Source of the DNA: Buttiauxella sp. B2
Lineage (GTDB): Bacteria; Pseudomonadota; Gammaproteobacteria; Enterobacterales; Enterobacteriaceae
Length of the DNA: 64,000 nt
Assembly (NCBI RefSeq): GCF_006376615.1
Contig: NZ_VEXQ01000005.1
Coordinates: forward strand, 62,001 to 126,000
Reading direction: 5' to 3'
Under the pieces are notes generated by a model that saw only the letters and a list, made by a program, of their open reading frames with translations, searched no databases and was not told the origin of the DNA. Of this stretch, positions 1 through 64,000 are shown piece by piece; the first letter of the stretch is position 1; each line of letters starts with the position of its first letter. The translations under genes were made by a program, and so were the position numbers.

Positions 1-2024
1 CTGACTTCACTCTCAGTAATTTCACGAATAAAAGAGCCGTCTATTTTGAGAATATCCGCGCTGACATCCCTTAAGCGGGCATGGCTTGAAAAGCCGGTAC
101 CAAAGTCATCAATGGCGACCCGGCATCCCAGACTTTTGAGCGAACGAACCGTGTTCTGCGACTGTTCGGTATCAGACAGTGCATCAGCTTCCGTGATTTC
201 AAAGATAATGCGCTGTGGGTTGACCCCAAATTCCGTAAGCAGTAACTGAACGTGATGCACAAAACTTCCACGGCAGACGGTCACAGGAGCCAGGTTGATT
301 GAAAAACTGCGCTCAGGGTGCTGCTGCATCGTTTTTAAGGTGTTTCTAATCACCCACAAATCAATATCCGGGGCAAGGCCGGCTTCAGTTGCCACCGGAA
401 GAAACCTGTCAGGTGGAATAAACCGCCCTTCCTCATCCAACATGCGCAGCAGTATCTCGTGATACCGTTCTTCCCCGCGAGTGCTGACAATGGGCTGCGC
501 CATTAAAACGAATGCATCGTTATCCAGCGTTTTCTGCAACACCGTGCGAATATCAGTGCGCCCAACGATATAACTTTCGATGATGCGACTGGACTGCGCC
601 TCGAGGTTTTCAGGTTTACCGTTCACCAGCGATAACCCGGAAACGATACCCAGCTTGCCGGTCAGGCTATAAACGTCATTACAAAACTGGGTCGCCCGGC
701 AGTATCCAAGACCGCTTCGAAATCCAAGCTGCTGATTGTTATGTGAATAGCGAAACGTATTGGCTGCACCGTACAGAATGCTGAGCCGCCCCCAACTCGG
801 TTGTTCCAGTTTAAGCAACAAGCCAAATCCCGCATGGTAGTAAACTTTTTCATCGGCATTCAGCGTGGCGCCCAAGTGTTCTGCCAATTTTTTTTGGTAT
901 CTGGCACGGAAGTGCAAACCATAACGGCGGGAGAATAATTCCATTTCCGGAACCTGAATCAGGCAAACAGTAGAGTTCGGAGAGGCTTTGATGTCTGCCT
1001 TTAATGCCCGCAGATTTGGCATGTTTGTCATCGGATCTGTCAGACCCATATGCAGCAACTGTTCGAAACGTAACGTGTTGAATCTGGCCAACACACCCAT
1101 GATGACTAGAGTCAGAGTGAAAATAAAAATGACCGTTGAAACCAGCACCTGATGCAGCATGAAGTCGTCGTTTAGCGCGATATAGTTTTCGTTATTCTTC
1201 GCCAGCACGATCATCATTACTGTCCAGACGGGACTGGTAAAAACATAACCAATGCGCACTGCGCTCCATAGCATGAGCGGGAAAATGAGTATCAGGCTAT
1301 AAAAAGTGAACAGGATATTGCTCTGGTATGAGATGTTCAGACAGACCATCAGGCCAATGACTAACGCTGACCACACGGTAAACTGTAAAAGACTCACATT
1401 TGCTGAAAACTGGGCTTTCATCGCCCTTGCGCAAGTAAACCAATACTTTGGGCGATCGATTATCCGCAGCACCGTATAAAACAAGGGAATACCGGTTGCA
1501 CAACCATTCATAATCCCTTGTAATCTAACCAAAGTCTCAGCGCTGAAAAGATCGGAATACCTTATTGTTGAAGGGGTTCTGTGGTACATAAGCCAGCAAA
1601 CTACTTCACAAAAAATAATGCTCAATACAGCATTGCAACCGCACAGCCAGACAATTCTTTTGCTTGTTAGCTGAATGCGGCCAAAACTTGCAGAACTACG
1701 CCAACCGGCACTTAAGCGGTAGAGGTAAGTACTGATGAGTGAAGCCGCCAAATAGCACAATAATTCATTCACTTCAGCTTGTGGGCGCAAGAGCAGTGTG
1801 TAAGCCGCAAGAAGAATGAATCCAGGAAAGACTCTGTAACCAAACAGCACCAACAGCGCGGTTAATGCCGCTAATTTCAGGTCATAGACCACCAAAATAT
1901 GGCCTTCAAAAACCCGCTGGCTGCTGAGAAGCTGTGCTAGTAAGTAAAGCAGGCACGGGAGGATCAGCGGTAAACCCCACCTTTTATTGGTACGCGCTGC
2001 GCTGTTGCTCGTTGTAGAGTCCAA
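1..2024 (-). CDS. PdeF-like membrane c-di-GMP phosphodiesterase (EAL), 3' end cut by window edge
   Basis: The frame is open from a TTG at 2024 down to base 1 (674 codons, no stop), so the C-terminus lies outside the window. The first about 340 residues are hydrophobic, with multiple membrane segments as in the MASE1-type sensor of E. coli PdeF (YfgF). A degenerate GGDEF region without a GGDEF signature follows, then an EAL domain. Catalytic EAL residues are visible: E523 in EIL, Asn in INLA, Glu in FEITE, the pair in IDDFGTG (639-640) and Lys in ILKIDG. It probably hydrolyses c-di-GMP to pGpG at the inner membrane. The TTG start is the first possible one after an in-frame TAA at 2037-2039; it has no strong ribosome site, so the start is uncertain. 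It is divergent from the GGDEF-EAL gene at 2782 and is a paralogue of the gene at 18250. Confidence 0.85.
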   Translation of the reverse strand, partial: MDSTTSNSAARTNKRWGLPLILPCLLYLLAQLLSSQRVFEGHILVVYDLKLAALTALLVLFGYRVFPGFILLAAYTLLLRPQAEVNELLCYLAASLISTYLYRLSAGWRSSASFGRIQLTSKRIVWLCGCNAVLSIIFCEVVCWLMYHRTPSTIRYSDLFSAETLVRLQGIMNGCATGIPLFYTVLRIIDRPKYWFTCARAMKAQFSANVSLLQFTVWSALVIGLMVCLNISYQSNILFTFYSLILIFPLMLWSAVRIGYVFTSPVWTVMMIVLAKNNENYIALNDDFMLHQVLVSTVIFIFTLTLVIMGVLARFNTLRFEQLLHMGLTDPMTNMPNLRALKADIKASPNSTVCLIQVPEMELFSRRYGLHFRARYQKKLAEHLGATLNADEKVYYHAGFGLLLKLEQPSWGRLSILYGAANTFRYSHNNQQLGFRSGLGYCRATQFCNDVYSLTGKLGIVSGLSLVNGKPENLEAQSSRIIESYIVGRTDIRTVLQKTLDNDAFVLMAQPIVSTRGEERYHEILLRMLDEEGRFIPPDRFLPVATEAGLAPDIDLWVIRNTLKTMQQHPERSFSINLAPVTVCRGSFVHHVQLLLTEFGVNPQRIIFEITEADALSDTEQSQNTVRSLKSLGCRVAIDDFGTGFSSHARLRDVSADILKIDGSFIREITESEV

Positions 2025-2781
2025 GTTTTTAACCCGTTATGTATACCCATCGTCTTTCAAGCAGCAGATGCGTTGGATATAGGCTTTAGTTACTATTCAT
2101 GCAGTTTGGTACGTGCATTGTTAAATTGTTAAACATCCACGGCAGATATATTTAAATAAAGAATGCCGCAATTAATTAACATTTACACATGAGGGAAAAA
2201 GAACATGCCTGTTTTTCAAGTTAGCTTAAAAGCAAACAAGAAATTAACAACCGGCCATGAACATTTTTAATAATTTTGGTGACAAATGAAGGGAAAATCC
2301 ATAACCACTCTCAAGTCATTTTTAATTGTATTCATTTTTCGAACAAAAAAGAACTGCCATATATAGGCAGAAATGGACATTTTTAAACACAAAAAAAGCA
2401 TCATCCCAGCAAATAGCAGAAACCATAACAAGCTGAAAATATTGAATTATTTTATAGAAACGAAAAAGGAGTTGAGTTTTATATTGTTTATTGAAAGACA
2501 ATGCCATGCGGTATCTGCCCGCTTTATTTAATAGCAGTACTAAAGAGAATCACTCAAGATCCTCGTTAGCGTTTAATATACATTCTTTATGATTGACTTG
2601 ACCACAAGTGTTATCTATAGTCCCGGCGCGTCTTTTATATACCTATATTTATTAGCTCATCAATAATGTTACACAACCGTTCATTATTGTTGATACAACG
2701 CCTGACACACTTCATAAAAACTCACATATAAGCAACAGCCAGAAAATATATAACAATGAGTTAATATCAAATCTTTAATTC
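2025..2781. other. Long AT-rich divergent intergenic region
   Basis: This 757-bp gap separates two divergent c-di-GMP genes. The first about 40 bases (2043-2080) resemble one arm of an ERIC element (TATACCCATCGTCTTTCAAG), but the opposite arm is not convincing. The rest is strongly AT-rich with long A/T tracts and should hold both promoters, possibly with H-NS binding. I see no credible gene; a 61-codon frame on the minus strand at 2322-2507 has no coding features. Confidence 0.5.
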
Positions 2782-5010
2782 ATGAGTCTTTCGCATTTAT
2801 CAGGAAACCAACAATCTGTGGCTAAAAGTTTTTTCTCGCTTAAAAGCGTAAAAGGTTGGCACCATTCTATTGCAGGGAAAATCACCCAGTTTTTGCTGGC
2901 GGGTATTCTTATTGCGTTTGGTGCGGGTGCATGTGCCGGTTGGGGCCTGATCGACAGTTTTTCGTACCAGCAATGGGTACATCAAGCTGAAGCGAACGCT
3001 CAGATAATGACTTACATCGTGCGAAATGTTTACACCAATGTCGCGGTGGGCACCAGCCCAACGGGGCAAATTACGCGCATCGTCTCTGAGCACAAATTGG
3101 GTGACCCGGATTCCGTGATTCAAACTGGCTACAACCCTGTCGATGTGTTGGCGCTGGCCTCAGTGCAAACGCGTAACCCGACATGGCTTTTCCTTTATAC
3201 GCCAGAGAAAGGTTTCCAGGGCATCAGCAATAGCTCAGAGTCACCGGAAGCAAAAATCAAGTTCAAACACGAAAGAGCCACCGAAGCCCTGGCGAACTAT
3301 TACATTGGCTTTGCCTCCATCAATGGAAAGGAATGTTTTATTAGCGCAGTCCCTATTCTTGCACCGTCAGGCGAACTTCTTGGCAGCTTAATCAGCAGTA
3401 TTGGCAACAAAAGCCAGCTGTACGCGGCATACGACGCCATGCTAAAGAAAACGCTGGTGATTCTGGCGCTGATTTTGCTGGGGACCCTCGCGCTGGTAAC
3501 AGTGTTCATGCGCCGCATGTTCCGCCCGGTTCCATTGCTGATTAACTCTTTAACCCGCATTGCGCACGAACAAACCGATCTCATTACCCCTTATTTAGAT
3601 CAGGATGACGAAATCGGTAGGTTAGCAGCAGCGATAGAAAAACTCCGCGTAGCGATGGTGGAACGCGATTACCTGCAACGTATGCAGGACATGTCGCAAA
3701 AAATGGAATACATGGCCCACCATGATTCGCTCACCGGGTTCCCGAACCGTGCTTCCTTCAGCCAGGCACTGGATAAATGCATCCGTGAAATGAATCAGAA
3801 TGGACAATCATTCAACCTGCTGCTGATAGACCTCGATAACTTTAAACCGGTTAATGACACCTTCGGCCACTCCGCCGGGGATGAAGTGCTCATTGGAGTG
3901 GCACAGCGTTTGTCATTACTGTTAGGGCCGATGGACTTTGCCGCCCGCTTAGGCGGAGATGAATTTGCCATTCTTCAATGCGTGAAGTCGGACAATTGCC
4001 AGGAAGCCGCGGCGCTGTCGAAGAAAATTGTGCGCGCACTGAGCATTCCATTTACTTACGGCAGCAACTCTTTTGCTATTAGTTGCAGCGTAGGCATTGT
4101 CACAGCACCTTATCAGGGCAATAGCGCAACAACCTTAATGATTAATGCCGACCTGGCATTGTATGCCTCAAAACATAGCGGGCGCGGCTGCTACCACTTC
4201 TTTGAAGATGGCATGATGATGAAGCACACCAATAGCGTGTTCGTTAATCAGGAAATTATTAACGGCATTGATAACAATGAGTTTGTGCTGCATTACCAGC
4301 CAATTATCGACCTGGAAGATGAAAGCGTTTGTGGTTACGAATCACTTATCCGCTGGAATCATCCAACCAAGGGGCTGATATATCCAGACTACTTTATTAA
4401 TATTGCCGAAGAATCCGGTCTTATTATCCGTCTGGGTGAGTGGATTATTCGCCAGTCTTGCATGGCTGCCGCCAGGTGGCCGGATACAACAAAAGTTGCG
4501 GTAAATATTTCGGCCTATCAATTACATGGCCCAGGTTTTATTGATGTGATTGTTGATGCACTAAAGACCAGCGGTCTGGCCGCTAATCGCCTGGAAATAG
4601 AAGTAACGGAATCTGAAAAACTGGATCAGTCTATCGCGCTGCCGGTATTCAAAAAAATTCGTGAGATGGGCATTTCCATTGCGATGGATGACCTTGGAAC
4701 AGGATACGCGGCGCTGGATTACCTGCTTATTTATCCCTTCACGCGCATTAAAATTGCCCGCACGCTGATTATGAAACTGGAGCAAGAAAGTGCTAGCCAG
4801 TATCTGGTAGTAATGCTGATTCAGTTTGCCCAGAAATATGGCATGAGCGTGACGGCAGAAGGGGTTGAAACTGAGCAGCAGCGAACCATTTTGCGACGTA
4901 TTTCCTGCCAAAATGTTCAGGGTTACTACTACAGCCGACCACTACCTGAGAAAGACTTACCGTCAACTTTTGGTGATAAAGTGCTCGATGGGGAAGTTTG
5001 CAATGTTTAA
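2782..5010 (+). CDS. Membrane GGDEF-EAL protein (dual c-di-GMP synthase/phosphodiesterase candidate)
   Basis: 742 residues. Two membrane helices (about 31-54 and 224-243) enclose a periplasmic sensor of about 170 residues. A HAMP-like linker (about 244-297), a GGDEF domain with an intact GGDEF motif (391-395) and an EAL domain (ESL at 520-522) follow. The other EAL catalytic residues are also present: Asn in VNIS, Glu in EIEVTES, DD in MDDLGTGY and Lys in RIKIAR. Both domains could therefore be active, and the net direction cannot be read from sequence. It is the first gene of a tight array: its stop overlaps the next start, and two solute-binding proteins, lapG and lapD follow. This suggests it sets the local c-di-GMP level read by LapD in response to a periplasmic ligand. 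The ribosome site at the ATG is weak. Confidence 0.9.
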   Translation: MSLSHLSGNQQSVAKSFFSLKSVKGWHHSIAGKITQFLLAGILIAFGAGACAGWGLIDSFSYQQWVHQAEANAQIMTYIVRNVYTNVAVGTSPTGQITRIVSEHKLGDPDSVIQTGYNPVDVLALASVQTRNPTWLFLYTPEKGFQGISNSSESPEAKIKFKHERATEALANYYIGFASINGKECFISAVPILAPSGELLGSLISSIGNKSQLYAAYDAMLKKTLVILALILLGTLALVTVFMRRMFRPVPLLINSLTRIAHEQTDLITPYLDQDDEIGRLAAAIEKLRVAMVERDYLQRMQDMSQKMEYMAHHDSLTGFPNRASFSQALDKCIREMNQNGQSFNLLLIDLDNFKPVNDTFGHSAGDEVLIGVAQRLSLLLGPMDFAARLGGDEFAILQCVKSDNCQEAAALSKKIVRALSIPFTYGSNSFAISCSVGIVTAPYQGNSATTLMINADLALYASKHSGRGCYHFFEDGMMMKHTNSVFVNQEIINGIDNNEFVLHYQPIIDLEDESVCGYESLIRWNHPTKGLIYPDYFINIAEESGLIIRLGEWIIRQSCMAAARWPDTTKVAVNISAYQLHGPGFIDVIVDALKTSGLAANRLEIEVTESEKLDQSIALPVFKKIREMGISIAMDDLGTGYAALDYLLIYPFTRIKIARTLIMKLEQESASQYLVVMLIQFAQKYGMSVTAEGVETEQQRTILRRISCQNVQGYYYSRPLPEKDLPSTFGDKVLDGEVCNV

Positions 5011-5917
5011 TAAATCATCTTTGTCTAAAGCATCAACTATTGCGGCTTCGTTATTACTATTGGCAAGCCAAATATGTCAGGCGCACCCCATCCACAGTAA
5101 TAACACGCTGGAGAAAATAGCAAAAACAAAGTCAATATCACTGGGTTATCAAGATGATGCGTTCCCATTCTCCTATCTTGATGCTCAGCGCCCTGCGGGT
5201 TACTCCATTGATATTTGTAATAAAATAGTTGATGCCGTCAAAACAAAACTAAAAATTAAAGACCTTAAAGTCCACTGGATTAAAAGCAGCACCGCGTCAC
5301 AGTTCGTGTTAATCAAGAATCATGTGACGGATGTTATGTGCATCCCGGCTTTTTATTCAGAATTACGTCATCAGCAAGCTGAGTTTTCCCTGCCCTACTT
5401 TTTCTCGCGTACTCGTTTCGTTACCCGAAAAAACAACCACACTGACACAATTGAGGATTTAGCCGGGCATAGCATACTGGTTAAAAGCGGCACCATTTAT
5501 GTTGAGCAGATTCATAACATCAATAGAGTTAACGATCTCAATTTAAATATCGAACTTGATAACAATAATAACGTCGCATTCAATGATATTGAAAGTGGTG
5601 AACTACCTGCATTAGTTTCAAGTACTGTTTTCCTGAAAGGAATGATTGCACTTTCTGCCAAAGCGGAAGAGCTTGAAATATCAGATGAGGCATTAAGCCC
5701 ACCGATCCCTGCTGGATTATTGCTGCCATTGAATGACAGTGAGTTCAAAAACTTCCTGGACAGTACTATGCAATCACTTTTTTCCAGCAAAGATTTTACC
5801 GCCATTTATCAGCGATGGTTTCAGTCCCCAATCCCACCGAAAGCAATAAATCTAAATATTCCGATGTCGACGGATCTAAAAGCACTCATCACATCAACGT
5901 CACCTTATGTGTACTAA
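5003..5917 (+). CDS. Periplasmic solute-binding protein, family 3 (orphan, first of two)
   Basis: 304 residues with a signal peptide ending near A27 and a type II periplasmic-binding fold of the amino-acid (SBP_bac_3) family. I chose the ATG at 5003, which overlaps the upstream stop by 8 bases and has a good GGGGAAG site 7 bases before it; longer in-frame starts would lie inside the GGDEF-EAL gene. The family Arg that grips a ligand carboxylate seems kept (SELRHQQAEFS). The usual Asp contacting the amino group appears replaced where the paralogue downstream has LDDILAY and this protein has VSSTVFL. No ABC permease or ATPase gene is adjacent, so import is unlikely. By analogy with NspS-MbaA of Vibrio cholerae it may signal to the upstream GGDEF-EAL protein; that is inference. 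Confidence 0.85.
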   Translation: MFNKSSLSKASTIAASLLLLASQICQAHPIHSNNTLEKIAKTKSISLGYQDDAFPFSYLDAQRPAGYSIDICNKIVDAVKTKLKIKDLKVHWIKSSTASQFVLIKNHVTDVMCIPAFYSELRHQQAEFSLPYFFSRTRFVTRKNNHTDTIEDLAGHSILVKSGTIYVEQIHNINRVNDLNLNIELDNNNNVAFNDIESGELPALVSSTVFLKGMIALSAKAEELEISDEALSPPIPAGLLLPLNDSEFKNFLDSTMQSLFSSKDFTAIYQRWFQSPIPPKAINLNIPMSTDLKALITSTSPYVY

Positions 5918-5918
5918 T

Positions 5919-6779
5919 ATGAAAAAAATATTTTCCTGTAAACTAAAACTTTTGTTCCGAACGACAATGTTGCTCGCGTTGGCTATCGTCTCCCGAAACA
6001 TGTGGGCAGCCCCGGTTTCCCCCACGCTTGAGCATATTAAGCAAAGCAACACTTTAAACATTGGTTACCGTCAACTCGCGCCGTTCTCTTTCCGGGATAA
6101 TGATGGAAAAGTCACCGGTTACACTATTACGTTGTGCAATTTAATTGCTGATGAATTACGCCATTCGCTGGGTCTGAAAAAGCTCGCTATTAACTACATT
6201 CCTATTTTATTTACCGATCGCGTCTCATCACTCAATAGTAGCAAGATAGATATGGATTGTAGCGTCAATACTGATGCACCCGAAAGAAAGAGCAGTGTCT
6301 CTTTTTCCAACGATTATTATGTTGCTAATATGCGGATCGTTTCCTTGGGCAAGAATAACATTAGATCGCTCAATGATTTGAAAGGCCGTACCGTGAGTGT
6401 GCCGCGTGGTTCTAAAGATCTGTTAGAGCTGAATAGAGTTAATCGTGAGAAACATCTCAGCCTCTCAATCATTACGTCAGATACGATGGAAGATGCTTTT
6501 AATATGATGGCCCAGCATAGCACCGCCGCCGTCATACTGGATGATATATTGGCTTACCCATTTATCAACCAAAGCGAACACCCTGAAGATTTCACCGTTT
6601 CGCATGAAACGGTGGGTGATAAAATGAAGTATGCGATCATGATGAAGAAACAAGACCCCATGTTTGTCGCATTTGTCGATAAAACGCTTGAGCGCATTTT
6701 AGAGTCCCCACAAAACATGCAGCTGGTGAACAAGTTGTTAGTGCAAAAAGTGGTCATAAAAAATAAGCATAGCGACTAA
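5919..6779 (+). CDS. Periplasmic solute-binding protein, family 3 (orphan, second of two)
   Basis: 286 residues, signal peptide ending near A31, then an SBP_bac_3 amino-acid-binding fold. The start at 5919 follows the previous stop by one base; an ATG at 5907 in the same frame would add four residues and overlap. Ligand-pocket landmarks look intact: Arg in PERKSS and Asp in LDDILAY, so an amino acid or related ligand is plausible. It diverges strongly from its neighbour, so the pair is an old duplication or two independent acquisitions. With no transporter partner it is best read as a sensor component of the c-di-GMP/LapGD array. Confidence 0.85.
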   Translation: MKKIFSCKLKLLFRTTMLLALAIVSRNMWAAPVSPTLEHIKQSNTLNIGYRQLAPFSFRDNDGKVTGYTITLCNLIADELRHSLGLKKLAINYIPILFTDRVSSLNSSKIDMDCSVNTDAPERKSSVSFSNDYYVANMRIVSLGKNNIRSLNDLKGRTVSVPRGSKDLLELNRVNREKHLSLSIITSDTMEDAFNMMAQHSTAAVILDDILAYPFINQSEHPEDFTVSHETVGDKMKYAIMMKKQDPMFVAFVDKTLERILESPQNMQLVNKLLVQKVVIKNKHSD

Positions 6780-6794
6780 ATACGGGCGTTTTAA

Positions 6795-7487
6795 TTGAAC
6801 TCAGTCAGGTGGTATTCCAGGTATTCTGCATCTCTCATATTTGTGGGTGTGCTGTGGTTGTTATTTGCAGGCAGCTCATTACATGCTGCCTGGGATTTCA
6901 CCACCATTCAACAGCGGGCCGACAAACTGTATGGCCCGGCGAGCCAAAATGCTGAACAAAGAATTAATGGCTGGCAGCAGTTACTTATTCAGCAACGTAA
7001 CGAAAGTGAGCTTGCACAGCTCAATGCGGTGAATCGATTTTTTAACCAACAACTTCACTACCGTGAAGATATCGATATCTGGCATGTAATTGATTACTGG
7101 GCAACACCAATAGAATCATTACGCAAAGGAGAGGCTGATTGCGAAGATTATGCAATAGCCAAATATTTCACACTACGTCATTTGGGTGTTTCAGGAGAAA
7201 AGCTACGTATTACCTACGTTAAAGCTATCCGCCTTAACAGGGCGCACATGGTATTAACCTGGTATGCCACACCCGATGCTATTCCAATCGTGCTTGATAG
7301 TTTGACGGATAATATTTTACCCGCCACGCAGCGCCCAGATTTATTACCGGTTTATTCCTTTAATGATAGTGGGTTGTGGTTGCCAGGTAGTCAGAATAAT
7401 AAACGTGTCGGAGATAGTAAGCGCCTTTCTCGCTGGCAGGATGTATTGAAAAAAATGCGGGAAGAAGGATTCCCGATTGATGAATAG
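6795..7487 (+). CDS. lapG: LapG periplasmic cysteine protease (adhesin release)
   Basis: 230 residues: an N-terminal signal/anchor (about 10-31) and a bacterial transglutaminase-like cysteine protease domain. The catalytic triad is visible as C116 (EADCEDYA), H151 (RAHMV) and D168 (VLDSL); the H-to-D spacing of 17 equals that of Pseudomonas fluorescens LapG as I recall it (C135-H172-D189). In that family LapG cuts the N-terminal region of a LapA-type surface adhesin when LapD does not hold it, releasing the cell from the surface. The start is a TTG directly after an in-frame stop, needed to include the whole signal sequence. lapD follows 9 bases later. Confidence 0.93.
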   Translation: MNSVRWYSRYSASLIFVGVLWLLFAGSSLHAAWDFTTIQQRADKLYGPASQNAEQRINGWQQLLIQQRNESELAQLNAVNRFFNQQLHYREDIDIWHVIDYWATPIESLRKGEADCEDYAIAKYFTLRHLGVSGEKLRITYVKAIRLNRAHMVLTWYATPDAIPIVLDSLTDNILPATQRPDLLPVYSFNDSGLWLPGSQNNKRVGDSKRLSRWQDVLKKMREEGFPIDE

Positions 7488-7496
7488 GAAAAGCCT

Positions 7497-9431
7497 GTGT
7501 CTCTTTTTAAACAGCTTCTTATAGCTATCTTTATGTTTATGCTGATTATTTTCAGCGGTAGTTTTATTGTTAATCTCGAAAGCTCACGGGAACAATACAA
7601 TAATCAGCTTCTATCTCATGCGCAGGACGCCGCAACCGCATTGGGTTTATCGCTTACACCGCACGTTGACGATCCGGCGATGATCGAGCTGATGGTCAGT
7701 TCTATTTTTGATAGCGGTTATTACGATGCTATCCGCATTATCGATCAGGATAACGACAAAACTATTCTTGAACGTACCACGTCGTCGTCGATACCTGAGG
7801 TTCCGCACTGGTTTGTCGGCCTGGTCAATGTCGCCCCCCAAGCCGGTGAAGCCACTATTATGCGCGGCTGGCAGCAGGCAGCCCGCGTGGAAGTGGTGAG
7901 TAACCCCGAATTTGCGATAAAGCGCTTGTGGGAAAGTACGCTTGCCAATCTGTTGTGGATGCTGGCCTGTAGCGTAGTTTGCATTCTGGCTGGCGCTGCG
8001 TTACTCCGTCGCCAGTTACGCCCGCTTAACTATATGGTGAAGCAATCTCAAGCCATTACGCGCCGCGAATATCTCACTCAGCTCGATTTGCCAAATACGC
8101 CTGAGCTGCGCCGCGTGGTTGAAGCCATGAACTTGATGGTTACCAAGCTCAAATCGCTGTTTGAAGATCAAGCCGAGCATAGTGAGCGTTTACACAATGA
8201 AGCGTATCTCGACAGCCAGACAGGGGTCGCTAACCGCCGCGCTTTCGACATGCAAATGCAAACGCGTTTAAGCGATGAAGAAACGGCGTCGGGATATTTG
8301 CTGTTGCTGCGTATTCAGGATCTCGGCGGTTTGAACCAGCGTTTTGGCGGCCCGCATACCGATAACCTGCTCAAGCATGTTGCCGATATGATGAATGTGG
8401 TGAAAAACCAACATGCTAACGCAGACAGTATTCTTGCCCGTATCCGCGGGGGTGAATTCGCCCTGCTCTGCCCTGGTGTTTCCCACAACGAAATGCTGAA
8501 TCTGCAACATTCGCTTAATCAGCAGCTTTCTGCTTTCTACGCTACCGGTATGTCGGACATTAATCCTGTCGCACACACCGGAATGGTGCCGTTCAGTTAC
8601 GGAGATTCTCCGCAGTCGTTGTTTGTTCAGGCAGACCGTGCGTTGATGGAAGCAGAAACACACACGGCTCACGAGACGAACATAGTCCCTGAGGTTAACG
8701 CCGCCACTGAAGACCAGCATTTGTGGTTTACCCGTCTTGAGAAAGCGCTGGATAAAGAGCAATTCCAGTTATTCTTCCAGCCGGTCGTGGACTGTAAAAA
8801 TCCGCAGAAAATTCTTCATTACAAAGTACTTTCGCGCATCGTTGATGAAGAAGGTAACAGCATTACCGCAGGCCGTTTCTTGCCCTGGATTCATCGTTTT
8901 GGCTGGAGCCAACGGCTTGATCAGGTGATGTTAAGTCTGACGCTGAAACAGTTGAAAAGTTATCCGGGATATCTGGCACTCAGCCTGTCGGGGAATTCCC
9001 TGGCAAATGAACAGACCATCAAAAAACTGCTCAGCCCACTGAAGCTGAAACCACAGCTTGCCAGCCGGTTAATTCTCGAACTGGACGAAAACCAACTGCC
9101 AGAACCCGAACAGATGGAAGTCTTTATTAAATCACTGAATCAATATGGTTGTGGCCTCGGACTGCAGCACTTCGGTAGCCGCTTCGATATGATTGGTCAT
9201 CTGTCGCAATGGGGCCTGGCGTATCTAAAAATCGATTCCAGCTATATCCGCCATATTGATATTGAAAGCGATAAGCGCCTGTTTATTGATGTGTTACACA
9301 GTGCGACCAACAATATTGATTTGCCATTGATTGCCGAGCGCGTTGAAACGCAAGGCGAGTTACGAGTGCTGCAAGAAGTGGGGATTTATGGTGCGATGGG
9401 CCAGTTACTTGGTGAACCTGCGCCGTTTTGA
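7497..9431 (+). CDS. lapD: LapD inner-membrane c-di-GMP receptor controlling LapG
   Basis: 644 residues. Membrane helices at about 5-25 and 151-171 flank the LapD/MoxY periplasmic domain that sequesters LapG. A HAMP segment, a degenerate GGDEF domain (RGGEF, 317-321) and a degenerate EAL domain (KVL, 443-445) follow. These inactive signatures are the ones expected of a c-di-GMP receptor rather than an enzyme. When c-di-GMP is bound, LapD holds LapG and the adhesin stays on the cell. GTG start with an AGGAAAA site upstream. It is last in the array of sensor enzyme, two binding proteins, LapG and LapD; the secretion operon starts 800 bp downstream. Confidence 0.95.
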   Translation: MSLFKQLLIAIFMFMLIIFSGSFIVNLESSREQYNNQLLSHAQDAATALGLSLTPHVDDPAMIELMVSSIFDSGYYDAIRIIDQDNDKTILERTTSSSIPEVPHWFVGLVNVAPQAGEATIMRGWQQAARVEVVSNPEFAIKRLWESTLANLLWMLACSVVCILAGAALLRRQLRPLNYMVKQSQAITRREYLTQLDLPNTPELRRVVEAMNLMVTKLKSLFEDQAEHSERLHNEAYLDSQTGVANRRAFDMQMQTRLSDEETASGYLLLLRIQDLGGLNQRFGGPHTDNLLKHVADMMNVVKNQHANADSILARIRGGEFALLCPGVSHNEMLNLQHSLNQQLSAFYATGMSDINPVAHTGMVPFSYGDSPQSLFVQADRALMEAETHTAHETNIVPEVNAATEDQHLWFTRLEKALDKEQFQLFFQPVVDCKNPQKILHYKVLSRIVDEEGNSITAGRFLPWIHRFGWSQRLDQVMLSLTLKQLKSYPGYLALSLSGNSLANEQTIKKLLSPLKLKPQLASRLILELDENQLPEPEQMEVFIKSLNQYGCGLGLQHFGSRFDMIGHLSQWGLAYLKIDSSYIRHIDIESDKRLFIDVLHSATNNIDLPLIAERVETQGELRVLQEVGIYGAMGQLLGEPAPF

Positions 9432-10238
9432 TCAGTCTTTGTAAAAGGCGGATATCGCTTGTGAGAATCCCTCGTACAAAACCGATATTCGTAGGGTGAG
9501 ATCTGTGGCTACACAGGTTTCCCGTTCACCGGTTCGGTAGTTACATAAAACACATATCGCCTGGATGTGGCCCAAGGGCCGCATCTGTGGGTGTTGCTAA
9601 AGGGGTAATTTCAGCTTCGAGTAGACCATTTAAATCTGGTTGAGCTGCCCAACGGATGTTTGAGACTGGGCATCACAAGCCAATGTGTTTTTTTGGCCAT
9701 CCGTAAAATTCAGTGTGATGCGGTTTGGTTACTGGAGCCGCGAATATTGGTATGGATTATATGGCGCCCCGAACCCTTTATTGAATCTCATCGTTATTTT
9801 TAGTTGCCCGTCATACTTCACGCAGCAGAAGTGTTGGCTGCAATTCAAATTATATTGGGTATAACACCGCAATAAATTAAATAATTAACAATATTATCTT
9901 TTCATTCACAATGCATAGCTAAAAATATAAAAGCCCATTAATGGACAGTTTCTTATTCTGAGCATTTAATAAATGTAGAAAAAAACACAGTTATTAAAAT
10001 GCTATTATCCGGAGCTTGACTGAGCGTTAAATATAATCAAAAATGAGCCAAAGTGAAACATGATGTGACAAAACACTCACTACTATTTCGAATGAAAGCC
10101 TCATTCCATTCTAATTAATATAATTAGGATATTATTCCTGTGTTTGTTAGTAAGCATGATGCTTCTTGTTAAAAATTAAAATGGATATAAAGCGTGATAT
10201 AGGGATATCGTTAACGCGCGTAATAAGGTTTCAGTGAA
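9432..10238. other. Long intergenic region between lapD and the secretion operon
   Basis: 807 bp without a recognisable gene. The first half is of average base composition and holds a 10-bp inverted repeat GATGTGGCCC/GGGCCGCATC around 9563-9584 that has no T-run and so is not a clear terminator. A short ERIC-like palindrome lies at 9803-9863. From about 9864 to 10238 it is very AT-rich, consistent with a regulated promoter for the lapEBC operon. In related systems an adhesin gene can lie next to these genes, but no adhesin reading frame or repeat remnant is visible here. Confidence 0.5.
9803..9863. repeat. Short ERIC-like palindrome
   Basis: About 61 bp with the two ERIC ends joined: GCCCGTCATACTTCACGCAG on the left, then GTTGGCTGCAATTCAAATTA and GGGTATA on the right. 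It lacks the central GTAAGTGACTGGGG part of full-length elements. It lies upstream of the lapE promoter region. Confidence 0.65.
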
Positions 10239-11582
10239 ATGCAGAAGTTTTTCGTTTTTTTACTCACCTGTTTTTCAATACAGTCAGTAAACGCAGAAAG
10301 CTTACAGAACACCGTAAAGCAGGCCTTATCCAGTCATCCGGAAGTTAATGCATCGGTAAACAGCCGTTATTCTGCTGAACAAGATTTGCGTGCGGCACGC
10401 GGTGGTTATCTCCCTTCTTTGAACGTAAATGCCGAAGCAGGCCAGAAAAATATTAACGATGCGACTACGCGCGCAGGCGGCAGTAGCAATGGGATGAATC
10501 TTTCCCCGAACAATGCCACGCTCAGTCTCGATCAGAATTTATTCGACGGTTTTGCAACGACCAGCGAAGTTGGCCGTCAGAAAGCCACCGTCGACTCTCG
10601 CGCTTTCAATGTGTTGAATGTTAGCGAAACCACCGCGTATAACGTGGTTCAGGCCTATGTTGATGTGTTGCAACGTCAGGAATTTGTTCGCCTGGCACAG
10701 GATGATCTGGCAAACCATGAGCGCATCTACGACCAAATTCGTTTGCGTACCGATCAAGGCGTTGGCCGTTCTGGCGACCTGATGCAAGCAGAAGCCCGTC
10801 TGGCACAGGCTCGCAACAATTTGCTGACTGAACAGACCAACCTTGAGGATGCAAATACCTCGTTTGAAAGTGTGACGGGTGAAGCTCCTGAAAATTTAAG
10901 CCAGCCTGAAAATGTAAACACCATGCTGCCAACTTCATTGACGGATGCTAAGCGCATCATGGAATCCAACAATCCGTTGTTGAAATCAGCAAATGCGGAT
11001 ATTGAAGCAACCCGCCAGCAATATGAAGCTTCAAAATCAACGTTTTATCCACGTGTAGATGTTGAGCTTTCACGCAGCATCAGTAATGACACCGACACCA
11101 CCCGCGCCCATACCGAAGAATGGCAAGCGATGGTGAAAATGCATTACAACCTTTACCAGGGCGGTAGCGATAAAGCAGCAATGGAATCCCGCGCATACCT
11201 GGAGAAGCAGGCTCAGGATGTGCGTAATAACACGTTGCGCCAGATGAACCAGGAAATCGGTCTGGCATGGTCGGCTTTAAATAGCGCCCGTGACCAACTG
11301 CCTGCGGCAGAAGAATATGCCGACCGTAGCGTGAAAGTTCGTATCGCATACCAGGATCAATTCAGCTTGGGTGAACGCACACTGCTTGATTTACTGGACA
11401 GTGAAAATGAAGTCTTTTCCTCAAAACGTCATTTGGTTGAATTACGTTACCTGGAAATATCAACCGGGTACCGAATTTTTGCGCGCATCGGTGAATTATT
11501 AAAAGTATTAAAAATCACGCCAACCACAGCAGGTCAACCCATCGATTCTGCCGATAAGAATGCACTGCCTGAACTTAAATAG
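10239..11582 (+). CDS. lapE: TolC-family outer-membrane channel of the Lap type I secretion system
   Basis: 447 residues with a signal peptide ending near A19 and two OEP (TolC-type) halves, each with long helical and beta-strand stretches. It should form the trimeric outer-membrane exit channel for the ABC exporter and membrane-fusion protein encoded directly downstream (lapB, lapC). Together these export a LapA-like giant adhesin. A 93-bp gap precedes lapB. It is a dedicated copy, distinct from housekeeping tolC, which sits elsewhere in Enterobacteriaceae. Confidence 0.92.
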   Translation: MQKFFVFLLTCFSIQSVNAESLQNTVKQALSSHPEVNASVNSRYSAEQDLRAARGGYLPSLNVNAEAGQKNINDATTRAGGSSNGMNLSPNNATLSLDQNLFDGFATTSEVGRQKATVDSRAFNVLNVSETTAYNVVQAYVDVLQRQEFVRLAQDDLANHERIYDQIRLRTDQGVGRSGDLMQAEARLAQARNNLLTEQTNLEDANTSFESVTGEAPENLSQPENVNTMLPTSLTDAKRIMESNNPLLKSANADIEATRQQYEASKSTFYPRVDVELSRSISNDTDTTRAHTEEWQAMVKMHYNLYQGGSDKAAMESRAYLEKQAQDVRNNTLRQMNQEIGLAWSALNSARDQLPAAEEYADRSVKVRIAYQDQFSLGERTLLDLLDSENEVFSSKRHLVELRYLEISTGYRIFARIGELLKVLKITPTTAGQPIDSADKNALPELK

Positions 11583-11675
11583 TTCTTATTAAATGGTAAT
11601 GATTATTAGCCGGATTATTTTTATTAGCCTGCCATTAATTTTTATAGCACCACTGCGTCGGGAATATTCTTACTA

Positions 11676-13868
11676 ATGAATTCGCAAGTAGAACACATGA
11701 ATACAATGTCAGAGGCACCTCCTGTTGAGGCGTCTCATTATCATGACCCGCGCAGCCGCAATGATGATCCATTACTTGATTGCCTGCTGGTTCTTTGTTC
11801 TTTGCATGGTAAATCGGCAAGCCGCTCAACATTAAGTAGCGGATTACCGCTGGAAAACGATCGACTAACGTTGCCTATTTTACCTCGAGCAGCAGCTCGA
11901 GTCGGGTTTAAAGCGCGTGTCGTAAAACGTGCGTTGGATAAAATCCCTGCGATGTCCCTGCCCGCCATCATTGAGCTCATTGATGGCGGTGCGGCAGTGT
12001 TACTAGCCTGGAACGCAGACGGCTCGGCACGCATAATGCCAAGTGAAAGCGAAGGCGGCGAAATCAACATTGGTTGTGCTGAGCTCGAGCAACTCTACGC
12101 AGGCCAGGTTATCTTTGCCCATCCTCGCCATGAATTTGATTTACAGTCTGAATCCTTCCTGCCGCGCACCAAATCCTGGTTCAAAGATACGCTGATGTTG
12201 TCGCGGTATCTCTACATGGATGCGGTGTTAGCAAGCCTGCTGATTAACCTGATTGCTCTGGGAACACCGTTGTTCACCATGAACGTTTATGATCGGGTCG
12301 TTCCCAATCATGCGACGGTGACCTTGTGGGTTTTAGCTTTAGGTATCTGCCTGGCATTTATTTTTGATTTGATATTAAAAATGCTGCGCGGTATCTGCCT
12401 GGATATCGCAGGGAAAAAGAGCGACCTGGTTATCTCTGCCACTTTGTTTGAACGCATCACAGGTATGGAGATGAAAGCACGCCCTGCCCGTGTCGGCAGC
12501 TTTGCGCAGAACATTCATGAGTTTCAGTCACTGCGTGACTTCCTCTCATCACTCACATTGACCACGCTTATCGATTTGCCATTTACGCTGTTGCTATTGC
12601 TGGTTATTGGCATCATCGGTGGCTCGCTCGCCTGGATCCCACTGCTGACTTTCCCGATAGCGTTACTGATCAGTTGGGCTTTGCAAAAACCGGTTAATGC
12701 CGCCGTTGCTAAAACGATGAGTCTGGCCAGTGAACGCCAGTCGCTGCTTATAGAAACCCTTAGCAGCCTGGATGCCATCAAAGTTAACAATGCCCAAAGC
12801 GAACGTCAGTATCAGTGGGAACAAACTCTGGGCAGTTTAAGCCGCCTTGAATTACGCGTAAAAACCCTATCAAGCCTCGCCAATAATCTGACCGGCTGGT
12901 TCCAGCAGATCTCTGGCGTCATCATGATTATCGTCGGCGTTTATATGATTATTGGCGGTAAGTTGAGCATGGGTGGGCTGATTGCCTGCTACATGCTTAA
13001 TGGCCGCGCGCTGATGCCAATGGGCCAGCTCACCGGGCTTATCGCACGTTATCAGCAAGCGCGTCTGACCATTAAAAATACTGAACACATGATGTCGTTG
13101 CCGCAAGAGCGCCGTGCGGATGAACATCCGCTTAAACGCGAAAATCTCCGCGGCAGCATTGAGTTCAGAGACGTTGAATTCAGTTATCCCGAGCAGAAAA
13201 ATCCGTCCTTACAGAAGATCAACCTGACCATCCAACCGGGTGAAAAGGTCGGAATTATCGGGCGTAGTGGCTCGGGCAAAAGTTCTCTGAGCAAATTGAT
13301 TATTAATCTCTACCAGCCTACCGCCGGGAATATTTTGATTGACGATGTGGATGCGCGCCAGTTGGACGTTAACGATTTACGCCACAGCATTGGCTTCGTC
13401 CCGCAGGACATTCAGCTATTCAATGGAACGCTGCGCGATAACCTGGTTTCCGGTGCGCGCTATGTTGATGATGAAACAATGCTGCGCGCCGCAGAACTTG
13501 CGGGCGTGAACGAATTCGCCCGTATTCATCCTGACGGTTACAACCTGCAAGTGGGTGAACGCGGCATGCAATTGTCCGGTGGGCAACGTCAGGCAGTTTC
13601 GCTGGCACGTGCCCTGTTGCTGGAGCCGCCGGTTCTGCTGCTGGATGAACCGACCAGTTCGATGGACAACACCAGTGAAGACAAGATCAAACAAGCGTTG
13701 GTACCGTTTATTGCAAACAAAACGTTATTACTGGTCACCCACCGTGCGTCAATGCTGTCTCTGGTTGATCGTCTGATTATTGTTGATAAAGGACGCATTA
13801 TCGCCGATGGCCCGAAAGCCATTGTTATGGATGCGCTGAAGAAGGGTCAAATCAATGCGTCTCGCTGA
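11676..13868 (+). CDS. lapB: Type I secretion ABC transporter/ATPase LapB
   Basis: 730 residues in three parts. The N-terminal domain (about 20-150) has the C39-peptidase fold but no catalytic Cys-His pair, as expected for exporters of RTX/LapA-type substrates that are not trimmed. Membrane helices follow (about 175-450), then the nucleotide-binding domain with Walker A G529-S536, signature LSGGQ (633-637), Walker B VLLLDEP and the H-loop LVTHR. It powers export of the adhesin across the inner membrane. ATGs at 11697 and 11706 are alternative starts. The stop overlaps lapC by 14 bases, which implies coupled translation. Confidence 0.94.
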   Translation: MNSQVEHMNTMSEAPPVEASHYHDPRSRNDDPLLDCLLVLCSLHGKSASRSTLSSGLPLENDRLTLPILPRAAARVGFKARVVKRALDKIPAMSLPAIIELIDGGAAVLLAWNADGSARIMPSESEGGEINIGCAELEQLYAGQVIFAHPRHEFDLQSESFLPRTKSWFKDTLMLSRYLYMDAVLASLLINLIALGTPLFTMNVYDRVVPNHATVTLWVLALGICLAFIFDLILKMLRGICLDIAGKKSDLVISATLFERITGMEMKARPARVGSFAQNIHEFQSLRDFLSSLTLTTLIDLPFTLLLLLVIGIIGGSLAWIPLLTFPIALLISWALQKPVNAAVAKTMSLASERQSLLIETLSSLDAIKVNNAQSERQYQWEQTLGSLSRLELRVKTLSSLANNLTGWFQQISGVIMIIVGVYMIIGGKLSMGGLIACYMLNGRALMPMGQLTGLIARYQQARLTIKNTEHMMSLPQERRADEHPLKRENLRGSIEFRDVEFSYPEQKNPSLQKINLTIQPGEKVGIIGRSGSGKSSLSKLIINLYQPTAGNILIDDVDARQLDVNDLRHSIGFVPQDIQLFNGTLRDNLVSGARYVDDETMLRAAELAGVNEFARIHPDGYNLQVGERGMQLSGGQRQAVSLARALLLEPPVLLLDEPTSSMDNTSEDKIKQALVPFIANKTLLLVTHRASMLSLVDRLIIVDKGRIIADGPKAIVMDALKKGQINASR

Positions 13869-15228
13869 GTTATTTGGACGTTACCGAGAACAGCTTCGCC
13901 ACTATTTTAACGGTCGCGATGAGAATCAAGTCGATAATATTAATGAAGTCAGTCATGCGCTTATTGATGATGCGCCACGCGTTATCCGTCTGACGCTGTG
14001 GACTATTCTTGCGTTAGTTTTGTTGGCGATATTATGGGCAGGATTTGCCAGGCTCGATGAAGTCACTCGTGGTGAAGGCAAAGCGATTCCTTCTTCACGC
14101 CTGCAAAAAATCCAGAACCTGGAAGGCGGAATTGTTACTGAACTCTTTGTTCATGAAGGACAAATTGTTAATGCTGGCACGCCGCTGTTGCATCTGGATG
14201 ATACGCGGTTTGCCTCAAATGTTGGTGAAACTGAGGCCGATAAACTCGGTTTACGAGCGAAAATCGATCGTCTGACAGCAGAAGCTGAAGACAAAGACTT
14301 TGTGATATCTGATGACATCGTGAAGCTTGCACCTGATGTTGCACACGGTGAACTTGATTTATTCAACAGCCGTCGCAGGCAGTTCCAGAATGAAATTTCG
14401 GGTCTTAACGAACAGCTCGTGCAGAAGAAGCAGGAATTGCGCGACTTCCAGTCCAAGCAGGATCAATACAAGCACAGCCTGAGTTTGCTGCAACAAGAAA
14501 TTAAAATGTCTGAGCCGCTGTTGGCTTCTGGCGCAATTTCTAAAGTAGAAATTCTGCGTTTGCGTAGAACAGAAGTGGAAACTAAAGGCCTACTGGATTC
14601 AATTACTTTATCCATTCCAAAAGCCGATTCCGAAGCCAAAGAAATTGACAACAAAATTGGTGAAAGCCGCAACCGCTTCCAAAGCGATGCGCTGTCTCAG
14701 CTTAATGAAGCTCGTACCAATCTGAGCAAAGCAGAATCTACAGGTAAAGCGTTGAAAGACCGGGTCGACCGTACGATGGTGGTATCCCCGGTTCGTGGCA
14801 TCGTACAACAGGTGATGGTCAATACTATTGGCGGCGTTATTCAGCCAGGCAGTGATTTGGTTGAAATCGTTCCACTGGATGACAAATTGCTTATTGAGGT
14901 CAAAATCCAACCGCGTGACATTGCTTTCCTGCATCCAGGCCAGCATGCCATGGTGAAATTTACCGCTTACGATTACACCACTTACGGTGGCTTGAATGGC
15001 GAACTGGTGCAGATAAGCCCGGATACTGTGACCGATAAAGAAGGGCACAGTTATTATATTGCGCGCTTGAGAACGGATAAAAACTACCTTGGCACGAAGG
15101 AGCATCCGATGCTTATCATTCCTGGTATGGTTGCCACGGTGGATATTCTGACAGGCAAGAAATCTATTCTTAGTTATTTGCTCAAACCGATTATTCGAGC
15201 CAAAGCTGAAGCATTACGCGAACGATAA
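13855..15228 (+). CDS. lapC: HlyD-family periplasmic adaptor LapC
   Basis: 457 residues: a short cytoplasmic tail, one membrane helix (about 42-62), then lipoyl-like and long coiled-coil segments (about 140-300) and a C-terminal beta-barrel typical of HlyD type I secretion adaptors. It bridges LapB to LapE. It starts inside the end of lapB and is followed directly by a strong terminator, so lapE-lapB-lapC form one operon. Confidence 0.94.
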   Translation: MRLAELFGRYREQLRHYFNGRDENQVDNINEVSHALIDDAPRVIRLTLWTILALVLLAILWAGFARLDEVTRGEGKAIPSSRLQKIQNLEGGIVTELFVHEGQIVNAGTPLLHLDDTRFASNVGETEADKLGLRAKIDRLTAEAEDKDFVISDDIVKLAPDVAHGELDLFNSRRRQFQNEISGLNEQLVQKKQELRDFQSKQDQYKHSLSLLQQEIKMSEPLLASGAISKVEILRLRRTEVETKGLLDSITLSIPKADSEAKEIDNKIGESRNRFQSDALSQLNEARTNLSKAESTGKALKDRVDRTMVVSPVRGIVQQVMVNTIGGVIQPGSDLVEIVPLDDKLLIEVKIQPRDIAFLHPGQHAMVKFTAYDYTTYGGLNGELVQISPDTVTDKEGHSYYIARLRTDKNYLGTKEHPMLIIPGMVATVDILTGKKSILSYLLKPIIRAKAEALRER

Positions 15229-15267
15229 AAAAGAAGCCGCAACGGTCTACGTTGCGGCTTCTTTTTA
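15226..15267. terminator. Bidirectional intrinsic terminator after lapC
   Basis: A perfect 11-bp stem (GAAGCCGCAAC, 15233-15243, with GTTGCGGCTTC, 15251-15261) and a 7-base loop, flanked by A-run and T-run. It can stop lapC on the plus strand and the regulator gene on the minus strand. Confidence 0.93.
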
Positions 15268-15289
15268 GGCTTTTGGGCCTGCTAATATT

Positions 15290-15895
15290 TTATAGAGCGC
15301 CACACGTAGACAGTTTCCCGCGGTTCAGGGTTATCTTGCCTTCGTTAACAAGCTCCTGTAATACCTTATGGATAGCACTACGAGAAATGTGGTTCCGGCT
15401 AAGAATAAACGTGTAAACCGATGTTTTATCGCGAATTTCTGGGGCCAGGGACCAGATGTGCTTCACATGCTCCGTCACTATTTCGCGAATTGTTTTATGA
15501 GATCGTAGATTTTCACGCTGGAAATAGCGATGGAGATGGTGGGTTAAAATATCAAACGCATGCATCCACAAATTTTTCTTCGTAAGCAATTCATTGATAT
15601 TATTGGCACCCATAACCCACACTTCGCAGTCTGTATCACAACGCATATAGTGAGATGACACATCACTACGCATCTGTGCCAGGCCCAGTATCGCAGGTGC
15701 TGTAATACTTATCGTGACAAGATCGTTTTCAACTCTGTACACAGAAATAGAGCCTTTTTCCAGAAAGAATATGTTGCCATCTTTTTTAAGCTCAATGCGT
15801 TGACGTTTTTTTCTCAGTGCGAAATATGCATTCTCTGATTTTTTTATCTCGTCACCAATGAGCATTACAGATTCATCTAAATTGATCCGGGGCAT
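15290..15895 (-). CDS. CRP-fold winged-helix regulator (IprA/YaiV-like)
   Basis: 201 residues. The N-terminal half (about 1-115) looks like a cyclic-nucleotide-type beta-roll without a clear cAMP pocket. The C-terminal part (about 150-195) is a winged helix containing SRNHISRSAIHKVLQELVN. This matches the layout of the IprA (YaiV) family, a CRP-like group in enterobacteria linked in Salmonella to peroxide resistance. It converges on the lap secretion operon and shares its terminator, so it may regulate the lap genes; nothing in the sequence proves that. Confidence 0.75.
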   Translation of the reverse strand: MPRINLDESVMLIGDEIKKSENAYFALRKKRQRIELKKDGNIFFLEKGSISVYRVENDLVTISITAPAILGLAQMRSDVSSHYMRCDTDCEVWVMGANNINELLTKKNLWMHAFDILTHHLHRYFQRENLRSHKTIREIVTEHVKHIWSLAPEIRDKTSVYTFILSRNHISRSAIHKVLQELVNEGKITLNRGKLSTCGAL

Positions 15896-15971
15896 CAGTT
15901 TCTCTTATTCGGTTATGGGATTGAGATTATCGTTGAAAGCAACAATTTCCATTTTTTGTCCCTAAAAGAAA

Positions 15972-16098
15972 TATGCCTTAAATAATTCAAGTTGTGGATA
16001 GGCGGCAAGGTAGCTTATCCACAAGCGTTTATTTTAGTAAGCGACAGGGATAAGTGAGTGAATCCAACACTCCTACAACTTTAAGTATGACGGGTATA
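15972..16098. repeat. ERIC element (127 bp)
   Basis: Exactly 127 bp, the canonical ERIC length. It runs from TATGCCTTAAATAATTCAAG to TTTAAGTATGACGGGTATA, with a central region diverged from the usual AAGTAAGTGACTGGGG. It lies upstream of the regulator gene at 15895 and pairs with a second, enlarged element 240 bp away. Confidence 0.88.
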
Positions 16099-16337
16099 AT
16101 AACTATGGAAACATTTATGCTCTCGCAGTATTGTGCAAATAAGTATATTTACCTGTTGGTAAAAATGTAATATTTTTACTCTTTGTATCAAGCCGTTTCT
16201 CTTTGTGATTACAAAACAACCACAAAAAACATATAATTAATTGATTTTTATATATTTATTTTGTTTAAATTGGGTGTTAGTTTTGTTATGTACTTTGCGC
16301 TTGTACCAGGCAAAAAGTGGACTAATGGGCACGTGTC

Positions 16338-16517
16338 TATACCCTAAATAATTCGAGCGGCCGCCAGGGGATGACAAATTTGCAGGTAGCAGAATTGAAC
16401 CCAGTTGCAGCAGCCCCAAAGTGTGAGGCCAAATAATCTCCAGGAGCATACTTTAGTCAATGAACAGACTTTGTGAGTGCAGCCAACACCCGTGCAATTT
16501 GAAGTATGGCGGGTATA
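16338..16517. repeat. ERIC element with internal insertion (180 bp)
   Basis: The ends are canonical (TATACCCTAAATAATTCGAG on the left; TTTGAAGTATGGCGGGTATA on the right), but the element is about 53 bp longer than the 127-bp form. The additional sequence lies in the left half (about 16365-16430). It ends 82 bp before the CadC-like gene, so it falls within or beside its promoter. The remaining gap (15896-15971 and 16099-16337) is AT-rich with no gene visible. Confidence 0.8.
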
Positions 16518-16598
16518 AAACTCTGGGTTATTCCTGGGTTTATTATGTCTATAATGGGCTGGTTAAATCCTGCCTGAGTCAACGAGAGTACTGGCAAC

Positions 16599-17396
16599 AT
16601 GTCCGAAGCAGATAATTTATGCTATCTCATTGAAAATAAAATAACATTTTCACCAGAAAAACAAACTCTGGTGCATGCTGACAGCCATGAACAGATAAAA
16701 CTCAAACCGACAGCTTCATTATGTTTACTGTTATTGCTCAGAAATCACGGTGAAATTGTCACACAGAATGAGTTGCTCGCTTTTGCATGGGGAGAAAGCC
16801 ACCGGCAGGTTAGCTTTAACGCTTTTTATCAAAGCATTCTCTCTTTGCGAAAGTCCTTTTTACAAATGAATGTGGAGAAACAAATAATCACCACAATCCC
16901 GCGTAAGGGTCTGCTCATACAACAAGAAATAACCATAGAAAAAAAATACGAACCTGTTTTTGACGTAGAACCTGAGATAGAACCAGAAATATTACCCATA
17001 GAAATAATAAGTGATACTGCGACTTATAACGCTCCAAAGGTAAAGCGACCTCTATTGAACCTGACAGAAGCAGTTATTATTATCCTCACCGTGATAATAG
17101 CGGGCGTGATGATTTACCCTTTGATGTTTACCGGACAATACTTTTCAAGTTACGTCCCCTCTTTGAAGTATGATGGCCAATGCCACTATTTTGTTAACAA
17201 CGATGCCAGCAATCGCAACCGCCACGAAGGTTTTATCAAGGAGCACCCTGAAATCTGCCGAGATGATAAATTCCTTTACCTAACGGCTTACCCCGAGACG
17301 AAAAACATTTCTATCATTCTTTGTACAACTCGTATGGAGTTGTCACATGATAATTCTTGTCAGTCCGTCTATTATCCTCGGTACGATAGTCAATGA
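16599..17396 (+). CDS. CadC/ToxR-like membrane-anchored winged-helix regulator
   Basis: 265 residues. The N-terminal Trans_reg_C (OmpR-type) winged helix spans about 20-108 (KPTASLCLLLLL, ending in the TIPRKGLLI wing). An acidic Glu/Pro-rich linker (about 120-140) leads to one membrane helix (about 155-176) and a short periplasmic domain of about 90 residues with several cysteines. It is a one-component regulator that would sense a periplasmic signal and bind DNA from the membrane, like CadC or Salmonella MarT. Its stop overlaps the FidL-like gene by four bases, the usual pairing for this type. Confidence 0.85.
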   Translation: MSEADNLCYLIENKITFSPEKQTLVHADSHEQIKLKPTASLCLLLLLRNHGEIVTQNELLAFAWGESHRQVSFNAFYQSILSLRKSFLQMNVEKQIITTIPRKGLLIQQEITIEKKYEPVFDVEPEIEPEILPIEIISDTATYNAPKVKRPLLNLTEAVIIILTVIIAGVMIYPLMFTGQYFSSYVPSLKYDGQCHYFVNNDASNRNRHEGFIKEHPEICRDDKFLYLTAYPETKNISIILCTTRMELSHDNSCQSVYYPRYDSQ

Positions 17397-17911
17397 AGAT
17401 ACTCTCATCGATTGCCTCTTTTAGAATGCAGACACGCATCATTTTTTTAGTATGCCTGGTGGTTCTTGCAAGCCTGGCATTGAATCTTTACCTGAACGCT
17501 GACGAGAAACAAAACAACCTCGTATGTAGAGCCACTTTGCAAATTGTCAGAGATAACGCTTCATTTCGTGGGATTGTCGATTTTAAATCCGGTGACGATA
17601 AAGGCATCGCGCACATTAACGGCATCATCAATGTTACCCCACAAGAAGAGTACACCGTCCAGCGCACCATTCTTTTTACTCACACAGATTACGGCCTCAG
17701 CCCAGTCTGGATATCTCGCCAGATTGTCATTTCCAATCGTGAGACGGCTCCTTCTGAAGTGCTCCAGCAATTCCTTCCTGACTTTTACCTGAAAAATTCC
17801 GGTGTCACCGATATCGATATTTTTGCGCTGAATAAAGATGCAAACCTCATAACCCGAGAAGGCATTCCTTACCTGTACTGCCAGAAATATAAACTTCAAG
17901 ATAACCAGTAG
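17393..17911 (+). CDS. FidL-like membrane protein, partner of the CadC-like regulator
   Basis: 172 residues with one N-terminal membrane helix (about 15-32) and a periplasmic domain. Size, topology and the ATGA overlap with a ToxR/CadC-like gene match the FidL-like family known from the Salmonella marT-fidL pair, whose role is thought to be modulating the regulator. Two cysteines (in LVCRA and YLYCQ) could form a periplasmic disulfide. Function is inferred from context. Confidence 0.75.
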   Translation: MKILSSIASFRMQTRIIFLVCLVVLASLALNLYLNADEKQNNLVCRATLQIVRDNASFRGIVDFKSGDDKGIAHINGIINVTPQEEYTVQRTILFTHTDYGLSPVWISRQIVISNRETAPSEVLQQFLPDFYLKNSGVTDIDIFALNKDANLITREGIPYLYCQKYKLQDNQ

Positions 17912-18057
17912 CCCTCGTCCAGAAGGAACATCAATCTGGTTGTCTTAATTTTTGCAAAAAATCTCTTGAAGATAATAAATATATGTTTATTATCCAACAG
18001 GATATTTCTGGTTATAATAAATGCGCACACCTTTCAAGCGTAAATTTTAAGTTAAAT

Positions 18058-18186
18058 ATGTTATTTCATTATGATATTTCATTAGCATTACTCACTCTAA
18101 TTATTTCGCACCTTGCTTTTTATGTCTCTTTTTGGCTGTGTAAGGCTGATTCTCGTAAAAAACGTATCCTAAATACTCATTCTTAA
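18058..18186 (+). CDS. Possible small single-span membrane protein
   Basis: A 42-residue frame from an ATG at 18058 encodes one clean hydrophobic helix (SLALLTLIISHLAFYVSFWL) followed by a basic tail (KADSRKKRIL), the layout of small bacterial membrane proteins. An in-frame ATG at 17983 would add 25 residues of unremarkable sequence. There is no strong ribosome site, and the 338-bp gap around it (17912-18249) is otherwise empty. It may be spurious. Confidence 0.3.
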   Translation: MLFHYDISLALLTLIISHLAFYVSFWLCKADSRKKRILNTHS

Positions 18187-18249
18187 GCAATGGATGCTTG
18201 TGAATTCTTCTATCACTATGGAATTAGTGAATAAAAGCAGACATTGATA

Positions 18250-20472
18250 ATGAAAGTTTCTTCGCTGTATAACAAATATAAAGATAAATGGTGGGCACTG
18301 CCCCTTGTGCTGCCATTTCTTCTCTATCCAATCACTGAACATATGAGTGCCTATGGGATGGTTGACGGGTTCGAAATACCTATCTTTTATCTCAATATGG
18401 CTCTTACCACAGCTCTCACCCTTATTTATGGCTTTAAATCCCTACCAGGGATCATTTTGTGTCTGTTCATCCGGGTCGCACCGGACCGTGGCATTGAACC
18501 TGCTTTAATGTCGTTACTGCACTATTTCACATCAGTTGCCATCAGCTGCGCCGGATATTACTGCTTCACCGGGAAAAGAGGCCGAGCCAGCTTTGGGCAT
18601 TATAGCCTTACCTGGCAGCGCATGCTTTGGCTGATATTCATTAATGCCACTTTATTCCTCAATTATTTCCATGCCGAGCTTTATCTTGGACTGTATGGTG
18701 TGCATCAGACAATGATGTATGTTAGCCCGTTAACAACCGGAACATTAATTAACTTCCAGGGTATGCTAGTTGGAAATATGGTGGGATTACCAATGTGTTA
18801 CCTGGTCATTCGTTCTATCAGAACACCGCTATATTTCATCAAATACATTAAAAAAATTCGGACTCAAGTTTCGGAAGACTTACGCCCATTAGAAGTCGTT
18901 TTTTTATTCAGTGCTATTATCCTGCTGACGACATTAATGATTTCCCCAAGAAGCCATACGTTAACATTGATGAACTCAATTTATACGCTGACATTATTGT
19001 TACCTGTAATGATATGGGGAACATTGCGTCTGGGTCATGCGGCTATTTCGGTAGTATGGTGGGTTGTATTGATCGTGTTGTGTAATCATTATCACAGATA
19101 CATCCCTAATGATGCTAATTACAAATTGCACCTTGCAGTAGCAACCTCTTGTTTTTCGGCATTCTCAATAACAATTACTCTGATGGCAATAAACATCACC
19201 CGCCAACGTGCTTTGAATATAAAAACTAAGCGTTTGATGTATATAGATCCAGTGGTACATTTACCAAACTTACTGGCACTGGATACAGATTTGAAGAAAA
19301 AAACCATCTCTGTTTTGTGCCAATTATATATGCCAGATCTTGAGTTACTAGGCCGCCATTATGGTTTGCTGATGCAAGTACAATATAAACAAGCACTGGC
19401 ACATTTCTTAAAACCCGTATTGAATAAAGACGAACTGATCTATGTTAGCTCCGGGCATGATCTCATTGTGCGCATCAATCCGTTAAATGCCGAAAAACGC
19501 ATCACAGCGCTGTACGGCAAAGCCAAAGAATTTCGTTTTATTCGCGATGGTGCAAAGATTTATCCACAAATTGGTTTTAGCTACTGCACGATAAACTACC
19601 CAGTAAATCATCTTTACTTATTAATCGGTGAGCTACGTGCGCTAGCTGAGATCTCACTCGCCACAAATTTACCGGTAGACCTCAGAAAGCAAAGCAGCCG
19701 TCAGGTGCAGAATCAGGTTAAAACCAAAGTCGATATGATGAACCTGTTGCAACGGGCGCTGGAGTTGGACCGCTTTGTCTTAATGGCACAACCCATTGAA
19801 AACAAGGACGGTGATTGTTATCACGAAGTCCTGCTGAGGATGCGAGATGATAACGATGAAATTATTTTCCCAAATACCTTCCTACCAATGGCTGACGAAT
19901 TTGGTATGTCATCCAGTATCGATTTGTGGGTTTTAAACAACACCATGAAATATATGGATGAAACACGCTACTCACGGCCAAACCAGCGGTTTGCCATTAA
20001 CCTGACTACGGCGTCGATTTGCCGTACTGACATGGCTGGCCATATTGAGAAATTGTTGGTGAGATATGGTATTTCACCTGCTCAGATTGTTTTAGAGGTT
20101 ACCGAAGCTCATGAACTTACCAACAATTTACAGGCTGAAAAAACATTAGATGCCTTGCAACGTTTAGGCTGCAAAATCGCTATTGATGATTTTGGTGCTG
20201 GTTACGCCAGCTATGCACGCTTGAAAACGATGCGTGCTGATACCCTTAAAATTGATGGCAGCTTTGTTCACAATATTATTTCCAGCGAAATAGACTACAA
20301 AATAGTCGAGTCGATTTGCGAACTCGCAAGAATGAAGAACATGACCCTGGTGGCTGAATTTGTCGAAACAGAAGATATTCGCCACATGCTATTCCTGATG
20401 GGAATCGATTATGTGCAAGGCTATTTAATTGGCAAGCCTGCACCAATTGAGACACTACAAGCGACAGTTTAG
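18250..20472 (+). CDS. PdeF-like membrane c-di-GMP phosphodiesterase (MASE1-like, degenerate GGDEF, EAL)
   Basis: 740 residues, close in length and layout to E. coli PdeF (YfgF, about 747). It has a multi-helix N-terminal sensor (about 15-315, beginning KDKWWALPLVLPF), a GGDEF-fold region with no GGDEF motif and a complete EAL domain. EAL residues seen are E526 (EVLLRM), Asn in INLTT, Glu in LEVTEA, DD in IDDFGAGY and Lys in LKIDGS. The ATG at 18250 matches the family N-terminus better than a TTG six bases upstream. It probably lowers c-di-GMP at the membrane. It is a paralogue of the gene at the left edge and follows the CadC/FidL pair. Confidence 0.88.
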   Translation: MKVSSLYNKYKDKWWALPLVLPFLLYPITEHMSAYGMVDGFEIPIFYLNMALTTALTLIYGFKSLPGIILCLFIRVAPDRGIEPALMSLLHYFTSVAISCAGYYCFTGKRGRASFGHYSLTWQRMLWLIFINATLFLNYFHAELYLGLYGVHQTMMYVSPLTTGTLINFQGMLVGNMVGLPMCYLVIRSIRTPLYFIKYIKKIRTQVSEDLRPLEVVFLFSAIILLTTLMISPRSHTLTLMNSIYTLTLLLPVMIWGTLRLGHAAISVVWWVVLIVLCNHYHRYIPNDANYKLHLAVATSCFSAFSITITLMAINITRQRALNIKTKRLMYIDPVVHLPNLLALDTDLKKKTISVLCQLYMPDLELLGRHYGLLMQVQYKQALAHFLKPVLNKDELIYVSSGHDLIVRINPLNAEKRITALYGKAKEFRFIRDGAKIYPQIGFSYCTINYPVNHLYLLIGELRALAEISLATNLPVDLRKQSSRQVQNQVKTKVDMMNLLQRALELDRFVLMAQPIENKDGDCYHEVLLRMRDDNDEIIFPNTFLPMADEFGMSSSIDLWVLNNTMKYMDETRYSRPNQRFAINLTTASICRTDMAGHIEKLLVRYGISPAQIVLEVTEAHELTNNLQAEKTLDALQRLGCKIAIDDFGAGYASYARLKTMRADTLKIDGSFVHNIISSEIDYKIVESICELARMKNMTLVAEFVETEDIRHMLFLMGIDYVQGYLIGKPAPIETLQATV

Positions 20473-20486
20473 AGATATTGCGCTGA

Positions 20487-20527
20487 CAGCAGAAAGCTCG
20501 ATATTTTGGCTTTCTGCTGGTTTCGGT
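20487..20527 (+). terminator. Hairpin after the PdeF-like gene
   Basis: A perfect 11-bp stem (CAGCAGAAAGC, 20487-20497, with GCTTTCTGCTG, 20509-20519) lies just after the stop and is followed by GTTTCGGTT. The T-run is short, so it is a moderate terminator candidate. Confidence 0.65.
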
Positions 20528-20701
20528 TAACTTCTCCTACTTAACTGGTTTGCTGTATAATAAGAACGATTTTTCCCAACACCTTCCCGCCCAAATATAG
20601 ATAATATCATCGCGCTACACCCGATTAGATTCTGTAATAGCGAACTGGCGTTAAAGATCGTTGCACTCGTAATCTCAGTGAGCTGTTCGAATACGTCAGC
20701 A

Positions 20702-21892
20702 TTATTGGTTACCCCGGCTTATGGTATGTCTTCTGATAAATATAATAAATGCGCAAGCATATGCTATTACAGTGACAGAAAACATAAATATACTTTGTGA
20801 TAAATACACAGACCCGGACTGCATCAGCGGTGCACTCAATGCCTGGCCTAAAAAATATGACATGACAAAGCCACTCAATAACTGTGGGCGATAATGTACT
20901 GGGCTTCTCTCAATGACGATGCCAGTCAAGGTAGGAAGTAATATTCCGAACCCCATGCCAGCACATATGATGCTTATAACAGGTGAAATAACGCCAGGTA
21001 AAAACACGTAAGGTATTAATGCAGTCCCAAGACAAACAAAACAGAAAGCAAGAAGCCAGGCTTCACCGATATATATTTTCAATCTGTGATTGAATAAAGC
21101 GGCAAATGCAGAAATAAGGCCCATGATTGCCATTATTAATCCTATGTTTTGTGCACTTAATGAGTAGTTATTGCTCAATACAAAGGGCATATGTATTAAT
21201 GTAATATAATAAATCAACATCCCGACCCCACCTAATACATAGGCTGGCAACATTGGTTTAATGGCTCGTCTGGTTATTTTATCTTCGTGCTGCATCTGTG
21301 GCGTATCGCTTATTGAAATGTACGCGAGAGCCAGTACGGGTAATGAGAATAAATATAATGAAAAAGGAACTCGCCAGTTAAGCTCTGCCAACACGCCGCT
21401 TAATAGTATGAACACTATTCCCCCAATATTCACAGCCATTGATTGCTGCGAAACCAGACGAGATCTCTCATGCCCATGAAAATGATATCCAATCAAGTGA
21501 TTGATAACCGTCATACAGATACTGATAGAAGCACCGAGCAGCAGTCGACCAAACAAAAGCAGATAAAGAGAATTGCACCAGAGCCCACTACTCCCGGTCA
21601 GAGCATATAAAAAAAGCCCCATAAGCAGAGCCTTTCTTTCCCCATAACGGTTTATCAATGGCCCAACAAATGGCGAGAATATGACTACTGCTATAGCAGG
21701 GAAACTCATTAAAAGTGAAACACCAAAAACGGTATTGAATGCCTTACTGATACTCACCAGGGAAGGAATAATGGCCGCGTTCGCCATAACCAGCAGACTA
21801 CTCCCAAGGAGTAAGCTTATACGTAAGAAGACGCTTTTTTTTATTTGAAATGTACTTTCTCTCGCATCTGAGAGACAAATGTTTTTTTTCAT
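20702..21892 (-). CDS. MFS transporter (drug/metabolite efflux type)
   Basis: 396 residues with about 12 hydrophobic helices and a major-facilitator motif between helices 2 and 3 (GPLINRYGERKALL). The length and two six-helix halves fit the DHA1-type proton-coupled exporters. Substrate cannot be read from sequence. It is divergent from the LysR-type gene at 22095 with a 202-bp shared promoter region, the usual layout for a LysR regulator controlling its own exporter. Confidence 0.85.
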   Translation of the reverse strand: MKKNICLSDARESTFQIKKSVFLRISLLLGSSLLVMANAAIIPSLVSISKAFNTVFGVSLLMSFPAIAVVIFSPFVGPLINRYGERKALLMGLFLYALTGSSGLWCNSLYLLLFGRLLLGASISICMTVINHLIGYHFHGHERSRLVSQQSMAVNIGGIVFILLSGVLAELNWRVPFSLYLFSLPVLALAYISISDTPQMQHEDKITRRAIKPMLPAYVLGGVGMLIYYITLIHMPFVLSNNYSLSAQNIGLIMAIMGLISAFAALFNHRLKIYIGEAWLLAFCFVCLGTALIPYVFLPGVISPVISIICAGMGFGILLPTLTGIVIERSPVHYRPQLLSGFVMSYFLGQALSAPLMQSGSVYLSQSIFMFSVTVIAYACAFIIFIRRHTISRGNQ

Positions 21893-22094
21893 AATTTAGC
21901 TCAGGGGCAATAAATCTGGCGGTCACTATCCTTCATACTGGATTGTGCTGATAGAGGCATTTCTGGAACGCTGCGTTGCTTAACTTGAGCTATGCTTCAG
22001 ATGCAAGATGCCATAAAATCGCGATCAATGAATTCTCTGCTCCCCGGATTATTCCTGCGTATTAATAATTAACTTACAGTGCAGAGTATGCAAT

Positions 22095-23042
22095 ATGGAC
22101 TGGAACCTAAATGATCTACCGGTATTTGTAGCAGTTGTTGAGTATCAGGGTATAACTATCGCCGCCCACAGATTAGGGATTCAAAAATCGAGTGTCAGTC
22201 GTGCCCTCACCAGACTGGAAGCAGAGCTAGGATTCCTTTTGCTGGAAAGAAATAGTCGACATATACGGCCAACTGTTGAGGGGAAAAAACTCTATGAGCA
22301 GCTCAAGCCTACTTTAGGGAAATTAGAGGATATAGCCCACTCTTTGAATCATCGCGAATTAGATGGTGAATTTAATTTGGCTTTAACCCTGGCTTTTTCT
22401 CGTGAAATATTCTCACCATCTGTAGCAACATTTTCTGAACGTCACCCCAAAATAATTTTAAATGTCCGCACCATTGCACAAGAGCTTAGTATTTTTAACG
22501 ATGATCTTGATTTAACCATTCAATTGGGGTCATTAATTCCATCAGGCTTTTATGCTCGTCACCTTTGTAAGGTTAAATTACAATGGATGACATCCCCTGG
22601 CTATCTCAATAAAAACCCTGATCTTTCTCATTCAAATATTGCTGATTTAGCCAGCCATGTACGATTTTTCCATAGTCAAAATAATTACCCAGAAAAATTC
22701 TATGTGAAACATAATACTGATGAGATTACCGAAATACGTTTCCCATTAGCAAATGTATTAGAAGATGTTCTTATGGTTCGTGAGGCTGTAGAGCATGGGG
22801 CTGGCGTAACGTTACTTCCTGATATCTATTGTCAGCGTTCCATAGCCGAGAAAAAACTTGTCATAATATCTCCACTGGTTGAAGTGACTCCTGATGTGAG
22901 CATTTATGCCGTTTATCCAGGCCGTAGTAATATGTCGCCAAGGTTGAATATTGTGCTTAACTTCCTTGAAGAAATAACATCAAATTATATAAAAAAGAAC
23001 AACTGCAATCCTGATTGCTCAAGGTACAACAATACTGTTTGA
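22095..23042 (+). CDS. LysR-type transcriptional regulator
   Basis: 315 residues: an N-terminal LysR helix-turn-helix (about 4-62, with TIAAHRLGIQKSSVSRALTR) followed by a two-lobed substrate-binding domain (about 90-295). It is divergent from the MFS exporter gene at 20702-21892 and probably regulates it in response to the exporter substrate. The 267-bp gap after its stop (23043-23309) shows no gene. Confidence 0.9.
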   Translation: MDWNLNDLPVFVAVVEYQGITIAAHRLGIQKSSVSRALTRLEAELGFLLLERNSRHIRPTVEGKKLYEQLKPTLGKLEDIAHSLNHRELDGEFNLALTLAFSREIFSPSVATFSERHPKIILNVRTIAQELSIFNDDLDLTIQLGSLIPSGFYARHLCKVKLQWMTSPGYLNKNPDLSHSNIADLASHVRFFHSQNNYPEKFYVKHNTDEITEIRFPLANVLEDVLMVREAVEHGAGVTLLPDIYCQRSIAEKKLVIISPLVEVTPDVSIYAVYPGRSNMSPRLNIVLNFLEEITSNYIKKNNCNPDCSRYNNTV

Positions 23043-23309
23043 TCTTACCTATTTATACTTATACGCAGGGTTTTTCCTGGTATTTTTCAAGTGCGAATAT
23101 TCTTGATAAGGATAAAAAAATATCTGAAAATGTAACCTGGTAGATAACCTTGAATATAAAAAAATAATGACAATCGAAAAGTGAACAAACATTTTGGAAC
23201 TGTAATTTTTCTGCGCAGACCTCATCTTTAGATACTCAGATAAAGAGCCGCTATCAATCCGCAAGGACATCTTCAGGATACGGTTACTGCACGCGCAGGG
23301 CGTTTTCGA

Positions 23310-23582
23310 TCACTTGATGTATGAATCCAGTACTTTCAGTACCACTTCAAGATCTTCCTCGCGCCTCACCTCGTCGTTCTCATGAACAATATGTTCAGTA
23401 AGATGACCTTTGATCACTTCTCGCATTAAACCGTTTACAGCACCACGTATCGCCGCAATCTGTTGCAACACTGCAGCACATTCATGCGGCTCGTCGAGCA
23501 TCTTTTTCAGTGCAACCACCTGGCCCTGAATCTTATTGGTGCGTGCTTTAAGTTTTTGTTTATCCCGGATGGTATGCGACAT
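23310..23582 (-). CDS. rcnR: RcnR nickel/cobalt-responsive repressor
   Basis: 90 residues, nearly identical in layout to E. coli RcnR (all-helical CsoR/RcnR family). Metal ligands of the family are visible: N-terminal amine and His3, Cys in HECAAV (C35), and the His residues at KGHLTEH (H60, H64). Apo-RcnR represses the divergent rcnA; Ni(II) or Co(II) binding releases it. Two operators lie in the shared promoter. Confidence 0.97.
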
Positions 23583-23632
23583 ACAGCAGCCTTAATGAGT
23601 GAAATACATGTCAGATTATAGCATTGCAATTC

Positions 23633-23667
23633 TACTGGGGGGTAGTATTGTCTACTGGGGGGGAGTA
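23633..23667. promoter_or_regulatory. Tandem RcnR operators between rcnR and rcnA
   Basis: Two copies of the RcnR site type TACT-G6-N-AGTA are present: TACTGGGGGGTAGTA at 23633-23647 and TACTGGGGGGGAGTA at 23653-23667, spaced 20 bp apart centre to centre. They lie 39 bp before the rcnA start and 51 bp from rcnR, so both genes can be controlled. Confidence 0.93.
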
Positions 23668-23705
23668 GAATCGCCGCTGTCGCTTAATTACTAAGAATTA
23701 TTCTC

Positions 23706-24818
23706 ATGACTGATTTTTCAACTTTGATTCAGCAAGGTAATGCCTGGTTTTTCATTCCTAGCGCTATTTTACTAGGTGCCTTACATGGGCTTGAGCCGGG
23801 TCATTCAAAAACCATGATGGCCTCCTTCATCATCGCGATTAAAGGAAGTATCAGACAAGCTGTGATGCTGGGCGTAGCTGCAACGATTTCACATACTGCG
23901 ATTGTATGGTTGATTGCATTTGGCGGGATGTATTTAAGCAAACAATTTACCGCTGAATCAGTGGAACCGTGGTTACAGTTAATCTCAGCAATTATTATTC
24001 TGGGTACTGCTATCTGGATGTTCTGGCGTACCTGGAAAGGTGAGCAACTCTGGAAATTAGATCAAGAAATGGAATACCACTCGCATGATGAAACCAAAAT
24101 CATCAATACGGGTCATGGTAGCGTTGAACTCTCTATTTTTGAGGAAAACCAGGCCCCACACTGGCGCTTGCGCACTCTTTCTGGCAACACATCGAAAGCG
24201 AATGAAGTTTCTCTGGTGACAAATCGCGGTGCAGGCACATTTTCGCAGATGTTCGATTTTATTGATAACGAAGGTTTCTTAGAATCGAAACAGTCCATTC
24301 CAGAACCCCATAACTTTAATGTTCGGTTGTCTTTAGGTCATCGAGGTCATGTGCATGACTACGATGTCGAGTTCCACGAGCACGGACACGATCACGACCA
24401 TTCAATACTTGAAAGTTTGGATGTGAATTCTAAAGAGTACCAGGACGCACATGAACTGGCTCATGCAAACGATATCAAACGCCGCTTCACAAACCAGGAA
24501 GTGACAAACTGGCAGATCCTATTTTTTGGGCTCACTGGTGGCTTAATACCCTGCCCCGCAGCGATTACCGTGTTGCTGATTTGTATCCAGTTAAAAGCGT
24601 TTACTTTGGGTGCCGCGATGGTGGTTTGTTTCAGTATTGGCCTTGCACTTACGCTGGTTACTGTCGGAGTTGCTGCATCTGTGAGTGTGCAGCAGGCAAC
24701 GAAACGCTGGAGTGGTTTTAGCTCCATAGCCAGAAAAGCACCTTATTTTTCAGGCGCATTAATAGCATTAGTTGGCCTGTATATGGGCATTCATGGTTTT
24801 ATCGGGATCACGAATTAA
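23706..24818 (+). CDS. rcnA: RcnA nickel/cobalt efflux protein (long form)
   Basis: 370 residues against 274 in E. coli RcnA. Membrane helices flank a long hydrophilic loop (about 120-260). The NiCoT-type motif LHGLEPGHSK lies in the first helices and GLIPCPAA in the second half. The loop holds an additional segment of about 90 residues predicted to be strand-rich (SVELSIFEEN to NVRLSLGHRG) and then the His-rich stretch HEHGHDHDH expected to bind metal. It exports Ni(II)/Co(II) and is controlled by RcnR through the two upstream operators. Confidence 0.95.
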   Translation: MTDFSTLIQQGNAWFFIPSAILLGALHGLEPGHSKTMMASFIIAIKGSIRQAVMLGVAATISHTAIVWLIAFGGMYLSKQFTAESVEPWLQLISAIIILGTAIWMFWRTWKGEQLWKLDQEMEYHSHDETKIINTGHGSVELSIFEENQAPHWRLRTLSGNTSKANEVSLVTNRGAGTFSQMFDFIDNEGFLESKQSIPEPHNFNVRLSLGHRGHVHDYDVEFHEHGHDHDHSILESLDVNSKEYQDAHELAHANDIKRRFTNQEVTNWQILFFGLTGGLIPCPAAITVLLICIQLKAFTLGAAMVVCFSIGLALTLVTVGVAASVSVQQATKRWSGFSSIARKAPYFSGALIALVGLYMGIHGFIGITN

Positions 24819-24904
24819 GCGTGTTAGAAAGAGTAAATAGCACTGACAGGATTTACGTTATTTTTATAAGTTATTCAAAAAGATAGGTACTAAAAGAATG
24901 GTCA

Positions 24905-24978
24905 TGGAGCGGGTGAAGGGAATCGAACCCTCGTATGCAGCTTGGGAAGCTGCCGTTCTACCATTGAACTACACCCGC
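24905..24978 (-). tRNA. glyU: tRNA-Gly (anticodon CCC), glyU
   Basis: 74 nucleotides including an encoded CCA end; it folds as a cloverleaf with acceptor GCGGGTG/CACCCGC, anticodon loop CTTCCCAAG and T-loop GGTTCGATTCC. It is near-identical to E. coli glyU. Its 3' end faces the accessory region at lower coordinates, the side where islands usually insert. Confidence 0.97.
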
Positions 24979-25164
24979 TTTGAAGTGCGTAGGCATTATA
25001 GACGTTCAGTTTATTCAGGCAAGCGCCTTTTCATCTTATGTGGTGGATTATTAAGCAATTGTTTTTATTATAAGCTCCATTCATACCAGCATAGTGGATT
25101 GACTCCGGTCTGCTGCGCGGATTCTTACGTCTGACAGAAGGGGAAACCTTCCGGCTTCTGGTTA

Positions 25165-25929
25165 TTAACAAGATGGTTTGCTGCCAGCCGGCGGTAGGTA
25201 CCGCAGTGGATCGATTGCGGTCGCACGATAGCGAATCTGGAAATGTAGATTCACAGAGTCTGAACCGCTGCTGCCCATTGTGGCAATTTTCTGCCCTGCG
25301 GTGACTTTCTGGCTGGTATTGACCAACGTTGTTTCGTTGTGAGCATAGGCTGTGATGTAGTCTTCGTTATGTTTTATCATCACTAAGTTGCCGTAGCCAC
25401 GAAGCTGGTTACCAACATAGACCACCGTTCCGGCGGCTGAAGCGTAAATGGGTTGCCCGCGTTTGCCCGCAATATCGATACCTTTGTTTCCACCGTCGCT
25501 TGTAGAGAATGGCTCAATAACTTTACCGGTAGTTGGCCACAGCCAGCATTTTGACCCGACAGGAGGCGCTGCGACTTTAGCAACAGTGCTGCCAGAAGAT
25601 GAACGCGGTTTAGCGTTTTTTGCCACTACTGCTTTTTTCGACGAGGAAGAAGAACTTGAGCTGCTGACCCGTAGTTTTTGACCCACTTCCAGCGTGTAAG
25701 GAGCAGAAATTCCGTTGAGACGGGCTAGTTCGCTAACGCTTGAACCGGTCATACGTGAGATACGGTAAAGTGTGTCACCACGTTTGACGGTATAAACTGA
25801 GCCGTTATAGCTTCCTGCGGGTGCTTTAGAGGTGCTCGCTTTGTTGGATGAGCAAGCGACGAGTAACAAGCCCATGAGCAGGACGACTGCATTCAGTGTC
25901 CACTTTGTGACTATGCTTTCCTTGCGCAA
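25165..25929 (-). CDS. actS: ActS (YgeR) LysM/LytM lipoprotein, amidase activator
   Basis: 254 residues. Lipoprotein signal with lipobox LVAC, then a LysM domain (VYTVKRGDTLYRISRM, about 45-90), a Ser/Lys-rich linker and a C-terminal LytM (M23) domain. The M23 metal ligands are lost (NKGIDIA and HFQIR instead of the HxxxD and HxH patterns), so it is not a peptidase. In E. coli ActS activates septal amidases, chiefly AmiC. The TTG start is preceded by GAGGGAT; no ATG gives a complete signal sequence. It sits between glyU and lysS. Confidence 0.92.
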   Translation of the reverse strand: MRKESIVTKWTLNAVVLLMGLLLVACSSNKASTSKAPAGSYNGSVYTVKRGDTLYRISRMTGSSVSELARLNGISAPYTLEVGQKLRVSSSSSSSSSKKAVVAKNAKPRSSSGSTVAKVAAPPVGSKCWLWPTTGKVIEPFSTSDGGNKGIDIAGKRGQPIYASAAGTVVYVGNQLRGYGNLVMIKHNEDYITAYAHNETTLVNTSQKVTAGQKIATMGSSGSDSVNLHFQIRYRATAIDPLRYLPPAGSKPSC

Positions 25930-25983
25930 ACTATCCCTCTTTAAATAAAAGCAAAGCAGTGCTGGCAGAGTGACATGTTTTTC

Positions 25984-26046
25984 CCCTCATCCCAGCCCTC
26001 TCCCCGAAGGGGCGAGGGAGACGACCCAGGCTCGATCGTCTCCCGT
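25984..26046 (-). terminator. Double hairpin after lysS (CCCTCTCC-type palindrome)
   Basis: Reading the minus strand after the lysS stop, GGGAGACGA pairs with TCGTCTCCC. A second hairpin CCTCGCCCC-TTC-GGGGAGAGG follows. The CCTCATCCC-AGCCCTCTCC sequence is a widespread intergenic palindrome type in Enterobacteriaceae. It probably ends the recJ-prfB-lysS unit, although there is no long T-run. Confidence 0.6.
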
Positions 26047-26053
26047 TAACAAC

Positions 26054-27568
26054 TTACTTAACCGGGCGCAGAGCCGGGAACAGGATAACGTCACGGATGG
26101 TGTGGCTGTTGGTGAACAGCATAACCATACGGTCGATACCAATACCCAGACCCGCCGTTGGCGGCAAGCCGTGCTCCAGTGCAGTCACGTAGTCTTCATC
26201 GAAGAACATCGCTTCGTCGTCGCCTGCATCTTTTGCAGAAACCTGGTCAGCAAAGCGCTGTGCCTGGTCTTCTGCATCGTTGAGCTCAGAGAAACCATTA
26301 CCGATTTCACGACCACCGATAAAGAACTCGAAACGATCAGTAATTTCTGGGTTTTCGTCGTTACGACGCGCCAGCGGGGAAACCTCTGCCGGGTATTCAG
26401 TGATGAAGGTTGGCTGAATCAGATGGCTTTCTGCCACTTCTTCAAAGATCTCAGTCACTACGCGACCCAGACCCCAGCTCTTCTCAACTTTAATGCCGAT
26501 AGACGCTGCGATTTCCAGTGCTTTCGCCATATCATCCAGATCCGCAATATCCGTTTCCGGGCGATATTTTTTGATAGCTTCACGCATAGTCAGTTTTGCG
26601 AACGGCTGATCGAAGTCAAAAATCTCTTCGCCATACTTCACCTGCGCGGTACCCAACACGTCATGTGCCAGTGTACGGAACAAAGACTCAGTCAGCTCAA
26701 TCAGGTCTTTGTAATCCGCGTACGCCATGTAGAGTTCCATCATAGTGAACTCTGGATTATGACGCGGAGAAATACCTTCGTTACGGAAGTTACGGTTGAT
26801 TTCGAATACGCGATCGAAGCCACCCACAACCAGACGCTTCAGATACAGTTCTGGTGCAATACGCAGGTACATGTCGATGTCCAGCGCATTGTGGTGAGTG
26901 ATAAACGGACGAGCAGACGCGCCACCAGGGATAACCTGCATCATTGGCGTTTCAACTTCCATAAAGCCACGGTTAACCATGAAGTTACGAACACCAGCCA
27001 TGATCTGTGAACGAATTTTAAAGGTTTTGCGGGATTCGTCGTTAGAGATCAGGTCCAAATAACGCTGACGGTAACGCGCTTCTTGATCCTGCAGGCCGTG
27101 GAATTTATCCGGCAGAGGGCGTAGTGCTTTAGTCAGCAGGCGCAGTTCAGTACAGTGAATAGAAAGCTCACCTGTTTTAGTTTTGAACAGCTTCCCACGC
27201 GCACCCAGGATGTCACCGAGGTCCCATTTTTTGAACTGCTCGTTGTAGATGCCTTCTGGCAAGTCATCGCGCGCAACGTAAAGCTGAATGCGGCCACCAA
27301 CATCTTGCAGGGTAACGAATGATGCTTTACCCATGATACGACGAGTCATCATACGACCCGCGACGGCAACTTCGATGCCCAATTCTTCCAGTTCTTCGTT
27401 CTCTTTCGCGTCGAAATCAGCGTGCAATTGGTCAGAGGTATGATCGCGACGGAAGTCATTTGGGAAAGCGATACCCTGCTCGCGCAGGCCAGCCAGCTTC
27501 TCGCGGCGAGCTTTCAGTTCATTATTTAGATCGACCGCTTCGGTGCCCTGTGCTTGTTGTTCAGACAT
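26054..27568 (-). CDS. lysS: Lysyl-tRNA synthetase (class II)
   Basis: 504 residues against 505 in E. coli LysS. An N-terminal OB-fold anticodon-binding domain (about 60-150) is followed by the class II catalytic core with motif 2 ([14 protein letters not shown]) and motif 3 ([12 protein letters not shown]). It charges tRNA-Lys. It follows prfB by 9 bases on the same strand, the conserved prfB-lysS arrangement. Confidence 0.98.
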
Positions 27569-27577
27569 GTTGGTTCC

Positions 27578-28676
27578 TCATAACCCTGCTTTCAAACTTG
27601 CTTCGATAAATTTGTCCAGATCGCCATCCAGTACCGCTTGCGTGTTACGGGTTTCAACCCCTGTACGCAAGTCTTTGATACGGGAGTCGTCCAGTACGTA
27701 AGAACGAATCTGGCTGCCCCAACCAATATCCGATTTGTTGTCTTCCAGTGACTGCTTCTCAGCATTTTTCTTCTGCATTTCCAGCTCGTACAACTTCGCT
27801 TTCATCTGCTTCATTGCCTGATCTTTGTTCTTATGCTGCGAACGGTCGTTCTGGCACTGAGTCACTGTGTTAGTTGGAAGGTGGGTAATACGCACCGCAG
27901 ATTCTGTACGGTTAACGTGCTGGCCACCCGCACCCGACGCACGATACACGTCGATGCGCAAATCCGCCGGGTTGATTTCGATATCAATATCGTCATCAAC
28001 TTCTGGGTAAACGAAGGCGGAACTAAAGGAAGTATGGCGACGGCCACCGGAGTCAAACGGGCTCTTACGCACCAGGCGATGCACGCCAGTTTCAGTACGT
28101 AACCAGCCAAAGGCATATTCGCCCTGAATGCGGATAGTCACGGATTTAATACCAGCAACGTCGCCATCAGACTCTTCAATAATTTCGGTTTTGAAGCCAC
28201 GCGATTCTGCCCAACGCAGATACATACGCATCAACATGCTGGCCCAGTCTTGCGCTTCGGTGCCGCCAGAACCGGCCTGAATGTCGATATAGCAGTCGGC
28301 GCTATCGTACTCGCCTGAGAACATACGACGGAATTCAAGCTGGGCCAGTTTGGCTTCCAGCTGATCTAACTCGACAATCGTTTCGTTGAAGGTGTCTTCG
28401 TCGTCGGCTTCAATAGCCAGCTCAAGCAAACCGGAAACATCTTCCAGCCCCTGAGTCATTTGATCGAATGTATCGACAATCGCTTCCAGTGAAGAACGCT
28501 CTTTGCCCAACGCTTGTGCGCGTTCAGGTTCGTTCCACACATCAGGCTGTTCCAGCTCTGCGTTTACTTCTTCCAGGCGCTCTTTCTTGGCATCATAGTC
28601 AAAGATACCCCCTAAGAACGTCGCTGCGCTCTGTCAGGTCCTGGATGCGGTTTTTTACCGGGTTAATTTCAAACAT
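27578..28676 (-). CDS. prfB: Peptide chain release factor 2, made by programmed +1 frameshift
   Basis: The gene is read in two frames. A 25-codon start from the ATG at 28676 ([14 protein letters not shown]) ends in an in-frame UGA at 28601-28599. A +1 shift there joins it to the long frame ([12 protein letters not shown] onward), giving 365 residues as in E. coli RF2. The tripeptide SPF-equivalent recognition loop and the GGQ motif (GAGGQHVN) for peptidyl-tRNA hydrolysis are present. RF2 ends translation at UAA and UGA. An annotation starting at 28540 in the long frame alone would miss the N-terminus. Confidence 0.97.
28599..28616 (-). promoter_or_regulatory. prfB programmed frameshift site
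   Basis: On the minus strand the site reads AGGGGGTATCTTTGAC: an internal Shine-Dalgarno (AGGGGG), the slippery CUU codon and the UGA stop followed by C. It is the same as the E. coli autoregulatory site, where scarce RF2 lets the ribosome shift +1 and make more RF2. Confidence 0.97.
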
Positions 28677-28773
28677 GGTCTGTATTATCTTATGTTGATG
28701 ACAGAAGACGAAAATGCGGTCGTAGACCGGAAAGTTTACCGGATTTACGCCGCTTTTTATAGCGTTGGTTGCC

Positions 28774-28804
28774 CCTATATAGCCAAGTAATGGGGCTATA
28801 TAGG
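28774..28804. repeat. Hairpin overlapping the recJ stop codon
   Basis: A perfect 11-bp inverted repeat (CCTATATAGCC, 28774-28784, with GGCTATATAGG, 28794-28804) and a 9-base loop. It spans the recJ stop and lies about 100 bases before prfB. There is no T-run, so it may be a processing or partial-termination signal within the recJ-prfB-lysS unit. Confidence 0.55.
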
Positions 28805-30529
28805 CCAGATATGGTCGATTAATAACTGCACACTGCGATTACCACGGAACTCGTTTACATCGAGCTTGAAGGCCAGCTCAACTTCACGCACGCCGTTGTC
28901 TGGCCAGCATGTGGTATCCACATTGAAGGCGATGCCGTCAATTAGCGGCCCACCGCCAAGTGGTTCAACCATCACTTTAAGATGACGTTCGCCCACCAAC
29001 CGTTGCTGTAACAAGCGGAATTTACCGTCAAACAAAGGCTCCGGGAACATCTGCCCCCATGGCCCGGCATCCCGCAGCATTTCGGCAGTTTCCAGTGTCA
29101 TTTCCTGGGCTGTGATTGCCCCGTCTGACCAAATAACGCCTTGCAGTAAAGCAGGATCGAGCCATTCACCAACCAGGTCGCCAAAGCGCTGTCGGAAATC
29201 GTCAAATTTGGCTTCTTCCAGCGACAAACCCGCTGCCATCGCATGACCGCCAAACTTCAGCATCATACCGGGATACAAGGTATCGAGACGCTCAAGGGCA
29301 TCACGCATATGCAAGCCCTGCACAGAGCGACCTGAACCTTTAAGCGTACCGTCGCCTGCTGGTGCAAAGGCGATAACCGGGCGGTTAAAACGCTCTTTAA
29401 TGCGTGAAGCCAGAATCCCGACAACGCCCTGATGCCAGTCGGGATGGTACATCGCAAGACCATACGGCAGTTCATCGTGGCTATGTTCGAGCTGTTGGCA
29501 CAGCGTCAGTGCTTCAACCTGCATGCCCTGCTCAATTTCTTTCCGCGTCTGGTTGAGCGCGTCCAACTCATTGGCAAGCATGCGCGCTTCACCGATGTTT
29601 TCACTGAGCAATAACGCAACACCCACGGACATATCGTCCAGGCGCCCAGCAGCATTCAGACGTGGCCCCAAAGCAAAACCCAGGTCGCTTGCTGCCAGCT
29701 TATGAGGCTCGCGGTTAGCGACTTCAAGCAGTGCCTTAATCCCCGGGCGGCATTTGCCTGCACGAATACGGCTCAAGCCTTGCCAGGTCAAAATACGGTT
29801 GTTGGTATCAAGCGGCACAACGTCAGCTACGGTACCCAGCGCCACCAGATCCAGCAGTTCTGCCAAATTTGGAATAGCTAGACCTTGTTGTTCAAACCAG
29901 CCGCAATCACGTAAATGCGCACGCAGCGCCAGCATCAGATAAAAGGCAACACCGACACCCGCGAGTGATTTTGACGGAAATTCGCAGTCGGCCAGGTTCG
30001 GGTTGATGATTGCTTCTGCCGCAGGCAGTTCTGGCCCTGGCAAGTGATGGTCAGTGACCACCACCGGAATGCCAAGCTGATGGGCACGCTCAACGCCGCT
30101 ATGAGAAGAGATGCCGTTATCGACGGTTAAGATCATTTGCGCACCGCGCGCATGAGCTTGATCCACCACTTCCGGGCTTAAACCGTAACCATCTTCAAAA
30201 CGGTTGGGAACAAGATAGCTGATGTTTTGGCAACCCAGGCTGCGCAAACCCAGCACACTTAACGCGGTACTTGTCGCGCCATCGGCATCAAAATCACCCA
30301 CAACGATGATTCGCAGGCCTTCGCGAAAAGCGTTATGCAGCAGCTCAACGGCCTTATCCATGCCATTCAATTGCTGCCATGGCAGCATCCCTTTGACACT
30401 GCGTTCCAGGTCTTGCTCGCCACGCACGCCTCTACTTGCATAAAGACGCTTTAAAAGTGGATGCAGTTCCTGGGGTAACACCACTGATTCATCAACCGTA
30501 CGGCGACGAAGTTGCGTTTGTTGTTTCAC
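28796..30529 (-). CDS. recJ: RecJ single-strand DNA 5'-3' exonuclease
   Basis: 577 residues, the E. coli length. DHH-family phosphoesterase motifs are visible: [20 protein letters not shown] and VTDHHLPG, with the DHHA1 glycine-rich motif GGHAMAAG near the middle and an OB-fold C-terminus. It degrades single-stranded DNA in RecF-pathway recombination and mismatch and base-excision repair. It lies 7 bases after dsbC on the same strand, in the conserved xerD-dsbC-recJ order. Confidence 0.98.
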
Positions 30530-30536
30530 CCGTTAA

Positions 30537-31253
30537 CTACCCGCCCACATTCGTGAGTTGCTGATGCGCATCCAACATTTGTTTCATCTCTTTCGGCCCC
30601 TGATAACCTGGGATAACTGTGCCATTGCTCAGCACAATTGCCGGAGTCCCCTGCACGCCAAATTGCACGCCGAGGTTGTAATGGTTCGCGATATTGGTGT
30701 CACACGTTGCAGCGGTGACTGCATCACCTTTCATGGCTGCATCGAAGGCTTTGTTGCGGTCTTTCGCGCACCAAATAGATTTCATATCGTTTTCAGCCGG
30801 GCTTTGCAGACCCTGGCGTGGGAAGGCCAGGTAACGCACGGTAATGCCCAGCGCGTTATAGTCTTTTATTTCTTCATGAAGCTTGTGGCAGTAACCGCAG
30901 GTGATGTCGGTAAATACCGTGATGACATGTTTCTCTTGCGGCGCTTTGTAGATAATCATCTCTTTTTCGAGCGCGTTAAGCTTACCCACCAGCAATTTGT
31001 TGGTGACATTAACCGGCTGAGCGCCGCTTACATCATACAACGGCCCCTGAATAACGTGTTTGCCGTCTTCAGTCACATACAGAACACCGCTATCGGTTAA
31101 TACCGTTTTCATACCCGCTACAGGTGCTGCCTGAATGTCGGCATTTTGCACGCCTAACTTAGCAAGAGACTGCTTGATTGCTGCGTCGTCAGCATGAACA
31201 AAACTGGACACAGAAGCCGCTAATAATGGGAGCAGCCACAAACGCTTTTTCAT
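30537..31253 (-). CDS. dsbC: DsbC periplasmic disulfide isomerase
   Basis: 238 residues with a signal peptide (MKKRLWLLPLLAASVSSFVHA), an N-terminal dimerisation domain and a thioredoxin fold with active site CGYC. It reshuffles wrong disulfides in periplasmic proteins and is kept reduced by DsbD. I chose the ATG at 31253 because AAGGA precedes it; an upstream in-frame start at 31277 would overlap the xerD end and spoil the signal peptide. Confidence 0.97.
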   Translation of the reverse strand: MKKRLWLLPLLAASVSSFVHADDAAIKQSLAKLGVQNADIQAAPVAGMKTVLTDSGVLYVTEDGKHVIQGPLYDVSGAQPVNVTNKLLVGKLNALEKEMIIYKAPQEKHVITVFTDITCGYCHKLHEEIKDYNALGITVRYLAFPRQGLQSPAENDMKSIWCAKDRNKAFDAAMKGDAVTAATCDTNIANHYNLGVQFGVQGTPAIVLSNGTVIPGYQGPKEMKQMLDAHQQLTNVGG

Positions 31254-31277
31254 GATGATTCCTTTATCTTCTACCAC

Positions 31278-32174
31278 TCACGCTCGTGGGTGGTGTTGTT
31301 GATGTAGCTGACGTAAACGTTCTGTCGCTACATGCGTATAAATTTGTGTGGTGGACAAATCGCTATGTCCAAGCAACATCTGTACGACTCGTAAATCCGC
31401 ACCATGGTTCAGTAAATGCGTGGCAAAAGCGTGCCTCAGAACATGGGGTGATAGCTTTTCGCTGTCGATACCGGCCTGAACTGCGTAATGTTTGATGCGA
31501 TGCCAGAATGTCTGGCGCGTCATCTGTTGTGCGCGATTACTTGGGAAAACCACATCAATCGACACGCCATTAAGCAGCCAGGGTCGGCCATGCTCAAGGT
31601 AGTTTTCAACCCAATAAACCGCTTCTTCGCCCATCGGCACGAGCCGTTCTTTATTGCCTTTACCGATAACCCGCACCACGCCCTGACGTAAACTAATGTC
31701 GCTCATGGTCAGGCCGACTAGCTCCGATACGCGTAACCCCGTAGCATACAATAATTCGAGCATCGCTTTGTCACGCAACTCGATAGGCTGATCGATACAG
31801 GGAGCCTGGAGCAGACGCTCTACCTGAGCTTCGCTTAAATCTTTAGGCAAACGCTGCGGTAATTTTGGCGATGAGAGCATCACGCTCGGGTCGTCATCGC
31901 GCAATTTTTCGCGGTAGAGATACTGAAACAACCGACGAATAGCGCTCAGCATTCGTGCCGAGCTTGTTGCTTTATAGCCGCCTTCAAGGCGCTCTGCAAA
32001 CAGCGACTGCAAGTCACCGGTTTGCACATTCAGCAAGTTCAGCTCATGGCGTTCAAGCCACTCCGCCACCATTTTCAGATCCCGGCGATAGGAGTCCAGC
32101 GTGTTTTGTGCCAAATTCCGCTCAAGCCAAAGCGCATCCAGGAATTGTTCGATTCGGGCCTGATCCTGTTCCAC
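31278..32174 (-). CDS. xerD: XerD site-specific tyrosine recombinase
   Basis: 298 residues, as in E. coli. An N-terminal SAM-like DNA-binding domain (about 1-90) precedes the catalytic domain with Arg in ATGLRVSEL, HVLRHAFATH, LGHSDLSTTQ and the Tyr nucleophile in QIYTHV. With XerC it resolves chromosome dimers at dif. Heads the xerD-dsbC-recJ unit; fldB is divergent. Confidence 0.98.
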   Translation of the reverse strand: MEQDQARIEQFLDALWLERNLAQNTLDSYRRDLKMVAEWLERHELNLLNVQTGDLQSLFAERLEGGYKATSSARMLSAIRRLFQYLYREKLRDDDPSVMLSSPKLPQRLPKDLSEAQVERLLQAPCIDQPIELRDKAMLELLYATGLRVSELVGLTMSDISLRQGVVRVIGKGNKERLVPMGEEAVYWVENYLEHGRPWLLNGVSIDVVFPSNRAQQMTRQTFWHRIKHYAVQAGIDSEKLSPHVLRHAFATHLLNHGADLRVVQMLLGHSDLSTTQIYTHVATERLRQLHQQHHPRA

Positions 32175-32274
32175 AACTGCCTCACTTTTGGTGAATTGTG
32201 TCCATTATGCATGATGCACAATGGGATCTGATACACTTGCAACCCTGCACGTTTTTAAAAGAGTTGTTAACGCG

Positions 32275-32796
32275 ATGAACATTGGCCTTTTTTATGGCTC
32301 CAGCACTTGTTACACCGAAATGGCTGCTGAAAAAATTCGTGACATCATTGGCCCCGAACTGGTGACACTGCACAATCTGAAAGATGATTCACCCGCCATG
32401 ATGGAACAGTACGATGTGCTGATTCTCGGTATTCCTACCTGGGATTTCGGGGAATTACAGGAAGACTGGGAAGCCATCTGGGATCAACTGGATAATCTGA
32501 ATCTTGCTGGCAAACCGGTTGCGCTTTATGGCATGGGTGATCAGCTCGGTTATGGCGAATGGTTCCTTGATGCACTCGGTATGCTACATGAGAAACTTGC
32601 CCCGCGAGGCGCGCAGTTTATTGGTTATTGGCCAACCGAAGGGTACGAGTTTACCAGCCCGAAACCGGTTATTGCCGATGGGCAACTGTTCGTTGGCCTG
32701 GCGCTTGATGAAACCAATCAGTACGATTTAAGCGACGAGCGAATCGAAAACTGGTGTGAGCAAATTCTCGCAGAAATGGCCGAGAAATTTGCCTGA
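32275..32796 (+). CDS. fldB: Flavodoxin 2
   Basis: 173 residues with the FMN-binding loop near the N-terminus ([15 protein letters not shown]) and the flavodoxin landmarks [12 protein letters not shown] and [10 protein letters not shown]. It is an electron carrier of the long-chain flavodoxin class, part of the SoxRS regulon in E. coli. Start chosen at the ATG giving [10 protein letters not shown] as in E. coli. Divergent from xerD. Confidence 0.97.
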
Positions 32797-32803
32797 CAGA
32801 GAT

Positions 32804-33226
32804 TCAAACTTCTCCGCTTCCACTCGCCTGTTGTTGCAGCATCAGGCGACGTAAATCTCGCCACTCACCTATATCCATGCTGTCGGCAGATAACCATAAA
32901 TGCTGACTGCGTTTACGCCCAACACGGCGTAAGCGCAGCATCATACCGCTGCGTAATACCCATGGTGAACCGACAATTTCCCACTCCTGATTCTGCCACC
33001 GCAGGTGGTAATCAGTCAGGAGTTTCATTTCACCCTGGCAAGCATGAATACGTCGCTGGCTGCGTACACTGTCGAATACCACCAGCGAAAGCAGAAGCAT
33101 CCAGATTAACGTATAGCTCATCGGCCACGGCATCAGCAGCACAAACAGTGCAACCAGACCGTGAGCCAGAAGAGATAGCCATTGTGCACGCCAGGAGACG
33201 CGAAGATCAGATTGCCACAGGACCAC
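32804..33226 (-). CDS. cptA: CptA (YgfX) inner-membrane protein
   Basis: 140 residues with two membrane helices close together near the N-terminus (about 15-50) and a cytoplasmic tail, aligned along its length with E. coli YgfX (135). Reported in E. coli as a protein affecting MreB and FtsZ, paired with SdhE/YgfY. It overlaps sdhE by 20 bases. Confidence 0.92.
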
Positions 33227-33473
33227 GTTCTTTATTCCGCGTCTGAATCATTGTCACCATCCGTTGCAGCTCTGTATCTGCCGGTTTGCCATGATTCATT
33301 AACCAATTGAACAGGTCAGGATCATCACTTTCCAACAAACGGACAAACAACTGCTTATCCTCAGCGCTTAACGAGTCATATTCATATTCGAAGAATGGCA
33401 TAATCGAAATATCCAACTCGCGCATTCCCCGGCGGCACGCCCAATGAATTCGGGCTTTGTTATTGATATCCAT
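33207..33473 (-). CDS. sdhE: SdhE FAD assembly factor
   Basis: 88 residues, identical in length to E. coli SdhE (YgfY). The conserved RGMRELD motif needed for flavinylation of SdhA and FrdA is present. An in-frame start at 33509 would add 12 residues not present in the family, so the ATG at 33473 ([11 protein letters not shown]) was chosen. Overlaps cptA. Confidence 0.96.
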
Positions 33474-33720
33474 GTGCTCTTTCCTGGTAATCTGATATAG
33501 AAGGTACAAATCTTAGTGTAACGTGTTTTCATGATACGCATTAAATGAATGTTACTGTTTGCGCATTCTATCGTGAGAAATATCTGCAAGGCATTATCGT
33601 TACATTAACCTTGCGAGAAATCCCGTAAGCGCACGCTCCACAGTATCAAACTGCTTGCATTGCCGAATGGCTCTTTTACCATTGAGCTTATTCATCCGCT
33701 GGATAACCTGGGACATAATT

Positions 33721-34707
33721 ATGGCTTTCACTCCATTTCCTCCACGTCAGCCTACCGCTGCAGCGCGCCTGCCGCTAACACTCATGACTCTTGATGATTG
33801 GGCATTGGCAAACGTGACGGGCAAAGATGCAGAACCGTATCTGCAAGGCCAGGTCACTGCTGACATTGCACAACTGACTCCAAACCAGCATACCCTTTGC
33901 GCGCATTGTGACGCGAAAGGAAAAATGTGGAGCAACCTACGTCTGTTCCACCGTGGCGAAGGTTTTGCACTGATTGAGCGCCGCAATCTGCGTGACGCAC
34001 AGTTGGTCGAATTAAAAAAATATGCGGTATTTTCCAAAGTTAGCATCGAACCTGATGATGAAAGTGTACTTCTGGGCGTCGCTGGTTTTCAGGCTCGTGC
34101 AGCACTTGCCAATGTGTTTGGAACATTACCCGATGCTGAGAATCCAGTCGTACAAGTAGGCGCAACAACGCTGCTCTGGTTTGAGCTGCCTGCCGAGCGT
34201 TTCATGCTGGTGACCGATGAAGCTACAGCGCAGATGCTGGCTGATAAATTACACGGCGAAGCGCAGCGTAACGATAGCCAGCAATGGCTGGCTCTGGAAA
34301 TTGAAGCAGGCATTCCAGTCATTGATAGTGTCAACAGCGCACAGTTTATTCCGCAGGCAACCAACATTCAGGCGTTGGGTGGCATCAGCTTCAAAAAAGG
34401 CTGCTACACCGGCCAGGAAATGGTGGCGCGCGCGAAGTTCCGTGGCGCTAACAAGCGTGCGCTGTGGTATCTCGCAGGCAATGCCAGCCGGTTACCTGAA
34501 GCAGGCGAAGACCTGGAATTGAAAATGGGCGACAACTGGCGTCGTACCGGCACCGTATTGGCAGCAAGTCAGCTTGATGATGGCCGCGTTCTGGTACAAG
34601 TGGTGATGAACAACGATCTGGAAGCCGATAGCGTACTACGTGTTCGCGATGATAGCGGCAGCCAACTGGTTATTGAGCGACTGCCTTATTCATTAGAAGA
34701 CGAGTAG
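33721..34707 (+). CDS. ygfZ: YgfZ folate-binding iron-sulfur repair protein
   Basis: 328 residues (E. coli 326). GcvT-like fold with the family signature [17 protein letters not shown] containing the key Cys. It binds tetrahydrofolate and supports assembly or repair of Fe-S enzymes such as MiaB. I chose [11 protein letters not shown] as the start by E. coli homology, rather than the in-frame ATG at 33655. Divergent from sdhE. Confidence 0.97.
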
Positions 34708-34747
34708 TAGTGATTAACCGTCGCTCCCGATTACGGGGGCGACAGAT

Positions 34748-35539
<792 letters not shown>

Positions 35540-35559
35540 TTAACGAATGGAGTACAAGG

Positions 35560-36156
35560 ATGACGCAAATGGCCTTTGGTGCAATGAGTGAAGTGATTAA
35601 CTTTCTGATGGAAATCGACAAGCTCAAACTTGTTGAGCGCCGTACTAAGATTATCGGCCATGGTCGCCAGGAAAACTCCGCAGAACACAGTTGGCATTTC
35701 GCCGTTGCCGCGATGAGTCTTGCCCCTTTCGCACCAGAAGATGTCGATATTTCCCGCGTCGTCCAGATGGCATTACTGCATGATATTGTCGAGATAGATG
35801 TTGGAGATGTCCTGGTTTACGATCTTGCCGCACGAGCAGCTATTGCCGAGAAAGAAGCCATCGCCGCTAAACGACTTTTTGGCCTGCTTCCTGAACCACA
35901 AAGCACACAATTTTTGCAACTCTGGCTAGAATATGAAGCCGGTGTAAGTGCAGACGCCCGGTTTGCTGGCGCACTGGATAGAATTTTGCCTATTCTGCAA
36001 AACTTGCATAATAAAGGGCAAAGCTGGCGCGAGAATGGAATTTCCCTTGAACAAGTATTGACGCGCAATGCGCTGGTGGGCGAAAGCTGGCCCGAATTAT
36101 GGCAACATGTCGTCAGTCATTTATATTCAGCGCAAGAAAAGGGCTGGTTACGCTAA
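35560..36156 (+). CDS. HD-domain phosphohydrolase (YfbR-like)
   Basis: 198 residues. An HD_3-type domain with the metal ligands H, HD and D visible in AEHSWHFA, ALLHDIVEIDVGD and FAGALDRILP. Related proteins such as E. coli YfbR are 5'-deoxynucleotidases, so a nucleotide phosphatase role is plausible. The ATG at 35560 has GGAG 7 bases upstream; earlier TTG and ATG at 35527 and 35536 are less likely. It replaces yqfB of E. coli at this locus and runs 36 bases before the RpiR gene, so they may be co-transcribed. Confidence 0.82.
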   Translation: MTQMAFGAMSEVINFLMEIDKLKLVERRTKIIGHGRQENSAEHSWHFAVAAMSLAPFAPEDVDISRVVQMALLHDIVEIDVGDVLVYDLAARAAIAEKEAIAAKRLFGLLPEPQSTQFLQLWLEYEAGVSADARFAGALDRILPILQNLHNKGQSWRENGISLEQVLTRNALVGESWPELWQHVVSHLYSAQEKGWLR

Positions 36157-36192
36157 ACCCTTTCTTCTTTGTAACATTCAGGAAGACGTACC

Positions 36193-36921
36193 ATGTTTAC
36201 TCATGCGGCAATTGCTAATCTCAACGGACTAGAAATGTTGGTCTACAACTTTGTCATCAAAAACCGTGACAAAGTGATGTACATGACTATCCGCGAGTTA
36301 GCCGATGCGGTAGGTGTTTCTACGACTACCGTACTGCGTTTTTGCCGCAAGCTAAAGTGCGAAGGTTATTCTGAATTTCGCGTGCGTTTTAAATTATACC
36401 TGGAACAAAACGAAGAGCAGTTAGTTAATTTTGGTCCCAGCGAAATCATCAGCTTTTTTAAAAGTACCAATAATGAAGAGTTTGATAATTTAATTGACCG
36501 CGCCGTTGATATTATTTTTTCTTCCGAACGCATTATATTTGTTGGCGCAGGAACATCCGGCGCACTAGCAAAATATGGTGCACGTTTCTTTTCTAACGTC
36601 GGGAAATTTAGTAATCATATTGATGATCCTTATTTTCCCGTCACCAATGATATGGCAAAGAATGCACTGGCGATTGTACTTTCTGTTTCCGGCGAAACCG
36701 AAGAGATCCTGCGTTTCGCCAGCCAATTCAGCCTGCACAACTGCAAGGTGTTCTCTATAACCAGCCACGAAAACTCGTCGTTGGCAAAGCTCGCCGATTT
36801 TAATATCTCCTGGCATATTCCATTGACCCGCGTCGGTGGGGTTTATGACATCACGACACAAATCCCTGTCATTTATATTCTGGAAACCATTGGCCGCAAA
36901 TTGGCTAAGAAAATGGCATAA
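36193..36921 (+). CDS. MurR/RpiR-family sugar-phosphate regulator
   Basis: 242 residues: an N-terminal RpiR helix-turn-helix (about 15-75, TIRELADAVGVSTTTVLRFC) and a C-terminal SIS domain (about 110-235, IFVGAGTSGALAKYGARFF) that binds phosphosugars. It lies 165 bases before bglA on the same strand, so it is likely to control bglA in response to a 6-phospho-glucoside. E. coli has no regulator here. Confidence 0.9.
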   Translation: MFTHAAIANLNGLEMLVYNFVIKNRDKVMYMTIRELADAVGVSTTTVLRFCRKLKCEGYSEFRVRFKLYLEQNEEQLVNFGPSEIISFFKSTNNEEFDNLIDRAVDIIFSSERIIFVGAGTSGALAKYGARFFSNVGKFSNHIDDPYFPVTNDMAKNALAIVLSVSGETEEILRFASQFSLHNCKVFSITSHENSSLAKLADFNISWHIPLTRVGGVYDITTQIPVIYILETIGRKLAKKMA

Positions 36922-37080
36922 AAAAACAGTCTGTTTTTTCTATGTAACAAATCACAATAACCGTGATTTGTTATATCGTGACAATCAAATCTCATTTGTT
37001 AGACTCCAGAACAGAGCTTAATAACTTAACGCCAGAATGTGATGTATCCCACATTATTCTTCGCGCTAACCGTGAGATGA

Positions 37081-38520
<1,440 letters not shown>

Positions 38521-38535
38521 TTAATTTGATATGCC

Positions 38536-38575
38536 AAAAGCCCCGGGTGCACGAGCAAGCGGGGCTTTTCTTTTT
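38536..38575. terminator. Bidirectional terminator between bglA and the histidine kinase gene
   Basis: AAAAGCCCC pairs with GGGGCTTTT across a loop, with T-rich flanks on both strands. It serves bglA on the plus strand and the two-component operon on the minus strand, whose last codon overlaps its edge. Confidence 0.88.
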
Positions 38576-40040
38576 AGATAGGTAAACCAAAGCGGAAACA
38601 GGCACCGGTTTCAGGTCTTTCCACCAGCGCAATATCGCTACCATGCAGCTGCAACATCTGGCGCACAATCATCAGCCCTAACCCGCCGACTCTGATGTGC
38701 GACTGATTAACAATCGAAGGCCGCACAAATAAACCCTCTTTGAGTTCCTGTGGAATACCCGGCCCGCTATCGCTAATTTGCACCATCACTTTTTCACCCT
38801 CTTTCCACAGGCGCACTGCGACGGTCCCCTTTTCCGGCGTATGACGAATCGCATTATCCAGCAAGTTGGTGAGCACCCGTTCAATCATCCCCAAATCAGC
38901 ATCAATCAATGGCAAACCAGGCTGTATATCAGCCACTAATTGTAGTTGCCGTGTTTGGGTCATCAGTTCAAATTTCTGGAACACATCCTGCAATAATTCA
39001 CCGAGGCAGAAATGTTCTTTTTGCGGCTTCACGACACCGTATTCAAGACGAGCCAATTCAAACAAAGACTGCGCGAGCATCCGCACTTTTTGGCTTTGCG
39101 CTAACGCAATTTCCAGATAGCGCTTTTTCTCGGCTTCAGAAAGTGTCGTTGACATTACGGATAAACTTTCCAGATAGCCGTGAAGAGACGTCAGTGGCGT
39201 GCGTAAGTCATGGGAAATATTGGCAATAAACTCGCGGCGGAGTTGGTCTTGCTGCGACAGGCGATGCCATTGCTCCGAAATTCGCCGCGCCATCATGGTA
39301 ACCCCCTGGCGCAACAGTCTTATTTCGTCATTGCTCTGCTCTTTATCAAGCGGCAGCTCGGCCATCGCCTGCATTTCAGCCATACCACCGGTTTCCAGCG
39401 CGTTAACCTGACGCGAGAGCGAACGAAGTGGCCGGGTTATCCAACGAAACGCCAGTCCCCCAACAAGCAGCCCTAAAAGGACGACCAGACCGATAGAAAG
39501 CAAAACCACCCTGGAAATGGCATTAAATTGCGCGTCGCTTGCCAGCGCATTGTAATTTTCACCGAGCAAAATGACGTACAGATAACCTTTAATTTGTCCG
39601 TTTTGCCGCATCGGGGCGACACTAAAAACTTTCTTTCCATCCACACTGCGCGGGTCGTCACCGTAGATAGGATACTGACGTTCATTTAACGCCGACTGAA
39701 TTGGTTCCAAATCGACGCGATGGCGTTTGATATGGTCGGGAGGTGCTGCATCACCAATGATATTGCCCTTCTCGTCTAACAGATAAACTTCCACACTTGG
39801 GTTTACCGTCATCAAATGATCAAACAGTGTACGCACGGATTCATTATTCAGGCCATCTTGCCCAAGCAATGGGTAGCTTTGGTTGATGTGTTCGGCAAGC
39901 GAACCCGAAAGTTGTTGGACAACCGCCTGGCTGTACTGCGTGCTGCTGCGAATTTGCAACCACCCCAGCAATGAGCAAGAGGTGATTAGCAGCAACGCAA
40001 ACACCAGAGTCAGGCGTTGTGAAAGAGTGAGTTTTCTCAT
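38574..40040 (-). CDS. Sensor histidine kinase next to a periplasmic oxidoreductase operon
   Basis: 488 residues. Helices at about 8-28 and 176-198 flank a periplasmic sensor of about 150 residues; then HAMP, a HisKA domain with H277 (ISHDLRTP) and a HATPase_c domain with the N box (LLDNAIRHTPEKG), DSGPGIP and GGLGLMIV. It should phosphorylate the response regulator 3 bases upstream. The divergent neighbours (cytochrome b561, molybdo-oxidoreductase, Met-rich protein) suggest it senses periplasmic oxidation, like HprS next to msrPQ in E. coli; it is not an obvious HprS orthologue. Confidence 0.88.
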   Translation of the reverse strand: MRKLTLSQRLTLVFALLLITSCSLLGWLQIRSSTQYSQAVVQQLSGSLAEHINQSYPLLGQDGLNNESVRTLFDHLMTVNPSVEVYLLDEKGNIIGDAAPPDHIKRHRVDLEPIQSALNERQYPIYGDDPRSVDGKKVFSVAPMRQNGQIKGYLYVILLGENYNALASDAQFNAISRVVLLSIGLVVLLGLLVGGLAFRWITRPLRSLSRQVNALETGGMAEMQAMAELPLDKEQSNDEIRLLRQGVTMMARRISEQWHRLSQQDQLRREFIANISHDLRTPLTSLHGYLESLSVMSTTLSEAEKKRYLEIALAQSQKVRMLAQSLFELARLEYGVVKPQKEHFCLGELLQDVFQKFELMTQTRQLQLVADIQPGLPLIDADLGMIERVLTNLLDNAIRHTPEKGTVAVRLWKEGEKVMVQISDSGPGIPQELKEGLFVRPSIVNQSHIRVGGLGLMIVRQMLQLHGSDIALVERPETGACFRFGLPI

Positions 40041-40043
40041 GGT

Positions 40044-40754
40044 TTACTCGTGTCGCGGCGCAATAAATTTATACCCTTTTCCCCACACCGTAAGAATGAA
40101 CTCGGGCTCTGCGGGGTTATCTTCAATCTTGATGCGTAACCGGTTGATGTGGGTGTTAACCGTGTGTTCGTAACCTTCGTGTTGATAGCCCCAAACCTGG
40201 TTGAGCAGATTGAGGCGTGAAAAAACTTTTCCCGGATGTTTGGCAAAGAACCACAGCAGGTCAAACTCGCGCGGCGTAAGCTCAACAGGTTGCTCTCTAA
40301 GGCGAACATCACGGGCTAACGGATCGATGGTGAGCCGTTCGAATGTCAGCGTTCCTGCATCCTGCATCAAGTTCTGGCTCATGGCTTCCTGGCGGCGGAA
40401 TAACGCTTTGACTCGCGCCACGAGTTCCAGCATCGAGAAAGGTTTTGCCAGATAGTCATCGGCTCCAAGCTCCAGACCCAAAACCCGGTGCGTTTCACTT
40501 GAACGGGCGCTGATCATTACGATCGGCGTGTAACGCGTCATGGTGCGCGCATGGCGACATATCTCCAGGCCATCGACGCCCGGTAACATGAGATCAAGAA
40601 TCAGCGCATCCCAACCGCCCTGTTTAAGTAATTCCAGCCCCAGTGAACCATCTGCCGCATGGACAATTTCAAAACCTTCTTCTCGCAAATGCAGCTGCAA
40701 AAGTTCAGCAATATTTTCGTCGTCCTCAACAATTAATAATTTTTTGGGCTTCAT
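40044..40754 (-). CDS. OmpR/PhoB-type response regulator
   Basis: 236 residues: a receiver domain with acidic pocket (EDDE), phospho-acceptor D54 (LILDLMLPG), Thr/Ser and Lys (AKPFS), then an OmpR-type winged helix (ELTPREFDLLWF to GYKFIAP). The ATG at 40754 is preceded by AGGCGA; a GTG one codon earlier is also possible. Transcribed with the kinase and divergent from the cytochrome b561 gene across 143 bp, where its binding site would be expected. Confidence 0.9.
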   Translation of the reverse strand: MKPKKLLIVEDDENIAELLQLHLREEGFEIVHAADGSLGLELLKQGGWDALILDLMLPGVDGLEICRHARTMTRYTPIVMISARSSETHRVLGLELGADDYLAKPFSMLELVARVKALFRRQEAMSQNLMQDAGTLTFERLTIDPLARDVRLREQPVELTPREFDLLWFFAKHPGKVFSRLNLLNQVWGYQHEGYEHTVNTHINRLRIKIEDNPAEPEFILTVWGKGYKFIAPRHE

Positions 40755-40897
40755 CACTTCGCCTTTTATCCACCAGTTACAGGAAGTCTATACAACAAAT
40801 GAGCGTCGAGTTATCACATTTAATTTAACTTTTCGTGAGACTTTGGCGAACAGATTTAGGCCACACTCATTACAACGCAATAACGGGAAATAAAACT

Positions 40898-41509
40898 ATG
40901 GATACGCCAACGTTTCAGGTTAAACCCGCCATAGTTCATCCACGGTGGCTAAGGGTTTGCCACTGGTTGAACGCGCTCGCCATACTCATTATGGTCACCA
41001 GCGGATGGCGCATTTATAACGCCTCGCCGTTGTTTAATTTCAGTTTTCCGAATGAGTTAACACTCGGTGGCTGGTTAGGAGGCGCGTTGCAGTGGCATTT
41101 TGCAGGGATGTGGTTATTCGGCATTAATGGTGTGATTTACCTGCTGATTAATATTTTCAGTGGTCGCCTGAAACGCAAATTTTGGCCTTTATCACCACGC
41201 GAATTAATAAACGATTTTTTAGCTGCGCTGCGTGGAAAGCTGGCTCATGAGGATCTCAGCCACTACAACACGGTACAAAAATTGGCGTATCTGTTTGTGA
41301 TGATCGACGGGATCATTCTGGTTTGCTCCGGCTTGGTCGTGTGGAAATCGGTGCAGTTTCCGCTGTTAAGGGAATTACTCGGCGGTTATGACACTGCGCG
41401 CATTATTCATTTCTTTGCTATGTCCGGAATGGTCGCATTTGTTGTCATTCATCTAATTATGGTGGCATTGGTTCCCAAAACTTTACTCGCCATGCTGCGT
41501 GGGCGATAA
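40898..41509 (+). CDS. Cytochrome b561-type membrane protein
   Basis: 203 residues with four hydrophobic helices and candidate haem-ligand histidines in HPRWLRVCHWLN, WHFAGMW, RIIHFFA and VVIHLIM. This is the di-haem b561 type found beside periplasmic molybdo-enzymes. It probably feeds quinol electrons to the oxidoreductase encoded 9 bases downstream, in place of MsrQ (YedZ). The ATG at 40898 has GGGAAA upstream. Confidence 0.9.
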   Translation: MDTPTFQVKPAIVHPRWLRVCHWLNALAILIMVTSGWRIYNASPLFNFSFPNELTLGGWLGGALQWHFAGMWLFGINGVIYLLINIFSGRLKRKFWPLSPRELINDFLAALRGKLAHEDLSHYNTVQKLAYLFVMIDGIILVCSGLVVWKSVQFPLLRELLGGYDTARIIHFFAMSGMVAFVVIHLIMVALVPKTLLAMLRGR

Positions 41510-41518
41510 GGGAAAAAA

Positions 41519-42307
41519 ATGAACAATAAAAATAAGATTTTTTCTGATTCCGACAAAGCTGCCATTATTCAGGATGCGACACAGCAAATTAATAAGCAGT
41601 TATCGTCTGAAGGCCGTCGCCGATTTTTAAAACAAGGTTTAACGCTCGGCGGTTTAATGATGCTGACCGGTTGCGATATTAGTGATAACAAATCAGTCGA
41701 AACCACTTTAAGCGGTATTTCACGCTTTAACGATCGCATCCAGGCGATGTTATTTAATGCCAACGATCTGGCTCCGGTTTATCCTGAAAGCATGATGACG
41801 CGCCCGTTTCCTTTCAATGCTTTTTATAGTGAGGACGAAGCTCCCGTTATAAATGGTGACGATTATCGTCTGGAGGTTGCAGGCCTGGTGGCTGATAAGC
41901 GCCCATGGACGCTAGCACAATTACACCAGATGGCGCAGGTCAGCCAAGTAACGCGCCATATCTGCGTTGAAGGATGGAGCGCTATTGGCAAATGGGGAGG
42001 TGTGCCGTTCTCTTTATTTCTTAAGGGTATTGGTGCCGATCTGAACGCCCGTTACGTTAGCTTCAAATGTGCTGATGATTATTACACCAGCATTGATATG
42101 GCAACCGCACTTCACCCACAGACCATTATTGCACTCACTTACGATGGCCAAATATTGCCACGTAAATATGGTTTTCCAATGAAATTAAGAATGCCTACCA
42201 AGCTTGGCTATAAAAACCCAAAACATATTTTGGTTATGGAAGTCACTAATCGCTACCCAGGAGGTTACTGGGAGGACCAGGGCTATAACTGGTTTGGCGG
42301 CAGCTAA
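41519..42307 (+). CDS. Tat-exported molybdopterin oxidoreductase, MsrP/sulfite-oxidase fold
   Basis: 262 residues. The N-terminus carries a twin-arginine motif (R33-R35, RRRFLK) followed by a hydrophobic stretch ending in a lipobox (LTGC, C52), so it is probably a Tat lipoprotein. The oxidoreductase molybdopterin-binding domain follows, with the Mo-ligand Cys C149 in HICVEGWSAIG. MsrP (YedY) of this fold reduces periplasmic methionine sulfoxide. AAGGGA site before the ATG. Coupled with the b561 gene and followed by a Met-rich secreted protein. Confidence 0.88.
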   Translation: MNNKNKIFSDSDKAAIIQDATQQINKQLSSEGRRRFLKQGLTLGGLMMLTGCDISDNKSVETTLSGISRFNDRIQAMLFNANDLAPVYPESMMTRPFPFNAFYSEDEAPVINGDDYRLEVAGLVADKRPWTLAQLHQMAQVSQVTRHICVEGWSAIGKWGGVPFSLFLKGIGADLNARYVSFKCADDYYTSIDMATALHPQTIIALTYDGQILPRKYGFPMKLRMPTKLGYKNPKHILVMEVTNRYPGGYWEDQGYNWFGGS

Positions 42308-42311
42308 CAAC

Positions 42312-42371
42312 ATATCCGTCATCCTTCAAGTTGCAGAGTTATTGGCTGCAACTCAAATGCTAAAGGTTATA
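42312..42371. repeat. Short ERIC-like palindrome
   Basis: About 60 bp: ATATCCGTCATCCTTCAAG and TTGCAG on the left, then GGCTGCAACTCAAAT and GGTTATA on the right, forming a near-palindrome without the central ERIC core. It fills most of the gap between the molybdo-oxidoreductase gene and the Met-rich protein gene. Confidence 0.65.
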
Positions 42372-42415
42372 TGTAGTTACCATCTGTAGTTAATAACACG
42401 ACGAGGAAATAAAAA

Positions 42416-42679
42416 ATGAAAAAACTCTACGCTGCTCTGATGTGCTCAGCATTATTCTTTGGTATTGCTGGCGCTAATGCGGCCGATAGTATGGCGAAAG
42501 ATAGTATGGCGAAAGATAACATGGAGAAAATGTCCCATGACTGTTCTAAAGACAGTATGAAAAAAGACTGTATGTCGAAAGAGCATATGTCTAAGAATGG
42601 CATGACTAAAGATCATATGTCCAAAGACAAGATGACCAAAGATAATATGTCTAAAGACGATATGAGTAAAAAACAATAA
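42416..42679 (+). CDS. Secreted pentapeptide MxKDx repeat protein (Met-rich)
   Basis: 87 residues: a signal peptide of 23 residues ending ANAA, then 64 residues built from eleven pentads of the type D-x-M-x-K (DSMAK, DNMEK, DHMSK, DDMSK). The mature part has 12 Met, many Lys and Asp, three His and two Cys, and no hydrophobic core, so it should be disordered. Protein families of this repeat are known but little studied. Next to an MsrP-like enzyme it could be a renewable methionine oxidant sink, as proposed for MrpX of Azospira suillum; that is inference. A good AGGAAA site precedes the ATG. Confidence 0.9.
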   Translation: MKKLYAALMCSALFFGIAGANAADSMAKDSMAKDNMEKMSHDCSKDSMKKDCMSKEHMSKNGMTKDHMSKDKMTKDNMSKDDMSKKQ

Positions 42680-42686
42680 CCCGAAT

Positions 42687-42724
42687 AATGGCAGTCACTT
42701 GAGTATTCAGGTGATTGCCATTTA
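42687..42724. terminator. Terminator between the Met-rich gene and ygfF
   Basis: AATGGCAGTCACTTGA pairs with AGGTGATTGCCATT with two mismatches, followed by TTATTTTATTT. It sits between convergent genes and can act in both directions. Confidence 0.8.
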
Positions 42725-42726
42725 TT

Positions 42727-43470
42727 TTATTTACCGCCAGCCAAATCGAGGAAACTGCCCGTCACGTAAGAGGCTTTGTCGCTAAGCAGCCAGGCAATTG
42801 CCTGCGCGACTTCTTCCGGTTGCCCACCACGCTTCATAGGTAAGAGATCTTTTACGCGGTCGACTCGGCCTGCTTCCCCACCAGACGCGTGCATGTCGGT
42901 GTAAATAAACCCGGGGCGCACACCATTAACGCGAATACCCTGCGACGCCACTTCTAAAGAAAGCCCGGTCGTTAGCGTATCTACCGCGCCTTTTGACGCA
43001 GCATAGTCAACATATTCGCCTGGAGCGCCTAAGCGCGAAGCCGCCGATGAAACGTTAACAATCGCACCACCTTCCCCGCCATGACGGAAAGCCATACGTT
43101 TTACCGCTTCGCGGCAACAGAGAAAATAGCCCGTTACGTTGGTTGCAAGAACACGGTTAATACGTTCGGCCGTGAGCTCTTCAATGGTGGATTGCTGGAA
43201 CAGAATTCCGGCGTTGTTGACCAATGCGCTAACCGGCCCGAATGCGTTGTCAATTTCCACGAACATCGCCATAACTTGCAGCTCATCGGAAATATCCGCT
43301 TTGATGGCGATGGCTTCACCGCCAGCTTCGCGAATAGTGTTAATCACCTCATCCGCCGCCTGTTTATTACGTTGATAATTTACGACGACTTTGTAACCAG
43401 ATTGCGCCAACAGCAGCGATGTAGATTTACCAATACCACGGCTGCCGCCAGTTACCAGTACCACTCCCAT
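42727..43470 (-). CDS. ygfF: YgfF short-chain dehydrogenase/reductase
   Basis: 247 residues, same length as E. coli YgfF. Rossmann fold with cofactor motif GGSRGIGKS, NNAG and the catalytic Ser...YxxxK (YVDYAASK). The Arg after the first strand-loop suggests NADP(H) preference. Substrate unknown. A start at 43530 in frame is longer than the family; the ATG at 43470 (MGVVLVTGG) is preceded by GGAGGTTG. Confidence 0.93.
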   Translation of the reverse strand: MGVVLVTGGSRGIGKSTSLLLAQSGYKVVVNYQRNKQAADEVINTIREAGGEAIAIKADISDELQVMAMFVEIDNAFGPVSALVNNAGILFQQSTIEELTAERINRVLATNVTGYFLCCREAVKRMAFRHGGEGGAIVNVSSAASRLGAPGEYVDYAASKGAVDTLTTGLSLEVASQGIRVNGVRPGFIYTDMHASGGEAGRVDRVKDLLPMKRGGQPEEVAQAIAWLLSDKASYVTGSFLDLAGGK

Positions 43471-43496
43471 TTCAACCTCCTGATTTACAGATAAAA

Positions 43497-43520
43497 CAAA
43501 GGGCACCGAAGTGCCCTTAA
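43497..43520 (-). terminator. Terminator after gcvP
   Basis: On the minus strand AAGGGCACTTCGGTGCCCTT, a tight stem with a UUCG loop, is followed by TGTTTTATC. It ends the gcvTHP operon. Confidence 0.88.
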
Positions 43521-43540
43521 GATACTTCATGCAACTGTTA

Positions 43541-46414
43541 TTACTGGTATTCGCTCATTGGAACACAAGAGCAGAACAGATTACGGTCACCAAACACATC
43601 ATCCAGACGTTTCACAGTCGGCCAGTATTTGTTGCCGTGGCCCGTCGGGAATACCGCCAACTCGCGGGTGTATGGATGCGTCCAGTCAGCTACGATTTCG
43701 TCCTGCGTGTGCGGGGCGTTAACCAGCGGGTTATCTTCCAATGGCCATTCACCACGCGCAACACGATCGATTTCAGTGCGGATAGTCAGCATCGCATCAA
43801 TAAAGCGATCCAGTTCCAGTTTGCCTTCTGATTCGGTGGGCTCAACCATTAGCGTGCCCGCAACCGGGAACGACATCGTTGGCGCATGGAAACCGAAGTC
43901 AATTAAACGCTTAGCAATATCCAGTTCGCTAATGCCGGTCTCTTCTTTCAGTGGGCGAATGTCGAGAATGCATTCATGCGCCACGTGACCATTGCGCCCG
44001 GTGTACAGCACAGGGAAAGCAGACTTCAGACGAGTCGCAATATAGTTAGCATTCAGAATTGCCACCTGGCTTGCTTTTTTCAGCCCTTGCGCACCCATCA
44101 TGCGGATATACATCCAACTGATTGGCAGAATCGATGCGCTGCCAAACGGTGCCGCAGAAACAGCACCCTGTTGGGTTAGCATCTCTTCAATTTGCACTAC
44201 GCTATGGCCTGGCACGAACGGAGCCAGGTGCGCTTTCACACCGATTGGACCCATGCCTGGGCCGCCGCCGCCGTGTGGAATGCAGAAGGTTTTATGCAAG
44301 TTAAGGTGCGAAACGTCTGCGCCGATATAACCTGGTGAAGTAATCCCCACCTGCGCGTTCATGTTCGCGCCATCAAGGTAAACCTGGCCGCCGAACTGAT
44401 GAACAATCTGACACACTTCGCGGATCGTTTCTTCGTACACACCGTGAGTAGACGGATAGGTCACCATGATGCAGGAAAGCGCATCTCCAGCTTGCTCAGC
44501 TTTAAGGCGCAGATCGTGAAGATCAATATTGCCTTGCTTATCACACGCAACAACGACCACTTCCATGCCAGCCATTTGTGCTGATGCCGGGTTAGTACCG
44601 TGTGCTGAGCTTGGGATCAGGCAAAGATTACGGCTGCCTTCATTGCGGCTTTCGTGGTAGCGGCGGATAGCCAACAGGCCCGCGTATTCACCCTGTGCGC
44701 CGGAGTTTGGCTGCATGCAAAGCGCGTCGTAACCCGTTAGTTTTACCAGCCAATCAGAAAGCTGGGAGATCATCTGATGATACCCTTCTGCCTGATTTGC
44801 CGGGCAGAACGGGTGCAGTTCAGCAAATTCAGGCCAGGTAATTGGAATCATCTCAGCTGCAGCATTCAACTTCATGGTGCAAGAGCCAAGCGGGATCATG
44901 GCCTGATTCAGTGCCAGATCTTTACGCTCAAGCGAGTGCATATAACGCATCATTTCGGTTTCGCTGTGGTAGCGATTAAATACCGGATGAGTCAGGATCG
45001 CGTCTTCACGCAGCATTCCTGCTGAGATCGACAGGCTATCACCCGCAACGTTTTGATCTAACTTGTCGATATCCAGGCCGTGGTTTTCACCCAATAACAC
45101 ACCGAACAAAGCCTGCACATCTTCACGTGTAGTGGCTTCATCAAGTGTGATGCCAACGGCATTGAGAATGTCGCTACGCAGGTTTATTTCATTGGCTTCG
45201 GCACGTGCCAGAACAGCGGCTTTATCAGCAACTTCAACACACAGTGTGTCGAACCAATGCTTGTGACGCAGTACCAGGCCTTTTTGTTGCAGGCCAGCCG
45301 CCAGAATATCAGCCAGGCGGTGAATTCGCCCTGCAATACGTTTCAGGCCAGCCGGGCCGTGGAATACCGCATACAGACTTGCAATATTCGCCAGTAAAAC
45401 CTGAGAAGTACAAATATTGGAGTTCGCTTTTTCGCGGCGGATATGTTGCTCGCGAGTTTGCATCGCCATGCGCAGCGCAGTACGGCCCGCGGCATCGCGG
45501 GATACGCCGATAATACGGCCTGGCATGGAGCGTTTGAATTCGTCGCGGGCAGCAAAGAACGCGGCATGTGGGCCGCCGTAACCCATCGGTACACCAAAAC
45601 GCTGTGCGGAACCAAACACAATGTCTGCACCTTGCTTGCCTGGCGCCGTCAGCAGAACCAGCGTCATGAAGTCAGCGGCAACACTCACGATGACTTTGCG
45701 TTGTTTCAGTTCGGTAATCAGGGCGCTGTAATCATGGACTTCGCCCGTAGTGCCCACTTGTTGCAGCAGCACACCGAACACATCCTGATGATCCAGCACT
45801 TTTGCCGCATCATCGACAATCACGTCAAAGCCGAAGGTTTCAGCACGCGTACGCACAACATCCAGCGTTTGCGGATGTACGTCAGCGGCAACAAAGAAAC
45901 GGTTAGCATTTTTCAGTTTGCTAACACGCTTGGCCATAGCCATTGCTTCTGCGGCAGCGGTCGCTTCGTCCAGTAAAGAAGCTGAGGCAATGTCCAGCCC
46001 GGTCAAATCCAGCGTCACTTGCTGGAAGTTGAGCAGAGCCTCAAGACGGCCTTGAGAAACTTCAGGTTGATACGGCGTGTACGCGGTATACCAGCCTGGA
46101 TTTTCCAGCATGTTGCGCAGGATAACCGGCGGAGTTTGCACCGCGGTGTAACCCATGCCGATGTATGTTTTGAAACGCTTGTTACGGCTGGCAATGGTCT
46201 TTAATTCAGCCAGGGCCGCGAATTCTGTAGCAGCCTCACCCACCTGTGGTGGCTCGGCAAGCTGGATATCAGCCGGAACGATCGACGCGATCAGCTCGTT
46301 TAACGAACGAGCGCCCACCGTCTCCAGCATTTCATGTTGCTGCTGTGCGTTCGGTCCAATGTGACGGTCGATAAACGCTTCGTGATTTTCAAGCTGACGT
46401 AAAGACTGGGTCAT
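43541..46414 (-). CDS. gcvP: Glycine dehydrogenase (decarboxylating), P-protein
   Basis: 957 residues, as in E. coli. PLP-dependent two-domain P-protein; the PLP lysine is in [20 protein letters not shown]. It decarboxylates glycine and passes the aminomethyl group to lipoyl-GcvH. Start MTQSLRQLE matches E. coli. Last gene of gcvTHP, 76 bases after gcvH with a hairpin between. Confidence 0.98.
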
Positions 46415-46454
46415 GAGCGGTGATTCCTGAAACATGCATTGAGGCGAAACGGTA

Positions 46455-46481
46455 TGCCCCCTCTCGTGAGGAGAGGGGGCA
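46455..46481. repeat. Intercistronic hairpin between gcvH and gcvP
   Basis: TGCCCCCTCTC and GAGAGGGGGCA form a perfect 11-bp stem with a five-base loop. It is GC-rich without a T-run, so it is more likely to affect mRNA stability or relative P-protein expression than to stop transcription fully. Confidence 0.8.
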
Positions 46482-46490
46482 ATAAAAGAC

Positions 46491-46880
46491 TTACTCGTCT
46501 TCTAACAGGGCTTCATACGCGGTGGCATCCAACAAACCGTCCAGTTCGGACTCATCGCTGGCTTTGATCTTGAAGATCCAACCCGCGGTGTATGGTTCGC
46601 TATTGATAAGCTCTGGGGTGTCGCTGAGTTCGTTGTTCACGGCGATGATTTCACCGCTGATTGGCGCATAAATATCGGATGCGGCTTTTACAGATTCAGC
46701 AACGGCACAATCATCGCCAGTGCTTACTGTTGCGCCAACGTCAGGCAGGTCAACAAACACCATGTCGCCCAACAGCTCTTGCGCATGCTCGGTGATACCT
46801 ACGGTGTAAGTCCCATCAGCTTCTTTACGCAGCCACTCGTGCTCTTTGCTGTATTTCAATTCGTTCGGCACATTGCTCAT
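46491..46880 (-). CDS. gcvH: Glycine cleavage H-protein
   Basis: 129 residues, as in E. coli. Lipoyl-carrier fold with the modified Lys in [13 protein letters not shown]. It shuttles the aminomethyl intermediate between GcvP, GcvT and Lpd. Start [16 protein letters not shown], 23 bases after gcvT. Confidence 0.98.
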
Positions 46881-46903
46881 TGTTCTTCTCCTGATTTCAA
46901 AAT

Positions 46904-48001
46904 TCACTGCGCGACAGCTTTACCGCCGCGAACAAAAATAGGTTTAGTCACTTTTACAGGCATTTCTCGGTTGCGGATTTGAACAATTGCCGTTTCGCCA
47001 ATACCTGCCGGTACACGCGCCAGAGCGATGCTGTAACCCAACGTCGGCGAGAAGGTTCCGCTAGTGATAACGCCTTCATGGATGTTGCCTGATTCATCAG
47101 TAAAACGAACAGGCAGCTCATTACGTAATACGCCTTTTTCCGTCATGATCAAGCCAACGAGCTGGTCAGATCCCTTCTCGCGCTGTTGTTCCAGCGCTTC
47201 ACGGCCGATGAAGTCGCGGTCTTCAGGCTGCCAGGCGATAGTCCAACCCATATTCGCCGCCAGTGGAGAGATGCTCTCGTCCATTTCCTGGCTGTACAGG
47301 TTCATGCCGGATTCCAGACGCAGCGTATCACGTGCACCCAATCCGCAAGGTTTCACGCCAATTTCGACCAACTGCGCCCAAAACTCAGCAGCTTTTTCGT
47401 TTGGCATGGCAATTTCGTAACCCGCTTCACCGGTATAACCGGTAGTCGCAATAAACAGGTCGCCCGCCTGAACGCCAAAGAATGGCTTCATACCAGCAAC
47501 GGCATTACGTTGTTCTTCAGTGAAAAGTTGCGCGGCTTTGGCTTGAGCGTTTGGCCCTTGAACGGCAATCAGCGATAGGTCATCACGCACGGTGACAGAA
47601 ACAGAGAACGGTTCGGCATGTTGATTAATCCAGGCCAGATCTTTTTCGCGAGTAGCGGAGTTCACTACAAGGCGGAAATAGTCTTCAGTCTGGAAATAGA
47701 TAATCAGGTCATCGATAACACCGCCGGAGGCATTCAGCATTGCGGTGTAGAGGGCTTTACCCGGCTGGGTCAGTTTGGCGACGTCGTTTGCCACTAAGTA
47801 ACGCAGGAATTCGCGGGTACGGCTACCTTTCAGGTCGACGATGGTCATGTGGGAGACATCAAACATCCCGGCATCGTTGCGCACTGCGTGGTGCTCATCA
47901 ATCTGCGACCCGTAGTGCAATGGCATCATCCAGCCATGGAAATCCACCATACGCGCACCGCAGAGATTGTGCTGTTCAAACAAAGGGGTCTTTTGAGTCA
48001 T
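46904..48001 (-). CDS. gcvT: Glycine cleavage aminomethyltransferase (T-protein)
   Basis: 365 residues (E. coli 364). The folate-binding GcvT fold is recognised by LYDxxGxM-type features ([24 protein letters not shown]) and by close identity to E. coli GcvT. It releases ammonia and makes 5,10-methylene-tetrahydrofolate. I chose the ATG at 48001 ([10 protein letters not shown]); an in-frame start at 48019 is possible. First gene of gcvTHP. Confidence 0.98.
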
Positions 48002-48090
48002 TTTTTCCTCTTTAACCATCTGGTTGAAAAGCGCTGTTCGCTTTTCATTTCGTCAGACGAAACCCGGCACCGCCACCGATCCCGATAGCG

Positions 48091-48396
48091 ACGCAAACGT
48101 TACCTTTTGCCTGAACTTACCACTGAATCGGGGAGTAAACCATAAGGGGGAAATGGTCATTGCATTAGCTTATGACCAAAACCAGAGGTGTGACATGCAG
48201 AGTATTCAACTGCAAAAATGCGAAGCACTACGCATAAACTAGAAGTGTTTTAGTTAGAATTTAGCGTTAGCTAACATTTACGACCATTTCAGAAACAAAT
48301 TCACTACATCACAAAAATCATGACATTAAAAAAAGTAATCCGAAATAATGCGTGAGATTAGAATTTTTCAAATGAGGTAATGTGATCTCACCCACA
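48091..48396 (-). promoter_or_regulatory. gcvTp: gcvTHP promoter region with PurR-like and CRP-like sites
   Basis: A PurR-like box ACGCAAACGTTACCTT lies at 48091-48106, about 90 bases before gcvT, in the position where PurR acts near the start site in E. coli. A CRP-like site TGTGATCTCACCCACA lies at 48381-48396, about 290 bases further up, consistent with the far-upstream CRP site reported for E. coli gcv. The long AT-rich stretch between them would bind GcvA and Lrp. No glycine riboswitch fold was seen. Both sites were found by eye. Confidence 0.55.
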
Positions 48397-48399
48397 TTC

Positions 48400-48527
48400 A
48401 ATGCTCTAAATAATTCGAGTGGCAGGTAGGCGGCAAGGGAGATGATCCCCAGAAGCTTACTTGAGTAAGTGACTGGGGGTCAGTGAGTGCAGCCAACACC
48501 CCTGCAACTTGAAGTATGACGAGTATT
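48400..48527. repeat. ERIC element abutting the ubiI stop codon
   Basis: About 128 bp. Left end CTCTAAATAATTCGAGTGG, central AGTAAGTGACTGGGGGTC, right end CAACTTGAAGTATGACGAGT. It is close to the ERIC consensus. It ends one base before the ubiI stop and starts at the CRP-like site, filling the gap between ubiI and the gcv promoter. Confidence 0.92.
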
Positions 48528-49730
48528 TTAACGAAGCCAGGAAGGCAGATCGTGCAACCCCATCGCCTGGCGAACTAATTGCGGTTTCACACCCGGAAGT
48601 GTGTCTGCCAACTTCAGTCCGATATCACGCAGCAGTTTCTTGGCTGGATTACTTCCGGCAAATAAATCGCGGAAGCCTTGCATGCTTGCAAGCATCATCG
48701 CTGCACTGTGTTTACGGCTACGTTCATAGCGGCGCAGATACAAATATTGCCCGATATCCTTGCCCTGACGATGCAAACGACGCACTTCATCAATCAATTC
48801 TGCAGCATCCATAAAGCCCAGGTTCACACCTTGCCCTGCCAGCGGATGAATGGTATGCGCCGCGTCGCCAACCAGCGCCAGGCGATGTGCGGCAAAATTG
48901 CGTGCATAGCGGCCCGTCAGCGGGAAAACCTGGCGTTCGCTTTCAACGCTGCACAACCCCATACGCATATCGAAAGCAACGGACAGTGCCTGATTAAATT
49001 CGTTAGCACTTACCTGCTGCATGCGTTCTGCTTCAAGCGGTGACAGCGACCAGACTATTGAGCATAAATGCGGATCGCTTAATGGCAGGAAAGCCAGAAT
49101 ACCATCGCCGTGAAACACCTGGCGGGCAACTGCTTCGTGCGGTTCAGCCGTGCGAATTGTGGCAACTAATGCATGGTGGCGATAATCCCAAAAAGTCAGC
49201 GGGATATCAGCCTGGTTACGCAGCCAGGAATTTGCTCCATCTGCCCCAACGACCAGGCGCGCGGTCAGCATTGCGCCATCTTTCAGAGTAATAAATGCTT
49301 CGTTTTCACCCCAGGCGACTTGCTGCAACTCGACAGGAGCCATCAGAGTCACGTCGCTACACTGTTCGGCACGTTGCCACAAAGCATTATGGATAACCGC
49401 GTTCTCGATGATGTGGCCGAGATGGCTGAAACCAAAGGATTTATCATCAAAAGCAATATGCCCGAAGCTGTCCTGATCCCAGACTTCCATGCCATGATAG
49501 CAACTGGCACGCTGGGCTATAATCTTCGGCCACGCGCCAAGATGGGTCAGCAGTTTTTCGCTGGCAGCATTGATAGCCGAGACACGTAATGCCGGTGCAG
49601 ATTCAGGTGCTAGCGGCTGCGGGAGATGGTTCTCGAGCACCGCAACACGCAAGCCACTGCCTTGCAGGCCACAGGCAACCGCCAGTCCAACCATGCCACC
49701 ACCAACAATCGCCACATCAACGCTTTGCAA
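48528..49730 (-). CDS. ubiI: UbiI ubiquinone C5-hydroxylase
   Basis: 400 residues, same as E. coli UbiI (VisC). FAD monooxygenase with GxGxxG motif VAIVGGGMVGLAVA, the DG motif VVGADGANSWLR and GDAAHTIHPLAGQGVNLG. It hydroxylates C5 of the ubiquinone ring under oxygen. The start is a TTG at 49730 with AGGAGAG upstream, giving LQSVDVAIV where E. coli has MQSVDVAIV; the frame stays open upstream, so automatic callers may choose a start that is too long. Confidence 0.96.
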   Translation of the reverse strand: MQSVDVAIVGGGMVGLAVACGLQGSGLRVAVLENHLPQPLAPESAPALRVSAINAASEKLLTHLGAWPKIIAQRASCYHGMEVWDQDSFGHIAFDDKSFGFSHLGHIIENAVIHNALWQRAEQCSDVTLMAPVELQQVAWGENEAFITLKDGAMLTARLVVGADGANSWLRNQADIPLTFWDYRHHALVATIRTAEPHEAVARQVFHGDGILAFLPLSDPHLCSIVWSLSPLEAERMQQVSANEFNQALSVAFDMRMGLCSVESERQVFPLTGRYARNFAAHRLALVGDAAHTIHPLAGQGVNLGFMDAAELIDEVRRLHRQGKDIGQYLYLRRYERSRKHSAAMMLASMQGFRDLFAGSNPAKKLLRDIGLKLADTLPGVKPQLVRQAMGLHDLPSWLR

Positions 49731-49802
49731 ATTGACTCTCCTGTAAACCTGGTCACCAGGCGTATATGTTGCAGCCTGTTTGTTCCGAAATGCGCGGAAA
49801 AA

Positions 49803-49845
49803 CCGGAGCGTACTAAAGTACGTGAGGATTTTGAGCACATTCCGG
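49803..49845. repeat. Inverted-repeat element between ubiH and ubiI
   Basis: The outer arms CCGGA and TCCGG enclose CGTACTAAAGTACG (49809-49822), itself a perfect palindrome. It lies in the 152-bp ubiH-ubiI gap and could fold in the transcript. There is no T-run. Confidence 0.5.
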
Positions 49846-49882
49846 AGACAAAATGGCAAATAAATAAGGCTGGAGGCAGATT

Positions 49883-51061
49883 TTAACGCGCAACCCAACC
49901 GAGGGTACGCTGTGCCAACACATCACGTGCTGGGGTAAAATATTCCATCGCCATCAGCCCAAGATTGCGCCCCACAACCAGCGGAGCCCAACGGTTCGCA
50001 AACAACTGAACTAAGCCATCTGTCACGCCAATGGTGGCATTTTTATCTTCACTACGGCGTTGCTGGTAGCCGGCCAAAATGGCATAACTGCCAATATCCT
50101 GAGATGCCGCGTGTGCTGCTGCCAAATTTTCAGCAAGCGACATGACATCTCGCAAGCCAAGGTTGAAGCCCTGCCCGGCAATAGGATGAAGGGTTTGTGC
50201 CGCATTCCCTACCAATGCAACGCGATGTGATACCGACTGTGAAGCCGTAGTCAACGACAGAGGATATTGTGCTCGAGCGCCTGTATGCGTGATCCTCCCA
50301 AGCCGCCAGCCAAATGCACGCTGCAATTCATTGCAGAAACGTTCATCGTCCCACTGAGAAATATCAACCTGAGCTTCCTGCGGATGGCACCACACCAATG
50401 AACAGCGCCCATCAGACATTGGCAACATTGCTAACGGACCATGTTCGGTAAAACGTTCAAACGCCCGCCCGTTGTGAGGTTCTGAGGTAGTGACGTTGGC
50501 AATAATGGCAACCTGGCGGTAATCCTGTTGCTGCCAGGTCATGCCACACTGCGCGGCAAGCGGCGAACGCGAACCATCAGCTGCCACCAGCAACTTGCCT
50601 TCAATGAGCTCACCGTTATCAAGCTGGACGCTGACTTTATCCGTTTCACGCGTAAACGAGGAGACGCGCTGTGGGCAATGTACAGCCACACCCGGGGTTT
50701 TACGTAGCAAGGCAAATAGTCGCATTCCGACATCATGCAGTTCTACCACCTGACCTAACGCAGGAATCTGGTAATCCTGCGCGTCCAGCGTGACAAAACC
50801 CGCATGCCCGCGATCGCTGGCATGAACAGTAGTGATGGCAGTCGCGCAGTCTTTAATAGCCGGCCATACGCCAATACGCGTTAATTGCTGGCAAGTTCCT
50901 TGAGCAATGGCTATAGCGCGGGCATCAAAACCAGGATGTGCCGCAGATTCAGGGGACGCCGCCTCAATCAAATGAACCGGCAGTTTTCCATTGGTTAAAT
51001 GTGATATCGCCAGCGCAAGTGTTGCTCCGGCCATGCCACCACCGACAATAATCACGCTCAT
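49883..51061 (-). CDS. ubiH: UbiH ubiquinone C1-hydroxylase (2-octaprenyl-6-methoxyphenol 4-hydroxylase)
   Basis: 392 residues, as in E. coli. FAD monooxygenase with VIIVGGGMAGATLALA, VAADGSRSPLA and GNAAQTLHPIAGQGFNLG. It is an aerobic ring hydroxylase of ubiquinone synthesis. Overlaps the pepP stop by four bases, so pepP-ubiH are translationally coupled; ubiI follows. Confidence 0.97.
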   Translation of the reverse strand: MSVIIVGGGMAGATLALAISHLTNGKLPVHLIEAASPESAAHPGFDARAIAIAQGTCQQLTRIGVWPAIKDCATAITTVHASDRGHAGFVTLDAQDYQIPALGQVVELHDVGMRLFALLRKTPGVAVHCPQRVSSFTRETDKVSVQLDNGELIEGKLLVAADGSRSPLAAQCGMTWQQQDYRQVAIIANVTTSEPHNGRAFERFTEHGPLAMLPMSDGRCSLVWCHPQEAQVDISQWDDERFCNELQRAFGWRLGRITHTGARAQYPLSLTTASQSVSHRVALVGNAAQTLHPIAGQGFNLGLRDVMSLAENLAAAHAASQDIGSYAILAGYQQRRSEDKNATIGVTDGLVQLFANRWAPLVVGRNLGLMAMEYFTPARDVLAQRTLGWVAR

Positions 51062-52374
51062 AGCTGACGAGCCGCCGCCATTAATGCTTCGATATGGTCC
51101 GCGGACTTCACCACGCTTGCAGTCAGGTTTTCGTTACCGTCGGCAGTGATCAGAATATCGTCCTCAATACGAATACCGATCCCGCGATACTCGGCAGGCA
51201 CATCCGCATCTGGGGCAATATACAAACCTGGCTCAACGGTGATAACCATTCCAGGTTCAAGCACGCGTGAACGATCCGGGCCGTACGCGCCTACGTCATG
51301 CACATCCAACCCCAGCCAGTGGCTCAGGCCATGCATAAAGAACGGGCGATGAGCGTTTTCGGCAATAAGTTTGTCAACGTCACCGTGGAGAATACCGAGC
51401 TTAACCAGACCAGTAACCATAATGCGTACCACTTGCGCGGTAACTTCCTGCATTGAGGTGCCAGGGCGGTAGAGTTGGAGCGAGTTTTCGAGTGATTCGA
51501 GTACGATGTCGTAAATCGCACGCTGTGGCACCGTGAATTTACCGTTTACCGGGAAGGTGCGGGTGATGTCACCGGCATAGCCTTTGTATTCACAACCCGC
51601 GTCGATTAACACCAAATCACCATCACGCATTTGGCTTTCGTTTTCGGTGTAATGCAAAATACAGCCGTTTTCGCCACTGCCTACAATGGTATTGTAAGAT
51701 GGGAAACGCGCCCCATGACGGTTAAATTCGTGAAGAATTTCGCCTTCCAGTTGGTATTCAAACATGCCCGGGCGGCACTTTTCCATCGCACGTGTATGCG
51801 CAAGTGCGGTGATTTCCCCGGCGCGACGCAAAGCGATGATTTCTTCTTCGGACTTAAATAAACGCAGCTCGTGAACCCATGGACGCCAGTCAGTCAGCGT
51901 CGCAGGTGCCTTAAGATTCTGGCGTGATCCACGGCGAAGTTTATCAAGAGCGGCAAAAACGATGCTGTCTGCATAAACGTATTCGCCTTGCGCGTGATAC
52001 ACAACATCAAGACCATTCAGCAATTGATGTAGCTGTTCGCCGATTTCGGAGAACGCCAGCGCACGATCAACGCCTAGTTTTTCTGGTGCAGCTTCCTGAC
52101 CAAGACGGCGACCAAACCAGATTTCCGCTGTTTTGTCGCGCAGACGGTTAAATAGAACGCTGTGGTTATGTGTTTCGTCGCTTTTAACCAACACCAATAC
52201 GGCTTCAGGTTCGTTAAAACCGGTGAAATACCAGAAATCGCTATTTTGGCGATACGGGTATTCGCTATCTGCACTGCGTATTGCCTCGGGAGCGGCAAAA
52301 ATGAGCGCGGCGCTTGCCGGAGCCATTTTGGCCAACAACGCCTGACGGCGACGGCGAAATTCGTGCTGATTCAT
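51058..52374 (-). CDS. pepP: Xaa-Pro aminopeptidase P
   Basis: 438 residues (E. coli 441, with a shorter N-terminus here). AMP_N domain then the M24 metallopeptidase domain; metal ligands are in VLIDAGCEYKGYAGDITRTF, HGLSHWLGLDVHD, MVITVEPGLY and GIRIEDD. It removes N-terminal residues ahead of proline. In the ygfB-pepP-ubiH-ubiI run. Confidence 0.97.
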   Translation of the reverse strand: MNQHEFRRRRQALLAKMAPASAALIFAAPEAIRSADSEYPYRQNSDFWYFTGFNEPEAVLVLVKSDETHNHSVLFNRLRDKTAEIWFGRRLGQEAAPEKLGVDRALAFSEIGEQLHQLLNGLDVVYHAQGEYVYADSIVFAALDKLRRGSRQNLKAPATLTDWRPWVHELRLFKSEEEIIALRRAGEITALAHTRAMEKCRPGMFEYQLEGEILHEFNRHGARFPSYNTIVGSGENGCILHYTENESQMRDGDLVLIDAGCEYKGYAGDITRTFPVNGKFTVPQRAIYDIVLESLENSLQLYRPGTSMQEVTAQVVRIMVTGLVKLGILHGDVDKLIAENAHRPFFMHGLSHWLGLDVHDVGAYGPDRSRVLEPGMVITVEPGLYIAPDADVPAEYRGIGIRIEDDILITADGNENLTASVVKSADHIEALMAAARQL

Positions 52375-52398
52375 TACACCTCCTGAAGCTTATTATTT

Positions 52399-52977
52399 TT
52401 AGTGTAGTGTTGGTTTGCGCACTTCTGGCGCTGTCGGAACGGGACGCGTGAAGGTGTCGTGGCAAAGTAACGCGGCTACACGAACATACTCGACAATCTC
52501 CTCGAGCGACATTTCCAGCTCTTCTTGATCTTCGTCTTCGTCGTAACCCAACTGCGCAATATTACGCAAATCGTCGATAGCTTCACCGGTTTCGCCAGTG
52601 ACTTTATCAAGCTTAGGTTGGGTTACGCCCAGACCCAGCAGGAAGTGGTTTACCCAGCCTGCCAGTGCATCAGCACGGTCAAACACCGAAACATCATCAC
52701 CATCTGGCAGGTAAAGCTGGAACAGAAAGCCGTCATCTTCGAGCGAATCAGATGTCGCACTGTGCATTTGGCGCAAAGTGTCGGCAAGGTTTTGACCAAA
52801 GGCCAATCCTTCGTTGGTCAGATCGTGTAGCAACGGTTGCCAACTGGTGTCTTTGTTGCCACCACATAGCATGCCACTGATTAAGCCGTGCATTTCTGCG
52901 GACGTTAGGCCCACACCTTGTTGGTTCAATAGTTGGCCTACTAGGTCGTAGTCCGGCATCGTGTTTTGTATTGACAT
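52399..52977 (-). CDS. ygfB: YgfB family protein (UPF0149)
   Basis: 192 residues, the E. coli length, with the conserved acidic tail segment [18 protein letters not shown]. All-helical family of unknown biochemical role in E. coli; in Pseudomonas a relative affects ampDh3 expression. Start [11 protein letters not shown] matches E. coli; an in-frame ATG at 53010 is longer. Divergent from zapA. Confidence 0.94.
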
Positions 52978-53142
52978 GCGCATTCGCCATCGTTGGCAGG
53001 GATAGTTCATGTTATGCTACCACCAGGGACCTCAAGGCACCAGAAAGGGCTTGTATCTTCATTTCGGGATAGCTATAGTGACGCCCCTTTCGTTACCAGG
53101 TACGGTTAACGAAGGCTGGCGAGTTAACAGCAGGAAGGTGGC

Positions 53143-53472
53143 ATGTCTGCACAACCAGTCGATATCCAAATATTCGGTCGTTCATTGCGCGTGAATTGTC
53201 CGCCTGAACAACAGGATGCACTAAACCTTGCAGCTGAAGAGCTTAATCAGCGGTTGCAAGATTTAAAAGTTCGCACTAGAGTCACAAATACTGAGCAGTT
53301 AGTTTTCATCGCAGCATTGAACATTTGCTATGAGTTAGCTCAGGAAAAATCGAAGACCCGTGACTACGCAGCCAACATGGAAGAGCGAATTCGAATGTTA
53401 CAGCAGACCATCGAACAAGCGTTGCTTGAGCAAGGTCGCATAACAGAAAGACAGGGTCCAAATTTTGAATAA
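53143..53472 (+). CDS. zapA: ZapA cell-division Z-ring protein
   Basis: 109 residues, as in E. coli. N-terminal FtsZ-binding part ([15 protein letters not shown]) and a C-terminal coiled coil (about 60-105). It cross-links FtsZ filaments with ZapB. It is upstream of 6S RNA and ygfA. Confidence 0.97.
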
Positions 53473-53513
53473 CACTTCACAGTTACCTATGGTAGAGTGA
53501 CTTTGAAGACCAA

Positions 53514-53697
53514 ATTTCTCTGAGATGTTTGCAAGCGGGCCCGTCCCCTGAGCCGATATTTAATACCACCAGAATGTGGTGCTCCAGAGTCTGTGTGCAT
53601 GCTCGGTCCGTCCGAGAAGCCTGATGATTTTGACGCTGCATTCACCTTGAACCAAGGGTTCAAGGGTTACAGCCTGCGGCGGCATCTCGGAGATTCC
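53514..53697 (+). ncRNA. ssrS: 6S RNA
   Basis: 184 nucleotides aligning with E. coli 6S RNA (183). Identical stretches include the 5' end ATTTCTCTGAGATGTT and GAGCCGATATTT, the ACCTTGAACCAAGGGTTCAA region and the 3' end CATCTCGGAGATTCC, which pairs with the 5' end. It mimics an open promoter and binds sigma70 RNA polymerase in stationary phase. ygfA is expected to be co-transcribed. Confidence 0.97.
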
Positions 53698-53722
53698 CTC
53701 TTTCTACCAATCAGTCATCATC

Positions 53723-54319
53723 ATGACGAAAACTCAGTTAATCCCATCGCTTCGCCAGGAAATCCGACAACAGATTCGGCAACGTCGCCGCAAACTCACG
53801 TTCGATGAACAATGCCATTTCGCTGAACTTGCCGCTGAACGCATGCTCGCTTATGAGCCAGTGGTGAAAGCCGCTACAGTCGCATTGTTTTTGTCTTTTG
53901 ATGGTGAACTGGATACCACGCCGTTAATCCGCGCGTTATGGCAAGCAGGCAAAGCCGTTTATCTTCCGGTGCTTCACCCTTTCAGCAAGGGCAATTTGCT
54001 GTTTCTACACTATACCGAAAACAGCCATCTGGTGATGAATCGCCTGAAAATCCTTGAGCCTAAACTTGATGTCCGCGACGTATTGCCGCTGGATAAACTA
54101 GATGTGCTTATCACGCCGTTAGTGGCGTTTGATGAACAAGGGCAGAGGCTAGGAATGGGTGGCGGTTTCTACGATCGCACATTGCAGAACTGGCAGCAGC
54201 ACGGTTTATGGCCTGTCGGACTAGCGCATGATTGCCAGCATGTACCAACGTTGCCTGCCGAAGAGTGGGATATTCCCTTGCCTGCGGTAGTAACACCTTC
54301 ACGGACTTGGGAATGGTAA
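53723..54319 (+). CDS. ygfA: 5-formyltetrahydrofolate cyclo-ligase
   Basis: 198 residues (E. coli about 182-200 depending on start). Contains an N-terminal basic ATP-binding segment (RQQIRQRRRKL), VFDGELDT-type segment LSFDGELDT and the family loop GMGGGFYDRTL. It converts 5-formyl- to 5,10-methenyl-tetrahydrofolate. It begins 25 bases after the 6S RNA end, the usual ssrS-ygfA unit. A weak CCCTCCCCCTCG hairpin lies just after the stop. Confidence 0.95.
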   Translation: MTKTQLIPSLRQEIRQQIRQRRRKLTFDEQCHFAELAAERMLAYEPVVKAATVALFLSFDGELDTTPLIRALWQAGKAVYLPVLHPFSKGNLLFLHYTENSHLVMNRLKILEPKLDVRDVLPLDKLDVLITPLVAFDEQGQRLGMGGGFYDRTLQNWQQHGLWPVGLAHDCQHVPTLPAEEWDIPLPAVVTPSRTWEW

Positions 54320-54365
54320 TACCCTCCCCCTCGACCGAGGGAGAAGGCCGGTGTTTATTGAACTA

Positions 54366-55604
54366 TCAGTAAAGCAAACGAGCGCGAATAGTACCCGGAA
54401 TCGCTTTCATCGATTTCAACGCAGCTTCAGCAACATCTTCTTCAGCATCCACATCGATGACCACATAACCCATATGCGCAGTGGTTTGCAGATACTGTGC
54501 GGCGATGTTGATGCCCTGCTCGGCAAAAATCTGGTTCAGTGCGGTCAAAATACCCGGGCGGTTTTCGTGAATGTGCAGCAGACGACTGGTGCTTCCACCG
54601 TGCAGTGGCAGGGAAACCTCAGGGAAATTCACTGCTGACAAGGTAGAACCGTTATCGGAGTATTTCGCCAGCTTGCCAGCCACTTCCAGGCCGATATTTT
54701 CCTGCGCTTCCTGAGTTGAACCACCAATGTGTGGAGTCAGGATCACGTTATCAAACTCACACAATGGAGACGTAAACGGATCACTGTTGGTTGCAGGTTC
54801 TGTTGGGAATACGTCGATTGCCGCACCCGCCAGATGTTTACGAGCCAGCGCATCACACAGTGCCGGAATATCCACGACGGTGCCACGCGCGTCGTTGATC
54901 AACAGCGCGCCAGGCTTCATTAGTGCCAGCTCATTGGCACCAATCATATTCTTAGTGGATGCATTTTCAGGGACATGCAGGCTGACCACATCGCTCATAT
55001 TGAGCAAATCGGACAGATGTTGCACCTGAGTTGCATTACCCAACGGTAGTTTGTTTTCGATATCGTAGAAAAAGACATTCATGCCCAGAGCTTCAGCCAA
55101 AATCCCCAACTGAGTCCCGATATGGCCATAACCTATGATGCCAAGTTTTTTGCCGCGCGCTTCATAAGAACCCACCGCCAGCTTATTCCACACGCCACGG
55201 TGTGCTTTCGCGTTAGCTTCTGGTACACCACGAATCAGTAGTAATAGCTGGCCGATAACCAGCTCAGCAACAGAACGCGTGTTGGAGAACGGAGCATTAA
55301 ATACTGGCACGCCGCGTTTAGCCGCAGCATCCAGATCAACCTGGTTAGTACCAATGCAGAAACAGCCCACAGCAACCAGCTTTTCAGCTGCCGCCATAAC
55401 ATCTTCAGTGAGATTGGTACGGGAACGCAGACCGATGAAATGCGCATCACGGATCGACTCTTTCAGTGCGTCGCTGTCCAGCGCGCCTTTATGGTATTCG
55501 ATGTTGGTGTAGCCTGCTGCGCGAAGATTCTCCACGGCTTTCTGGTGTACACCTTCCACCAGCAGGAATTTAATCTTGTCTTTATCCAGTGATACTTTTG
55601 CCAT
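54366..55604 (-). CDS. serA: D-3-phosphoglycerate dehydrogenase
   Basis: 412 residues (E. coli 410). NAD-binding domain with GYGHIGTQLG and catalytic His in LTPHIGGST, and a C-terminal ACT domain (about 340-412, IHENRPGILTALNQ) for serine feedback inhibition. First step of serine synthesis. Convergent with ygfA. Confidence 0.98.
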   Translation of the reverse strand: MAKVSLDKDKIKFLLVEGVHQKAVENLRAAGYTNIEYHKGALDSDALKESIRDAHFIGLRSRTNLTEDVMAAAEKLVAVGCFCIGTNQVDLDAAAKRGVPVFNAPFSNTRSVAELVIGQLLLLIRGVPEANAKAHRGVWNKLAVGSYEARGKKLGIIGYGHIGTQLGILAEALGMNVFFYDIENKLPLGNATQVQHLSDLLNMSDVVSLHVPENASTKNMIGANELALMKPGALLINDARGTVVDIPALCDALARKHLAGAAIDVFPTEPATNSDPFTSPLCEFDNVILTPHIGGSTQEAQENIGLEVAGKLAKYSDNGSTLSAVNFPEVSLPLHGGSTSRLLHIHENRPGILTALNQIFAEQGINIAAQYLQTTAHMGYVVIDVDAEEDVAEAALKSMKAIPGTIRARLLY

Positions 55605-55856
55605 TTCCCGACCCTATTTTTAGAACTGATGTTGTGCTGTGTGATAAGACACCCTTCTGCCAAAATATCAAAAATTACGGGCGGGGCAATATAAACGATT
55701 GCGCAGTCATTTCATCCCAAACGGAATAAGCCGCTATAGGCAGCACAAAATACCAATCAGGAGAGAGAACCAGGAATGAACAACAGGCCGTTGTTAAGAA
55801 TGTGACATATGTCACCAAATTTGCCGTTAGATTATTTTGTCATTTTTTATGCGGAA

Positions 55857-55882
55857 TCTGGGGCGCGTACTACGCCCCAGTC
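55857..55882 (-). terminator. Hairpin after rpiA
   Basis: CTGGGGCG and CGCCCCAG form an eight-pair stem just after the rpiA stop on the minus strand, followed by ATTCCGCATAAAAAAT. The T-run is absent, so strength is uncertain. The serA-rpiA gap (55605-55885) is otherwise empty. Confidence 0.55.
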
Positions 55883-55885
55883 AGA

Positions 55886-56545
55886 TCATTTTACAATAGT
55901 TTTCACGCCATCAGCCGTACCAATCAGCGCAACATCCGCACCTCGGTTGGCAAACAGACCCACAGTAACCACACCTGGCAGGCCGTTAATCGTATTTTCC
56001 AGCGCAATCGGGTTGATGATGCTCAGGCCATAGACATCCAGAATGATGTTGCCGTTATCGGTCACGATACCCTGGCGATATTCCGGACGACCGCCAAGTT
56101 TGACCAGTTCGCGAGCCACACAGCTACGCGCCATTGGAATTACTTCTACAGGCAGCGGGAAATTACCCAGAATATCGACCTGCTTGGATGAATCGGCGAT
56201 ACAAATAAACTTTTCCGCCACAGATGCGATGATTTTCTCGCGCGTGAGTGCAGCACCACCGCCTTTGATCATTTGCATCTGGCCGTTGATCTCATCTGCG
56301 CCATCAACGTAGATTCCGAGAGAATCGACTTCGTTGAGATCATAAACAGTGATGCCAAGGCTTTTCAGTTTGGCGGTGGAAGCGTCGGAGCTAGAAACGG
56401 CGCCATCAATCTGATGTTTGATAGTCCCGAGAGCATCAATAAAGTGCGCGGCGGTTGAGCCGGTACCCACACCAACGATAGTGCCCGGCTGCACGTATTG
56501 TAATGCTGCCCAGCCGACTGCTTTTTTCAGTTCATCCTGCGTCAT
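55886..56545 (-). CDS. rpiA: Ribose-5-phosphate isomerase A
   Basis: 219 residues, as in E. coli. Phosphate-binding loop [13 protein letters not shown], active-site DGADEIN and [11 protein letters not shown]. It interconverts ribose 5-phosphate and ribulose 5-phosphate. Divergent from argP. Confidence 0.98.
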
Positions 56546-56710
56546 GGTTTTTGCCTGTGCTGTGAAAACTGACGCGCATTATAGTGCAAGCCCCGCGAGG
56601 TTGTCCCAGGGAATGGCAGAACTCATCCGATCTTTGTGGATTTGGTCTGGATCGACTGCAAATTTATGTCATAGTGCTGACATAATAAAAACAGGAGTTA
56701 GCTAACAATA

Positions 56711-57610
56711 ATGAAACGCCCGGACTATAGAACGCTACAGGCGCTGGATGCTGTGATTCGTGAACGAGGATTTGAGCGCGCAGCGCAAAAGCTCTGCATT
56801 ACTCAATCAGCGGTTTCACAACGCATCAAGCAACTGGAAAATATGTTCGGCCAGCCATTGTTAGTGCGCACGGTACCACCGCGTCCAACCGAGCAAGGGC
56901 AAAAGTTGCTGGCATTATTGCGTCAGGTCGAATTGCTTGAAGAAGAGTGGCTGGGCGACGAACAAACTGGCTCCACACCTCTGTTGCTGTCACTAGCTGT
57001 GAACGCCGATAGTCTCGCAACCTGGTTGCTGCCAGCATTAGCCCCTGTACTTGCCGATTCCCCTATCCGCCTGAATCTTCAGGTTGAAGATGAAACCCGA
57101 ACTCAGGAACGCCTGCGCCGCGGTGAAGTGGTTGGCGCGGTATCTATTCAGCCACAGCCGTTGCCTAGTTGTTTGGTCGACCGGCTTGGCGCTTTGGATT
57201 ATCTGTTTGTTGGTTCTAAAGATTTTGCCGCTCGTTATTTCCCGAATGGCGTCACACGCTCTGCATTGCTAAAAGCGCCCGCCGTAGCGTTCGACCATCT
57301 TGACGACATGCACCAGGCGTTCTTACAGCAGAACTTCGATTTGTCCCCGGGCAGCGTACCGTGCCATATCGTTAACTCGTCAGAAGCCTTTGTGCAATTG
57401 GCCCGCCAGGGCACAACATGCTGCATGATCCCGCATCTGCAAATAGAACGAGAACTGAAAAACGGTGAATTAATCGACCTGACCCCAGGGCTGATGCAGC
57501 GCCGGATGTTGTACTGGCACCGCTTTGCGCCAGAAAGCCGCATGATGCGTAACGTAACGGACGCGCTGCTAGAGTACGGGCACAGAGTTTTACGACAGGA
57601 TGCTGAATAA
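56711..57610 (+). CDS. argP: ArgP (IciA) LysR-type regulator
   Basis: 299 residues (E. coli 297). Helix-turn-helix [21 protein letters not shown] and a ligand domain. In E. coli it senses lysine and arginine and activates argO, which lies about 900 bases downstream on the other strand. Confidence 0.96.
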
Positions 57611-57611
57611 T

Positions 57612-57648
57612 AAAAAGCCCGCTGAATAATAAGCGGGCTTTTTTTTTG
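57612..57648. terminator. Bidirectional terminator between argP and yggE
   Basis: AAAAAGCCCGCT pairs with AGCGGGCTTTTT across an eight-base loop and runs into a nine-T stretch. It separates convergent genes. Confidence 0.93.
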
Positions 57649-57670
57649 CCGGGCTGACCCGTCCAATAAA

Positions 57671-58402
57671 TTATTGTGCTGCCTGAGCCTGTGCACGTTC
57701 CAGCTCAAACACTACATCAACCTGATCATCAAACTGGATGGTCTGCTGATCATAAGTATCCTGGGCAGAAACTGGTGGCGCTGCATCCGCTTTCATCATC
57801 CGCACCATTGGCGCTGGCTGATAGTTAGAGACATGATACCGCACGCTATAAACTGGCCCCAGCTTGCTGCTAAAGCCTTCGGCTAATAGTTTCGCCTGAC
57901 GCGTTGCATCGTCGATGGCGGCTTTACGCGCTTTGTCTTTGTATTGCTCTGGATTTGCTACACCCAGCGAAACGGAACGAATTTCGTTAAGACCTGCTTT
58001 CAAGGCCCCATCAAGCAACTCGTTCATTTTGTCTAGCTTGCGCAGCGTGACATCAACCTGACGCACGGCACGATAGCCTTTCAGCTGCGTTTTGCCGTCT
58101 TTCAGGTATTCATATTCTGGTTGAGTGCGCAGGTTAGCGGCATTAATGTCTTTCTTCTCGACACCACTTTGCTGCAAGAATGTCAGATACTGTGCGACAC
58201 GATCGTCAGCTTGCTTTTTGGCTGATGCCGCATCTTTGGCAGACACATTGACTTCGATAGCGAGCGTGGCAATGTCAGGAATAGCATCCACGCTTGCGGT
58301 GCCGGATGTCACAACATGCGGGCCATTTGGCAACTCATCGGCCAATGCCGGAACCGAACCTAATCCCACTAAAGCGGCTAATGCCAGGGTTTTAAACTTC
58401 AC
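57671..58402 (-). CDS. yggE: YggE SIMPL-domain periplasmic protein
   Basis: 243 residues (E. coli 246): signal peptide (ending ALA) and a SIMPL/DUF541 domain. Linked in E. coli to lowered oxidative stress; mechanism unknown. The argO gene lies 108 bases upstream on the same strand. Confidence 0.94.
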   Translation of the reverse strand: MKFKTLALAALVGLGSVPALADELPNGPHVVTSGTASVDAIPDIATLAIEVNVSAKDAASAKKQADDRVAQYLTFLQQSGVEKKDINAANLRTQPEYEYLKDGKTQLKGYRAVRQVDVTLRKLDKMNELLDGALKAGLNEIRSVSLGVANPEQYKDKARKAAIDDATRQAKLLAEGFSSKLGPVYSVRYHVSNYQPAPMVRMMKADAAPPVSAQDTYDQQTIQFDDQVDVVFELERAQAQAAQ

Positions 58403-58510
58403 TGTAAATCCTCCATGCTACATTCCACTGTCATTACGCCCGTAAAATACACGGACGTCTGGCAGCAAGCTTAGCCTGGAATGGTAACTTGTCTATCGGA
58501 TTTAGGCTAA

Positions 58511-59146
58511 TTAACCCATCAGTGCAGTGATATGGCGAACACCATCCGCCGCGAGTTGCAATGCGATAAACCACATTACTACCCCGACTACGCCGTTAAT
58601 AATGCGCTGGGCTTTCGCGGTCCGCAGACGCGGTGCAAGCCATGCTGCCAGTAATGCCAGGCCGTAGAACCAGAGGATAGAAGCACTGGCTGTACCTAAA
58701 GCAAACCAACGTTTTGGTTCATCTGCGAGCTGCCCGCCAAGACTTCCTAAAACCACAAAGGTATCAAGATAAACATGCGGATTAAGCCACGTCACAGCCA
58801 GCACGGTGGCGATAATCTTCCAGCGCCCTTGCTTCATAACTTCCGCGGAAGCCAGTTCCACACTGCTGCTCATCGCTGTACGCAGCGCACCCCAGCCGTA
58901 CCACAGCAAAAATGCCACTCCGCCCCAGGTCACGATCGCGAGCAACCATGGCGACTGCATCAGAAGCGCACTACCACCAAATATTCCGCCGCAAATTAGC
59001 AACAAATCGCTTAATGCACAAAGAGAAGCGATCATCAGATGGTATTGACGGCGTATGCCCTGATTCATGACAAAGGCGTTTTGCGGGCCTAGTGGCAGAA
59101 TTAGCGCGGCACCCAAAGTAAGACCTTGAAAATAATAAGATAACAC
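58511..59146 (-). CDS. argO: ArgO arginine exporter (LysE family)
   Basis: 211 residues, as in E. coli, with six hydrophobic helices and the LysE-type N-terminus [19 protein letters not shown]. It exports arginine and canavanine under ArgP control. Confidence 0.96.
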
Positions 59147-59251
59147 GATGATTCACTCTTCAATGTTTAGCAATTGAGGAAGAGTGTAATAGGGAAAAAT
59201 TATTAGAGGAAATGGATAATTTTAATGGTTTATTAGTATTACTAATAATGA

Positions 59252-59275
59252 AAGAGCCAGCCGAAGCTGGCCCTG
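59252..59275 (-). terminator. Terminator after mscS
   Basis: On the minus strand AGGGCCAGC-TTC-GGCTGGCTCT forms a stem and is followed by TTCATTATTAG. It lies five bases after the mscS stop. Confidence 0.8.
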
Positions 59276-59279
59276 TAAA

Positions 59280-60140
59280 TCAGTTTTGCGCAGGTTCTTT
59301 AACTCGTTTGAAATTCACATCCATCTGCGGATAAGGGAAGCTGATCCCTTGAGCATCAAACTCTCTTTTAATGCTTTCCAGCACATCCCAGTAGACGTTT
59401 TGCAGGTCGCTACTGTTGCTCCAGGCACGCACCACAAAATAAATTGCTGAAGGGCCAAGTTCATTAAGACGCACCGTAATATCGCGGTCTTTCAGCACTC
59501 GCTCATCGCTGGTAACGATGTCGGTCAGGATTTTTTTAACCTGGTCGATATCTGAATCGTACGACACGCCAATAACGAAATCATTGCGGCGCACCGGTTC
59601 GCGGGAGAAGTTAATGATATTGCCCGCGATAATTTTACCGTTTGGCACCACAACAATTTTGCCGTCCAGTGTGCGTAACGTGGTAGAGAAGATCTGCACG
59701 TTAAGAACCGAACCTGCAATACCGCCGAGATCCACATACTCCCCTGCTTTGAACGGGCGGAAAGTAACAAGCAACACGCCTGCTGCCAGGTTGGACAGCG
59801 AACCTTGCAACGCCAAACCGATAGCTAAACCTGCGGCGCCCAAAACAGCGATGACTGATGCGGTTTGTACGCCCACACGCCCCAGCGCGGCAATCAACGT
59901 GAAGGCGATGATGCCATAACGCACAAGAGCAGAAAGGAAATCAGCTACAGTTGCATCAATACTACGAGCAACCATCACACGATTGAGGGCATTGGATACT
60001 ACGCGAGCCACGATCATCCCGACGATAATAATAGCTATCGCCGCCACAATGTTGACTGCATAGCTCAGCAGTAGCGCCTGGTTGCGCACCAGCCATCCAC
60101 CGGCATTGTTGATACTGTCGACTACGTTAAGATCTTCCAT
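59280..60140 (-). CDS. mscS: Small-conductance mechanosensitive channel
   Basis: 286 residues, as in E. coli. Three membrane helices; the pore helix TM3 is recognised by [24 protein letters not shown]-type Gly/Ala packing (about 95-118), then the cytoplasmic vestibule. It opens under membrane tension to release solutes. In E. coli fbaA would follow upstream; here tdcE does. Confidence 0.97.
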
Positions 60141-60261
60141 TCAACCTTCCTTATGCTTACCCAAACGGGAAAAATTTAACCATCCCAAAGAAAATGGCAT
60201 GTTATTAAAGGGTAAGCAAAAAAACACACTAGTGCCAGGACCCGATTGTTTAGTTTGCCCT

Positions 60262-60292
60262 AATAAAAAAGGCCGCTAGTGTCAGCGGCCAA
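60262..60292 (-). terminator. Terminator after tdcE
   Basis: GGCCGCTAGTGTCAGCGGCC (60271-60290) pairs GGCCGCT with AGCGGCC; on the minus strand it is followed by TTTTTTATTA. It ends the tdc unit before mscS. Confidence 0.93.
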
Positions 60293-60311
60293 AGGATGAG
60301 GATGGAATCGT

Positions 60312-62606
60312 CTACAAAGCGTGCGTGAAGGTGCGGGAGATAACATCCTGCTGCTGCTCGCGAGTTAGAGCATTAAAGCGCACGGCATAGCCGGAAACAC
60401 GAATCGTCAGCGTCGGATAGTTTTCAGGATTATCGATAGCATCAAGCAGCATTTCTCGGTTCATGACGTTCACATTCAAATGTTGCCCACCTTCGGTTCT
60501 CACATCGTGATGGAAGTAACCATCCAGCAAGCCAACCAGATTTAATTGGCGCACTGCGTCATCTCTTCCAAGTGCAGCAGGGACAATAGAGAAGGTGTAA
60601 GAGATACCGTCTTTCGCATAGCTGAACGGGAGTTTGGCAACTGACGTTAATGAAGCTACCGCACCTTTGCGATCCCTTCCATGCATAGGGTTTGCCCCCG
60701 GCGCAAAAGGCGCTCCGGCACGGCGTCCGTCCGGTGTATTACCCGTTTTTTGGCCATAAACAACGTTGGATGTGATGGTCAGGATAGATTGCGTCGGCAC
60801 CGCATTGCGATAAGTTGGCAGCGCCTGGATCTTCTTCATAAAGCGCTCAACCAAATCACAGGCAATGGCATCAACACGATCATCATTATTACCGTATTGC
60901 GGATAATCCCCTTCAATCACGAAATCAACCGCCAAACCGTTTTGGTCACGAACGGGTTTCACCGTGGCGTACTTAATTGCGGAAAGTGAATCCACCGCCA
61001 CCGACAACCCGGCAATGCCGCACGCCATAGTGCGATAAACATCTCTATCGTGCAGTGCCATCAACGAGGCTTCGTAGCTGTATTTGTCGTGCATGTAGTG
61101 GATGAGATTCAGCGCAGTAATATATTGCTTCGCCAGCCAATCCATAAAATGGTCGAGGCTATTCATCACCTTGTCATAATCAAGCACATCATCAAGCAAC
61201 ATTGGCATTTTTGGCCCGACCTGGATTTTTAGTTTTTCATCCATGCCACCGTTGATGCAGTACAAAAGCGTTTTTGCCAGGTTGGCACGCGCGCCAAAGA
61301 ACTGCATCTGTTTACCGATAACCATTGGGCTAACACAGCAGGCAATTGCATAGTCATCGCTGTCAAAATCGCTGCGCATCAGGTCGTCGTTTTCATATTG
61401 CAGTGACGATGTTTCAATGGAAACTTTCGCCGCATAGACTTTGAACGGCTTCGGTAACGCTTCCGACCAGAGAATGGTCAGGTTCGGCTCCGGTGCAGGT
61501 CCCATGGTGTAAAGCGTATTCAGATAGCGGAAGGCATTTTTGGTGACCAGAGTGCGCCCGTCGAGCCCCATTCCACCGATAACTTCTGTCGCCCAGATAG
61601 GATCGCCGGAGAAAAGTGAGTCGAACTCAGGCGTACGCAGGAAACGCACCATACGGATCTTCATAATGAAATGATCGACCAACTCTTGTGCCTGTTGCTC
61701 CGTCAGCAAGCCTGCTTTTAGATCGCGTTCGATATAAATGTCGATAAAGGCTGTGGTGCGCCCGAGTGACATCGCCCCACCATTTTGTGATTTCACTGCG
61801 GCCAGGTACGCAAAATAGAGCCATTGCACCGCTTCCTGGGCATTACGTGCCGGCCGCGAAATATCAAAACCATAGTTCGCTGCCATCTCCTGAATTTGCA
61901 GCAAAGCGCGGCGATGCTCAGACAACTCTTCACGCAGGCGGATAACAGCTTCAAGATCTTCACCGCGCTCAAGTTGGCCTTGTAGATCGGCAAACTGCAA
62001 TTCACGTTCGCGAACCAGATACGTTATCCCATAGAGTGCCACACGGCGATAATCGCCGATAATGCGACCGCGTCCGTAACCATCCGGTAAGCCAGTCAGT
62101 ACTCCCGATTTACGGCAGCGCAGAATATCCGGTGAATAAACATCAAATACGCCCTGGTTATGTGTCTTACGCAACGAGGTAAACTGGTATTCGAAGTCTG
62201 GATCCATTTCTCGACCATAAGCTTCAAACGAGCTTTTGATCATATTGATACCACCATAAGGATGCAGAGCGCGCTTCAACGGTTTATCCGTTTGCAAACC
62301 TACAATCTTTTCATGCTCTTTGAGGATATAACCCGGCGCATGTGCGGTGATGGTCGTGGCAATATTGGTGTCGAAATCTACAGGCGCATGGGTGGCATTT
62401 TCAATACGAATACCCTCCATCACCTTTTCCCACAGTTTTGTAGTTGCCGCCGTTGCTCCGGCTAAAAATGATTCATCACCTTCATATGGCGTATAGTTCT
62501 GCTGGATAAAATCCCGAACATTAATTTTCTTTTTCCATTCATCGCCCGAAAATTGCTGCCAGGCATGGGAATAATTATCGTTGGTAATATCAATATCCAC
62601 GTTCAT
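60312..62606 (-). CDS. tdcE: TdcE 2-ketobutyrate formate-lyase/pyruvate formate-lyase
   Basis: 764 residues, the E. coli TdcE length, with closer resemblance to TdcE than PflB at the N-terminus ([37 protein letters not shown]). Glycyl radical site in RVSGYAVRF near the C-terminus and the active-site Cys pair in IACCVSPM. It cleaves 2-ketobutyrate to propionyl-CoA and formate in anaerobic threonine breakdown and needs PflA-type activation. The ATG at 62606 has AAGGACG upstream; an in-frame start at 62636 is inside the ERIC element. A terminator follows its stop. Confidence 0.96.
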
Positions 62607-62631
62607 TACTTCGTCCTTCTGTAAATATGTA

Positions 62632-62758
62632 TACACCCTAAATAATTCGAGTTGCAGGTAGGGAGCAAGGAAACAAATCTCCAGTCACTCACTGTAATAA
62701 ATGACTGGAGTTTGTTAGTGAACTTAATACCTCTGCAACTTGAAATATGGCGGGTATA
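62632..62758. repeat. ERIC element between tdcD and tdcE
   Basis: 127 bp: left end ACCCTAAATAATTCGAGTTG, right end AACTTGAAATATGGCGGGTA. A central stem CTCCAGTCA/TGACTGGAG is visible. It fills the gap between the two genes, ending two bases from the tdcD stop and 25 bases before the tdcE start. Confidence 0.93.
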
Positions 62759-62760
62759 AT

Positions 62761-63969
62761 TCAGGCGTATTCCGCAAATCGGCATTCTTTACCTAAGTGC
62801 AGGGCATCAAGTGCAATCATTTTTTCTTCGTTAGTAGGAATCACAGCACAGACTCTCGGTGAGTTATCAGCTGAAATTATTCGCTCACCTATGCGGTTGG
62901 GCTGATTGTTTCTATTAACATCCAGTTTAAAACCAAATACGTACAGGCGTTCGGTAACAAGTTGGCGAATGAGTATTGAATTCTCGCCAATACCTCCGGT
63001 AAAAATAACGCCATCAAAACGGTCCAACGAAGCCGCATGTGCACCAATGGTTCGGACAATACGATGAACAAAAGTTTTTATTGCCAATTGCGCACGCACA
63101 TCGTCGCTGTGCCAGGCTTTTTCCAGAGTGCGTAAATCTGAAGACAAACCTGAAAGCCCCAGTAACCCGGACTCTTTATTTACCACCTGTTCAAGGTCAT
63201 CGATAGATTGTCCCGTTTGACGGGCAAGCCAGGCCATCGCTCCAAAATCCACATCACCGCAACGTGTGCCCATGATCAAGCCTTCGAGCGGCGTCATGCC
63301 CATTGATGTATCGACACTTTCGCCATTTTGCACAGCACACACTGAAGCCCCATTTCCTAAGTGAGCAATCACTAACCCTGAATTTTCTACATCCAGGCTT
63401 AATAACTCACATGCCTGCTGAGCAACATAGCGATGCGAAGTACCATGGAATCCATAGCGGCGTACGCCATACTCTTCGAAATAACGATATGGCAAACCAT
63501 ACAGATAAGCTTCTGGCTTCAAGGTCTGGTGGAAGCTTGTATCAAATACTGCAACTTGTGGAACGTCAGGGAAACGTAGCCGCGCAGATTCCACCCCATG
63601 CAAATTGGCATAATTGTGCAGTGGGGCCAACGGTGAAACCTGCCTAATTTGTTCTATTACTTCATCCGTAATTAATGCCGACTCACTAAATAAAGAACCG
63701 CCATGTGCAATACGATGACCGACAAAAGCAACACTTTCAATTAAGTTTCTTTTTTCCAGTTCAGAGGATATTGCACTCAGTGCATCTTCATAATTCTGGC
63801 GAGCCAGAATAACTGGCTCTCCATCGTTAACGGTTAAAAATGCAAGGTCAGTATTAATGCCTTCACATATTCCGGATAAAAGAACATCGCAAGTTTCTGC
63901 ATCTAAAACTGAAAACTTTACCGAAGAAGAACCACAGTTAATCGTCAAAACCACAGGGTAATCATTCAT
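62761..63969 (-). CDS. tdcD: TdcD propionate/acetate kinase
   Basis: 402 residues, as in E. coli TdcD. ASKHA-fold acetokinase signatures: [36 protein letters not shown] and [10 protein letters not shown]. It makes propionate and ATP from propionyl phosphate. Order tdcD-tdcE matches the E. coli tdc operon; tdcABC should lie just beyond the right edge of the window. Confidence 0.96.
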
Positions 63970-64000
63970 TTTTAAATTCCACTCATCCTGAGTAAATCGA

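Follow-up and report, generated by a model that had tools for sequence, protein, structure and literature searches.

A chromosomal Orh-type locus of Buttiauxella probably encodes an oxidant-inducible, renewable methionine sink

The DNA analysed here (the window) is a stretch of 64,000 nt from Buttiauxella sp. B2 (GCF_006376615.1, contig NZ_VEXQ01000005.1, positions 62,001–126,000 of the forward strand). ORF positions and profile searches place at 38574–42679 a kinase and regulator gene pair that diverges from three genes, which encode a b561-type cytochrome, a molybdopterin lipoprotein with a Tat-type signal and a secreted peptide of MXKDX repeats, and Pfam and TIGRFAM matches confirm all five ORFs and protein classes proposed in the initial annotation. 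The reverse strand encodes the sensor histidine kinase, an OrhK orthologue (488 aa; 38574..40040; HAMP, HisKA, HATPase_c), and the OmpR/PhoB-family response regulator, an OrhR orthologue (237 aa; 40044..40757; Response_reg, Trans_reg_C), the latter with candidate starts at GTG 40757 and ATG 40754. On the forward strand lie the b561-type membrane protein (203 aa; 40898..41509; PF01292, 85.7 bits), for which we took the ATG at 40898 where the ORF list had a longer GTG start at 40835, the molybdopterin oxidoreductase (262 aa; 41519..42307; PF00174, 98.3 bits) and the peptide (87 aa; 42416..42679; TIGR02953, 51.3 bits, cut-off 41). The set closes with a strong Rho-independent terminator 3' of the peptide gene (42687..42722, forward strand; −24.6 kcal/mol, z −6.8), followed by an SDR gene on the opposite strand, and is flanked by bglA- and ygfF-gcvP-like genes, as it is in Cedecea. 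A hairpin between the enzyme and peptide genes was dropped as a specific element (z −0.92), and a search for known RNA elements gave nothing above the Rfam gathering scores.

Each of the five genes has an orthologue in OrhK/OrhR-c3566-c3567-c3568 of uropathogenic E. coli CFT073, a set that Gu et al. (2021; PMC8550376) described as induced by peroxide and as a putative methionine sulfoxide reductase system, and the statement in the initial annotation that no version of this gene set had been described in Enterobacteriaceae is therefore wrong. The window kinase is 48% identical to CFT073 OrhK (C_RS16920) and 51% to a copy on plasmid p666; the regulator and Mo enzyme are 66% and 62% identical to their CFT073 counterparts, and the b561 and peptide 59% and 42% to those of strain ERP001, whose locus gives a 99.3% DNA match to CFT073. 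Phosphotransfer, promoter binding and peroxide induction have been demonstrated for the E. coli OrhK/OrhR pair, and c3564-c3567 mutants, including c3566 and c3567 single mutants, are reported to be sensitive to tert-butyl hydroperoxide (PMC8550376). We find the same five genes, divergent order, orthologous proteins and TCACA-N15-YGTGA element before b561 in Buttiauxella, and on these sequence features class its locus as a relative of the already known Orh system. The settings differ, in that the E. coli set lies on a pathogenicity island and its transcription continues into hlyCABD, whereas the Buttiauxella set is chromosomal and terminator-ended.

The predicted OrhR operator, a 25-bp inverted repeat (TCACA-N15-YGTGA; 40814..40838, forward strand) found by pattern search and region comparison, is the single match to this pattern in the 64-kb window, with none in 100 shuffles. 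The divergent region of CFT073 also carries it, and the same inverted repeat has been reported upstream of c3566 (PMC8550376). The pattern is present in 41 of 44 divergent regions between kinase/regulator pair and operon; 20 of its 25 columns are at least 90% conserved in 40 distinct sequences, compared with 8/30 and 5/30 in the flanks, and it is nearly unchanged from Buttiauxella to Achromobacter. New in this analysis is that the operator is single: 28 of the 198 family genomes hold exactly one match, the reversed-pattern control gives 0, and the Buttiauxella sp. B2 genome has one. In 26 operon genomes out of 29 the two-component system adjoins the operon, and the site is present in every one of these, 25 times by pattern and once (G171) in a diverged form. 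A close OrhR-type regulator occurs in 45 genomes, in 19 of which it does not adjoin the operon; 17 of these 19 (all but G189 and G196) were inspected. The operator in the divergent region, along with the promoter binding and peroxide induction published for the E. coli orthologue, supports this two-component pair as the local regulator.

Orthology of the pair to HprSR was rejected on model cut-offs, with the regulator reaching 161.5 bits against 353 for the HprR model. Both proteins also score far below the heavy-metal-type models (regulator, 172.9 versus 279.2 bits; kinase, 153.5 versus 292.55 bits), which rules out that class and argues against a role in copper stress, with the peptide Met residues binding Cu(I) or Ag(I). 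Such a metal buffer has general precedent, as Met-rich periplasmic proteins bind Cu(I), and it draws some support from the kinase's periplasmic sensor domain (residues 31–178; 39507..39950, reverse strand), defined from a sequence set and structure prediction: its predicted mixed alpha/beta fold (pLDDT 80) gives weak Foldseek matches throughout, the CusS sensor domain among them, alongside that of CitA. A locus of a related enzyme pair (L125) carries a heavy-metal-type regulator over the cut-off (332.7 versus 279.2 bits), a further point on the side of metals. Met77 is the sole Met, Cys or His position of the sensor domain that is invariant in 43 sequences, the window included; the case for it as a dedicated sensor residue is weakened by locus L177.

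Cleavage after ANA leaves a mature window peptide of 65 residues, one more than first proposed, with the 12 Met as originally counted, and its gene contains degenerate 15-base (5-codon) tandem repeats (42485..42664, forward strand). Met columns are invariant in 11 of 12 cases in nine relatives, versus 4 of 25 other columns, and Met-to-Met spacing is 5 in 513 of 569 instances from 45 loci. These 45, of 82 loci, are those that fit the regex of our script, which missed the remainder and so limits the mature-peptide statistics to them; mature peptides in this family sample contain 19% Met, no Leu or Trp and almost no aromatic residues. Cys is lacking in 24 of the 45 and His in 7, and the nearest described systems are reported to be oxidant-induced, making the metal-buffer reading very unlikely. 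The two E. coli peptides score 35–36 bits, below the TIGR02953 cut-off of 41.

The membrane partner is a PF01292 b561 rather than MsrQ, in agreement with the initial annotation: His14, 22, 67, 171 and 185 are kept in 112–114 of 116 sequences in a haem-His pattern, and a profile search of the window protein gives no ferric-reductase match, whereas the MsrQ of the Buttiauxella sp. B2 genome is a PF01794 protein. C3566 had been likened to MsrQ at 23.1% identity (Gu et al. 2021; PMC8550376), and we find that its ERP001 orthologue is a PF01292 b561 (88.7 bits). The regions of the phylum sample were searched for MsrQ with a single query at E 1e-10, a threshold too stringent to establish that it is absent. 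The Mo enzyme has a twin Arg at 33–34 and the Mo-ligand Cys149, conserved residues in 41 sequences, and a lipobox Cys52 (codon 41672..41674, forward strand) invariant in 41/41 and followed by Asp; this Cys-Asp pair occurs in all 34 enterobacterial loci examined, including one with the title Chryseobacterium. Asp after the lipobox Cys is an inner-membrane retention signal in enterobacteria. Foldseek returns a SUOX fold with E. coli MsrP/YedY structures as best matches, so the description of the enzyme as MsrP-like stands for the fold; MsrP membership is rejected, as the enzyme scores 77.6 bits against the NF003767 cut-off of 207 while the separate MsrP of the same genome reaches 506.8. That the enzyme is instead a sulfite or other S/N-oxide oxidoreductase with the peptide an unrelated neighbour seems highly improbable: the structural score to SorA is equal, and NCBIfam models for SorA (43/600 bits) and SoxC (42/420) match weakly, far under their cut-offs, but the top structural matches are MsrP, PF00174 is the sole meaningful Pfam match, with no dimerisation domain, and the peptide-enzyme link is kept in Enterobacterales, Pseudomonas and Achromobacter alike.

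Peptide and enzyme are tightly coupled. TIGR02953 matches over the cut-off occur in 29 of 198 family genomes and in 0 of 14 control genomes, the same 29 genomes hold a Mo enzyme of at least 64% identity, and peptide and enzyme genes are about 250 bases apart or less in 29/29 (coordinates compared by eye), an association that is far from chance. The survey of co-occurrence suggested with the initial annotation finds peptide and enzyme together in every family genome over the peptide cut-off; in the phylum sample the repeat peptide accompanies the enzyme in 22 of 35 cases, with a single genus accounting for nine of the 13 exceptions, and the repeat gene does not occur mostly without the enzyme. 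This coupling bears on a reading in which the b561/Mo pair serves general periplasmic Met-sulfoxide repair like MsrPQ, with the peptide a minor helper or decoy. The hydroperoxide sensitivity of the c3566 and c3567 single mutants (PMC8550376) would fit it, as would the related enzyme pair, which lacks an adjoining TIGR02953 match in 21 of 198 family genomes, and the separate MsrPQ of the Buttiauxella sp. B2 genome, both proteins over model cut-offs; on that reading two repair systems, each with its own inducer, would coexist in this genome. Against it, the peptide gene is retained beside the close enzyme in 77 of 80 named loci as well as in the 29 family genomes, with its Met conserved, and four enterobacterial genera have the regulator, a Met-rich peptide and an operator-like site but no enzyme beside the peptide. 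We consider repair as the primary role unlikely.

A functional precedent outside Orh is mrpX-yedY1Z1 with sigF/nrsF in Azospira suillum, reportedly described by Melnyk et al. in 2015. Its components are a Met-rich periplasmic peptide, a Mo Met-sulfoxide reductase and a membrane partner (PMC5748585, PMC4623255). The window shares the secreted Met-rich peptide beside a Mo oxidoreductase and haem membrane protein, but has a two-component system in place of sigma/anti-sigma control by sigF/nrsF; we therefore class the locus as working like mrpX-yedY1Z1 and not as a member. The MXKDX peptide of Brucella melitensis bcrXQP (with bcrS/abcS) is reported to be HOCl-induced and to share a transcript with a putative Met-sulfoxide reductase pair (PMC8315932), with ECF control and the peptide gene first, whereas in Buttiauxella control is two-component and the peptide gene is last. 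Genomes with bcrXQP-like gene order (L150, L158, L164) have a PF01292 b561 and an enzyme 36–39% identical to that of the window, and a tree of 42 rows separates this distant, peptide-first group (100/100) while leaving the close group and the related pair unseparated. E. coli MsrPQ (YedYZ)/HprSR has in common with the window the SUOX fold, Mo-ligand Cys, twin-Arg export signal and two-component control; it differs in that the window enzyme falls below the MsrP cut-off and has a lipobox, b561 stands instead of MsrQ, and the regulator is not HprR. A link to the fro operon of P. aeruginosa was dropped, as the review on it describes all four Fro proteins as uncharacterised and names neither a peptide nor an Msr there.

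Orthology to the E. coli system and its published genetics, operator conservation, peptide-enzyme coupling, Met conservation, the SUOX/MsrP-like fold and the Azospira and Brucella precedents lead us to regard the locus as probably a chromosomal Orh-type system that provides a periplasmic methionine sink, renewable and inducible by oxidants. Neighbouring genes add to this: a secreted-looking MsrA adjoins the peptide gene at one locus with b561/Mo (L144), and a secreted-looking MsrB lies one gene from the peptide at another without it (L161), pointing to Met sulfoxide as the shared chemistry. The functional reading first proposed is thus plausible, and its oxidant-defence logic is supported. OrhK would sense oxidant stress through its periplasmic domain and phosphorylate OrhR, which would bind the 40814–40838 repeat and activate b561, Mo enzyme and peptide with one shared terminator. 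The Met residues of the exported peptide would take the oxidation that would otherwise fall on other envelope proteins. The lipoprotein, held at the inner membrane, would reduce the peptide's Met sulfoxide, and perhaps that of further periplasmic proteins, and b561 would supply it with electrons drawn from quinol; we infer the peptide as substrate, quinol as donor, the reaction direction and the kinase input.

A wider proposal, possible but doubtful, is that the conserved heart is a regulator-operator-peptide unit, comprising the two-component system, one 25-bp site per genome and a sacrificial Met-rich peptide, with b561/Mo and even the regulator exchangeable. The four genera with no enzyme beside the peptide and the TetR or ECF/NrsF genes found at the regulator place in other lineages are new in this analysis. 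The b561/Mo pair would be the recharging part, present in most lineages seen, and control would vary among two-component, TetR, ECF/NrsF or none found nearby. In the boldest version the kinase would read Met oxidation itself, either within its own domain or on the peptide, and the sink would thereby signal its own condition.

The known Orh system lies on a pathogenicity island in uropathogenic E. coli. In Buttiauxella and Cedecea its relatives occupy a fixed junction of the chromosome, and they are widespread in Enterobacterales and Achromobacter, with an operator that hardly varies; its basic role is therefore likely to be envelope oxidant defence, not virulence. Buttiauxella would allow the question of a rechargeable oxidant sink to be addressed without a linked haemolysin.

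ORF calls on the window and profile searches bear out both the positions and the classes of the five genes named in the initial annotation: a kinase (38574-40040) and a response regulator (40044-40757), both on the minus strand, and, on the plus strand, the operon of b561 (40898-41509), Mo enzyme (41519-42307) and Met-rich peptide (42416-42679) genes. A strong terminator lies directly 3' of the peptide gene, and a promoter scan of the divergent region finds no consensus promoter. The set is flanked on the left by a 6-phospho-beta-glucosidase-like gene (37087-38520) and on the right by an SDR gene, which from their translations we take to be bglA and ygfF, the latter followed by what is presumably gcvP; this junction is occupied by the gene set in 6 of the best 80 of 575 named loci (four Buttiauxella, two Cedecea), and the nearest named matches among those listed are Buttiauxella.

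We find that all five genes are orthologous to those of the Orh locus (OrhK/OrhR-c3566-c3567-c3568) of uropathogenic E. coli (UPEC) CFT073. The locus singled out by the initial annotation is real and was well read, but its gene set, of which that annotation knew no described version in Enterobacteriaceae, belongs to an already published system. The accessible text of Gu et al. (PMC8550376) demonstrates phosphotransfer and promoter binding for the E. coli system and its induction by tert-butyl hydroperoxide and within macrophages, and reports that c3564, c3565 (orhR), c3566 and c3567 mutants are sensitive to tert-butyl hydroperoxide; we found no c3568 mutant or enzyme assay in that text. The copy from another E. 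coli strain, ERP001, is matched in 283 of 5426 E. coli genomes (megablast) and the window's enzyme gene in 350 of 5426 (blastn), with 75 of 363 places on plasmids. The CFT073 b561 gene (locus L139, 2552-3150) is flagged as frameshifted in NC_004431; the feature is listed in the other CFT073 record, NZ_CP051263, and other strains carry intact copies.

An inverted repeat, TCACA-N15-TGTGA, is described 5' of c3566, at the promoter bound by C3565 (OrhR), in the accessible text of Gu et al. (PMC8550376), and the CFT073 sequence carries it. The predicted operator in the window, TCACATTTAATTTAACTTTTCGTGA (40814-40838), lies in the divergent region and is the sole match in the window to the pattern TCACA-N15-YGTGA. 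The pattern is present in 41 of 44 divergent regions, the three misses being an extraction error (L139) and two diverged copies (L076, L168); in a comparison of 40 distinct sequences, conservation of 90% or more is seen in 20 of 25 columns of the operator, against 8 of 30 columns of the upstream flank and 5 of 30 of the downstream flank. Exactly one match, with at most one mismatch, occurs in 28 of 198 Enterobacteriaceae genomes, and a reversed-pattern control gives none in the 198. The operon is present in 25 of these 28; as for the others, G023 keeps the two-component system (TCS) and operator with a spore-coat-U-type gene next in place of the operon (L170, 2315-3908), G027 has the peptide and no enzyme, and the match in G039, with a broken half site, looks like chance. 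The TCS adjoins the operon in 26 of 29 operon genomes, 25 of which fit the pattern while G171 has a diverged copy. It is not adjacent in G137, where the contig ends at that point, or in G011 and G158, where it is missing and a TetR gene lies upstream of the operon (L182, 3427-3996; L187, 3446-4012), accompanied in L182 by a GAF-domain gene.

The initial annotation had called for a survey of how often the repeat peptide accompanies the enzyme genes. In this family the pentapeptide MXKDX repeat model TIGR02953 scores above its cut-off of 41 bits in 29 of 198 genomes (32 at E 0.001), a match of at least 64% identity to the window's Mo enzyme (P0004) also occurs in 29, and the two sets of genomes are identical, with the genes adjacent in 29/29. 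In a phylum sample, TIGR02953 exceeds the cut-off in 35 of 398 genomes; five were already examined and the remaining 30 regions were retrieved, 17 of which have b561 and Mo enzyme genes no more than about 1 kb from the peptide gene, giving 22 of 35 with the enzyme nearby. Nine of the other 13 belong to one genus and one more to the same family. Among the best 80 of 575 named loci, b561 is found in 80 and the peptide in 77 (L064 is cut off by the end of its contig; in L067 and L094 no peptide gene lies within 1.5 kb), and by our own count the regulator adjoins the operon in 38, including most Enterobacterales and most Achromobacter loci and no Pseudomonas locus. The three operon genes also occur on a 6.4 kb Klebsiella variicola plasmid (L136), and a Raoultella planticola locus (L046) has the response regulator with no kinase match within 4 kb.

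The mature peptide of the window has 65 residues, 12 of them Met; across nine aligned relatives, 11/12 Met, 12/15 Lys, 7/12 Asp and 4/25 other columns are invariant. In the 45 of 82 loci that fit the signal-peptide expression of our script, Met-to-Met spacing is five residues in 513 of 569 cases, Leu and Trp are absent, and 24 mature peptides lack Cys and 7 lack His. What is conserved is regularly spaced Met on a charged chain, as would be expected of an oxidant sink. Other regulators and reductases occur close to the peptide gene, namely ECF sigma (L150, L156, L158, L165) and NrsF genes (L150, L161, L162), a secreted-looking MsrA adjoining it in L144 (4174-4935), where enzyme and TCS are also present, and a secreted-looking MsrB one gene away in L161 (3563-4096), with no Mo enzyme nearby; exported msrA/msrB are noted for perchlorate islands in the accessible text of PMC4623255.

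A related enzyme (56-61% identity to P0004) is present in 21 of the 198 family genomes, at no place in which does a TIGR02953 match adjoin it. In the five loci read (L122, L124, L125, L127, L128), the related b561/Mo pair adjoins a secreted protein without Met enrichment, DUF5666-like in L122 (22.3 bits, below the cut-off of 27) and without a Pfam match in L124. A heavy-metal-type TCS is divergent from the pair in L125, with regulator ORFs of similar look in L124, L126, L127 and L132. The related-enzyme group and the peptide-linked one are not resolved from each other in a 42-row tree. The third PF00174 gene of the Buttiauxella genome itself is short (175 aa; contig C12, L004); in length it is reminiscent of the pterin-binding PruR proteins, which appear in the fold search with the window's enzyme.

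OrhR-type regulators (E at most 1e-95) occur in 45 of 198 family genomes and are not beside the operon in 19, of which 17 were read. In four genomes of four genera (G027, G067, G086, G126), the regulator and a solitary Met-rich ORF face each other across an operator-like site, and no enzyme is found in the stretch read; the ORFs facing an Orh-type TCS with no enzyme adjoining lie at L131 3938-4204, L172 4238-4504, L173 2945-3223 and L176 2776-3066. Their kinship to MXKDX peptides is loose, since three score 22-37 bits, below the cut-off of 41, and that of G086 (88 aa, 14 Met) has no TIGR02953 match listed at E 0.001. Our script finds no Met-rich ORF near the regulator in the other 13 of the 17 genomes, several of which have the TCS between what are presumably rlmC- and artJ-like genes; the regulator family is thus wider than the operon.

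In the literature searched, no paper came up for b561 together with MsrP and methionine sulfoxide, or with a methionine-rich/molybdopterin operon. The locus is real and is a further member of the published Orh system. Within the reach of our literature searches, three points go further than the published accounts: the conserved operator with one site per genome, the identity of the partner as b561 rather than MsrQ, and the regulator-peptide form without the enzyme.
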